Assembly (NCBI GenBank): GCA_018065125.1
Contig: JAGHTY010000075.1
Span: 1-48,168, forward strand
Length of the DNA: 48,168 nt
Direction: 5' to 3'
DNA from: Candidatus Minthousia equi
GTDB taxonomy: Bacteria; Bacteroidota; Bacteroidia; Bacteroidales; Bacteroidaceae
Below the pieces are notes generated by a model. It made no database searches. It was not told where the DNA came from and saw only the letters and a list, made by a program, of their open reading frames with translations. The number at the start of each line of letters is the position of its first letter. The first letter of the stretch is position 1. Positions 1 through 48,168 of this stretch are shown here, one piece after another. The translations under genes were made by a program, and so were the position numbers.

Positions 1-1
1 T

Positions 2-1255
2 CTTTATACTAAATATAATTATGGTGTAGATGCATGGTGGATGGATGCCAGCGAGCCTAATGTGCGCGACTGTACCCCAATGGAGTACCGCAAGTCGCTG
101 TGCGGTCCTACTGCTATGGGTCCATCAGACGAATATTTCAATGCCTACGCACTGGTTAACGCTATGGCAATCTATGACGGTCAGCGCAGCGTGCAGCCAA
201 ACAAGCGTGTGTTCTTGCTTACCCGTTCAGGTTTCTCTGGCCTGCAGCGTTACAGCACCGCTACCTGGAGTGGCGATATCGGTACCCGCTGGGAGGACTT
301 GCAGCAGCAGATTACTGCCGGCCTTAACTTCTGTATGGCAGGTATTCCATTCTGGTCGATGGATATTGGCGGTTTCTCTGTAGAGAAGCGTTACGAGGCT
401 GCTCAGCGTTTCTTTGAGCAGACTGGTCTGGAGAATCAGGATATGAAGGAGTGGCGTGAGCTGAATGCACGCTGGCATCAGTTTGGTGCCTTTGCACCAA
501 TGTATCGCGTACATGGTCAGTATCCTGCACGTGAAATCTGGAACCTGGCACCAGCAGGTCATCCTTGCTACGAAACCATCAGCTGGTACACCAAGTTGCG
601 CTACAACCTGATGCCATACCTTTATTCTATGGCAGGATGGGCTCACTTCAAGGATTATACACTGATGCGTGGTCTTCCTATGGACTTTGCAAACGATACC
701 GCAGTGAACAACCTTACCGATGAGTATATGTTTGGTCCTGCATTCCTGGTATGCCCTGTTACAGAATATCAGGCTCGCAGTCGTGAGGTTTACTTCCCTA
801 AGACCCAGGGTGGATGGTATTGTTTCTATCATGGTGCCAATATTGAGGGTGGACAGACCAAGACCGTGCCAGCACCATATAATCAGATGCCATTGTTTGT
901 ACGCGCTGGTAGCATCATTCCATTTGGTCCTGACATGCAGTACACCGACGAGAAGCAGCCAGAGAACATCAAGCTGTTTGTTTACCAGGGTGCTAATGGT
1001 GAGTTCCAGCTGTACGAGGATGAGGGTGTGAACTATAACTACGAGAAGGGTAAGTACACTACCATCGACTTTACCTATAACGAGGCAACCAAGACTTTGA
1101 ATATTGGTGCTCGCAAGGGTGCATATGATGGTATGCTTACTACACGTACTTTCACCGTTATTCCAGTGAATAAGGATAATCATCAGGGTTATGACCTTAA
1201 CGCTAAGGGTATTGAGGTTACTTATGATAGTAAGGCACAAAGTATTAAGCTTTAA
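2..1255 (+). CDS. Glycoside hydrolase family 31 (alpha-xylosidase/alpha-glucosidase-like), 5'-truncated by window edge
   Basis: Frame open from base 2 (LYTKYNYGVDAWWMDASEPN); motifs WWMDASEPN, TWSGDIGTRWEDL, GIPFWSMDIGGF typical of GH31. Confidence 0.93.
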   Translation, partial: LYTKYNYGVDAWWMDASEPNVRDCTPMEYRKSLCGPTAMGPSDEYFNAYALVNAMAIYDGQRSVQPNKRVFLLTRSGFSGLQRYSTATWSGDIGTRWEDLQQQITAGLNFCMAGIPFWSMDIGGFSVEKRYEAAQRFFEQTGLENQDMKEWRELNARWHQFGAFAPMYRVHGQYPAREIWNLAPAGHPCYETISWYTKLRYNLMPYLYSMAGWAHFKDYTLMRGLPMDFANDTAVNNLTDEYMFGPAFLVCPVTEYQARSREVYFPKTQGGWYCFYHGANIEGGQTKTVPAPYNQMPLFVRAGSIIPFGPDMQYTDEKQPENIKLFVYQGANGEFQLYEDEGVNYNYEKGKYTTIDFTYNEATKTLNIGARKGAYDGMLTTRTFTVIPVNKDNHQGYDLNAKGIEVTYDSKAQSIKL

Positions 1256-1275
1256 TTATTTAAAGCGTTAAATAT

Positions 1276-1310
1276 AAAGAGGTGGAAAAACTTCCACCTC
1301 TTTTTTTTAT
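1276..1310 (+). terminator. Intrinsic terminator after GH31 gene
   Basis: AAAGAGGTGGAA-AAAC-TTCCACCTCTTT followed by T-tract. Confidence 0.85.
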
Positions 1311-1340
1311 TTTCTTCTTTTTTGTCTTGCCAGACGGGCA

Positions 1341-1560
1341 TTCATTTCTTTCGTCCAAACGAAAGAAACGAATCAAAGAAAGGTTGCCCGCTGCGTCTCC
1401 AGAAGCTAAAAAGCACTTTCAATTGCTAAGTCGCAAAAACTCGTGCTTCGCACTCAAACAGTTTGCGCCTCTTAACGCAATCTCAAGCACTTTTCTTAAC
1501 GCTTCTTCCGCCAAGGCGGATCTACTTGCTGACCTGTGATTTTCTTAACGCAATTTTCAT
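1341..1560 (+). repeat. Dispersed structured non-coding element, copy 1 (hairpins at 1345-1368, 1430-1469, 1507-1520; TCTTAACGC x3)
   Basis: Homologous by eye to 47991-48168; perfect stem TTTCTTTCGT/ACGAAAGAAA; nested stems 1430-1437/1462-1469 and 1443-1446/1450-1453. Confidence 0.75.
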
Positions 1561-1572
1561 AATGCCAATTTT

Positions 1573-1600
1573 GATTAGGGATTAATGATTAGTGATTAAA
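1573..1600 (+). repeat. 7-bp array: GATTAGG GATTAAT GATTAGT GATTAAA
   Basis: Four consecutive in-phase heptads. Confidence 0.8.
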
Positions 1601-1607
1601 CTCCTTC

Positions 1608-1672
1608 AACTCTTTAAACCTTTAAACTCTTAAACTTTTTAAACCTTTAAACTTTTAAACTCTTAAACTTTT
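1608..1672 (+). repeat. About 8-bp array of TTTAAACY units abutting a promoter
   Basis: Repeated ctttaaac/tcttaaac/ttttaaac units. Confidence 0.85.
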
Positions 1673-1676
1673 ATAT

Positions 1677-1684
1677 TACCTTTG
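1677..1684 (+). promoter_or_regulatory. Bacteroidota -7 box TACCTTTG for methyltransferase gene
   Basis: Matches TAnnTTTG, 18 nt upstream of the ATG. Confidence 0.6.
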
Positions 1685-1702
1685 TTGCGAAATTGGAATA
1701 TT

Positions 1703-2614
1703 ATGCAGTTTTCGGTAAACAAAATACATTTGGAGAAGTGCCCTGTGTGCGGGTCGGTGCATTTACAGTCCTTTCTGAGCTGCACAGACTGCTATGCTAC
1801 AGGTGAGACTTTTGAGGTGTTGCAGTGTGCCGACTGCGGTTTCAAGATGACGCAGGATGTGCCGGTAGAAGCAGAGATTGGCAGGTATTATGAAAGTCCC
1901 GACTACATCAGCCATACCAACACCAAGAAGGGTGTGATGAACACCGTTTACCACTGGGTGAGAAAGTACCAGTTGCACAAAAAGGCCAAGTTGGTAGAAC
2001 GTGCCTGTGGCAAGCGCTCGGGCAGGATGCTTGACATTGGCACCGGAACAGGGTATTTTGTGAACACCATGTACCAGCGTGGCTGGGATGTGGAGGCAGT
2101 AGAGAAAAGTGCACAGGCACGTGCTTTTGCTTTCGACAACTTTGGACTGAACGTGCTGGATGATACCAAGCTGAATGATTTTGAAGACCAAAGTTTTAAC
2201 CTAATCACCATGTGGCACGTGATGGAGCATATAGAACACCTTGACGACTTGTGGGAAACCCTGAAGCGTGAACTGATGGATGGTGGAAAACTGGTGGTGG
2301 CAGTACCTAACTGTGCCAGTGCCGATGCACAGCGCTACAAGAGTTTCTGGGCTGCATACGACGTGCCCCGGCATCTGTGGCATTTCACTCCCAGCACCAT
2401 GCAGGCCATGGCAAACAAGCATGGCTTTACCATCTGCGAGCGTCATCCTATGCCATTCGACGGATTCTATGTATCCATGTTGAGTGAAAAATATATGGGC
2501 AGGAACTTTACCTTTATTCGCGGCATGTTCACTGGTTTTCTAGCATGGTGCAGTGCCTTGGCGCACAAGGATAAGAGTAGTTCGATGATTTATATCCTCA
2601 GAAAAAAAGAATAA
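1703..2614 (+). CDS. Class I SAM-dependent methyltransferase with N-terminal zinc-ribbon-like Cys motifs
   Basis: CPVCGS...CADCGF; MLDIGTGTGYFV SAM motif; ATG at 1703 preferred over upstream TTG at 1682. Confidence 0.85.
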   Translation: MQFSVNKIHLEKCPVCGSVHLQSFLSCTDCYATGETFEVLQCADCGFKMTQDVPVEAEIGRYYESPDYISHTNTKKGVMNTVYHWVRKYQLHKKAKLVERACGKRSGRMLDIGTGTGYFVNTMYQRGWDVEAVEKSAQARAFAFDNFGLNVLDDTKLNDFEDQSFNLITMWHVMEHIEHLDDLWETLKRELMDGGKLVVAVPNCASADAQRYKSFWAAYDVPRHLWHFTPSTMQAMANKHGFTICERHPMPFDGFYVSMLSEKYMGRNFTFIRGMFTGFLAWCSALAHKDKSSSMIYILRKKE

Positions 2615-2615
2615 G

Positions 2616-3482
2616 ATGAAAAGACATACCAGTTTCTTTAACATACAGGCGCTTACCTCGTGCATCAGTACTTCATTGGTGCTGATATTGCTGGGTGCTG
2701 CGCTGTTTGTGGTGCTTACGGCCTATAACGTGTCGAAAAGCGTGAGGGAGAACATCTCTATTACCATGCTGATGAGCGACCAGGCAAATGCAGCCGAACT
2801 TGCCACCACACAGAAAACCCTGAAGACAAAGAAATATATAAGAGAGGTGAAATTCATCTCGAAGGAAGATGCCAAGGCGCAGATGATAAAGGATTTGGGT
2901 ACCGACCCAAGCGAGTTCCTGGAATACAACCCCTTTGAGGCATCGTATGAGCTGACGCTTCATGCAGATTATGCCAACAAGGATAGCATTGCCCGTGTGG
3001 TGAAGGAACTGAAGGCTATGCCAAAGGTGGTGGATATGGTGTATCAGAGTGAACAGGTAGAAACCATTAATGACATCATCAGCAAGGTGAGCCTGGTGCT
3101 GCTGGTATTGGCAGGCCTGCTTACCTTTGTTTCGTTTGCGCTGATAAACAACACACTGAGACTGAGTGCCTATTCGCGTAGGTTCCTGATACATACCATG
3201 AAGCTGGTGGGTGCCAGTTGGTCGTTCATCCGCAGGCCCTTCCTCTGGAAGAGTATGCTGCTGGGACTGATAGCAGCCATCGTGGCAGATGTGGTGTTGT
3301 ATCTTGGCGTAATGGCATTGCTGGAGTATGAACCAGAACTGATAGGTGTGGTAACTACCCAGGTGCAGCTGATTGTGGCTGGTTCGGTGCTAGTGTTTGG
3401 TTTGCTCATCACCCTGTTCTGTGCCTATATTTCGGTGAACAGGTTCTTGAAGATGAATGAGAAAGACCTTTATACGGCATAA
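2616..3482 (+). CDS. ftsX: Cell division protein FtsX-like permease
   Basis: FtsX topology and sequence; cluster with uppP/truB/queA. Confidence 0.88.
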   Translation: MKRHTSFFNIQALTSCISTSLVLILLGAALFVVLTAYNVSKSVRENISITMLMSDQANAAELATTQKTLKTKKYIREVKFISKEDAKAQMIKDLGTDPSEFLEYNPFEASYELTLHADYANKDSIARVVKELKAMPKVVDMVYQSEQVETINDIISKVSLVLLVLAGLLTFVSFALINNTLRLSAYSRRFLIHTMKLVGASWSFIRRPFLWKSMLLGLIAAIVADVVLYLGVMALLEYEPELIGVVTTQVQLIVAGSVLVFGLLITLFCAYISVNRFLKMNEKDLYTA

Positions 3483-3490
3483 GGGAAAGG

Positions 3491-3607
3491 TTAAAAGTTT
3501 AAAGGTTTAAAGGGTTTAAAAGTTTAAGACCCCTCCAAACCTCCCCTTGGTAGGGGAGGCTTAAACTCCTTAAACCACTTGAACCACTTAAACCGTCGCG
3601 CAGCGAC
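3491..3607 (+). repeat. Composite mirror repeat: GTTTAAAAG array, hairpin CCTCCCC/GGGGAGG, CTTAAACT array, minihairpin GTCGC-GCA-GCGAC
   Basis: Nested AGTTTAAG(3521-3528)/CTTAAACT(3560-3567) around CCTCCCC(3540-3546)/GGGGAGG(3553-3559); minihairpin 3595-3607. Confidence 0.8.
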
Positions 3608-3623
3608 AAAAATAAATATTATT

Positions 3624-3845
3624 ATGAAAAAAGATTTAGCATTGGGCAAGATAAACTTCATTCTGCTGGGTGTGGGCTTGGCAGTGATTATCTTGGGTTT
3701 TATTTTGATGGGTGGTCCTGGTTCTGACGAGAACCATTTTGAACCCGACATTTTCAGTAGCATGCGCATCAAGGTGGCACCTGTGGTATGCCTGCTGGGT
3801 TTTGTGTTTATGATTTATGGTGTGGTAAAAAAGCCAAAAGACTGA
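3624..3845 (+). CDS. DUF3098 family small membrane protein
   Basis: [35 protein letters not shown]; position between ftsX and uppP. Confidence 0.85.
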
Positions 3846-3846
3846 T

Positions 3847-4662
3847 ATGGACGAATTACAAGCATTGATTCTGGGCCTTGTGCAGGGCCTTACAGAATAT
3901 CTTCCTGTGAGCAGTAGCGGACACCTGACCATTGGTCAGCACCTGCTGGGTATTCAGGAAGGCGGACTGACTTTTGACATTGTGGTGCATGTAGCAACTG
4001 TCATGGCTACGTTGGTTATTCTGTGGAAAGAGGTGGACTGGTTGTTCAAGGGTTTCTTCAAGTTCAAGATGAACGACGAGACACGCTATGTGATTAACAT
4101 CCTGATTTCTATGATTCCTATCGCCATTGTGGGTTTCTGCTTCAAGGACAAGATTGAGGAAATCTTTGGATCAGGCCTGGTGATAGTAGGTTGCATGCTG
4201 TTGCTTACTGCCTTGTTGCTGGCATTTTCATATTATGCCAAGCCACGCCAGAAGGACAAGATCAAACCTCTGGATGCATTTGTAATAGGTATAGCACAGG
4301 CTTGTGCGGTGATGCCAGGTCTGTCTCGTTCGGGCAGTACCATTGCTACCGGCTTGCTGCTGGGTAACAAGAAGGAAACCCTGGCAAAGTTCTCGTTCCT
4401 GATGGTGATTCCTCCTATCCTGGGTGAGGCATTGCTCGATGCTAAGCACATCGTTGCCCCAAGTGCCGAATATCTGGCAGAGCACGGAGCAGAGCAGCCA
4501 GTATCTGTAACCGCCTTGCTGGTAGGTTTTGTGGCAGCCTTTGTATCGGGATGCTTTGCCTGCAAGTGGATGATCAACATCGTGAAGAAAGGCAAGCTGA
4601 TTTACTTTGCAGCATATTGCGCACTGATTGGTGCCGCTACTCTTATTAGCGCATTTATCTAA
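3847..4662 (+). CDS. uppP: Undecaprenyl-diphosphatase
   Basis: [19 protein letters not shown] and [11 protein letters not shown] motifs. Confidence 0.96.
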
Positions 4663-5366
4663 TGGATTTCATTCAGGGAGAAGTTATCTATATTGATAAA
4701 CCCTTAACCTGGACTTCGTTTCAGGTTGTGGCAAAGGTGCGTTATCAGTTAAGTCGGCTGCTAGGCGTAAAGAAACTGAAAGTGGGCCATGCCGGAACAC
4801 TAGATCCCCTGGCAACAGGAGTGGTGATTCTTTGCACAGGAAAAGCTACCAAGCGCATCGACGAGTTGCAGGCCCATACCAAGGAATATGTGGCGATGCT
4901 GAAACTGGGTGCCACTACGCCATCGTTCGACTTGGAAAAGGAGATTGATGCTACCTATCCAACCGAGCATATCACCCGCGAACTGGTGCTGCAGGTGCTG
5001 GAGCTGTTTAGAGGAACCATACAGCAGGTTCCACCGGTATTCTCGGCAGTGAAGGTAGATGGGAAACGTGCCTACAAGCTGGCACGCAAGGGCGAAGAAC
5101 CCGAACTGAAGGCCAAGACGCTAGTAATAGATGAAATAGAACTGCTGAATTTTGACGCAGCCAATATGGAGGCCGAAATCCGAGTGGTTTGCAGCAAGGG
5201 AACCTATATTCGTGCCTTGGCACGTGACATTGGCAAGGCACTGAACAGCGGTGCACACCTCATTGCTCTTCGTCGCACAAGGGTAGGTGATGTTAAGGTT
5301 GAAGACTGCCTGAAGATGGAAGAGGTAGACGAGTGGCTGCAGAGGGTAGTGAGTAGTGAGTTATGA
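4662..5366 (+). CDS. truB: tRNA pseudouridine(55) synthase TruB
   Basis: GHAGTLDPLATGVV catalytic motif. Confidence 0.97.
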   Translation: MDFIQGEVIYIDKPLTWTSFQVVAKVRYQLSRLLGVKKLKVGHAGTLDPLATGVVILCTGKATKRIDELQAHTKEYVAMLKLGATTPSFDLEKEIDATYPTEHITRELVLQVLELFRGTIQQVPPVFSAVKVDGKRAYKLARKGEEPELKAKTLVIDEIELLNFDAANMEAEIRVVCSKGTYIRALARDIGKALNSGAHLIALRRTRVGDVKVEDCLKMEEVDEWLQRVVSSEL

Positions 5367-5378
5367 GTATTGATTAAA
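5344..5378 (+). repeat. 7-bp array: GGGTAGT GAGTAGT GAGTTAT GAGTATT GATTAAA, overlapping truB 3' end
   Basis: Five in-phase heptads; encodes truB C-terminus and stop. Confidence 0.75.
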
Positions 5379-5391
5379 AGATATAAGAAGT

Positions 5392-6468
5392 ATGAAACTT
5401 TCACAATTTAAATTCAAACTTCCAACAGAACAGATAGCTCAGTATCCATCAGATTATGATGCTGAGACAGGTATTTACCACCGCGACGAGAGTCGCCTTA
5501 TGGTTATTCATAGAAAGACAGGTGAAATAGAGCACCGCCAGTTCAAGAACATCCTGGAGTATTTTGACGAGAACGATTTGTTCATCTTTAACGATACCAA
5601 GGTTTTCCCTGCACGTCTTTGGGGTAACAAGGAAAAGACTGGTGCCCGTATTGAGGTGTTCCTGTTACGTGAGCTAAATGAAGACCTTCGTCTTTGGGAT
5701 GTCTTGGTAGATCCTGCACGTAAGATTCGTATTGGCAACAAGCTGTACTTTGGTCCTGATGATTCTATGGTAGCCGAGGTGATTGACAATACCACTTCAC
5801 GCGGTCGTACCCTTCGTTTCTTGTATGATGGTCCTCACGAGGAGTTCAAGGAGGCTGTCTTTGCATTGGGTGAGGCGCCAATTCCACCTTATATTACTCG
5901 TGCTGCAGAAACCGAGGATTTAGACAGATATCAAACCATCTTTGCCAACAGAGAAGGTGCCGTAACAGCTCCTGCAGCAGGTTTACACTTCTCTCGTGAG
6001 TTGATGAAGCGCATGGAAATAAAGGGAGTAGAATCTGCATTCGTTACCTTGCACAATGGCTTGGGATGTTTCCGTGAGATAGATGTAGAAGACCTTACCA
6101 AGCACAAGACCGATTCTGAGCAGATGGTTGTGGAGGAAAACACTTGTGCCAAGGTGGAAAAGGCAAGACAAAGCAATGCCAGGATTTGTGCCATAGGTAC
6201 TACCGTGATGCGTGCCCTGGAAACAGCTGTGAGCACCGATGGTCATTTGAAACCTTTCGAAGGATGGACCAACAAGTTCATCTTCCCTCCATACGAGTTT
6301 ACAGTAGCCAACGCAATGGTAACCAATTTCCAGTTGCCACTATCAACCTTGCTGATGGTAGCTTGTGCATTTGGTGGTTACGACCTGATTATGCATGCCT
6401 ATGACGTGGCACTGAAAGAGGGCTACAAGTTTGGCTGCTTTGGCGATGCAATGCTGATTATTGACTAA
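5392..6468 (+). CDS. queA: S-adenosylmethionine:tRNA ribosyltransferase-isomerase
   Basis: [44 protein letters not shown]. Confidence 0.96.
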
Positions 6469-6493
6469 GGGGTCGCTACGCTCCTGTCTTAAA

Positions 6494-6525
6494 GACGCAA
6501 AGTCGCAGAGACGCAAAGACACAAA
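6494..6525 (+). repeat. 8-bp array: GACGCAAA GTCGCAGA GACGCAAA GACACAAA
   Basis: Four in-phase octads. Confidence 0.8.
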
Positions 6526-6616
6526 GCGAAAGCCATAGCGATGGCGATAGCAACGATAACAAAGGCGAAGCCTAGTCCGTTGTCTTATAAACTTTTAAAC
6601 TTTCAAACTTTTAAAC

Positions 6617-7081
6617 TTGGTATATTTAGGATTAGGCAGCAATCTTGGGAACAAGGAGGAAATGCTGCAGACTGCGATAGAAAAGATAAATGAGCGGATT
6701 GGGGTAGTAGTATCCCAATCTGCATTTTATATTACCCCACCTTGGGGTTTTGAATCAGAAAATGATTTTCTGAATGCTGTTGTAGCTTGTGAAACAAAGC
6801 TTTCACCCCAGGTGGTCTTGAAGAAAACGCAGCAGATAGAGCGTGAGTGCGGCAGGAAAAAGAAGTCGGTAGACCGCCATTACGAAGATCGTCCCCTGGA
6901 TATTGACATCTTGCTTTATGATGATTTGGTGCTGAAAACCGACAAACTGGTTATTCCCCATCCCCTGATGCACCAACGTAGGTTTGTACTGGAACCATTG
7001 AACGAAATAGCGTCGGGTGTGGTTCATCCGGAAATGGGGAAGAGTATTGGGGAACTTTTTAAAGAACTTCAGGCTCACTAA
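6617..7081 (+). CDS. folK: 2-amino-4-hydroxy-6-hydroxymethyldihydropteridine diphosphokinase
   Basis: VYLGLGSNLGNKEEML; RPLDIDILLYDD; likely TTG start because an in-frame TAA lies at 6596. Confidence 0.93.
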   Translation: MVYLGLGSNLGNKEEMLQTAIEKINERIGVVVSQSAFYITPPWGFESENDFLNAVVACETKLSPQVVLKKTQQIERECGRKKKSVDRHYEDRPLDIDILLYDDLVLKTDKLVIPHPLMHQRRFVLEPLNEIASGVVHPEMGKSIGELFKELQAH

Positions 7082-7113
7082 AGGGGATGGTAAAAGGTTA
7101 AAGGTTTAAAAGG

Positions 7114-7182
7114 AGACCCTCCCGACCTCAATAGTCTTTACACCCCCTTCGGTTCCCCCTTTAAGGGGGATTTAGAGGGTCT
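7114..7182. terminator. Nested stem-loop between convergent folK and sirtuin genes, possible bidirectional terminator
   Basis: AGACCCTC(7114-7121)/GAGGGTCT(7175-7182) enclosing TCCCCC-TTTAA-GGGGGA(7154-7170). Confidence 0.5.
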
Positions 7183-7223
7183 TTAATAATTAATAATGAA
7201 TAATGGAATGTTTAGTACATCGT

Positions 7224-7265
7224 TAATCTCTAATCCCTAATTTCTAATCATTCATCATTAATTTA
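7224..7265 (+). repeat. 7-bp array: TAATCTC TAATCCC TAATTTC TAATCAT TCATCAT TAATTTA, overlapping sirtuin 3' end
   Basis: Six in-phase heptads. Confidence 0.75.
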
Positions 7266-7945
7266 GCAGAAAGGATTTCCATTCCCTCAGAAGCACCTTT
7301 TTGAATGAAGGTAATGTTGCGGTTTGAATGAATCTGTACAGGTTTTGGGTCGATTACATAGATTGGGGTATTCTCATTGGCATAGTTGACGAGACCCGCT
7401 GCAGGATAAACATTCAGAGATGTGCCGATGATAACGAGGATATCAGCCTTCATAACCTCGTAGACTGCGGTTTCTATTTCAGGAACCGATTCACCAAACC
7501 ATACAATGAAAGGTCGTAGCTGAGAACCATCCTTTGCCTTGTCGCCTAGATGAATCTCTTCACCCTCCTTGAGGGTAATGATGCAGTTGGGGTCGTTAGG
7601 ATTACGTTCGGAAGTGGCTTTCATCAGTTCACCATGCAGATGCACAATATGAGTGCTACCGGCGCGTTCGTGCAGGTTATCTACATTTTGTGTCACAACG
7701 GTAACATCATAGTTCTTCTCCATCTGTGCCACGAGAACATGTCCCTTGTTAGGTTGAACAGAAGGTAGTTGGTTGCGACGTTCGTTGTAGAATTGTAGCA
7801 CCAGTTGTCGGTCTTCCCAATAACCCTCGATACTAGCAACTTTCTCTACAGGATACTGCTCCCATAAACCACCAGAGTCACGGAAGGTACTGATGCCACT
7901 TTCTGCCGACATGCCGGCTCCTGTCAAAAAAACTATCTTTTTCAT
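7244..7945 (-). CDS. cobB: NAD-dependent protein deacylase (Sir2 family)
   Basis: LTGAGMSAESGISTFRDSGGLW; TQNVDNLHERAG; HLHGEL. Confidence 0.94.
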   Translation of the reverse strand: MKKIVFLTGAGMSAESGISTFRDSGGLWEQYPVEKVASIEGYWEDRQLVLQFYNERRNQLPSVQPNKGHVLVAQMEKNYDVTVVTQNVDNLHERAGSTHIVHLHGELMKATSERNPNDPNCIITLKEGEEIHLGDKAKDGSQLRPFIVWFGESVPEIETAVYEVMKADILVIIGTSLNVYPAAGLVNYANENTPIYVIDPKPVQIHSNRNITFIQKGASEGMEILSAKLMMND

Positions 7946-8061
7946 TGTTATAAGGTTTTATTTCACAAAAATAGTAAAAATTTTAGTTGCAGTATGTGCT
8001 TTCCGCAATAAATAATGTAATTTTGCGCGTTAATTTAACTTATGAACTAATTGAAACAGAG

Positions 8062-8649
8062 ATGAAAGATAAATTTAGTTATGCTATTGGCTTGGGAATC
8101 GGTCAGAATTTGATGAGTATGGGCATCAAGGATTTGAATGCCGATGATTTTGCTCAGGCAGTGAAGGACGTGATTTCAATGTCGCCAACAGCAATGTCAC
8201 ATAATGAAGCACGCGGAATTGTAAACGAGTATTTCGAGGAACTGGAGAAGAAGGTAAACCAGGCAAATATTGAAGAAGGTCGTGAGTTCCTTGCTATCAA
8301 TGCCAAGAAGGCAGGTGTGGTAACTACCGAGAGTGGCTTGCAGTATCAGGTTTTGGTAAAGGGTACAGGAAAGTCGCCAAAGGCTACCGACAATGTTCGC
8401 TGCCACTATGCTGGTACCCTGATTAACGGTACTGAGTTCGACAGTTCTTACAAGCGCAATCAGCCAGCTGATTTCCCATTGAATGGTGTTATCAAGGGTT
8501 GGACAGAAGGCTTGCAGCTGATGCAGGAAGGTGCTAAGTATCGCTTCTTCATTCCATCAGACCTGGCTTATGGAGCACAGGGTGCTGGTCAGGATATCCC
8601 TCCATATGCAACCTTGATCTTTGATGTAGAACTGATAAAGGTGCTTTAA
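8062..8649 (+). CDS. FKBP-type peptidyl-prolyl isomerase (no signal peptide)
   Basis: NVRCHYAGTLINGTEFDSSYKR; VIKGWTEGLQLM; ATG at 8062 after TAATTTTG box (8018-8025). Confidence 0.93.
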   Translation: MKDKFSYAIGLGIGQNLMSMGIKDLNADDFAQAVKDVISMSPTAMSHNEARGIVNEYFEELEKKVNQANIEEGREFLAINAKKAGVVTTESGLQYQVLVKGTGKSPKATDNVRCHYAGTLINGTEFDSSYKRNQPADFPLNGVIKGWTEGLQLMQEGAKYRFFIPSDLAYGAQGAGQDIPPYATLIFDVELIKVL

Positions 8650-8650
8650 A

Positions 8651-8685
8651 GGGTTTTGAGTTTTGGGTTATGATTTTTGAGTATA
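8651..8685 (+). repeat. 7-bp array: GGGTTTT GAGTTTT GGGTTAT GATTTTT GAGTATA
   Basis: Five in-phase heptads starting just after the stop codon. Confidence 0.75.
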
Positions 8686-8707
8686 ATTAAAAACAAAAAT
8701 AAGAATT

Positions 8708-9568
8708 ATGAAAAAAACAACAATCATCATGGCTTTTGCTGCAGTTTGCGGCTTGGCTTCATGTAACGCTCAGGGTTCAAAGGCAGATTTGAGAACTGAC
8801 GTAGATTCATTGTCTTACAACATGGGTGTTACCAGCACTCAGGGTTTGCAGGAGTACTTGGTACGCGGTATGGGTGTAGATACCACCTATATGGCAGAGT
8901 TCCTGAAGGGTGTTCAGGAAGGTGTAAAGGCTGGTGATGACAAGCAGCTGAGTGCTTATTACGCAGGTATCCAGATTGGTCAGCGCATGAGCACCCAGAT
9001 GATTCAGGGTATGAACCAGCAGGTATTTGGTGCCGACTCAACCAAGACTTTGAGTATGAACAACCTTTTGGCAGGTTTCATGGATGCCATCAACAAGAAA
9101 GCTAACATGGAAGAGTCTCAGGCATTTGTTGAGGCAAAGATGAAGGTTATTCAGGAAAAGGCTTTGTTGGAGCAGTTCGGTGCTAACAAGAAGGCAGGTG
9201 AAGATTTCTTGGCAGCCAATGCAAAGAAGGAAGGCGTAAAGGTATTGGACGGTGGCGTTCAGTACAAGGTATTGCAGGAAGGTAATGGTCCTGTACCAGC
9301 TGATACTTCAAAGGTTGTAGTAAACTACAAGGGTACCTTGATTGATGGTACTGAGTTTGACAGTTCATACAAGCGCAATGAACCAGCTAAGTTCCGTGCT
9401 AATCAGGTTATCAAGGGTTGGACAACAGCTTTGACTCACATGCCTGTAGGTTCTAAGTGGGAAGTTTACATTCCACAGGAGCTGGGTTATGCAGAGCGTG
9501 GTGGCGGTCAGCAGATTCAGCCATTCTCAGCTTTGATTTTCGAAATCGAATTGCTGGGCATCGAATAA
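8708..9568 (+). CDS. FKBP-type peptidyl-prolyl isomerase lipoprotein
   Basis: Lipobox VCGLASCN; C-terminal FKBP domain similar to preceding gene. Confidence 0.93.
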   Translation: MKKTTIIMAFAAVCGLASCNAQGSKADLRTDVDSLSYNMGVTSTQGLQEYLVRGMGVDTTYMAEFLKGVQEGVKAGDDKQLSAYYAGIQIGQRMSTQMIQGMNQQVFGADSTKTLSMNNLLAGFMDAINKKANMEESQAFVEAKMKVIQEKALLEQFGANKKAGEDFLAANAKKEGVKVLDGGVQYKVLQEGNGPVPADTSKVVVNYKGTLIDGTEFDSSYKRNEPAKFRANQVIKGWTTALTHMPVGSKWEVYIPQELGYAERGGGQQIQPFSALIFEIELLGIE

Positions 9569-9600
9569 GCAGAAAAGAGCATTAATTTGTAAATAAAACA

Positions 9601-9638
9601 AAAAAAGCATCGAATTTTTACGTTCGATGCTTTTTTTT
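9601..9638 (+). terminator. Intrinsic terminator
   Basis: AAAAAAGCATCGAA / TTCGATGCTTTTTT. Confidence 0.9.
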
Positions 9639-9699
9639 GAATAAAAATCACTATTTTTGCTTACAAATTGATAGACTTACAAACTAAAACTTATAAATT

Positions 9700-10167
9700 A
9701 TGGAGAAAATTGATAGCCTGGATAAACAAATCCTTAATATCATTTCAGGAAACGCTCGTATTCCATTCAAAGATGTAGCTGCTCAGTGTGGTGTTTCACG
9801 TGCTGCCATTCATCAGCGTGTTCAGCGTTTGATTGATATGGGTGTTATCGTAGGTTCTGGTTACGACGTTAATCCAAAGAGTCTGGGCTATAGCACTTGT
9901 ACTTATGTAGGAATCCGTTTGGAAAAGGGTTCTATGTACAAGGCTGTTGTGGAGCATTTGAAGAAGATTCCAGAAATTGTGGAATGCCACTTTACTACTG
10001 GTCCTTACACAATGCTTACCAAACTATATTCAAGAGACAACGAGCAGTTGATGGACTTGCTGAATAATCGTATTCAGGAAATTCCAGGTGTTATTGCTAC
10101 AGAAACCTTGATTTCGCTGGATCAGAGTATCAAGCGCGAAATACCTATTCATTTTGTAGAAGAATGA
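9700..10167 (+). CDS. Lrp/AsnC family transcriptional regulator
   Basis: LDKQILNIISGNARIPFKDVAAQCGVSRAAIHQRVQRL. Confidence 0.92.
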   Translation: MEKIDSLDKQILNIISGNARIPFKDVAAQCGVSRAAIHQRVQRLIDMGVIVGSGYDVNPKSLGYSTCTYVGIRLEKGSMYKAVVEHLKKIPEIVECHFTTGPYTMLTKLYSRDNEQLMDLLNNRIQEIPGVIATETLISLDQSIKREIPIHFVEE

Positions 10168-10463
10168 CTATATATTGGGAAGGATTGCTGATTGGCATAT
10201 CAACCTTTCTGATTATAGGCTTATTTCATCCTATTGTAATAAAGGTTGAATATTATTCAGGAACACGCTATTGGTGGGTGTTCCTGCTTATTGGTTTAAT
10301 GGGAGTAGCAGCATCGTTGCTCATAGAAAGCACTTTTGTTGCAGCACTTTTGGGTGTGTTTGCCTTTTCTTCTTTCTGGACGATCAAGGAACTCTTCGAC
10401 CAGGTAGAACGTGTAAAGAAAGGGTGGTTCCCTAAAAACCCCAATCGTAAGTACGATTTCTAA
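10164..10463 (+). CDS. DUF4491 family membrane protein
   Basis: LLIGISTFLIIGLFHPIVIKVEYYSGTRYWW. Confidence 0.8.
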   Translation: MTIYWEGLLIGISTFLIIGLFHPIVIKVEYYSGTRYWWVFLLIGLMGVAASLLIESTFVAALLGVFAFSSFWTIKELFDQVERVKKGWFPKNPNRKYDF

Positions 10464-10477
10464 AAAAGAGATAGGCT

Positions 10478-12253
10478 ATGTCTGATTTTGACTGGAAGCA
10501 ACAATACGACCATCTTCATGCCTCTTTTCCTGGTTATATGAAGCAGCCGGTGATTGGTCTTACAGGAAACTTTACCGAAGGTAACTGTACCCTTGCCGAG
10601 GCCTACTATAGTGCCATTATACGTGCTGGCGGTACCCCGCTTATCATTCCCCCTTTTGCACAGAAAGATGCGCTGGTGAACCTGTTAGATTCACTGGATG
10701 GTATTCTTTTTACCGGAGGTGCCGATCTTAATCCACTTTTTGTGGGTGAGGAGCCTGTTAGGGAATTGCATGGGGTGAACGTGCATCGTGATTTGCAGGA
10801 ACTGTTGTTGGCTCGTCTGGCATTCGACCGTCAGTTGCCAATCTTGGGTATCTGCCGTGGCATCCAGCTGCTTGTAGCAGCACTGGATGGTTCAATTTAC
10901 CAAGATATTTATTCACAGGCTACTAGTATAGCAAAAGGTGGCAAGTTCATCAAGCACTCGCAGGAGATGGAACGTGGCGTGGCTTCACACTCTGTGAATA
11001 TTGAGGCAGATAGTTTGTTGCACCAGATTTTCCGAAAGGAAAAATTGTATGTCAATTCATTCCATCATCAGGCAGTAAACAATCCCGGACCTTGTCTAAA
11101 GGTGGTGGCAACAGCACCAGATGGGGTAATTGAAGCGGTAGAATCTACAGAATACAAACCTATTCTTGGCGTACAGTGGCATCCTGAAAGCTTTGGCATG
11201 TTTGGCGATGATGCCATGGAACCTTTGTTCCAGTGGTTAATCCGTGAAGCAACCTTGTTCCAGGAAACAAAAAATATTCATCGTGACATTATCACCTTGG
11301 ATTCACACTGTGATACCCCCATGTTCTTTGACCAGAAGATTCACTTTGACCAGCGTGACAAGCGCATCCTTGTAGATCTTCATAAAATGACAGAGGGTAG
11401 GCAAGATGCTACCATTATGGTGGCATATCTAAAACAGCAGGAACGCACGGATGAGGCACTGCTGGCAGCCACAGCAAAGGCAGACCGCATTCTGAATGAA
11501 ATCGAGAGTATGGTGGCACAAAGCTGTGAATATGTAGATATTGCATATACTCCAGCCGACATACTTCGTTTGAAGAAGCAGGGAAAGAAAGCGGTAATGC
11601 TGGGTATAGAAAACGGTTATGCCATAGGTAAGGACATCAGCAACGTAGAACGTTTTCGTAAACGTGGCGTGGTTTATATGACCCTTTGCCACAATGGCGA
11701 CAATGATATCTGTGATTCTGCCAAAGGACAGAATGAGCATAGTGGCATCAGCGATTTTGGAGCACAGGTGGTAAAGGAAATGAATCGTGTGGGTATGATG
11801 GTAGATCTTTCTCATGCTGCAGAAAAGAGTTTCTTCGATGCGCTTGAGATAAGCAAATTGCCAATTGTCTGCTCTCATTCCAGTTCCAAGGCACTATGTA
11901 ATCACCCCCGAAACCTTACTGATGAGCAGCTAAAAGCACTGGCAGCTAAAGATGGTGTGGCACAGGTAACGCTTTATTCTGGTTTTCTGCGTGAAAATCA
12001 ACCAGCCACCATTCTTGATGCAATAGAGCACCTGAATCATATGGTAAATATCATGGGTGTTGAACATGTAGGTATTGGTACGGATTTTGATGGTGATGGT
12101 GGTATTATTGGCTGTGCATGCAGTAGTGAATTGCTTCAGTTTACACGGAGATTATTGCTTGAACGTTACAGCAAGGCAGACATTGAATTGATTTGGGGTG
12201 GCAATTTCCTACGCGTGATGAATCAGATTCAACAGGCATCTGAAATTAAATGA
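10478..12253 (+). CDS. Fusion of class I glutamine amidotransferase-like (C26, gamma-glutamyl-GABA hydrolase type) and membrane dipeptidase (M19)
   Basis: ILGICRGIQLL and LGVQWHPE in N-half; TLDSHCDTPM, MVDLSHA, HVGIGTDFDGDGG in C-half. Confidence 0.9.
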   Translation: MSDFDWKQQYDHLHASFPGYMKQPVIGLTGNFTEGNCTLAEAYYSAIIRAGGTPLIIPPFAQKDALVNLLDSLDGILFTGGADLNPLFVGEEPVRELHGVNVHRDLQELLLARLAFDRQLPILGICRGIQLLVAALDGSIYQDIYSQATSIAKGGKFIKHSQEMERGVASHSVNIEADSLLHQIFRKEKLYVNSFHHQAVNNPGPCLKVVATAPDGVIEAVESTEYKPILGVQWHPESFGMFGDDAMEPLFQWLIREATLFQETKNIHRDIITLDSHCDTPMFFDQKIHFDQRDKRILVDLHKMTEGRQDATIMVAYLKQQERTDEALLAATAKADRILNEIESMVAQSCEYVDIAYTPADILRLKKQGKKAVMLGIENGYAIGKDISNVERFRKRGVVYMTLCHNGDNDICDSAKGQNEHSGISDFGAQVVKEMNRVGMMVDLSHAAEKSFFDALEISKLPIVCSHSSSKALCNHPRNLTDEQLKALAAKDGVAQVTLYSGFLRENQPATILDAIEHLNHMVNIMGVEHVGIGTDFDGDGGIIGCACSSELLQFTRRLLLERYSKADIELIWGGNFLRVMNQIQQASEIK

Positions 12254-12259
12254 TAAGAA

Positions 12260-13252
12260 ATGAACAAGTTTAAATATTTTTTGCTGGCAGGTATCCTACT
12301 TCTTGTTGCCTGCGGTAGTAGCAACAAAAACAACACTGTTACACAGGTTGAGGTTGATGAGGTAAAAGCACCGGAGTTCAATGCAGACAGTGCCTATCAA
12401 TATGTGAAGAAACAGTGCGACTTTGGACCTCGTATTCCAAATAGCAAGGCACACGAGAATTGTGCCGACTGGTTGGAGAATCAGTTCAAGGCTTTTGGGG
12501 CAACTGTAACTGTGCAGGAAGATAATCTGAAAGCATGGGATGGTAATACCTTGAAAATGCGCAATATCATAGCTAGTTATAAGCCCGAAAGCGGAAAACG
12601 TGTATTGATTTGTTCTCATTGGGATAGTCGCCCTTGGGCTGATAACGATCCAGATGCAGCTAATCATCGTACACCTATCGATGGAGCGGATGATGGTGCC
12701 AGTGGCGTAGGTGTGATGCTAGAGTTGGCACGACAATTTCAGCAGAAATGCCCAGAAGTGGGTGTGGATTTGATATGCTTTGACTTGGAGGACTATGGTG
12801 TGGCACAATGGTACGATGGTCAAAAGGACGAAAATAGTTGGTGCCTGGGTTCACAGTACTGGTCACGAAATCCTCACAAAGCTGGTTACAATGCACGCTT
12901 TGGTGTTTTGCTGGATATGGTAGGTAACAAGAATGCGGTGTTCTATCAGGAGTATTTCTCAATGAGATATGCCAAGAATGTAGTAAACCGTCTTTGGAAC
13001 AAGGCTGAGAAAATGGGAATGGGTGGTCGTTTCGTGAAGAAAGATGGCGGTGGCGTAACTGATGATCATTGTCCTATCAATGAAATTGCCAAGATACCTT
13101 GTGTAGATATCATCCCACTGTATCCAGACAATGAATCAAGCAGTTTTGGTCCTGTTTGGCATACTTTGAATGACAATATCAGCAATATTGACCCTTCAAC
13201 TTTAAAGCAAGTTGGCCAGTTGCTTATGGAAGTAATCTATAACGAAAAGTAA
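12260..13252 (+). CDS. M28-family lipoprotein, glutaminyl-peptide cyclotransferase-like
   Basis: Lipobox LLVACGSS; ICSHWDSRPWADNDPDAANHRTPIDGADDGASGVGVMLE. Confidence 0.85.
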   Translation: MNKFKYFLLAGILLLVACGSSNKNNTVTQVEVDEVKAPEFNADSAYQYVKKQCDFGPRIPNSKAHENCADWLENQFKAFGATVTVQEDNLKAWDGNTLKMRNIIASYKPESGKRVLICSHWDSRPWADNDPDAANHRTPIDGADDGASGVGVMLELARQFQQKCPEVGVDLICFDLEDYGVAQWYDGQKDENSWCLGSQYWSRNPHKAGYNARFGVLLDMVGNKNAVFYQEYFSMRYAKNVVNRLWNKAEKMGMGGRFVKKDGGGVTDDHCPINEIAKIPCVDIIPLYPDNESSSFGPVWHTLNDNISNIDPSTLKQVGQLLMEVIYNEK

Positions 13253-13255
13253 GAA

Positions 13256-13681
13256 ATGAAATCAATAAACGAAATACAAGACGAAATCATAGAGGAGTTC
13301 TCTGATTTTGAAGACTGGATGGACAAGTATCAGTTGCTCATTGACCTTGGTAACGAACAACAGCCATTGGAAGAACAATATAAAAATGAGCAGAATCTTA
13401 TTGATGGTTGTCAGAGTCGTGTTTGGTTGCAGTGTGATGCAGAGGATGGCAAGTTGGTTTTCCGTGCAGAGAGCGATGCCTTGATTGTGAAAGGCATAGT
13501 AACTTTGTTGATCAAGGTATTGTCTGGTCACACCCCTGATGAAATTTTGAATTCAGAATTGTATTTCATTGAGCAGATAGGCTTGAAAGAGCATCTTTCT
13601 CCAACCCGCAGCAATGGTTTGCTGGCCATGGTTAAGCAAATGCGAATGTATGCCTTGGCATATAAGGCAAAGGGTTTGTAA
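13256..13681 (+). CDS. sufE: SufE family Fe-S cluster protein
   Basis: LIDGCQSRVWL motif. Confidence 0.92.
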   Translation: MKSINEIQDEIIEEFSDFEDWMDKYQLLIDLGNEQQPLEEQYKNEQNLIDGCQSRVWLQCDAEDGKLVFRAESDALIVKGIVTLLIKVLSGHTPDEILNSELYFIEQIGLKEHLSPTRSNGLLAMVKQMRMYALAYKAKGL

Positions 13682-13690
13682 GAATCATAT

Positions 13691-14782
13691 ATGCAGAAGG
13701 TAAGTTCCCGTCGTATTCGGCGCATAACGCTCATTGTTCTTTTTGTCTTTGTGTTACTCATACGGTTCATTCCGTATGGTGGTGAGTTTTATGCCACTTA
13801 CCTTTATCCTAGTATCTCATCTTTTCTTTCCTGGGTTGCTTCATGTGTTAGTTTTTCTTTGGAAGAGTGGTTGGTGCTGCTATTTGCCTTTGTACTGGTT
13901 TTCTATCCCATTATCGCCTTTCTGTGTGGTAGAAACTGGAAGAGAACCTTAAAAGGAGAACTGGAAGTAGCAGGTTGGCTGTTTGTGTGGTTCTATATGG
14001 GGTGGGGGTGTAATTATTTCCGCAATAGTTTCTACGAACGGTTGATGGTTGCTCCTTTGCCTTACAGTGAAACCCTGTTTGACCATTATCTATCCGACTA
14101 TACTGATAGCCTTAACGCATCGTATGTGGCTGTTTCGAAGATAGACGAAGTGAAAGTACGCGAAGAGATAAAAGAACTGTATAGGTGCGTGCCATATGGC
14201 TATGGGTTAACCGAACCAAAAGATTATCAAGAACCTAAGGAGCTTTGTTTCAACGAGCTTTATTCTTCGGTTGGTGTTTTGGGTTACATGGGACCTTTTT
14301 TCTGTGAATCTCAAGTAAATGAAGAACTTCTGCCAGTACAGTATCCGTTTACCTATGCACATGAATTGGCACATTTGTTGGGTGTAAGTAGTGAGGCTGA
14401 GGCTAATTTCTGGGCTTATACTGTATGTACGCATTCCCATATTCGTGCTGTGAAATACGCTGGTTATCTAGGTATGCTTCCTTACATTATGCAAAATCTT
14501 AGCAAAACACATAGCAAGGAGTTTTTCAATGAATGGCAGGAGCGTGTAAACCCCAGTATCCTGCAAGAACGTAAGCAAATCTCCAAGTATTGGCAAGATC
14601 GACACAGTTCATTCCTTGGTGGGGTGCAGAACGTTTTCTATGATTTGTTCCTTAAGTCAAACAAAATAAGCAATGGCAAGCAGAACTATGCTGATGCCAT
14701 TGCTATGATTATTGCTGTTAGAGTTTCTATGGATGAAAGTCCTTTGAAATTGCAAGGTCGTGGACTTTCAAAGAAGCAGTAA
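13691..14782 (+). CDS. DUF3810 domain-containing membrane protein
   Basis: N-terminal TM segments; HELAHLLG metalloprotease-like motif. Confidence 0.8.
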   Translation: MQKVSSRRIRRITLIVLFVFVLLIRFIPYGGEFYATYLYPSISSFLSWVASCVSFSLEEWLVLLFAFVLVFYPIIAFLCGRNWKRTLKGELEVAGWLFVWFYMGWGCNYFRNSFYERLMVAPLPYSETLFDHYLSDYTDSLNASYVAVSKIDEVKVREEIKELYRCVPYGYGLTEPKDYQEPKELCFNELYSSVGVLGYMGPFFCESQVNEELLPVQYPFTYAHELAHLLGVSSEAEANFWAYTVCTHSHIRAVKYAGYLGMLPYIMQNLSKTHSKEFFNEWQERVNPSILQERKQISKYWQDRHSSFLGGVQNVFYDLFLKSNKISNGKQNYADAIAMIIAVRVSMDESPLKLQGRGLSKKQ

Positions 14783-14800
14783 TTTCTACTTACAACAGTC

Positions 14801-17122
14801 TTATCTTCTTCTTGACTTTTTGCTTTTCTGGGTTTTCTTGAATTTACTTTCAGAAGATGAACGCTGTTTGCTATCTGTTGTCTGCAGTTTGCTGTCGTGT
14901 GAAGCGAGTACAAAATCCAGTTGTTTTCGTTCCAGATTTGCCTGTGCTACCTTTATCTTTATGCTGTCGCCAAGAGAGTAGCGCTTGTTGGTATCCCTGC
15001 TGTACAGACAATAGTTGCGATCATCGTAGATGAAGTAACCATCATCAAGGTCGCGGATAGGAATCATGCCTTCGCACTTGTTTTCGTTGATTTCTACGTA
15101 AAGACCCCATTCGGTAACTCCGCTTACAGTACCTTCAAATTCCTGTCCCAGATGATCCTGCATGAACTCTACCTGCTTGTACTTGATACTGCTGCGCTCT
15201 GCAGATGCTGCAGTCTGCTCCATGGCACTGCAGTGCTCGCACAGTTCCTCGTACTTGCTTTCCTGTGCAGTGCGTCCCTTGCTGTCAATGTAGCGGGTAA
15301 GCAAGCGGTGCACCATCATATCTGGATATCGACGGATAGGTGAGGTAAAGTGTGTGTAGTGCTCAAATGCCAAGCCATAGTGACCAATATTATGAGTACT
15401 ATACTTTGCCTTCATCATTGTACGTACAGATACTGTCTCGATGAGGTTTTGCTCAGGCTTTCCGCTGATTTCATCCAGCAGAGAGTTGATGTTCTTTGCC
15501 ACTTCAGTCTTAGTGCCATCGGTTTTTAGCTTGTAACCAAAGCGAGTGATGAAATCCTTCAGTTTATCCAGTTTTTCGGGATCTGGCAAGTCGTGAATAC
15601 GGTAAACAAATGTCTTTGCTTTCTTGTTTCTAGGAACCTTTCCAATGGTTTCTGCTACGGTGCGGTTTGCCAGCAACATGAATTCCTCCACCAGTTTGTT
15701 GGCATCCTTGCTGTATTTGAAATATACACTCAGTGGTTTTCCCTTGTCATCGATTTCAAAGCGAACTTCGTATCTATCAAAGTTGATGGCTCCTTCCTTG
15801 AAACGCTTGTCGCGCAACAATTTTGCCAGCTTATCCAGAATGATTAACTCTTCTGCAAATTCACCTTCTGGTTTTAGGGTGCCATTTAGATACTCTTCAT
15901 GACGATGTGCCTGAGGGCGAGGACGGCCTTCATCGTAGTTCTCTGCTACGCCGTTTTGTTCAAGAATAGCCTGTGCCTCTTCATAAGTAAAGCGACGGTT
16001 ACTTTTAATTAAGGTGTGAACGATTCTGCTGTGCTTGACTTCTGCCTTGTCGTTCATGTGTAGAATAACAGAGTATGCAACCTTTTCTTCATCCTGTCGT
16101 AAAGAGCATAGTTCGTTACACAGTCTTTCTGGCAGCATAGGGATGGTTCTGTCTACTAAATAAACAGAGGTAGCACGGTTTACTGCTTCCTTATCTATTA
16201 CGCCACCTTCCTTGACGAAATAGGTGACGTCGGCAATGTGTACGCCAACTTCCCACAAACCATTAGGCAATTTGCGTACAGAAAGAGCATCGTCAAAGTC
16301 CTTTGCATCACGTGGGTCGATGGTAAAGGTGGTTACGTTTCTGAAGTCCTCTCGTTGTGCAATCTCCTCTTCTGGAATGATGTCGGAGATGCGGTTTGCC
16401 GCTGCTTCTACGTTCTTTGGATAACTATAAGGTAAGCCATATTCTGCAAGGATGGCGTGCATTTCGGTATCGTTGTTTCCGGCATTTCCTAATACATCCA
16501 ATACCACGCCAATAGGATTACGGCCTTTATCGGGCCATTCCACAATCTTCACCACTGCCTTCTGGCCATCTTTTCCTCCTTTTAGTTTTTCACGAGGAAT
16601 GAAGATGTCGCTGCTGGTACGATTGTCGCAGGCAAGGAAGGCAAAGTTCTTTCCTACCTGTAAGGTACCCACGAATGTATCCTTTGCGCGCTCGATGATT
16701 TCTATCACTTCGCCTTCACGACTATGTCCTCGCTGACGAGCAAAGATGGCAACTTTTACACGGTCGCCATTCATGGCATGTGCCGAATTTGCTTCTGCAA
16801 TTAGGATTGGTTCACCGGCATCATCTGGCATGAACTGATTCTTGCCGTGATTCTTGCGTTGGAACACGCCGGTAAGAATTTGCTCGGTGTTCTTAAATCT
16901 GAATTTATTTGTCTCTGGCTGAGTAAGATAGTCTTCATCTACCAAATCTAGCAAGATGTCAACGCACAGCATTTTCAGAGGGTGTGTGTTTAGCCCTAGT
17001 TCCCTGAAAATGGTTTTCATTGGATAAACTTCTTCGGGGTTACTCTGAAATAGGTGCAATACCATTTCTAGCAACTCTTTCTTCGTGAGGCGCTTGCCTC
17101 CCTTTTTTCCTGACTTTCCCAT
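14801..17122 (-). CDS. rnr: Ribonuclease R
   Basis: FTIDPRDAKDFDDALSV; HYTHFTSPIRRYPDMMVHR; S1 domain. Confidence 0.96.
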   Translation of the reverse strand: MGKSGKKGGKRLTKKELLEMVLHLFQSNPEEVYPMKTIFRELGLNTHPLKMLCVDILLDLVDEDYLTQPETNKFRFKNTEQILTGVFQRKNHGKNQFMPDDAGEPILIAEANSAHAMNGDRVKVAIFARQRGHSREGEVIEIIERAKDTFVGTLQVGKNFAFLACDNRTSSDIFIPREKLKGGKDGQKAVVKIVEWPDKGRNPIGVVLDVLGNAGNNDTEMHAILAEYGLPYSYPKNVEAAANRISDIIPEEEIAQREDFRNVTTFTIDPRDAKDFDDALSVRKLPNGLWEVGVHIADVTYFVKEGGVIDKEAVNRATSVYLVDRTIPMLPERLCNELCSLRQDEEKVAYSVILHMNDKAEVKHSRIVHTLIKSNRRFTYEEAQAILEQNGVAENYDEGRPRPQAHRHEEYLNGTLKPEGEFAEELIILDKLAKLLRDKRFKEGAINFDRYEVRFEIDDKGKPLSVYFKYSKDANKLVEEFMLLANRTVAETIGKVPRNKKAKTFVYRIHDLPDPEKLDKLKDFITRFGYKLKTDGTKTEVAKNINSLLDEISGKPEQNLIETVSVRTMMKAKYSTHNIGHYGLAFEHYTHFTSPIRRYPDMMVHRLLTRYIDSKGRTAQESKYEELCEHCSAMEQTAASAERSSIKYKQVEFMQDHLGQEFEGTVSGVTEWGLYVEINENKCEGMIPIRDLDDGYFIYDDRNYCLYSRDTNKRYSLGDSIKIKVAQANLERKQLDFVLASHDSKLQTTDSKQRSSSESKFKKTQKSKKSRRR

Positions 17123-17151
17123 AGCAAATTGGGTTTAATGGTTAGTTTTTA

Positions 17152-17159
17152 CAAAGATA
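17152..17159 (-). promoter_or_regulatory. -7 box TATCTTTG (minus strand) for rnr
   Basis: CAAAGATA on plus strand, 29 nt upstream of start. Confidence 0.5.
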
Positions 17160-17200
17160 GGAACTTTATAACTAAAATGAAAATGAAAACGATAAAAAAA

Positions 17201-17235
17201 TAACTCCTTACTATTAACTATTAACTCTTAACTAT
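17201..17235 (+). repeat. 7-bp array: TAACTCC TTACTAT TAACTAT TAACTCT TAACTAT
   Basis: Five in-phase heptads ending 4 nt before a -7 box. Confidence 0.8.
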
Positions 17236-17239
17236 TTTG

Positions 17240-17247
17240 TACCTTTG
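17240..17247 (+). promoter_or_regulatory. -7 box TACCTTTG just 5 nt before the epimerase ATG
   Basis: TACCTTTG-CACCC-ATG. Confidence 0.55.
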
Positions 17248-17252
17248 CACCC

Positions 17253-18290
17253 ATGAAACAAAGTATTCTCATAACAGGTGCCAGTGGATTTATCGGAAGT
17301 TTTTTGGTAGAGGAGGCACTACGACAAGGGTTTGATACCTGGGCTGGAATCAGGAAAAGCAGCAGCAAGAAGTTTCTTGGCGACAAGCGTATTCATTTCA
17401 TAGAGCTTGACTTTGGTGATACAGAGGTGCTGGGAAGGCAGTTAAGGACACATCATAATGAGAATGGTCCCTGGGATGTAGTGATACATTGTGCGGGTGC
17501 TACCAAGTGTAAGAAGGATGAGGATTTTGAAAAGCACAACTACTGGGCTACCCGTAATCTTACCGTGGAACTGCGTCGTCAAGGCATGCGTCCAAAGCAG
17601 TTTGTGTATATCAGCAGCCTTAGTATCTTCGGTCCTATTCGTGACAAGGCAACTCACCCTAAGACGGATAAGTGGATTTATGATCCTATTCTTGAAACTG
17701 ATACACCAAAGCCAAATACTGCATATGGTCGTAGTAAGGTTAAGACAGAGAATTATCTTAAGTCATTGCAAGATTATCCTTATCTTATATTCCGTCCAAC
17801 TGGTGTATATGGTCCTCGTGAACGCGATTACTTCCTCATGGCAAAAAGCATCAAGAAACACACTGATTTTGCAGTAGGTTTTACCAAGCAGGAGATTACC
17901 TTTGTTTATGTAAAGGACCTTGTGCAGGCAATTTTCCTAGGTATAGAGAAAGGTGTTGTGCAACGCGAATACTTTGTTAGCGATGGTGATGTATATGATA
18001 GCAGAACCTTCAGTGATTTGCTGCAAAAAGAACTAGGTGTGCACTTTGTGCTACATTTCCGCAGTCCGTTGTGGCTTTTGAAGGTTATCTGTGGTGTTTC
18101 CGGATGGTTTGCTCGCATGATGGGAAAGGTAAGTACCCTGAATCCCGACAAGTATCAGATTATGAAACAGCGAAACTGGCAATGCGATATTGAGCCCCTG
18201 AAGCGTGAGTTGGGCTATGAACCTAAATACAACTTGGAACGTGGTGTTGCCGAAGCAATCAAATGGTATAAAGAAAACAAGTGGCTATAA
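17253..18290 (+). CDS. NAD-dependent epimerase/dehydratase (extended SDR)
   Basis: ILITGASGFIGSFLVEEAL; YGRSK. Confidence 0.93.
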   Translation: MKQSILITGASGFIGSFLVEEALRQGFDTWAGIRKSSSKKFLGDKRIHFIELDFGDTEVLGRQLRTHHNENGPWDVVIHCAGATKCKKDEDFEKHNYWATRNLTVELRRQGMRPKQFVYISSLSIFGPIRDKATHPKTDKWIYDPILETDTPKPNTAYGRSKVKTENYLKSLQDYPYLIFRPTGVYGPRERDYFLMAKSIKKHTDFAVGFTKQEITFVYVKDLVQAIFLGIEKGVVQREYFVSDGDVYDSRTFSDLLQKELGVHFVLHFRSPLWLLKVICGVSGWFARMMGKVSTLNPDKYQIMKQRNWQCDIEPLKRELGYEPKYNLERGVAEAIKWYKENKWL

Positions 18291-18295
18291 GTTTT

Positions 18296-19279
18296 ATGAA
18301 AAGAATTACAGAGGAAATTAAGAAACTACTTCTGATAGACCAACCTATCTACAAAGGTCTTTTAGGCATTGAGTGGATGATGGTGGCATACATGATTTTC
18401 ACCCTTGTGCTGATTGGCATTTTTCATGCCGATATGCAGGAACTGCCTCTTATGCTTTTAGGCCGAGGAGGAATTGTTTTAGGAACAGTAGTATTGTATT
18501 TTCTGTATCGCAAATTCCCTTATCATGGTCTTTTGCTACTGCGTTTTGTCTTTCAGTTTGGATTGCTGGCCTACTGGTATCCAGATACTTATCAGTTTAA
18601 TCGCTTGTTCAGTAACATGGATCATGTGTTTGCCGGTTTAGATCAGTCATTGTTTGGTTGCCAGCCTGCCATAGAATTCAGCAAGGTGTTGCCAAGTGCA
18701 TTCTGGAGTGAGGCATTCAACATGGGTTATTACCTATATTACTGGATGATTGCCGTGGTATTTGGTTTCTATTTCTTCTGCCGTTCGTTCAAGGAATTCC
18801 AGCGTGTGGGAGTAATGATTATCGCTTCATTCTTCTTGTATTACATAGTCTATATTTTCTTGCCAGTGGCAGGCCCTCAGTTCTACTATCCTGCTATTGG
18901 TTATCCAGAAACAGATATCTACCAGATTGCACAGCAGGGATTTCCAGAGATGGGACACTATTTTAATTCCCATACAGAGTTGCTTCCAGCACCAGGTTAT
19001 CAGAATGGATTGTTCTACAAGTTGGTTGCCATGGCGCAAAGCACAGGCGAAAGACCAACAGCAGCATTCCCTAGTTCACATATTGGCGTATCAGTGATTC
19101 TTATGCTATTGGCATTGAAAGGAAGCAGGACACTGGCACTTTGTATGTTGCCATTCTTCTTGCTGCTGTGTGGTGCTACCGTTTATATTCAGGCTCACTA
19201 CCTGGTAGATGCCATCGCAGGATTCCTTACTGCTTTTGTGGCATATTTCCTGGTAAGTCAGTTAGCAAAGAAGTTCTGA
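18296..19279 (+). CDS. PAP2 superfamily phosphatase (inositolphosphotransferase-like)
   Basis: AAFPSSHIGVS and AHYLVDAIAG motifs, multiple TM segments. Confidence 0.85.
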   Translation: MKRITEEIKKLLLIDQPIYKGLLGIEWMMVAYMIFTLVLIGIFHADMQELPLMLLGRGGIVLGTVVLYFLYRKFPYHGLLLLRFVFQFGLLAYWYPDTYQFNRLFSNMDHVFAGLDQSLFGCQPAIEFSKVLPSAFWSEAFNMGYYLYYWMIAVVFGFYFFCRSFKEFQRVGVMIIASFFLYYIVYIFLPVAGPQFYYPAIGYPETDIYQIAQQGFPEMGHYFNSHTELLPAPGYQNGLFYKLVAMAQSTGERPTAAFPSSHIGVSVILMLLALKGSRTLALCMLPFFLLLCGATVYIQAHYLVDAIAGFLTAFVAYFLVSQLAKKF

Positions 19280-19738
19280 GATACGCTCTAGCCAAAGTTG
19301 GTCGATGGTGTCAAAAGTATTTAAGAACTCGCTGTCAATATCTAGAACGCCCCATACTTGACCATCTTTATTATGCAGTGGAACCACAATTTCGCTTTTT
19401 GATGCACTGCTGCAAGCAATGTGTCCTGGGAATTGTTCCACATCGGGAACTACTTGTGTGCGATTTTCAGTCCATGCTGTTCCACAAACGCCTTTCCCTT
19501 TTTTGATGCGTGTACATGCCAGAGGACCTTGGAATGGACCTAGCACCAATACGCCATCCAGCACGCGGTAGAATCCTGTCCACCAGAAATGAAAGGTTTC
19601 CTGAATCATGGCAGCAATGTTTGCCATGTTTGCAATGGTGTCGGTTTCATCTTCTACCAATGCCTTTATCTGTTCAAATAGGGTGTTGTAACGCTCGTCT
19701 TTACTTTCGCTTTCGCTGATAATCAAATGTTCTGCCAT
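19262..19738 (-). CDS. GAF-domain free methionine-(R)-sulfoxide reductase
   Basis: WWTGFYRV; GPFQGPLACTRI; GVCGTAW; HIACSSASKSEIVVP. Confidence 0.88.
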   Translation of the reverse strand: MAEHLIISESESKDERYNTLFEQIKALVEDETDTIANMANIAAMIQETFHFWWTGFYRVLDGVLVLGPFQGPLACTRIKKGKGVCGTAWTENRTQVVPDVEQFPGHIACSSASKSEIVVPLHNKDGQVWGVLDIDSEFLNTFDTIDQLWLERISELLC

Positions 19739-19762
19739 AATCAGTATATATTTTTGCAAGGG

Positions 19763-19808
19763 CAAAGATACGTTTATTTATTAGAAGTAACAAATAACAA
19801 ATAACAAT
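19763..19808 (-). promoter_or_regulatory. fRMsr promoter: TATCTTTG -7 box with TTTG -33 supplied by a TAACAAA heptad array
   Basis: CAAAGATA 19763-19770; CAAA 19791-19794 (20-nt spacing); heptads 19788-19808. Confidence 0.55.
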
Positions 19809-20023
19809 AAGAAAAAATCGTTATTTTTATGCTGTTTATTTTTCTGCCTAGGAAAAATAATTTTCCTAACTAGCTAACAAAATTTTCGTGGTGTGGAAGC
19901 AATAGAATGTTTTCTTGTATTTTACAATAAGGTCTGCAGTAAACAATCAAAATGTGTTGTCAACTAACTAATAGTCGACATTTTTGCTTGATTTGAAATG
20001 GGAAAAAGTGGTTGGAATGCTGT

Positions 20024-20998
20024 TTAAAGCTCTTTTTTTATGTCTTCGAACGAATATTTTCGAGCTTTAATGTTGCCATTTGGATTGATAAGGATATAGG
20101 TAGGCAACTCGGTGATGCTGTAAGCTTGTACCATAGGATTATCAAAGCCATGCAAATCGCAACAATGAATACCAGGAATACTATCTCGGAATGTTCCTCG
20201 GAAGACCATTTTTTGAATATCCAGTGAAATATTGATGATATCAAGGTCTTTTGGTTTCTCGTTTTCCTTGAAATACGTCTTCATTTCACGCTGTGCATCT
20301 CTACTATCTTGTGCATAGGTACTCCAGAAGCATAATAAAACACTATGGTCTTTGTAATCAGAAAGACTATGTTCCTTGCCAGTGTAGTCATTTATGGTAA
20401 ATGCCGGAGCTTTTTGACCAGGATCTGTCAGTTTTCTTTGGTTAAGAGCACTGGTTAGTGATGCCAATTCTGCATTTTGGGGTTGTGCTTTCTGCAAAAT
20501 TGTTGCTAGTTCACGGGCTTGTTTCAGTTGGTTTGATTGCTGAATATAGTATTTCTGAAACAGATAAGTACTGACAAGAGAGGTAGGATGGCTCTTTATG
20601 TGCTGACTTGCATCCTGATTGCCTGCACGAAACTCGGTCATTTCCTTGTTGAGTTCGCCACCATCAATCTTGATTCCTTTAAGGTTTGTAGCATCTGCTT
20701 GGATGTTAACCTCAAGTCCTGGTGCTACAAATACCACTTGTTGACTCATGTTTGGAAAAATCATGGTGGTGTAACCGGGCTTGGTTACAGGTAATTGATA
20801 GGTAAATTTGCCTTCGTGAATGGTAACGGTATCGATTTGGTTACGCATGCCTTGAGCTGAGTAGAAGTACAACTCGCCTTCACGCAAGTTCTCAAACTTA
20901 CCTTTTATAAGAGTATGCTCTTCAAGTCCTGTACACCCAAATAGGGCACACAGGACTGTGAAGAAGCAACAAGTTATGATTAGTTTAACGATTTGCAT
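20024..20998 (-). CDS. DUF4369/thioredoxin-like lipoprotein lacking CXXC
   Basis: DPGQKAPAFTINDYTGKEHSLSDYKDHSVLLCFWSTYAQDSRDAQREM; lipobox LFGCTG. Confidence 0.8.
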   Translation of the reverse strand: MQIVKLIITCCFFTVLCALFGCTGLEEHTLIKGKFENLREGELYFYSAQGMRNQIDTVTIHEGKFTYQLPVTKPGYTTMIFPNMSQQVVFVAPGLEVNIQADATNLKGIKIDGGELNKEMTEFRAGNQDASQHIKSHPTSLVSTYLFQKYYIQQSNQLKQARELATILQKAQPQNAELASLTSALNQRKLTDPGQKAPAFTINDYTGKEHSLSDYKDHSVLLCFWSTYAQDSRDAQREMKTYFKENEKPKDLDIINISLDIQKMVFRGTFRDSIPGIHCCDLHGFDNPMVQAYSITELPTYILINPNGNIKARKYSFEDIKKEL

Positions 20999-22664
20999 AT
21001 TTGCTTAATTCCAAATCCTTCTTAGCATATTCTGCAAAAGATGGATCCTGAGCAATTGCTGCTTTCAAATTCTCGGTAACGCCATCAGCATAACCACTGC
21101 GAGCGCTTACCAATGCCTTTAGGTAACTGGTAAGAGCAGTAGGTTTCTTTACGCCACTAAGAGCAGCGGTACAACTTGTGTAATCCTTTGCCAAAAGTTG
21201 TGCCAATGCAGCAGTGTTGCTGTTGCTGCCTCTCAGAGCCTGTGCTGCCTGAGCATACTGTCCCTGACTGATGTAGAGCGCGCCAAGAGCAGTGCTTAAC
21301 TGATCAGCACCACTACCTTTGCTCAGATACTGCTGTGCCTGATCAGTCTTACCATTCAACAATGAGATAAGACCCATGTTTGCATTTGCCTCTGCACTTT
21401 GTGGGTTTACACTTAATGCCTGAGTGAAATAGTTAACAGCGGTATCAAGGTTGCCATTCTGGTATGCCATTGCGCCGAGGTTGTTATATGCGCGTGCATC
21501 TTTTGGATACAACTGGATTGTCTTAGCGTAGATTGCTTCTTTCTGAGCAGGATTATCGATAAGCGTAGCAGCATATACCAATTCTTCCAAACTCAACTTG
21601 GTAGCGTCATCATTAAACTGTGCTAGAATCTGGTCGTCATCACGACCGATTACCTCGTAGTTTGCGGTAAGGCGAGCACGACGCAACTGAGGCAAGATGC
21701 CATCTGCCAAATCCTTGTAAACAGTTGCAATGTTCTTGATTTCACGCTCACGCTCTTCAGGATCCTTGTACATTGAAAGAACGCTCAGGATCAAATCCTT
21801 ATCCTGCAGAGAGCTTTCTGCTACCAACTCCTGGAAACCTTCCCAGTCTTCAGCGGTGTACTTGCTGTCAACAAAAGTATCCAGCTGAGTCTTCTTCAGT
21901 TGCTGCTTTACATAGTCGCTTGAGTTTGCCTCACGCTTACCTGCCAGCTTTTCGTTGATTTCGTACTTGCCATCAGGACTTGCATATGCACTTACCTCGA
22001 TGTTGTTGATGACGTTGCCTTCAGGATTTGCCTGAATTTCCTTCAACTTGGCAATGAACTGGCGGATGTTGTCACTGTTCAACTCACTAGCACGTAAGTT
22101 TGCCTGACCCAGCAGGAACTGGATGGTTGCTGTCTGTTTGTGCATGGTGCTACGCTCGAAAGCATCCTGACCATAACTTGGAGTTGCCTCCTTCAAGCAC
22201 TGGTTTACCAACTGTGATGTGGCAATAACACCTGTAGCAACCATTACTTCAGGAATCTGTACCTGCTTGTTACCTACATATGCATTGAAAGTAAGGTACA
22301 ATTGACTTTGCTGCATTGCTGGCTGATAAGCAAAGTTAGCTCGCATGGTGTAATGACCACCTACCAAATAACTGATAGTCTGGTTGTTTCCCTGTACTTT
22401 TTCACCCTGGAAAGTTGCAGGAGCGCCTGCCATCTCACCGCCATTCCAGCGCAAAACTGGTGTTACGGTTACAACAGCCTTCTTGTTCATGTACTTTTCT
22501 GGGAAATTACCGGTAATGGTAGCAGGTACCTGTCCGGCATGTGCCTCCAGAGGATTTGGTGTTACGGTAAAATTGTCGGCACTCAAGGCACCCAACTTAC
22601 CACCACAAGATGTCATGATGGTTAACAAACCACATGAAATAGTCAATAGACTTAATTTTTTCAT
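20985..22664 (-). CDS. TPR-repeat lipoprotein
   Basis: Lipobox MTSCGG; AYNNLGAMAYQNGNLDTAVNYFTQALSVNPQSAEANANMGLI. Confidence 0.85.
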   Translation of the reverse strand: MKKLSLLTISCGLLTIMTSCGGKLGALSADNFTVTPNPLEAHAGQVPATITGNFPEKYMNKKAVVTVTPVLRWNGGEMAGAPATFQGEKVQGNNQTISYLVGGHYTMRANFAYQPAMQQSQLYLTFNAYVGNKQVQIPEVMVATGVIATSQLVNQCLKEATPSYGQDAFERSTMHKQTATIQFLLGQANLRASELNSDNIRQFIAKLKEIQANPEGNVINNIEVSAYASPDGKYEINEKLAGKREANSSDYVKQQLKKTQLDTFVDSKYTAEDWEGFQELVAESSLQDKDLILSVLSMYKDPEEREREIKNIATVYKDLADGILPQLRRARLTANYEVIGRDDDQILAQFNDDATKLSLEELVYAATLIDNPAQKEAIYAKTIQLYPKDARAYNNLGAMAYQNGNLDTAVNYFTQALSVNPQSAEANANMGLISLLNGKTDQAQQYLSKGSGADQLSTALGALYISQGQYAQAAQALRGSNSNTAALAQLLAKDYTSCTAALSGVKKPTALTSYLKALVSARSGYADGVTENLKAAIAQDPSFAEYAKKDLELSKYANR

Positions 22665-22675
22665 ATTTCGTGTTT

Positions 22676-24391
22676 TTATTGCTTTTTCTCTTTTGTATCA
22701 GTACGGGCTTCTACAACGTTTACTACGTAGTCGCCTAATTTTTCACACTCATTGATAAGGTCCATATAATAGATACCCAACTGGTAGCTATAGTTACCAT
22801 TGCTGATATCCAGAATATTCTGGTGCTTCAGCTGATTACGGTAGTTGTTTATCTCGTTTTCAATGTTGTAAGATGCCATGGCATCTGCCCATCTACCGCT
22901 TTGCAGTACCTTTATCATCTGGTTCACACTCTCGGTAGTGAGTTTGAACATTTGGTTAATATGATCTGCCTGCTGCTCGGTAAACTCCTCCTTGCCAGTA
23001 TATTTGTGCTTTAAGCTACGTGCAAGATTATAACAACTATCGCCAATACTTTCGATTTCTGTAACCTCGCGTAGCATGGCACGAATCTTAATCTTTGTTT
23101 CAGAACTCAAGCGACCATCAGAAACATTGTTAAGGTAGTTGGCAATTTCAACTTCCATGTTGTCGCTGATGCCTTCGTATTTTTCGATACGGGTATAAAG
23201 CTTGTTGAAATCCTTTTCATCGGTAGTGCGACTCAGGTCCTTCACTAGTTTGAACATCTTTCCAGTACGCTCGGCAAACAGGTTCAACTCCTTGCGTGCC
23301 TCCAGAATTGAAAGCTCGGCAGTGCTCAAGATACCACCAGAGATGAAACGCAAGCGGAAATCATCCTCAATCTCTTCTTCCTTCTGAGGAATCAAGCGGG
23401 TTACAAGGCGCTCGATAGGTTTGATGAACCAGATAAGGATAAGCACGTTACATACGTTGAATGCAGTGTGGAAAGCTGGCAATACGAAGTTCAACTTGGC
23501 AGCATTTTCCTGTGCGTAGACAGCATCTGCTGCTGCACGTGCAGCATCATAGCCTGCAAAATCGCAAACAAGATCCACGAAGAAATTGAAGATACAAAGA
23601 ATCCAGAGAACACCAAATACGTTGAATACCAAGTGAGCAAGAGCGGCACATCGTGCCTGCTTGTTACCCGTAAGAGCGGCAATATTTGATGTAACGGTGG
23701 TACCAATATTTTCACCCATTACCAAGGCAATACCCTGATAGATTGGCAGTGCGCCACTTGAACAAAGTATCATGGTAATCGCCATTACTGCTGCTGATGA
23801 CTGTACGCACATGGTAAGAACACCACCTAACAGCAAGAAAAGCAGGGTACTTCCAAAACCCCATCCACCGGTCTTTTCAAAGAAATCAAGCACTGCCTGA
23901 TTATGGCCAAGGTCCATATCTGCAGCATTTTGGCGCAAAGTAGCCAAACCCAGGAATAGGAAGCAAAGACCGAAAATGAATTCACCTCCACTTTTCTTGG
24001 TGCTGCTCTTTGCATAGATGAGCAAGATACCCAGGATAAAGCAAGGGAACACTACATCTCCCATGTTGAAGTTGAATCCTGCAGACATAATCCATGCGGT
24101 AAGTGTGGTACCAATATTGGCACCCATGATAACCGAAATGGCTTGTCCCAGAGACAACAAGCGGGCGTTTACAAAACTAACGGTCATTACCGTGGTAGCG
24201 GTAGAACTCTGCACGGCAGCAGTGACGAAGGCACCTGTAAGAAGACCTGTAACTCGATTGGTAGTCATGGCGCCAAGAACATGACGCAATTGGGGACCGG
24301 CCATCTTCTGCAAACCTTCGGACATGACTTTCATACCGTACATAAGCAAGGCCAGTGAACCCAATAATTTTAAAATCACATATATAGACAT
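22676..24391 (-). CDS. Na/Pi cotransporter family protein with C-terminal PhoU-like domain
   Basis: GLLTGAFVTAAVQSSTATTVM; VMGENIGTTVTSNIAAL; helical C-terminal domain. Confidence 0.92.
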   Translation of the reverse strand: MSIYVILKLLGSLALLMYGMKVMSEGLQKMAGPQLRHVLGAMTTNRVTGLLTGAFVTAAVQSSTATTVMTVSFVNARLLSLGQAISVIMGANIGTTLTAWIMSAGFNFNMGDVVFPCFILGILLIYAKSSTKKSGGEFIFGLCFLFLGLATLRQNAADMDLGHNQAVLDFFEKTGGWGFGSTLLFLLLGGVLTMCVQSSAAVMAITMILCSSGALPIYQGIALVMGENIGTTVTSNIAALTGNKQARCAALAHLVFNVFGVLWILCIFNFFVDLVCDFAGYDAARAAADAVYAQENAAKLNFVLPAFHTAFNVCNVLILIWFIKPIERLVTRLIPQKEEEIEDDFRLRFISGGILSTAELSILEARKELNLFAERTGKMFKLVKDLSRTTDEKDFNKLYTRIEKYEGISDNMEVEIANYLNNVSDGRLSSETKIKIRAMLREVTEIESIGDSCYNLARSLKHKYTGKEEFTEQQADHINQMFKLTTESVNQMIKVLQSGRWADAMASYNIENEINNYRNQLKHQNILDISNGNYSYQLGIYYMDLINECEKLGDYVVNVVEARTDTKEKKQ

Positions 24392-24475
24392 AAGTGGTAA
24401 AATGAATTGCTGTTTTTTTGTTTTTGTATGGGTGCAATTCCGTTGCAAAAATAACAAAAAAACCGAAAAATGCAC

Positions 24476-24483
24476 TATCTTTG
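24476..24483 (+). promoter_or_regulatory. -7 box TATCTTTG for rpoN
   Basis: TAnnTTTG 23 nt before ATG. Confidence 0.55.
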
Positions 24484-24506
24484 CCGAAAAATATAGATAA
24501 TAGAAT

Positions 24507-25970
24507 ATGCCTCAGGTTAACATTCAAACTCAAAACCAAACGCAGGTGCAAAACCTTACTCCTTTGCAGGTGTTGCAAGTGCGATTGCTGGAGCTGCCAA
24601 TACAGGAGTTGCAGCAGCGAGTAGAGAATGAACTGCTGGAAAATGAGGCTTTGGTAGCCAGCGAAAACGAAGACGAAAATGACACTGAACTTCGTGACGG
24701 CGAGGAGAATGAAAACTGGGGCAGAGATGCCAGCGAAGGAGTGCTGAGTGACCCAGAAGATGATGGCTACGACATGAATGCTATTGAACATAATGGTTCA
24801 AGTGGCATTGCTGTTGAGGATTACAATGTTGGAGGTCACACCTCTTTCCGTGAAGAACTGTTGTCGCAGGCAGGTGAGTGTGATCTTACCAAGCGTCAGC
24901 GTGTTCTGGTGGAATACCTCATCAATAGTTTGGATGATGATGGTTTTCTGCGCAAGGAAACCTGGAAAATCAGCGATGAACTTTTGTTGAACTGGAACAT
25001 TGACGTAAGTGATACAGAACTAATAGAGTGTCTTGAGGTGATTCAGCAGTTTGATCCTGCTGGTATTGGAGCACGCAATCTTCAAGAATGTCTTTTATTG
25101 CAACTGCAACGCATCAATCCTCAATCAGATGCATTGCTGCAAGCAAAGATAGATGTAATTCAGCAGTGCTTTGATGAGTTCAAGGGTAACCGATGGGATA
25201 AGATTGCAGCACGGCTGCAGTTGCCACAGGAGGAGGTGTCTCGCATCAAGAAGGAAATTGCAAAACTGAATCCAAGACCAGGTGGTGGTCTTGATGACAC
25301 CATGGGAGGTGTACCAACTATTATTCCCGACTTGGTTTTGAATGTAGAAGATGATGGCACTTTAGACCTACAACTTAACACCGGGCGCATTCCTGAGTTA
25401 TATGTGAGTCGATCATATGCTGATGCCGTAGATGAGTATAACCGTAATCGTGATAACATGAGTAAGCAGGCAAAGGCAGAATTTGCCTATACTCGTGAAA
25501 AAGTAGAGCATGCCAAGGGCTTTATAAATGCGGTTAAGCAACGCAATGCTACTATCCTGAATACAATGAATGCCATTCTGCAGATTCAGCACGACTATTT
25601 TGTTGAGGGTGATGAAAGCTTGCTGAAACCTATGCTGCTGAAGGATGTTGCAGCATTGGCGAAAGTGGATATCAGTACGGTGAGTAGAGTTTGCAACAGC
25701 AAATATATTCAAACTCCCTATGGTATTTTCGCCTTAAAGCATTTCTTTGGAAATGTGCTGACACAGGAAGATGATGAAGATGGCGTTTCAAAAAGAGAGA
25801 TAAAGAACGCGCTGAAAAAACTGATTGAGGAAGAAGACAAGAATAATCCTCTACCTGATGTTGAACTTACAGCAAAAATGAATAAACTTGGATACCCAGT
25901 AGCACGTAGAACGGTAGCAAAATATCGTGAACAACTGGGGTTCCCTGTTGCAAAGATGAGAAAGCAATGA
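24507..25970 (+). CDS. rpoN: RNA polymerase sigma-54 factor
   Basis: LTPLQVLQVRLLELPIQEL; DISTVSRVCNSKYIQTPYGIFALKHFF; ARRTVAKYREQLGFP. Confidence 0.97.
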   Translation: MPQVNIQTQNQTQVQNLTPLQVLQVRLLELPIQELQQRVENELLENEALVASENEDENDTELRDGEENENWGRDASEGVLSDPEDDGYDMNAIEHNGSSGIAVEDYNVGGHTSFREELLSQAGECDLTKRQRVLVEYLINSLDDDGFLRKETWKISDELLLNWNIDVSDTELIECLEVIQQFDPAGIGARNLQECLLLQLQRINPQSDALLQAKIDVIQQCFDEFKGNRWDKIAARLQLPQEEVSRIKKEIAKLNPRPGGGLDDTMGGVPTIIPDLVLNVEDDGTLDLQLNTGRIPELYVSRSYADAVDEYNRNRDNMSKQAKAEFAYTREKVEHAKGFINAVKQRNATILNTMNAILQIQHDYFVEGDESLLKPMLLKDVAALAKVDISTVSRVCNSKYIQTPYGIFALKHFFGNVLTQEDDEDGVSKREIKNALKKLIEEEDKNNPLPDVELTAKMNKLGYPVARRTVAKYREQLGFPVAKMRKQ

Positions 25971-26611
25971 ACGAAAAGACGTTACTTTGGATAGCCCAGA
26001 AAATCTCGTGGCTTTTTACTCCATTCCTGGTTCCAACACTTGGAGTGGCGTTGCTCTTTACGTTCAGTTACCTAAGGGTTATGCCGCTTTCTTACAAGTT
26101 TCTCATTACAGTTGCAGTATTCTGCTTTACGATAATGATGCCTCAATGCACTATCTTTTTCTATCGAAGAATGAATGGATGGTCACTTCGAGAACTTGGA
26201 AGAAGGGAAAAACGATTCGTTCCCTATATCTTGTCAATTGCATCTTATCTGTTTTGTCTTTCCATGCTTTATCGCTTCCGTGTACCTAGTTGCATGACAG
26301 GAATAGTAGTGGCATCACTCATTGCCATGGTGGTTGCCATTTTGCTGAATTATTGGTGGAAACTAAGTGAACACATGATTTCAGTAGGAGGTGTTGTTGG
26401 CGGATTGGTTTGTTTTGGAGAATTGTTTGTATTTAACCCTATAGGATGGATTTGTCTTACCATTATTGTTGGTGGCATGGTTGGTACCAGCCGTATGACC
26501 TTGCGTCAGCATAATTTAAGTCAGATCATTGGTGGTTTTATCCTAGGAATGGCAAGTTCTGTAGTGGGTATTTTATATGGACAAAAAATCATTGACTATA
26601 TTTTGAGTTAA
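25967..26611 (+). CDS. PAP2-like integral membrane protein, divergent
   Basis: SRMTLRQHNLSQIIGGFILG resembles the PAP2 C-terminal motif; several TM helices. Confidence 0.6.
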   Translation: MNEKTLLWIAQKISWLFTPFLVPTLGVALLFTFSYLRVMPLSYKFLITVAVFCFTIMMPQCTIFFYRRMNGWSLRELGRREKRFVPYILSIASYLFCLSMLYRFRVPSCMTGIVVASLIAMVVAILLNYWWKLSEHMISVGGVVGGLVCFGELFVFNPIGWICLTIIVGGMVGTSRMTLRQHNLSQIIGGFILGMASSVVGILYGQKIIDYILS

Positions 26612-26619
26612 GAAATAAT

Positions 26620-27129
26620 ATGAAACCGATAGTAAGTATCATTATGGGCAGCACTAGTGACCTTCCTGTTATGGAAAAGGCTGCCAAGTTCTTGGATGAG
26701 ATGGAGATTCCGTTCGAAATGAATGCCCTTTCAGCACACCGCACACCTGCACAGGTTGAGGAATTTGCTGCTCAGGCAAAGGAACGAGGACTGAAAGTTA
26801 TCATTGCTGCAGCAGGAATGGCAGCAGCTCTTCCTGGTGTCATTGCTGCCAATACTACATTACCCGTAATTGGTGTGCCTATCAAGGGTAGTGTGTTGGA
26901 TGGTGTTGATGCCATGTACAGCATTATTATGATGCCTCCTGGCATACCTGTTGCTACCGTAGGTGTAAATGCAGCTCAGAATGCTGCTATTCTGGCTGTT
27001 CAGATGTTGGCATTGAGCGATGAGGCTATTGCCTCTAAACTTGCTGCATTCAAGGATGGTTTGAAGGACAAGATTGTAAAGGCTAACGAAGAACTGAAGA
27101 AGGTAGAGTTTAAGTTTAAAACAAATTGA
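26620..27129 (+). CDS. purE: 5-(carboxyamino)imidazole ribonucleotide mutase
   Basis: IIMGSTSDLPVM; ALSAHRTP; AAAGMAAALPG. Confidence 0.97.
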   Translation: MKPIVSIIMGSTSDLPVMEKAAKFLDEMEIPFEMNALSAHRTPAQVEEFAAQAKERGLKVIIAAAGMAAALPGVIAANTTLPVIGVPIKGSVLDGVDAMYSIIMMPPGIPVATVGVNAAQNAAILAVQMLALSDEAIASKLAAFKDGLKDKIVKANEELKKVEFKFKTN

Positions 27130-28979
27130 TGGATTTATTCAATTATAGCCGTAGAGTTACACACGAAGTAAACGTGGGTATTACACCGTTGGGTGGAAAT
27201 AACCCCATTCGCGTGCAAAGCATGACCAATACCAGCACCCGTGATACAGAAGGGTGTGTAGCACAAGCCAAACGTATTGTTGAGGCTGGTGGCGAGTATG
27301 TTCGTCTAACAACCCAAGGTACTGCTGAGGCAGAAAACTTGAAGAATATTAATGCAGGTTTAAGAGAGCAGGGTATCAACACTTCATTGGTGGCTGATGT
27401 GCATTTTAACCCTCATGTTGCTGATATCGCAGCACTTTATGCAGAAAAAGTGCGAATTAATCCTGGTAACTATGTTGATGCTGCTCGCACCTTCAAGCAC
27501 TTGGAATATACCGATGAGGAATATGGGCAGGAACTGCAGAAAATTGAAAACCGTCTTATTCCTTTCCTGAACATCTGCAAGGAAAACCATACTGCCGTTC
27601 GTATTGGTGTGAACCATGGTTCACTATCTGATCGTATCATGAGTAGATATGGGGATACACCAGAAGGCATGGTTGAGAGTTGCATGGAGTTTTTGCGTAT
27701 CTGTGTGAAGGAAAACTTCAAAGACGTGGTTATCAGCATCAAGGCAAGCAATACGGTGGTAATGGTAAGAACCGTTCGCTTGTTGGTTAAGGTAATGGAG
27801 CAAGAGGGTATGGATTTCCCTCTGCACCTGGGTGTTACCGAAGCTGGTGATGGTGAAGATGGCCGTATTAAAAGTGCTGTTGGCATTGGCGCGCTCTTGG
27901 CAGATGGTTTAGGTGATACTATTCGTGTATCACTAAGTGAAGCGCCAGAAGCAGAGATTCCAGTTGCAAAAGCTTTGCGTGACTATGTTATAGCAAAACA
28001 AGGTCATACTTATATCCCTGCAGCAAAGGCAGATGGCTTTAGCTACACTTGTCCATCACGTAGAAAGACAAATGCCGTTGGCAATATCGGTGGAGAGCAA
28101 GTGCCTGTAGTAATAAGTAGTCATTTCCAAGGAAATTACACCTTTAACGAGCAGTTTAAACCAGATTATCTGTATTGTGGCTCTCAGTTACCAGAAAAGC
28201 GTATTCCTGGTGCTGCTTACATTATTGATGCACCAGCATGGAAAGGTGAAGAGAACACGTATCCTGCCTTTTCATCTTATGCACCAGAAGGAGAGGTTAC
28301 TTTATTGCCTTTGCTAAGTGCTTGTCCTGCATCTGTCAAATTCCTGTTCGTTACCTATGTCACCTTAACAGAAGAGGTGATTGCATGCTTGAAATATCAT
28401 CCTGAGGTGGTTTTGGTATGCCAAAGCAATCATCAGAATAGGTTAGGTGAGCATCGTGCTTTGATTCATGAATTAATGCATGAGGGGTTACAGAATCCTG
28501 TTGTTATCTTTCAGCACTATAATGAACCAGAGAAGGATGCTTTTCAGTTAAAGAGTGCAGCAGATATGGGTGCCTTGTTGATGGATGGATTAGTAGATGG
28601 TGTCTATCTTCATAATCAGGCATCAATGTTACAGGATATAATTGATGCAACAGCATTCAATATTCTGCAGGCAGCACGTACCCGTACCAGCAAGACAGAA
28701 TATATTTCATGCCCTGGTTGTGGAAGAACCCTATACGATCTAGAGGATACCATTAAGCGAATCAAGGCAGCAACTTCTCATCTTAAAGGTTTGAAGATTG
28801 GTATCATGGGTTGCATCGTGAATGGTCCAGGCGAAATGGCCGATGCCGATTATGGTTATGTAGGTGCTGCTCGTGGTAAGGTGAGTCTTTACCGCAAAAA
28901 AGAGTGCATAGAAAAGAACATTCCAAGCGAGCAGGCTGTAGAACGCTTGCTGGAATTGATCAATAGTGATTTACAATAG
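27129..28979 (+). CDS. ispG: 4-hydroxy-3-methylbut-2-enyl diphosphate synthase, long form with insert domain
   Basis: VQSMTNTSTRDTEGCVAQ; ISCPGCGRTLYDL; IMGCIVNGPGEMADADYGYVG; 617 aa. Confidence 0.96.
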   Translation: MDLFNYSRRVTHEVNVGITPLGGNNPIRVQSMTNTSTRDTEGCVAQAKRIVEAGGEYVRLTTQGTAEAENLKNINAGLREQGINTSLVADVHFNPHVADIAALYAEKVRINPGNYVDAARTFKHLEYTDEEYGQELQKIENRLIPFLNICKENHTAVRIGVNHGSLSDRIMSRYGDTPEGMVESCMEFLRICVKENFKDVVISIKASNTVVMVRTVRLLVKVMEQEGMDFPLHLGVTEAGDGEDGRIKSAVGIGALLADGLGDTIRVSLSEAPEAEIPVAKALRDYVIAKQGHTYIPAAKADGFSYTCPSRRKTNAVGNIGGEQVPVVISSHFQGNYTFNEQFKPDYLYCGSQLPEKRIPGAAYIIDAPAWKGEENTYPAFSSYAPEGEVTLLPLLSACPASVKFLFVTYVTLTEEVIACLKYHPEVVLVCQSNHQNRLGEHRALIHELMHEGLQNPVVIFQHYNEPEKDAFQLKSAADMGALLMDGLVDGVYLHNQASMLQDIIDATAFNILQAARTRTSKTEYISCPGCGRTLYDLEDTIKRIKAATSHLKGLKIGIMGCIVNGPGEMADADYGYVGAARGKVSLYRKKECIEKNIPSEQAVERLLELINSDLQ

Positions 28980-30197
28980 TTTTTTACTGAGATAACGTAC
29001 GGGGTACCATACCGAAAGGTACCCCACCGCTATCACGGTAATTAAGATTAGGGCAACATCGGTAAAATGTACACTTACTGGGTATGCATCTACTACAAAG
29101 GTGCCAGAGGCAGCACCTAGTTTTAACCATCCAAAAGTTGCTTGTCCCCAGCATATCAGCAAACCAATAACAACGCCTATTACAGCGCCAAAGGTTGAGA
29201 TCATACGACCTTCAAATAGAAATATTCTACAAATCTGCTTATCCGTAGCACCTAGGTTTCGTAAGGTTTGCACATCTTCTTTCTTGTCGATAATCAACAT
29301 AGACAAACTGCCAATAATATTGAAACATGCTACAACTAGGATAAAAGTAAGGAATATGTAAGACAGTAGTTTCTCAATTTTCATGATACGGAACACATCT
29401 TCCTGCTGTTCGTAACGATTCAATACCTTGTAGTTAGGCCCTAGCAACTGTTCAAAATCCTCTTTTACCTTGTCTGCATCAACGCCTTCCGCACAACGCA
29501 TTTCAAGTGCTGTCATCTGCCCCTCAGATTCGAACATGCGACGGGCAAAGTCAAGCGAAACCAACATATAGTTTCTGTCGTATTTGTTTTGACGAGTAGA
29601 AAACACAACTCCTGGCGATAAGAGTTCGTCATGATTAAAACTGCTCGAAGGATTTGCCATGTTCACTCTTTCTCCACGTTTAGGGGTATAAACCTGTAAG
29701 GGGTCAATAAAGCGTGCTCCTACACCTAGGACTTGAGTTAGTTGAATGCCTAATATACCATAGTTGATAACGTCTGCACTCAGATGGAAGTTACCATCGC
29801 CATACAACAATTCTGTGATTTGGGTTAAATCTTTGAAGTTATTTTCTACACCCTTCATTGTAACAATAACCTGGTTTTCACCATACATCAAAAGGGCATT
29901 GTCTTCAAGGGTTTCTGTAAAAACAGCGATGCGCTTGTCGTTCTTTAGTTTTAGAAGATTTGGGTCGTCATGGTTCATCAGTTTTCCTTGTGCAGGAACC
30001 ACTTTCAATTCAGGGTCGAACGAAGTGAAAAATGATGCCACCATATCGTGGAATCCGTTAAACACAGACATGGTACAGATAAGGGCAATGGTAGCCAATG
30101 CCACACCCCCTACCGAGATACCAGAGATGATATTGATGGCATGGTGTGACTTCTTTGTAAAAAGATACCTACGTGCTATGAAGAACGGAAAGTTCAT
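28971..30197 (-). CDS. LolE/LolC-type ABC transporter permease
   Basis: FIARRYLFTKKSHHAINIISGISVGGVALATIALI; FtsX domain. Confidence 0.88.
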   Translation of the reverse strand: MNFPFFIARRYLFTKKSHHAINIISGISVGGVALATIALICTMSVFNGFHDMVASFFTSFDPELKVVPAQGKLMNHDDPNLLKLKNDKRIAVFTETLEDNALLMYGENQVIVTMKGVENNFKDLTQITELLYGDGNFHLSADVINYGILGIQLTQVLGVGARFIDPLQVYTPKRGERVNMANPSSSFNHDELLSPGVVFSTRQNKYDRNYMLVSLDFARRMFESEGQMTALEMRCAEGVDADKVKEDFEQLLGPNYKVLNRYEQQEDVFRIMKIEKLLSYIFLTFILVVACFNIIGSLSMLIIDKKEDVQTLRNLGATDKQICRIFLFEGRMISTFGAVIGVVIGLLICWGQATFGWLKLGAASGTFVVDAYPVSVHFTDVALILITVIAVGYLSVWYPVRYLSKKLL

Positions 30198-30200
30198 CTT

Positions 30201-30536
30201 TTATTGCTTCAGCAGACGGTCGATATTATCGATATAGTCCAAAGAGTCATCCACAAAGAACTTTAGTTCTGGAATGATGCGTAACTGCTTACCTACACGG
30301 TTTCCCAATTCAAAACGCAGACTTTTCTGGTTGTTATTTACATTGTTGATGATTTCCTCGGCACGCTCACTAGGGAAAATGCTAAGGTAGGCACGTGCAA
30401 TGCTCATGTCAGGACTGATGCGTACGGCACTAACCGATACCAGCACCCCCTGCATCTGTCGGGTTTGTGCTTGAAAAATAAGGCTTAGTTCCTTTTGTAG
30501 TAAGCGTGAGACTCTATTTTGACGGGTTGTTTCCAT
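30201..30536 (-). CDS. rbfA: 30S ribosome-binding factor
   Basis: METTRQNRVSRLLQKELSLIFQ; RAYLSIFPSE; LKFFVDDSLDYIDNIDRLL. Confidence 0.93.
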   Translation of the reverse strand: METTRQNRVSRLLQKELSLIFQAQTRQMQGVLVSVSAVRISPDMSIARAYLSIFPSERAEEIINNVNNNQKSLRFELGNRVGKQLRIIPELKFFVDDSLDYIDNIDRLLKQ

Positions 30537-30574
30537 AATTTATTATTTTTTTACGATGCAAAATTAGTACATTT

Positions 30575-32215
30575 TTAGTTAATCTTCATAATTTGCCCCT
30601 CTAAATCAGCATGACAGATAGATTTGTTGCGCATCTTGGTGCGGTACGTATATATGGTATTTACAGAGTACCCTGTGAACGATGCAATCTGAGAACTATC
30701 CTTGATTCCTAATCGGATAAGGGCACAAATACGCAATTCTGTATTCAGCTGATGATTCGAAGGGGCTGCGAAGCGTTCCTCGGGTAGAAAAAGCTCATTT
30801 ACCTGTTCTATGAAGTTGGGATAAAGATTCAGGAACGCTTCATCAAATACGCTGAACAGATTTTGGAGTTCTGCTTCCCAAATCTTGTTGTCGGCATCTT
30901 CTTCAATGAGTTCCTTTGCTTTGCCTGCCTTAATTTTTCGGGTAACATATTTCTTGATATAGCCAATTTTATTGGCATACTCCGAACACATCTGCAGGAA
31001 CTGACCGATGTACATTTCTTTTACACGGTTAGCATCCTTCAACTCCTCATTCACATTTTTCATCTCGCTATTGATTCTCTGCAGACGAGAGTTTATTCTT
31101 TGTAGCTCAATGTTTGCTTCGTTGGCAATAGACTGAGCCTGCTCCAGTTTCTTGTGCTGACGCAACACATACCAGATTCCTAAAGCCAGTATTACTACTA
31201 ATAGTGTCAATGCGATGAGAATATATTTCTCTATCTTTGCTTGTCTTTGAATCTTTTGTGTATATGCGTTAAAGATAGTGCCTTGAAAATCCGACAGTTC
31301 TATACCTCGGATTCTATTCTTGAACACACGCAGATTTGCAAGACAGACATTCAGATAAAGTGTGGCACGATCAATATTGTCTCGCTTAAAGCTTTCCAAT
31401 GCCAGGTTTTGCAGTGACACAACATCTCGATAGCAGCAGCGCACATCTGCTATGGCAGAAAGTGCCAGATACTTCACCTTGTTTTCTTCATCTCCAATAT
31501 AATCATAGTGTTGTGAAAGATATTGGGCATAGATGGCATAGCTACGGGTGTTTGGCTCGTGCATGTTCACCCAATCCACCATATGTTCTACGGCAAAGGG
31601 GGAGTTGACGGTTTTTGTTCGGATGTTACGGATAAAGTGTTGCAAAGCCTGGATTTCTGGGTCCTTGGTATAAGCCAAAACAGAATCTATCATGGCAATT
31701 TCCTGTTGCTCTCGTTCCTGTGAAAGGGCACCTGCTTTTCCTGCCATGAAGGTAACCACTTTTCTGTAGTAGAAAACCTGGTACTGATAGTAGCTCAGTT
31801 TCATTTCACGACTCATGTTCGTGGTATCCATCTGAACTTTCATCTTGTAGGCTTCACCCATCAATCCTACCGTGCAGAAGTTGAGGCTCTTGGCCATCTG
31901 ACTTTGCAGAATTCTTTCTTTATTGTCTTGCAATAGGGCATGTTGCAATGCCTGATCTGCATAGTATCCAGCAGAATCGCTGTTGTGAAAGCGGAAAACG
32001 TCGTACATTTTCCAATCTCTTTCAAAGGGGTCGGTATAGGGTGCACAGCGAATGGAATCTACTTTCTTCAGGTACATACGTTCGTACATGCCATGCTTAT
32101 CCAGTTCCTTGTCTAGTTGATTAAGCAGCTCTTCACTAGTCATCTGGGCACTGATTTGTGCCGTAGCGCTAAGCATACTTAAGCAAAAGCCAAGGAAAAA
32201 AAGTGTGATTCTCAT
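30575..32215 (-). CDS. DUF6377-type membrane-anchored regulator with TPR-like periplasmic region and C-terminal HTH
   Basis: Signal peptide, single TM, coiled coil, C-terminal LGIKDSSQIASFTGYSVNTIYTYRTKMRNKS. Confidence 0.75.
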   Translation of the reverse strand: MRITLFFLGFCLSMLSATAQISAQMTSEELLNQLDKELDKHGMYERMYLKKVDSIRCAPYTDPFERDWKMYDVFRFHNSDSAGYYADQALQHALLQDNKERILQSQMAKSLNFCTVGLMGEAYKMKVQMDTTNMSREMKLSYYQYQVFYYRKVVTFMAGKAGALSQEREQQEIAMIDSVLAYTKDPEIQALQHFIRNIRTKTVNSPFAVEHMVDWVNMHEPNTRSYAIYAQYLSQHYDYIGDEENKVKYLALSAIADVRCCYRDVVSLQNLALESFKRDNIDRATLYLNVCLANLRVFKNRIRGIELSDFQGTIFNAYTQKIQRQAKIEKYILIALTLLVVILALGIWYVLRQHKKLEQAQSIANEANIELQRINSRLQRINSEMKNVNEELKDANRVKEMYIGQFLQMCSEYANKIGYIKKYVTRKIKAGKAKELIEEDADNKIWEAELQNLFSVFDEAFLNLYPNFIEQVNELFLPEERFAAPSNHQLNTELRICALIRLGIKDSSQIASFTGYSVNTIYTYRTKMRNKSICHADLEGQIMKIN

Positions 32216-32218
32216 TCT

Positions 32219-33064
32219 TTACTCCAGTGTTATTTTTTTTGCTGCCACGGTTTGGTTCAGGAAGATGGCAGCGTTTTCTGTGAATTTTTCTGGTTGCTCT
32301 GTGGTTAGGAATTCACAACCTCCGTTTTTCGAACAAACCTGTTCAATGGCAGGATGTCGTTGCAGGTAAGATTCCAAACTCTCGGAAACGTATGCTCCTT
32401 GAGGCACCAGCTTGATGTGTGGAGGTGTGCATTGCTTTATTTTCTCCATCAGCAAGGGATAGTGTGTACACCCTAGAATGATGGTGTCTATTTCGGGATC
32501 CTTGTCTAATAGTTCTGTGATGTATTTCTGCACAAAATAGTCGGCTCCCGGCTTGTCGTATTCGTTGTTTTCAATCAGTGGTACCCACATTGGGCATGCC
32601 ACACCTGTAAACTGCAGATTGGGGTAGAACTTGGCTAATTCTATATCATACGATTGTGAACGTACGGTTCCTAGGGTACCCAATAATCCAACATGTCCAT
32701 TTTGTGTAATGTCACCTATCTTTTCCACAGTAGGGCGGATAACACCTAGTACTCTTCTGTCTGGGTCTAGATAGGGGAGGTCGTTGATCTGTATGCTTCG
32801 TAGGGCTTTTGCCGATGCCGTGTTGCAAGCCAGGATAACCAGATGGCATCCTAACTCGAACAGGCGTCTTACGGCTTGTAGCGTAAATTCATACACTACC
32901 TCAAACGAACGGGTGCCATAGGGGGTTCGTGCATTGTCACCCAAGTACAGATAGTCGTACTGGGGTAACCGCTTGCGGATACCCTCTAAGATGGTAAGTC
33001 CACCATAGCCAGAATCGAACAAGCCGATGGGGCCTGGTTGTTGAGGTAGGTATTTTATGGCCAT
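32219..33064 (-). CDS. murI: Glutamate racemase
   Basis: GLFDSGYGGLTIL; LACNTASAKALR; LGCTHYPLL. Confidence 0.96.
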   Translation of the reverse strand: MAIKYLPQQPGPIGLFDSGYGGLTILEGIRKRLPQYDYLYLGDNARTPYGTRSFEVVYEFTLQAVRRLFELGCHLVILACNTASAKALRSIQINDLPYLDPDRRVLGVIRPTVEKIGDITQNGHVGLLGTLGTVRSQSYDIELAKFYPNLQFTGVACPMWVPLIENNEYDKPGADYFVQKYITELLDKDPEIDTIILGCTHYPLLMEKIKQCTPPHIKLVPQGAYVSESLESYLQRHPAIEQVCSKNGGCEFLTTEQPEKFTENAAIFLNQTVAAKKITLE

Positions 33065-33561
33065 TATTGCATGCCCAGTTTTGCCAATACAGCATTGGTG
33101 ATGTCAATGCCGTTAGGACCTACAAACAAGATGTTGTTATTCTCTACGTTTACAATGTAGTCTAATTGCATTTCTGTTCCCACCTGACCAATAGCTGCAT
33201 TCAGTTTTGCCTTTGCAGGGTTGGTTAACTCGGTTTCTGCATTCTTCAGCAGTTTCTCACATTCCTCACGGAACTGAACGCCGTTTTGGTACAAATCCTG
33301 CAACTCTTTCTGACGCTTCTGCAGGATGTTCTGTGGAAAGTCTTTCTGTCCTTCCAGAAACTCGTTGTACTTGCGGTTGAAATCTTCTTCCGAGCGGGTG
33401 GTTTCTGCCTTGTACTGTGCTTTCAGGTCAGTCAGTTTATTCTGTGCCTGAAGATATTCGGGCATTGCGGTTAATACATCATTGTAGTTCATGTAACCGA
33501 ATTTCTGTGCCATTGCCGAAAGAGGCAGCACCATGAGTAGGGCAATAATTACTTTTTTCAT
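33064..33561 (-). CDS. OmpH/Skp family periplasmic chaperone
   Basis: KFGYMNYNDVLTAMPEY; coiled coil. Confidence 0.9.
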   Translation of the reverse strand: MKKVIIALLMVLPLSAMAQKFGYMNYNDVLTAMPEYLQAQNKLTDLKAQYKAETTRSEEDFNRKYNEFLEGQKDFPQNILQKRQKELQDLYQNGVQFREECEKLLKNAETELTNPAKAKLNAAIGQVGTEMQLDYIVNVENNNILFVGPNGIDITNAVLAKLGMQ

Positions 33562-33573
33562 AGGGGAATGTTT

Positions 33574-33607
33574 TAAAAAATGTCGCTCAACCTTAGATTG
33601 GGCGACA
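33574..33607 (-). terminator. Terminator-like hairpin between the two ompH genes
   Basis: Minus strand TGTCGCCCAA-TCTAAGG-TTGAGCGACA (one mismatch) followed by T6. Confidence 0.6.
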
Positions 33608-33634
33608 TTATATTATATAAGGTGTAACTCTTTA

Positions 33635-34129
33635 TTACTTGATACCCAACTTGGCCTTAACCTGTGAGGTAACATCGGTGCAAGCAGTCTTGCTGATGAA
33701 TGGCATTGAACCTTCCATGAAGATTGCTACATAACCACCAGCATTGCCAACTTCATCGGTAGCCTTCTGAATCTTGTCGCTGAGAGCAGCCATCTTCTCC
33801 TGCTGCAGCTGCTGTATCTGTGTCTGAGCATCCTGTGCATACTGCTGAATCTTCTGATACATTTCCTGCAATTCGTTCTGACGGCGAGTCTTGATTGCGT
33901 CTGGAAGGGTAGCCTGCTCCTTGTCGAATGCTTCTGCCTTCTTCTGCAATTCGTCCTGCATGCGCTTCAGTTCATCGTCAAACTGCTGGCCCTGCTTCTG
34001 CAACTCGTTCTGTGCAGCGGTAAACTCAGGCATAGCCTGTACAATTTCGTTCTGGTTGATTACACCGAATTTCTGTGCAAATACAGTCAGTGGCGCAAAT
34101 GCCAATACTAATAAAATATGTTTCTTCAT
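33635..34129 (-). CDS. OmpH/Skp family periplasmic chaperone (paralog)
   Basis: KFGVINQNEIVQAMPEF; coiled coil. Confidence 0.9.
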   Translation of the reverse strand: MKKHILLVLAFAPLTVFAQKFGVINQNEIVQAMPEFTAAQNELQKQGQQFDDELKRMQDELQKKAEAFDKEQATLPDAIKTRRQNELQEMYQKIQQYAQDAQTQIQQLQQEKMAALSDKIQKATDEVGNAGGYVAIFMEGSMPFISKTACTDVTSQVKAKLGIK

Positions 34130-34232
34130 TATTTTCTGATTTTAAATTTTACGCTAGTTGTTAATTATTCTCTTGCAAAAATAGTTTATTATTTTAATAT
34201 AAGGTGATATATAGGTAAATAATTGCATTTTT

Positions 34233-36869
34233 TTAGAATTCTTGACCTATGATAAAGTGGAATTGACTACCACCATACTGTCTGCTGCCACGAATCTTGT
34301 CGAAACCATATGCCCAGTCAATACCCATCATACCAATCATTGGCAGGAAGATACGTACACCAACACCGGCAGAGCGCTTCATGTCGAATGGATTGAACTT
34401 CTTGGCATCTGTCCATGCATTACCACCTTCCAGGAAGCCCAGAGCATAGATACTTGTAGATGTTTCAAGCATGATAGGGTAGCGCAACTCCAATCCCAGT
34501 CGGCTGTAGGCATAACCTTCGTAACCCCATGGAGTAAGTGAACCGTTTTCGTAACCACGCAATGCAATGGTTTCGGTAGCATAGCTGCTTGAGTAACCTG
34601 TCATACCATCACCACCTACATAGAAGGTTTCGAATGGAGAACGCTTGTTCTTGTTGAAGGCACCCAGCAAACCAAAGTCAACACGTGTCATCAGCACGGG
34701 GCACTTGTTGCCACCGGTAAGAGCTGTATAGGTCTTGCTGTTGAACTTGATTTTGTAGTATTCAATCCACTTGAACTTTTCTGCCAGTTCTCTCTGGTAG
34801 TTCAAGCTCTTTGGATCGGTAGCAAGGTTAGCATAATCTTTCTTGTCGAAAGAAGACCAAGGTGGGGTAATGGTACCTGTCAAGGTAAAGTCAGAACCTC
34901 TACGAGGGAAAATCTGGTTATCGGTAGAGTTTCTTGAAAGGGTAAGAGACAGGTTAATGTTGTTACAGTTACCATTCTGGATGATGAAATACTGCCAGTC
35001 TTTCAGCTGATAACGCTGGTAAGAAAGCATTGCCGATAAAGTGAAATAGTCATCAGGCCAGCGAAGGCGCTTACCCCAACCTAGTGAAATACCCCACAAC
35101 TGAACGCTCTTGTCTGGGTCGTAGTAGTTTTCATAGCTGTTGTAACCATATCCGTATCCGCCACCATAGTAGCTACCCATACCCATCATGTAACTGTTAT
35201 AAGTGTTCATCCAGGCACTGTTGTAGTAGTTGCTACTAACGTCAGTCTGCTTTGAGTAGAAACCGGTAACAGAGAATGAATTAGGACGCTTGCCACCAAA
35301 CCATGGGTCAAAGAATGAAAGACTATAGCTCTGGTAGTAGGTACCGTTTGTCTGACCACTGATAGAGAAAGTCTGTCCATCACCCTGTGGCAGGAAAGCA
35401 CGTCTACGTGTATCTTTCTTGAACAGGTTGTGCATTGAGAAGTTGGTAAACTTCAGTGACAATCTACCAATGATACCTGTTTGACCCCAACCAGCAGAGA
35501 ACTCAATCTGGTCGTTAGCCTTTGATTCCAGGATATAGTTGATATCCACTGTACCATTTATAGGGTCTGGTTTCACGTCAGGATTGATGGTTTCTGGGTT
35601 AAAGTGTCCCATCTGTGCAATTTCACGATAAGAACGCTCCAGTGCTTCCTTTGAGAAAAGGTCGCCTGGCTTGGTACGCAACTCACGACGCACTACATTT
35701 TCATACAGGCGGTCGTTACCGATGATGCGCACATGGCTGATGGCAGCCTGAGGTCCCTCGGTCATACGCATTTCCAGGTCGATAGAGTCATTGACGATGT
35801 TTACTTCCACAGGGTCAAGGTTGAAGAACACATAACCCTTGTTGTAGTAGAAGTTGCCAATTGCATCCTCATCACTTTTGGTTCGCTTGTCAAGATGTGT
35901 CTGGTTATAGACATCACCACGCTTCATCTGCAGTGAAGCTGCCAACTGGTCGGTGCTTACCACGGTATTACCTACCCAGGTAATGTTACGAACATAATAC
36001 TTCTGGCCTTCATCTACACGCAGATATACATTTACGGTATTTTCAGGACCAGGAGATACGCTGTCTTCTACGATAGTAGCATCACGATAACCCAGTTCGT
36101 TATATTTCTTGATGATGTTATCCTTGTCCTCTTCATATTTCTCGGTAATGAACTTCTTAGGCTTGAAGAAGTTCTTCAGCTTACCCTTTTCATTGGTTTT
36201 CTTCATCAAACCTTTGATTTTGTTGGCAGTAAGTACCTGGTTGCCTTCAATGGTAATCTGATTAACCTTTACCTTTTCCTTCTTGTCAATCTCAACATTG
36301 ACAATTATCTTATCAGGATCTTTCTTGTCTTGCAGCTGAATTACATTGATTTCAGCATTCTTGAATCCCTTCTCATCAAAGTATTTCTTGATAAGGATCT
36401 TGGTACGGTCGATAAGGTTTGGCGTAATCTGGTTACCTGCTACCAAGCCCAGCTTGTTAGTCAGGTCCTCACGTTCGCTCTTCTTTACACCCAGATAGTT
36501 GATTTCTGAGATACGAGGGCGCTGTGCCAGAATGATTCTCAGGTAAACCTTCTCATCCACGATGCTGTCTGCCTCGATACGTACGTTTGAGAACAAGCCG
36601 TGCTTCCAGTAGCGCTTGATTGCTGTGGTGATCTCGTCACCAGGTAGTGAAATGGTTTCACCCACGCTCAGTCCCGAGATTCCAATCAATACATAATCTT
36701 CGTAGTTCTTGATACCTTCTACCTTGATGCCACCAATTTCGCACTGACGTGGTGTTCCCGAATAAAGAATTTCGGGTTTCTCCTCAACCTTTTGTGCCTG
36801 CATGGTAAGTGGCAGACTCAAAAGCAGGGTCATTAACCAAAGTATTCTCTTGATGCTTATCTTTTTCAT
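34233..36869 (-). CDS. bamA: Outer membrane protein assembly factor BamA
   Basis: POTRA repeats and C-terminal beta-barrel ending FHFIIGQEF; adjacent to ompH and uppS. Confidence 0.95.
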   Translation of the reverse strand: MKKISIKRILWLMTLLLSLPLTMQAQKVEEKPEILYSGTPRQCEIGGIKVEGIKNYEDYVLIGISGLSVGETISLPGDEITTAIKRYWKHGLFSNVRIEADSIVDEKVYLRIILAQRPRISEINYLGVKKSEREDLTNKLGLVAGNQITPNLIDRTKILIKKYFDEKGFKNAEINVIQLQDKKDPDKIIVNVEIDKKEKVKVNQITIEGNQVLTANKIKGLMKKTNEKGKLKNFFKPKKFITEKYEEDKDNIIKKYNELGYRDATIVEDSVSPGPENTVNVYLRVDEGQKYYVRNITWVGNTVVSTDQLAASLQMKRGDVYNQTHLDKRTKSDEDAIGNFYYNKGYVFFNLDPVEVNIVNDSIDLEMRMTEGPQAAISHVRIIGNDRLYENVVRRELRTKPGDLFSKEALERSYREIAQMGHFNPETINPDVKPDPINGTVDINYILESKANDQIEFSAGWGQTGIIGRLSLKFTNFSMHNLFKKDTRRRAFLPQGDGQTFSISGQTNGTYYQSYSLSFFDPWFGGKRPNSFSVTGFYSKQTDVSSNYYNSAWMNTYNSYMMGMGSYYGGGYGYGYNSYENYYDPDKSVQLWGISLGWGKRLRWPDDYFTLSAMLSYQRYQLKDWQYFIIQNGNCNNINLSLTLSRNSTDNQIFPRRGSDFTLTGTITPPWSSFDKKDYANLATDPKSLNYQRELAEKFKWIEYYKIKFNSKTYTALTGGNKCPVLMTRVDFGLLGAFNKNKRSPFETFYVGGDGMTGYSSSYATETIALRGYENGSLTPWGYEGYAYSRLGLELRYPIMLETSTSIYALGFLEGGNAWTDAKKFNPFDMKRSAGVGVRIFLPMIGMMGIDWAYGFDKIRGSRQYGGSQFHFIIGQEF

Positions 36870-36897
36870 TCTTTGCGTATATTCTTAATATATTAAG

Positions 36898-37641
36898 TTA
36901 TGGTTTGGCTACCTGTTCACTGGTCTTTCCAAACCTGCGCTCTCTTTGTTGATAATCGTATATTGCCTTGCTCAGACACTCTTCGTCAAAGTCGGGCCAG
37001 AAAGTATCGCAGAAATACAGCTCTGAGTATGAGCACTGCCACATCAGGTAGTTGCTCAGGCGGATTTCGCCACCGGTACGTATCAGCAGTTCAGGATCAG
37101 GCATGAATGCTGTGTTAAGGTTCTGCGAAATGGTATCTTCTGTAATATCTTCAGGATTGAGTTTTCCTTCCTTTGCTGCCAATGCCAGTTTCTTGGCAGT
37201 TTCAGTAATTTCCCAGCGTGAAGAATAGCTCAGTGCAATCACAACAGTCATGCTGTCGAAATCCTTGGTAAATTCCTCCAGGTCGCGGATTGCTTTCTTT
37301 ACGTCGGCAGGCAGGCGGTCAAAATCGCCAATCAAACGGAATCGAACATTGTTTTTCTCAAACAGCTCACTTTTCAGTTCTGAGAGGATGAGTCCCATCA
37401 GTGTTGCTACTTCATCAGCAGGACGGTTCCAGTTCTCGGTCGAGAAAGTGTAGAGCGTAAGGTACTTCACACCCAGACGCACAGCTTCGGCAGTGATTTT
37501 CTCTACCGTTGCCACGCCAGCCTGATGCCCCATCGAGCGTTGCATGCCCTGTGCCTTGGCCCAACGTCCGTTGCCATCCATGATAATGGCAATGTGCTGA
37601 GGTATGCGGTTAAAGTCCAGCTGTTCCTTATAAGTTTTCAT
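36898..37641 (-). CDS. uppS: Isoprenyl transferase (UPP synthase family)
   Basis: [45 protein letters not shown]. Confidence 0.96.
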
Positions 37642-37653
37642 CCGTAAAGTTGC

Positions 37654-38985
37654 TTATTTAAATTGTTTTCCTTTCCAAACATCACCACTTCCGCAGAAGA
37701 TAATCCAGATGTAGTCATCATCATCTACGTAGGCAGTATATTCATCTGTAGTACCCATTACCTCTACAGGTAGCTTTGGATAGGTCTCAAATTTTTCGTT
37801 CTCCTGAGTTTTCCAGGTAAGTCCCCAGTCTCTTGACACATACAGTTTCTTCAAGTCATTTCCAAATGCCAGCAGATACTTGCCGTATGCCAATGCCACA
37901 AGGTTTTGCATGTTTGGCAGACGATACTCGGTGTTGGCAGATGTGTACATGTAGCTCCAGCTGTCGTTGCCACTTCTGTACCACACGTTACCAAATACGT
38001 TCAAGGTATTCTTTACGGTACCCAGGGTAATGGTGCGCTCAATATTGTTGTTGGTATTCAGTTTTCCTGTAAAGCTGTAGATAAAGTCGTTAGGAATAAA
38101 GTCTGGATATTCGGTAGTGTCCACATCCCAGTTGGTTCCATCGTTGCTGATCATGAACACGCCATCCAGTACACCAAAGATCTGGGTTGAGTTGCTGCCA
38201 AACAGCTGTGTCATGCTAGCACCGTTCTCTGTCCAGCTGATGCCATCCTCACTGGTAAGCAGCTTGCCGCCATCTGCCACATACAGCTTCTTCTGGAACA
38301 GGGTCATTGAAGTATAGTGTGCATCAGCGCTCAGTCCGTTAACATCTTGTGGGGCACTCCATTTGTTGGTACCCTTGTCGGCAGTGCAAACCTTCAGCGC
38401 ACCGCCATCCATGCCATAAACTGCTACCTTGTCGGTCATCACAATAGCACGTGGAGCAGTCATTGCAGCTCCGGCAAATGCCTCGCTCTGCTTAGCCCAT
38501 ACGGTAGAGTCTGCCTTTACCTTGCGCACACTCAGTTTTACAGAATAGTCGATGTGTTGTGCTCCGTTCATTGATACAGAACGAAAAAGCACAGGAGAGG
38601 TAAAGTCGATAGAATCAGTTATGGCACCCCATTCGTCGCCGCTGCCAACGATGGCGTTCTTTTTGTAATATACATGTCCGTCGCATCCTACGTTGCACAC
38701 CACGTGGGTAATGTCTGTGTTTACAGGCAATGAATCCGCGCAATAGATTTCGCGGGTAGTCTGGTTGATGATAAATTTGCACCTGGTGCCCGTGTAGGTC
38801 ACGGTATAAGTGCTGTCTATGCCAGCCTTGTTCTTGGTGGTGAACTTAGTTTCGATATTGTTTATGCTGAAAGATGTGATTGCGCACTCGTTGTAGTCAG
38901 AATAATCCACGTCCTTATCTTTGATACAAGATGTGGTGCACAGCAAAACCAGTGTGGCAATCAGTCCGTAAAAACTTCTTCTCAT
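37654..38985 (-). CDS. DUF6242-type lipoprotein
   Basis: Lipobox LLCTTSC; repeated Trp/Asp-box-like segments (YVSRDWGLTWKT). Confidence 0.75.
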   Translation of the reverse strand: MRRSFYGLIATLVLLCTTSCIKDKDVDYSDYNECAITSFSINNIETKFTTKNKAGIDSTYTVTYTGTRCKFIINQTTREIYCADSLPVNTDITHVVCNVGCDGHVYYKKNAIVGSGDEWGAITDSIDFTSPVLFRSVSMNGAQHIDYSVKLSVRKVKADSTVWAKQSEAFAGAAMTAPRAIVMTDKVAVYGMDGGALKVCTADKGTNKWSAPQDVNGLSADAHYTSMTLFQKKLYVADGGKLLTSEDGISWTENGASMTQLFGSNSTQIFGVLDGVFMISNDGTNWDVDTTEYPDFIPNDFIYSFTGKLNTNNNIERTITLGTVKNTLNVFGNVWYRSGNDSWSYMYTSANTEYRLPNMQNLVALAYGKYLLAFGNDLKKLYVSRDWGLTWKTQENEKFETYPKLPVEVMGTTDEYTAYVDDDDYIWIIFCGSGDVWKGKQFK

Positions 38986-39007
38986 CTATTATTTTATTTT
39001 GTTTCAA

Positions 39008-39035
39008 GGTGCAAAAATAATAAGAATATTGCACC
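39008..39035 (-). promoter_or_regulatory. Inverted repeat GGTGCAA-N14-TTGCACC spanning the TATTTTTG -7 box
   Basis: Perfect 7-bp arms flank CAAAAATA (39012-39019), upstream of the DUF6242 gene. Confidence 0.45.
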
Positions 39036-39120
39036 TACTCAAATCAGTTAATGAGAATTAGTGAAAATTATAGATAAAGACCGCCAAATTATCGGCATTT
39101 AAGGAAAAATTAGACAGATT

Positions 39121-40113
39121 TTAGATTCTTTTTGGAAACAATCGCAAAAAATGATGCCCAAACAGTTCAAATTCTTCCTGTACACAATCGTGCGGAAGCT
39201 GTGGTGCTGCTATGCCATTTTCACCAGCGTTTTCTGTTCCAATCTCTACCTGAATCTCATCCCAAAGGCCACTTTCCAGAAAGCTGTCTAATAGTTTTCT
39301 TCCACCTTCCACCATCAGGCTTTGTATGCCTTTCTGGTACAGTTCATCTAAAAGATGAGGGATTTCCTTATGGGTTTCTGCCACCACTTTTAGGGGATTG
39401 TTTCCTACCCATGCCCTAACGGTAAGGCTGGGGTTATCTAGGTAGGCAGTATTCTTGCCTACCAGAATCGCCTGGTATTCGCTGCGCTCCTTGTGAATCA
39501 GCATCTGCGTGTGAGGGGTAGAAACCTGCAGTGCGGCATCCTCTGGTTTCTCGCGTTTCAGTGCCATGCATCCATCTGCACTCTGAGCCCATTTCAGGAA
39601 CACGTAAGGGCGATGCTTGGCATGGAAGGTAAAGAAAGTGTGGTTCAGTTCCAGGCACTTTTTCTCAAGCACCCCCACTACCACTTCTATGCCAGCATCC
39701 TTCAGCTTCTGGATACCTCTTCCGCTCACTTTTGCAAAGGGATCCTTGCAACCTATCACGCAACGCTTGAACTGCAGCAATGCCAGCATGTCGGCACATG
39801 GAGGAGTCTTGCCAAAATGTGCACAGGGTTCCAGGCTGACGTATATCTCTGCTTCACGGCAATGGCTATAAACCCATTCCTGAATCTGCATCTCTGTGGC
39901 GCCTGCACCCAGTTCAGACAGGGCAGTTCTGCGCAATGACTTCACGGCATTTACCTCGGCATGTCCTTGTCCGCAGCACACATGATAGCCTTCGCCAATG
40001 ATGCGGCCTTGGTGCACGATTACTGCTCCCACCATGGGATTGGGCTGCGCATTTTTCTTTCCGTTCATTGCCAGCTGAATGCAGCGGCGCATGTATATTT
40101 CGTCGTTTGTCAT
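39121..40113 (-). CDS. ribD: Bifunctional riboflavin deaminase/reductase
   Basis: MRRCIQLAMNGKKNAQPNPMVGAVIV; GHAEVNAV; EPCAHFGKTPPCAD. Confidence 0.95.
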   Translation of the reverse strand: MTNDEIYMRRCIQLAMNGKKNAQPNPMVGAVIVHQGRIIGEGYHVCCGQGHAEVNAVKSLRRTALSELGAGATEMQIQEWVYSHCREAEIYVSLEPCAHFGKTPPCADMLALLQFKRCVIGCKDPFAKVSGRGIQKLKDAGIEVVVGVLEKKCLELNHTFFTFHAKHRPYVFLKWAQSADGCMALKREKPEDAALQVSTPHTQMLIHKERSEYQAILVGKNTAYLDNPSLTVRAWVGNNPLKVVAETHKEIPHLLDELYQKGIQSLMVEGGRKLLDSFLESGLWDEIQVEIGTENAGENGIAAPQLPHDCVQEEFELFGHHFLRLFPKRI

Positions 40114-40136
40114 TTCGCAGAGTCAGATTTTATCAT

Positions 40137-40144
40137 TACATTTG
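40137..40144 (+). promoter_or_regulatory. -7 box TACATTTG 4 nt upstream of prmC ATG
   Basis: TACATTTG-CAGC-ATG; TTTC at 40113-40116 as weak -33. Confidence 0.5.
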
Positions 40145-40148
40145 CAGC

Positions 40149-40988
40149 ATGATACTTACCTCTGTCATTCACGCTTTATCTGCCGTTTACCCACCTCACG
40201 AGGCTCGGGCAATGGCGCGTCGCGTGCTCGAGGAAGAACCCCTGTGCCTGTCACAGGCGCTGCTATTTACGGGCAAAGATAGTGATTTGTGCGAAAGCAA
40301 GCAACTGTTGCTGCGTAATATTTTAGAACGGCTGCTCAAAAAAGAACCCTTGCAGTATGTGCTGGGGCATGAATATTTCTGTGGATGGCAGTTCCGCGTG
40401 GCACCTGGCGTGCTGATTCCACGTCCCGAAACACAGGATTTGGTAGCGTGGATTCTGGCAGATATATCTACTTCTGAGAATGTGAAAATATTGGATGCCT
40501 GCACTGGCAGTGGCTGCATTGCCATTTCCCTGAAAAAGGCGTTGCCACTTTCCTGTGTGCAAGCTGTGGATTTAAGTGATGATGCCTTGTGCATTGCACG
40601 GCAGAATGCACAGCAGTTGCAGGCGGAAGTGTCGTTTTCAAAGCAAGATATACTGAAAACTGCTGTTACACAGTCAGATTGCTGGGATGTGTTGGTAAGT
40701 AATCCTCCCTATATTGCACAATCAGAAAGTGCTGATATGCAAGAACAAGTGCTTAACTGGGAACCCAGTATGGCCCTCTTTGTGCCTGATGATGACGCCT
40801 TGTGCTTTTACCGTGCTTTGGGGCTTTTGGGGCAGCAAGGACTCAAGCAGGGTGGCGCCATTTATCTGGAGATCAACAGTCGCTTTGGACAAGAAACCTG
40901 CCAGCTGCTGCAGCAACAGGGGTATCATAATGTAGAACTGCGCAACGACCGTTTTGGTCTTCCACGCATGGTAAAGGCTGTTAAATGA
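40149..40988 (+). CDS. prmC: Peptide chain release factor N5-glutamine methyltransferase
   Basis: ILDACTGSGCIAISL; VSNPPYI. Confidence 0.95.
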   Translation: MILTSVIHALSAVYPPHEARAMARRVLEEEPLCLSQALLFTGKDSDLCESKQLLLRNILERLLKKEPLQYVLGHEYFCGWQFRVAPGVLIPRPETQDLVAWILADISTSENVKILDACTGSGCIAISLKKALPLSCVQAVDLSDDALCIARQNAQQLQAEVSFSKQDILKTAVTQSDCWDVLVSNPPYIAQSESADMQEQVLNWEPSMALFVPDDDALCFYRALGLLGQQGLKQGGAIYLEINSRFGQETCQLLQQQGYHNVELRNDRFGLPRMVKAVK

Positions 40989-41458
40989 AGAAGGAAAAAA
41001 CCGAACAAGAACTATATGGCATTGCTACCTTGATGTGTGCTGGTTCCGAGCATTGTGCTTTCGATGTGCAACGCCGTTTGCTTCGGCACACCGAGAACCA
41101 GCAGGTCATTGCACGTATCATTGCTCGCTTGTATAAGGAATCCTATCTTGATGATGAGCGTTATGCTCGTGCCTTCATTCACGACAAGGTTCGTTTTGCA
41201 CGTTGGGGCACCCGTCGCATTGCCATGGAACTGCACCAGAAGGGCATTGATTCTCACATCTTCGAACCTCTTCTGCACGACATAAATCAAGAGGAATATT
41301 CCGATGCCCTGCAGAGTTTGCTGCGCACCAAGGCACGTACCATAAAGGCATCCTCTCCCTACGAACTTCGCATGAAACTCCTCCGCTTTGCTGCCTCGCG
41401 AGGTTACAACTTTGATGAAGCCAGTGAAGCGATAGATAGTTGCTGCGCAACGGTTTGA
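40985..41458 (+). CDS. recX: Regulatory protein RecX
   Basis: YLDDERYARAFIHDKVRFARWGTRRIAMELHQKGI. Confidence 0.9.
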   Translation: MKKEKTEQELYGIATLMCAGSEHCAFDVQRRLLRHTENQQVIARIIARLYKESYLDDERYARAFIHDKVRFARWGTRRIAMELHQKGIDSHIFEPLLHDINQEEYSDALQSLLRTKARTIKASSPYELRMKLLRFAASRGYNFDEASEAIDSCCATV

Positions 41459-41645
41459 AGCGCTTCGCGCAGTTTGAGTAGTTTGATGCCTTCGGCAGTT
41501 TGATGTTGCTTCGCAACGGTTTGAGTAGTTTGAATGGTTTGAATAGTTTGACTTCGCAGCGATGGCGATAGCGATAACTCAAAACCCTTAAACTTTTAAA
41601 CCCTTAAACTTTTAAACCCTTAAACTTTTAAACCTTTAAACTTTT
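41439..41645 (+). repeat. Composite spacer: four triloop minihairpins, GTTTGA 9-mers, GCGATGGCGATAGC block, TTTAAACY octads
   Basis: GTTGC-TGC-GCAAC 41439-41451; GCGC-TTC-GCGC 41460-41470; TGCC-TTC-GGCA 41487-41497; GTTGC-TTC-GCAAC 41505-41517. Confidence 0.8.
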
Positions 41646-41648
41646 TAT

Positions 41649-41677
41649 TATCTTTGCGCGCAGTAATTATCGATAAT
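41649..41677 (+). promoter_or_regulatory. pyrE promoter -7 box TATCTTTG plus palindrome ATTATCGATAAT in the leader
   Basis: TAnnTTTG 41649-41656; palindrome 41666-41677. Confidence 0.5.
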
Positions 41678-41685
41678 GTGTTTTT

Positions 41686-42318
41686 ATGAAGACTTTAGAA
41701 AAAATTTTTGCAGACAAACTGCTGAAGATTAAGGCTATCAAGTTGCAGCCAAACAATCCTTTTACATGGGCAAGTGGTTGGAAATCACCTTTCTATTGTG
41801 ATAACCGCAAGACTCTTTCTTACCCAGAGTTGCGTAATTTCGTGAAGATTGAAATCTCTCGCGTAATCCTTGAGAAGTTTGGTGATGTTGATGCCATTGC
41901 TGGTGTTGCTACAGGTGCTATCCCTCAGGGTGCGTTGGTGGCAGATGAATTGAACCTTCCATTTGTTTATGTTCGTTCAAAACCAAAGGATCATGGTTTG
42001 GAGAACCTGATTGAAGGCGAACTTCGTCCAGGCATGAAGGTAGTTGTCATCGAAGATTTGATTTCTACTGGTGGCAGCAGCTTGAAGGCTGTTGAGGCTA
42101 TTCGTCGCAACGGTTGCGATGTAATCGGTATGGTAGCATCTTATACCTATGGTTTCGACACTGCAGTCGAGGCATTCAAGGAAGCTAAGGTGCCATTGAT
42201 TACCCTTACCAACTACGAGGCAGTGCTCGAGGTAGCATTGAAGACTCAGTACATTGCCGAGGAAGATATCCCTGTATTGAACGAATGGCGTAAGGACCCA
42301 GCACACTGGGAGGGCTAA
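41686..42318 (+). CDS. pyrE: Orotate phosphoribosyltransferase
   Basis: VVIEDLISTGGSSLKAVEAIR PRPP motif. Confidence 0.96.
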   Translation: MKTLEKIFADKLLKIKAIKLQPNNPFTWASGWKSPFYCDNRKTLSYPELRNFVKIEISRVILEKFGDVDAIAGVATGAIPQGALVADELNLPFVYVRSKPKDHGLENLIEGELRPGMKVVVIEDLISTGGSSLKAVEAIRRNGCDVIGMVASYTYGFDTAVEAFKEAKVPLITLTNYEAVLEVALKTQYIAEEDIPVLNEWRKDPAHWEG

Positions 42319-42329
42319 TCCATCATACA

Positions 42330-42824
42330 ATGGCAAAATACGAAAGTAACGTTAAGCAGATACCCTATCCGCTGGAAGTGGTGTATGCTAAACTGTCGGA
42401 CCTTAACAATCTGGCAGTAGTGAAGGAGCGTGTTTCCGACCCAAACTTTGCCAATGCTGCACAGAGCATGGGTAATGGCCAGGTGTCGGCCGAGCAAATT
42501 CAGAAGTTGCAGGAAGTGTTGCAAGGCATGACCTTCGATCAGGATTCTGTTACCATTCACACTTCTGCAGTAGGAGATATCAGCCTACAGATAGTAGAGC
42601 GCGAGGAAAACCGCACCATCAAGATGGAAACGGTCAGCTCGCCTCTGCCTTTCACCATGTGGATTCAGTTGTTGCCTGTTTCTACCGGAGGTTGCAAGAT
42701 GCGCCTCACCATAAAGGCAGAACTAAACTTCTTCATCCGCAAGATGGTAGAAAGTAAACTGCAGGATGGCATAGAACAAGTTGCCGAGCTTCTTGCTCGT
42801 ATTCCATACGGGTATTCGTTATAG
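42330..42824 (+). CDS. SRPBCC/polyketide cyclase-like protein
   Basis: ESNVKQIPYPLEVVYAKLSDLNNL; position after pyrE. Confidence 0.7.
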   Translation: MAKYESNVKQIPYPLEVVYAKLSDLNNLAVVKERVSDPNFANAAQSMGNGQVSAEQIQKLQEVLQGMTFDQDSVTIHTSAVGDISLQIVEREENRTIKMETVSSPLPFTMWIQLLPVSTGGCKMRLTIKAELNFFIRKMVESKLQDGIEQVAELLARIPYGYSL

Positions 42825-42971
42825 TCGCCTTCGGCTTCAGTTTGATTGTCGCCTTCGGCTCCAGTTTGAAAAGTTTGATGGGTTTCAAACCACTCAAACC
42901 GTTCAAACCGTTCAAACCGTTGCGTAGCAACACTCAAACCGTTCAAACTGTTCAAACCGTTGCGTAGCAAC
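42825..42971 (+). repeat. Composite spacer: two 24-bp TCGCCTTCGGCTYCAGTTTGAWW units, inverted junction, two adjacent 40-bp repeats each ending GTTGCGTAGCAAC
   Basis: 42892-42931 and 42932-42971 differ by one base (C/T). Confidence 0.9.
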
Positions 42972-42989
42972 ATAAAAAAATAATAAATC

Positions 42990-44330
42990 GTGGCTTCAAA
43001 ACTTTGGGAGAAGAACGTGCAGATGACTGCCGAAATCGAGAAGTTCACCGTGGGACGTGACCGCGAGATGGACCTCTACCTTGCCAAGCACGATGTGCTG
43101 GGCTCAATGGCACATACTACCATGCTGGAGAGCATCGGACTGTTGCAGGCAGATGAACTGCAGCAGATTTTGCACGAACTCCGTAACATATATGCCGTGG
43201 CAGAAAGCGGCCAGTTTGTGATAGAAGAAGGAGTGGAGGATGTCCACTCACAGGTAGAACTCATGCTCACCCGCAAGTTGGGCGACATTGGCAAGAAGAT
43301 ACACAGCGGCCGCAGCCGTAACGACCAGGTGCTGCTTGACCTGAAGCTGTTTACCCGTACTCGCCTGCACGAGATTGCCGAGTGTGTAAACGATTTGTTC
43401 CAGGAACTCATCACCCAGAGCAACCGTTATAAAAACGTGCTGATGCCGGGTTACACCCACTTGCAGATTGCTATGCCAAGCAGTTTTGGACTTTGGTTTG
43501 GTGCCTATGCCGAGAGCTTGGCCGACGATATGCTCTTCTTGCAGGCAGCCTATAAGATGTGTAACCGTAACCCATTGGGTTCGGCAGCAGGCTATGGTTC
43601 TTCATTCCCACTAAACCGCACCATGACCACCCAGTTGCTGGGATTCGACAGCATGAACTACAATGTGGTGTATGCGCAGATGGGTCGTGGAAAGATGGAG
43701 CGCAACGTGGCATTTGCCCTGGCAACCATTGCCGGTACCGTGGCAAAGCTGGCATTCGATGCGTGCATGTTTAACAGTCAGAACTTTGCCTTTGTAAAGT
43801 TGCCTGCCGATTGCACCACCGGTTCAAGCATCATGCCTCACAAGAAGAACCCAGATGTGTTCGAGCTTACCCGTGCCAAGTGCAACAAGATACAGAGTCT
43901 TCCTCAGCAGGTAATGCTCATGATGAACAACCTGCCATCGGGCTATTTCCGCGATTTGCAAATCATCAAGGAAGTGTTCCTGCCAGCCTTCGATGAACTG
44001 GAGGACTGCCTGAAGATGACTGCCTATATCATCAACAAGATAGAGGTGAACCAGCACATCCTGGATGATCCAAAATACGATTTCATCTTCTCTGTAGAAG
44101 AGGTAAACCGCCTGGCAGCTGCCGGCATGCCTTTCCGCGATGCCTATAAGAAGGTGGGCCTTGATATCGAGGCTGGTAACTTCACGCCAAACAAGAACGT
44201 GAACCACACCCACGAAGGTAGCATCGGTAACCTCTGCAACGATCAGATTCAGGCCCTCATGCAGCAAAACATGGATGGTTTTAACTTCGAGAAAGTTGTT
44301 GAAGCAGAGAAGAGATTATTAAACGTTTAA
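42990..44330 (+). CDS. argH: Argininosuccinate lyase (probable GTG start)
   Basis: KLWEKN; HSGRSRNDQV; GSSIMPHKKNPDVFEL. Confidence 0.95.
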   Translation: MASKLWEKNVQMTAEIEKFTVGRDREMDLYLAKHDVLGSMAHTTMLESIGLLQADELQQILHELRNIYAVAESGQFVIEEGVEDVHSQVELMLTRKLGDIGKKIHSGRSRNDQVLLDLKLFTRTRLHEIAECVNDLFQELITQSNRYKNVLMPGYTHLQIAMPSSFGLWFGAYAESLADDMLFLQAAYKMCNRNPLGSAAGYGSSFPLNRTMTTQLLGFDSMNYNVVYAQMGRGKMERNVAFALATIAGTVAKLAFDACMFNSQNFAFVKLPADCTTGSSIMPHKKNPDVFELTRAKCNKIQSLPQQVMLMMNNLPSGYFRDLQIIKEVFLPAFDELEDCLKMTAYIINKIEVNQHILDDPKYDFIFSVEEVNRLAAAGMPFRDAYKKVGLDIEAGNFTPNKNVNHTHEGSIGNLCNDQIQALMQQNMDGFNFEKVVEAEKRLLNV

Positions 44331-44388
44331 AAGTTTAAAGGTTTAAAAGTTTAAAGGTTTAAAAGTTTAAAGGTTTTCGTAGCGAAGC
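44331..44388 (+). repeat. GTTTAAAAG/GTTTAAAGG array plus TTCG-TAG-CGAA minihairpin running to the next ATG
   Basis: Direct reading. Confidence 0.85.
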
Positions 44389-45363
44389 ATGGAATTTAAT
44401 TACTGTGGTCACAGCGGCCTGCTACTCCCAAAAATCTCATTGGGTTTGTGGCATAACTTTGGTAGCGTTGACAGTTACGAAACTGCCACTGCTATGATTT
44501 TGCGTGCCTTTGAGCGCGATGTAACACACTTCGACTTGGCAAACAACTACGGTCCAGAACCAGGTAGTGCCGAAAGAAACTTTGGCAAGATTCTGAAAGA
44601 GAACCTGGCTTCACACCGTGATGAAATGATTATCTCTTCCAAGGCTGGTCACGACATGTGGCCTGGTCCTTACGGCGATGGTTCTTCACGCAAGAACCTT
44701 ATGGCCAGCATCGACCAGAGCCTGAAGCGTACAGGCTTGGAATACTTCGATATTTTCTACAGTCACCGTTACGATGGCGTAACACCTGTAGAAGAAACCA
44801 TGCAGGCACTTATCGACATTGTTCGTCAGGGTAAGGCACTGTATGTTGGTATTTCAAAATACCCACCACTGCTGCAGCAAAAGTGCTACGACATCCTGAA
44901 GGAGGCACATGTGCCTTGCCTGATTAGTCAGTACAGCTACAACATGTTCAATCGTGCTCCCGAGGCCGAGAACATCCCATTGGCAGCACAGAACGGAAGC
45001 GGTTTCATCAGTTTCTCACCTTTGGCACAGGGATTGCTCACCAACCGTTACCTGAATGGCATCCCCGAGGGCAGTCGTGCAGCGCGTGCTACAGGTTTCC
45101 TGCAAACCGAAACCGTTACCCCAGCCCGTGTTGAGGCAGCACGCCAGTTGAACGAGTTGGCACAGCAGCGTGGTCAGAGTTTGGCACAGATGGCGTTGGC
45201 ATGGATTCTGCGCGATGAGCGTGTAACCAGTGTCATCATCGGTGCAAGCAGCGTTCAGCAGCTGGATAACAATCTCGATACCATCAACAACCTTTACTTC
45301 ACTGACCAGGAGCTGGCACGTATCGAGGAAATCCTGAAGGATCCAGAGCTGCAGCTGAAGTGA
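44389..45363 (+). CDS. Aldo/keto reductase (YghZ-like)
   Basis: HFDLANNYGPEPGSAERNFG; DIFYSHRYD; VTSVIIGASSVQQLDNNL. Confidence 0.92.
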   Translation: MEFNYCGHSGLLLPKISLGLWHNFGSVDSYETATAMILRAFERDVTHFDLANNYGPEPGSAERNFGKILKENLASHRDEMIISSKAGHDMWPGPYGDGSSRKNLMASIDQSLKRTGLEYFDIFYSHRYDGVTPVEETMQALIDIVRQGKALYVGISKYPPLLQQKCYDILKEAHVPCLISQYSYNMFNRAPEAENIPLAAQNGSGFISFSPLAQGLLTNRYLNGIPEGSRAARATGFLQTETVTPARVEAARQLNELAQQRGQSLAQMALAWILRDERVTSVIIGASSVQQLDNNLDTINNLYFTDQELARIEEILKDPELQLK

Positions 45364-45403
45364 GTTGTGAGTTTTGAGTTGTGAGTTTTGAGTTATGAGT
45401 TTT
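45362..45403 (+). repeat. 7-bp array: GAGTTGT GAGTTTT GAGTTGT GAGTTTT GAGTTAT GAGTTTT
   Basis: Six perfectly phased heptads, first overlaps the stop codon. Confidence 0.92.
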
Positions 45404-45474
45404 CGTTTTCGTAGCAAAGCGTATCGTTATCGTTTAAAAGTTTAAAGGTTTAAAAGTTTAAAAGTTTAAAAGAA

Positions 45475-46725
45475 ATGAGTCTGTTGTCTAAGGAAAAAAA
45501 TCGTCTCAGACCAATTTTGACTGTAGTCTGTTGGCTTCGCCGAAATTGGCCATCGCCTTGGCATAGCAATCAAACAAGTTTGTTGCTCTGCTCTCGTCTC
45601 AGACCAATTTTGACTGTTGTCTGTTGTCTGTTGTCTGTAGTCTGTATAAAGGCACAAGGCGGTTTTGAGTGGAAGTATCAGCGATTAGGCATAGGTATGC
45701 CACAAGACTATGAGGTAAAGCAGTTCACCGATAGTTTGGTAGTATTGCAGGCCGATTCGTTTCAGGTGCAGGTACAGGTATTGAACCGCCGTCAGGTATC
45801 AGATGCGCAGTTAGGTCAGCGTTTGGTGCAGCTTGTGCAGAGCAACGATTTGGATATTGCAAATCTGCATGGTTCGCTTCTAACGGCTCCTAACGTGGCA
45901 GGCGCCATGTGTTTTGCTCCAAAGAACAGTGGTAACAAGGGGCAGATTATGCTGGCAAGTGTCGTGTCGCACGTTTCTACCCAGGCGTTTGTGATACTGA
46001 TCGAGACTCTTCCGGGTGCCGAGCACATGGCCGACGAAATCATGCATTCTTTCTACCCTAGCTATCCTTCGTATATCTTCGAGGGCGACTTGGAAGGAAA
46101 TCCAGCGCGCCTTACCGAATTCCCCGATCAGGCATGGGCAGATAAGAACCTTTTCTTTGCCTATGAGTTTAATGGCGAACCCTACTACACCCTGATGCTC
46201 TACAGCCCTGGTTATACCGACCCAACCCCAGTGTTTACGCTCAATACCAACAGTGGCACCGTGCATTACTACATCTACGACACGCAGGCCCTTGGCGAGG
46301 ACATGGTAGAGTTTCAGAACACCGAGCACGATTTTCTGCCACAGTTCAAGATAGAGTGGGATGATAACCGCGACTGGATGACAAACTACACACCTTATAT
46401 ATATAAGCATGTGGATATGGATGGCGACAAGTGGGTGCAGGCCAATGGCTGCGTGCTGCTCAGTGCTCCTTTGATGACCGATAAGTTCCTTGAACATTTC
46501 ATGGACGATAGGATGCCTATCTACCAGCAGCTTCGCCAGGCGCGCGATGCATGGCTTACCGATGAAGATGCCTTTGCAGCGCAGGCCACCGCAGGCGAGG
46601 ATATCTACGTAGAACTCATAAAGTTTGTAGAGGCAAATCCCCTCCGAAACCCTTCGGGGCAGCTTTCAGACTATGAAAAAGCACGCCAGGAAACACGCAA
46701 AGAAATACTTGCTGTAAAGAAGTGA
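45475..46725 (+). CDS. Hypothetical exported protein; N-terminal region and signal peptide built from repeat DNA, start uncertain
   Basis: ILTVVCCLLSVVCIKAQGGFEW signal-peptide-like; downstream body is one continuous ORF. Confidence 0.7.
   Translation: MSLLSKEKNRLRPILTVVCWLRRNWPSPWHSNQTSLLLCSRLRPILTVVCCLLSVVCIKAQGGFEWKYQRLGIGMPQDYEVKQFTDSLVVLQADSFQVQVQVLNRRQVSDAQLGQRLVQLVQSNDLDIANLHGSLLTAPNVAGAMCFAPKNSGNKGQIMLASVVSHVSTQAFVILIETLPGAEHMADEIMHSFYPSYPSYIFEGDLEGNPARLTEFPDQAWADKNLFFAYEFNGEPYYTLMLYSPGYTDPTPVFTLNTNSGTVHYYIYDTQALGEDMVEFQNTEHDFLPQFKIEWDDNRDWMTNYTPYIYKHVDMDGDKWVQANGCVLLSAPLMTDKFLEHFMDDRMPIYQQLRQARDAWLTDEDAFAAQATAGEDIYVELIKFVEANPLRNPSGQLSDYEKARQETRKEILAVKK
45501..45626 (+). repeat. 33-bp direct repeat TCGTCTCAGACCAATTTTGACTGTWGTCTGTTG (45501-45533, 45594-45626)
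   Basis: One mismatch between copies; 93-bp offset keeps frame. Confidence 0.9.
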
Positions 46726-46747
46726 TGGAGGAATCCATCACTTTTTT
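46720..46747. terminator. Intrinsic terminator, stem overlaps stop codon
   Basis: AAGTGATGGA-GGAA-TCCATCACTT + T-tract. Confidence 0.85.
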
Positions 46748-46769
46748 ACTTTATACATACCATCTGCGT

Positions 46770-47168
46770 CTATGATTTTGACGTAGGAGGTTTGCTGTTT
46801 TCTTTGTTCTTTTTAGTAATAACTTTAATTCTCTCCATTTCGTTCTTAATCTTGCGCAGATGTCGTTCTAGTCGTTGCTGCAAGCGGTATTGCTCTATTT
46901 CTTTTGAGTGCTCGCTCATTTCACCAGTAGCAAATTGCACTTTCATCCTGCTGTGTCCGTCGCTTACCATAATCTTGTTCTTGTAATAGTCAAATGCCTC
47001 TTTCGAAGCCTTGTTGGGCAGTTCCAGAAAGGCATAGCCATTGTCCTTGGGGTTAACCTTGTTGGGGATAATCCTAACATTTTTTACAAATCCAAAAACA
47101 CAGAACAGTTCTATTATGTCCTTAATAGTTACCTGTGGAGCTACGTTTGTGAGCATGAGTGTCGTCAT
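46770..47168 (-). CDS. RRM-type RNA-binding protein with basic C-terminal helix
   Basis: RNP2-like LMLTNVAP, RNP1-like GYAFLELPN; Lys/Arg/Glu-rich tail. Confidence 0.85.
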   Translation of the reverse strand: MTTLMLTNVAPQVTIKDIIELFCVFGFVKNVRIIPNKVNPKDNGYAFLELPNKASKEAFDYYKNKIMVSDGHSRMKVQFATGEMSEHSKEIEQYRLQQRLERHLRKIKNEMERIKVITKKNKENSKPPTSKS

Positions 47169-47187
47169 AGTAATATACTATTATTTG

Positions 47188-47207
47188 TAGGGATACAATT
47201 ATCCCTA
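47188..47207 (-). promoter_or_regulatory. Perfect hairpin in the RRM gene 5' leader
   Basis: TAGGGATA-CAAT-TATCCCTA 20 nt from start codon; -7 box CAAAGGTA (47319-47326) upstream. Confidence 0.55.
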
Positions 47208-47948
47208 TCTGGTTAAAAATCAAATGTAAAAATAAAGTGGAAGTAAAAAATAGCTCTTATTATGAAGAGCAGTAAAGTGGGGAGTGTGAAAATTGCCAAA
47301 CAAATTGTTTAGCGATGGCAAAGGTACGGTTTAATTCCTACCATCCACCATAAAATCTCATTTTTTTTCGGCATTTTTCAAAAAAACTTCAAAATAATAT
47401 TTTACTCCTCTTATATATAGGAAAAGTGAACTTGCTTTTAGGTCAATTTTGCTATGTAAGGTTTTTCCTAATACAGTTTCTGTTTTCATTTTGCTTCGCT
47501 TCATTTAAGCCAACCGACTACAGGCTCTAGTTTGCGCTTCAGGCTCTAGTTAAAGGTTTAAAAGTTTTGAGTTGAGTTACTGCTATCGCTATAGCATAAA
47601 CAACTCATTACTGTTTTGTTCTTACTTTGTTCATCGTGAGTGCGCATCCCACTGCGAACTTTCAATAGTTTCAAACTTTTTCAAACATCCGTGGCCTCGT
47701 CTGTTTGGTTTCCGCCCATTAGAACCTTTGTCTCGAAAAAGCAAATCCGGCTTTTGTCTTTTCTTTCATCTCAGATTCTAATTGTCGTTAGTCTGTTGCA
47801 AACACGAAATCGCGATTTTTGTTTTGCACTGCAAGGTTACGGTAAATACCTGCCGCGAGCAAAAAACTTAGTAAAAATCCGCCTATCCGAAAAATCAACA
47901 TATTGATAATGTGTAAAATACAACCATTTTCTCATGTCTATTTTTTCA

Positions 47949-48168
47949 AATGCCAATTCTGATTAATGATTTTTACCTCGCTTACTTTTTCATTTACTTT
48001 CCGGTGAAGGAAAGGAAACGAAGCAAAGGAATTGTAAATCGCTGTGGGAGGCGAAGTCGAGGTAAGCAAAGTTCACCTGCTGCACTTCCAGGACTAAAAT
48101 TTGTGCGCATGGACTAATGAGCAGAAACTCGCATTTCATGCTCAAACAGTCTGCTCATCTTAACGTCC
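47949..48168 (+). repeat. Dispersed structured non-coding element, copy 2 (truncated by window end)
   Basis: AATGCCAATTCTGATTA; CTTTCC-GGTGAA-GGAAAG; GAAACGAAGCAAAG; nested stems 48118-48157. Confidence 0.75.

Follow-up and report, generated by a model that had tools for sequence, protein, structure and literature searches.

REP, REPIN and BIME sequences are multi-copy, intergenic hairpin repeats with facing pairs of diverged copies, and they are recognised as strand-specific folded single-stranded DNA; the REP unit is 20-40 nt long and has a GT[AG]G foot. The attC sites of integrons combine variable stems with conserved unpaired features. IS200/IS605 elements carry subterminal hairpins that are likewise structures of single-stranded DNA, and their insertions have neither inverted repeats nor target duplications. 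In Bacteroidetes, atypical secondary structures flank the TnpA-REP genes of subclass 2.6 (RAYT group 5), with copies elsewhere in the genome (PMC6006769). Two further repeats are known from Bacteroidales: BrickBuilt and other P. gingivalis MITEs, reported from Porphyromonas, end in the IS5-type terminal inverted repeat (TIR) GAGACCTTTGCA (PMC4596501), and rAID arrays need a tyrosine recombinase together with co-oriented immunity genes (PMC12247911).

The window analysed here (48,168 nt) is a whole contig of a 2.6-Mb draft genome in 219 contigs, and the closest relatives of its proteins are in the Bacteroidaceae (69% to a MAG of this family from horse faeces, about 60% to Bacteroides and Phocaeicola). 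A preliminary description had picked out two segments, 1428-1477 and 48116-48165, as a two-copy element with selection on its fold. Both were found in place when the sequence was read directly, with every claimed pair present. The outer stem has 7 of 8 pairs in copy 1 (1430-1437/1462-1469) and 8 of 8 in copy 2 (48118-48125/48150-48157); six pairs, three outer and three inner, are altered on both sides between the segments, the mismatch T1431.C1468 of copy 1 becomes G-C in copy 2, and the unpaired AAACTC, TTC and TCAAACAG are identical. The number of copies was too low, as a covariance model found 24 in this genome. The fold was correctly drawn, but the 50 bp taken for the whole element are only the tip of a larger hairpin B (1382-1521), which has a hairpin A upstream of it (1341-1372).

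Architecture and covariation of module E

The full unit, here called E, is a module of about 180 bp made up of hairpin A, a linker and a 136-nt hairpin B, in which the loop of hairpin A pairs with the linker as a pseudoknot. Folds of homologues give hairpin A a T-rich/A-rich stem, followed by the linker complementary to its loop. In copy 1 hairpin A lies on the plus strand, where TTCATTTCTTTCGT pairs with ACGAAAGAAACGAA with one A.C mismatch around the loop CCAA (1355-1358); the sequence, the homologue folds and a boundary alignment all place it there, and the alignment sets the outer boundary of the module at the base of this hairpin in the family of the window genome. The linker segment of copy 1 (1382-1388, plus strand) pairs with the loop through CAA/TTG only, although up to 8 bp are formed elsewhere. 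Hairpin B of copy 1 is a full plus-strand match (83.8 bits, E-value 2.5e-20) to R1, the covariance model built on hairpin B.

The first half of hairpin B runs GGC, S1, TA, S2, TA, S3, AACTC and a small apical hairpin, and the second half TCAAACAG, S3', CTTAAC, S2', CTTAAC, S1' and GCC, with TA/CTTAAC (twice) and AACTC/TCAAACAG as conserved unpaired boxes. On the plus strand of copy 1 the covariation alignments pair 1402-1406 with 1501-1505 as S1 (also seen in the R1 match), 1409-1426 with 1477-1494 as S2, and 1429-1437 with 1462-1470 as S3, which is the outer stem described earlier and can be read in the sequence itself. Between these stems, on the same strand, TA at 1407-1408 faces CTTAAC at 1495-1500 in internal loop 1, the same motif recurs in internal loop 2 (TA 1427-1428, CTTAAC 1471-1476), and AACTC at 1438-1442 faces TCAAACAG at 1454-1461 in internal loop 3. 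Among 50 representatives at no more than 80% identity, both TA/CTTAAC loops are conserved, column identity in loop 3 is 87-100%, and the unpaired boxes vary less than most stem columns do. A search with the core pattern recovered copies from sister species that have quite different stems and identical unpaired boxes. The apical stem-loop (1443-1453) reads GTGC-TTC-GCAC, which on the minus strand, to which the triloops of homologues assign it, is GTGC-GAA-GCAC with a C-GNA-G triloop.

Copy 2 is cut by the contig end. Its hairpin A spans approximately 47988-48022 of the plus strand (TTTCATTTACTTTCC ... GGAAAGGAAACGAA, read from the sequence) and is separated from the linker by about 41 bp of foreign sequence (48030-48070, plus strand), an insert that is absent from most copies and is also found beside other copies of the window genome. 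Its hairpin B (48071-48168, plus strand) matches model positions 1-95 of 136 at 55.7 bits. Beyond copy 1, the plus strand at 1533-1560 (TTTTCTTAACGCAATTTTCATAATGCC) resembles the 3' end of another E subtype, by comparison with partner copies at two other loci.

In 24 diverse homologues aligned with MAFFT, two-sided changes are seen at 37 of the 42 pairs. The covariation score of this alignment is 0.628; sliding the 3' partners by 1-3 columns lowers it to 0.083-0.216, and shuffles score 0.163. All 41 pairs have two-sided changes in 141 copies (score 0.672, at most 0.157 when slid); this alignment was fitted to the model, and the 24-copy test is therefore the fairer one. The pseudoknot was assessed in 47 diverse copies, where the longest loop-linker complement averages 4.87 nt, compared with 3.52 ± 0.19 (maximum 4.19) in 1000 re-pairings. 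The covarying loop-linker pairs are CTTGAT/ATCAAG, CTTGAC/GTCAAG, CTTGAA/TTCAAG, CTTGAG/CTCAAG, GTGAA/TTCAC, GTCAA/TTGAC, GGTGGC/GCCACC and CACCC/GGGTG. E thus has a fold with 41 covarying pairs, a loop-linker pseudoknot and conserved unpaired boxes.

These two-sided changes, far beyond chance, strongly support the earlier proposal of selection on a fold in junk-like DNA. The ORF at 1282-1539 (85 aa) is spurious: homologous copies differ by indels not divisible by three, which break the frame, and an origin as a conserved protein-coding fragment was rejected.

The folded strand

In RNA, G.U is the commonest departure from Watson-Crick pairing. We counted pair letters in 50 copies at no more than 80% mutual identity. 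The strand of the preliminary description (window plus) gave 1676 Watson-Crick pairs, 29 G.U and 302 other mismatches, so that G.U made up 1.7% of pairs and was rarer than the average other mismatch (0.48x). On the complementary strand G.U (G.T) rose to 3.7% of pairs, or 1.2x the average other mismatch. The RNase P RNA of 23 Bacteroidales, used as a control, had 12.4% G.U at 10.5x the average other mismatch, a contrast with E that is somewhat inflated because the control structure came from RNAalifold, which favours G.U. Minus-strand mismatches comprised G.A 168, G.T 64, G.G 30, C.A 29, A.A 24, C.T 8, T.T 6 and C.C 2; the pattern is that of the stable purine mismatches of folded DNA, with G.A, G.T and G.G as the tolerated ones.

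The apical triloop of homologues, read on the minus strand, is GNA in 103 of 110 cases (N being A, C or T), and a C-G pair closes the triloop in 106 of 117. The d(C-GNA-G) sequence forms an exceptionally stable DNA mini-hairpin. The minus strand is also predicted to be the more stable in 42 of the 50 diverse copies with DNA energies and in 48 with RNA energies. Together, the mismatches and the C-GNA-G loop mark the complementary strand as the folded one, and the active folded strand is most likely the window minus strand. We conclude that DNA fits the fold of E better than RNA does, and regard an RNA read off the minus strand as the less likely form. Wobbles could also be suppressed by arm-to-arm correction of the hairpin, but the strand asymmetry, the GNA tip and the asymmetric boxes with their conservation would not arise in that way.

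The preliminary description had pointed to Rfam. None of its 4227 families matched the window at the gathering threshold, and a relaxed threshold gave only sub-threshold chance matches around the element. The RNA family that the description implied is not supported as stated, given the scarcity of G.U on the strand it had folded. No tRNA or tmRNA was found.

Distribution, mobile units and cassettes

R1 found the 24 copies of the window genome, where the simple core pattern alone gave 20. The module occurs in 40 of 247 Bacteroidales genomes (34 genera) and in 17 of 149 Bacteroidota genomes, some of them outside the class of the window genome, and it is multi-copy and intergenic, with tens of copies per genome. 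Three E subtypes were compared by blastn with collections of plasmids and phages, and none gave a match; the exact core was present in four IMG/VR contigs, as phage sequence or as host flanks. Tandem same-orientation arrays were seen in three Bacteroidota genomes outside the order, two of them with a period of about 290-310 bp. Searches of open-access article text found no earlier description of E.

Where neighbouring copies lie within 600 bp of each other, the arrangement is convergent 23 times, tandem 19 times and divergent once. Tight convergent pairs, in which 20-26 bp separate the B hairpins, recur in several genomes that are distant from one another. For the window genus and Bacteroides-like genomes, the module ends at the foot of hairpin A, and the flanks diverge at once beyond it; in the window genome, several copies start right after or at a stop codon. 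Three other genomes (G513, G329 and G561) have units with terminal inverted repeats outside hairpin A. The TIRs of G513 are CTGTTTTGTGCA; R1 detects E in nearly all units that bear them, and in the few remaining ones only weakly or not at all. At different loci these units are flanked by flush direct duplications of 38, 46, 48, 66, 71, 78, 99, 101, 106, about 110, 164, 174 and 276 bp. Duplications so long and so variable are uncommon in TIR elements of any kind and are not what a DDE enzyme, with its short and fixed stagger, would leave; they were found in G513 only. Tandem D-E-D-E-D arrays also occur in this genome beside long variable target duplications.

In G329 the TIRs start with GGCTCTATTCTG, and duplications of 8 bp flank five of the eight copies (AGTAATTT, TTTAAATA, TGTTTTTT, AAAAAAAT and TCTAAATA). 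Those of G561 begin CTGAGTATCCGC, with duplications of about 8-10 bp at two copies. No transposase gene was present in the E-bearing units examined, and with TIRs, target duplication and the lack of a transposase the units of G329 and G513 are MITEs by the usual definition. No clean target duplication emerged from the direct repeats next to convergent pairs, either in the window genome or in Bacteroides-like genomes, and most other genomes gave the same result. At one locus of the window genome (L133) a 32-bp terminator-like repeat, at 1-37 and 602-638, flanks a convergent pair; it may be a target duplication that the contig end has truncated. The behaviour of E is that of a component of small non-autonomous mobile elements, and its units form a Bacteroidota-wide set in which two diverged copies typically face each other.

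In complete Bacteroides-like genomes, E occurs every 1-4 kb in one region adjoining the capsule locus, with single gene modules between copies. These modules encode Fic (three proteins), AAA_14/DUF4143 and DUF234 ATPases, AbiEii toxins and a Gp49/HigB-like toxin. Some arrays hold 7-8 copies in the same orientation, mostly with one gene module between each, and others alternate in orientation. The genomes G192 and G051 have cassettes in common in a different order, with ends at or near E, and homologous recombination between E copies suffices for this shuffling. Inspection of the ORFs in these arrays recognised no recombinase, and most E-carrying genomes have dispersed copies without cassettes. 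Arrays with Fic, AbiE, AAA/DUF4143 and HigB-like genes were seen at seven loci in G192, G051 and two further genomes. A minisatellite of about 50 bp (CACTTTGCTTCGCTCGTG..CTCCTCGCTTTCAGCATCG) follows hairpin B in Bacteroides-like genomes (L081:4236-4608 and the E tails of L078) and yields spurious ORFs such as LNSLRSNRIACLTLRALSPFNASHKRPVL.

Explanations and comparison with known systems

The reading we favour, held with about as much doubt as confidence, is that E is a folded single-strand DNA site of small non-autonomous elements, used by a putative trans-acting enzyme. The active form would be the window minus strand as single-stranded DNA, which would become accessible during replication or transcription or when supercoiling extrudes it. 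The boxes would then be displayed by hairpin B, tipped with C-GNA-G, together with hairpin A and the pseudoknot, to an enzyme that acts on single strands and is provided in trans. Since the modules face each other, each strand would bear, towards its 3' end, one folded module in the correct orientation, and the site would work either way round. The fold, its covariation, its spread and the strand asymmetry are seen in the data; the single-stranded state and the enzyme are what we infer. E may drive movement, the replication of an intermediate, or the protection of neighbouring genes. We also entertain, tentatively and with considerable doubt, a more specific version: Bacteroidota would have an undescribed mobility system that acts on single strands, and E would be the structure it recognises, with a pseudoknotted single-stranded module towards the 3' side on each strand and target strands opened independently, giving the long variable duplications of 38-276 bp in G513. 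Toxin-antitoxin and defence cassettes would in addition be exchanged at its copies.

Several observations weigh against this single-strand site. The enzyme is putative. No match to Y1_Tnp (PF01797) was found in eight E-rich Bacteroides-like genomes, a Y1 HUH gene was also absent from three other genomes, and E lay within about 1.5 kb of none of 30 Y1 loci, five of which have the subclass-2.6 motif YIH[QN]NP. Long target duplications were found in one genome only. E also lies inside units with different terminal repeats, and the 8-bp duplications of G329 resemble those of an ordinary DDE transposase acting on TIRs; E may thus not be the strand-transfer site. Repeated arm-to-arm correction, moreover, could keep the stems Watson-Crick without any single-strand function. 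The TIRs and 8-bp duplications of G329, the other TIRs of G561 and the frequent start of E directly after a stop codon in the window genome speak for E as the mere interior of ordinary MITEs moved by DDE transposases, its fold having no part in movement and being kept by such correction or as a transcription insulator between adjacent genes. We think this improbable, as units whose terminal repeats are unrelated share the same boxes and fold, in different classes of the phylum, and the unpaired boxes are better conserved than most stem columns. A structured non-coding RNA read off the window minus strand, with hairpin B first and the pseudoknotted hairpin A at the element boundary, and carried as a gene by mobile repeats, would explain the covariation, the pseudoknot and the conserved asymmetric internal loops, all typical of structured RNA; the minus-strand mismatches are tolerable in RNA and RNA energies favour that strand.

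That RNA is nevertheless unlikely, given a minus-strand G.U frequency far below that of RNase P, the DNA-type tip and the lack of an Rfam match, and because facing modules would send one RNA out of each end of the unit. The facing heterologous pairs recall REPIN and BIME, and with the structures and genomic copies known at subclass 2.6 genes (PMC6006769) they would suit an atypical REP of Bacteroidota RAYTs copied by an HUH enzyme. The missing Y1 genes, the Y1 loci devoid of E and the size of the module leave this very little probability. An attC-like cassette recombination site of an integron-like system would account for the same-orientation arrays and for the different cassette order of G192 and G051, but the arrays without a recognised recombinase, those that alternate in orientation, the many genomes with dispersed copies only, and the ability of homologous recombination between repeats to shuffle cassettes as well make it scarcely credible.

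E is found across the phylum, in bacteria of the gut and of the environment, with tens of copies in a genome; it is not in Rfam, and annotation usually treats it as junk or gives it small spurious ORFs. The evolution of its base pairs resembles that of folded single-stranded DNA rather than of RNA, which points to an undescribed handling of such repeats. If the fold is a DNA signal, we know of no larger single-strand DNA structure of the REP/attC type with covarying pairs, and the search for a binding protein would be straightforward. The module also gives a handle on the build-up of toxin-antitoxin and Fic cassettes beside Bacteroides capsule loci.

E resembles the C-GNA-G hairpin signals of phage N4 promoters and plasmid single-strand origins, with a common triloop, a long imperfect hairpin and unpaired signal bases, a likeness that we take as resemblance only. 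BrickBuilt and the E units are both Bacteroidales MITEs with terminal repeats and a tandem minisatellite between two ends, but an identity was rejected, as the ends differ and no such fold is described for BrickBuilt (PMC4596501). rAID and E arrays are both Bacteroidales arrays of defence genes with repeated intergenic sequence; the defining parts of rAID were not seen, the Fic, AAA/DUF4143, AbiEii and HigB-like genes examined lying in both orientations with no recombinase seen. IS200/IS605 ends and E probably share single-stranded DNA structures near element ends, although E units, unlike those insertions, have inverted repeats and target duplications and are present without a Y1 transposase. 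REP/RAYT was the strongest known candidate because atypical structures are reported around subclass 2.6 in Bacteroidetes (PMC6006769). RAYT-like Y1 genes with YIH[QN]NP and no E nearby were seen at four loci in sister species and other Bacteroidales. E and the subclass 2.6 structures, compared here by their published description only, occur in the same phylum with copies elsewhere, yet loci with the subclass motif are without E. E is like REP, REPIN and BIME in being an intergenic, multi-copy hairpin repeat with facing diverged pairs, and probably in the strand-specific folded form; it is 5-8 times larger than a REP, with three internal boxes and a pseudoknot, and membership was rejected for want of a Y1 gene in E-rich genomes, of E at Y1 loci and of a short palindrome with a GT[AG]G foot. 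Like attC, it has variable stems and conserved unpaired features and separates TA-rich cassettes in Bacteroides-like genomes; unlike attC, it has mixed orientations, and no integrase was recognised by inspection beside the arrays examined. On the features tested, E appears to work like a REPIN or attC site, as folded DNA with conserved unpaired signals, while belonging to neither.
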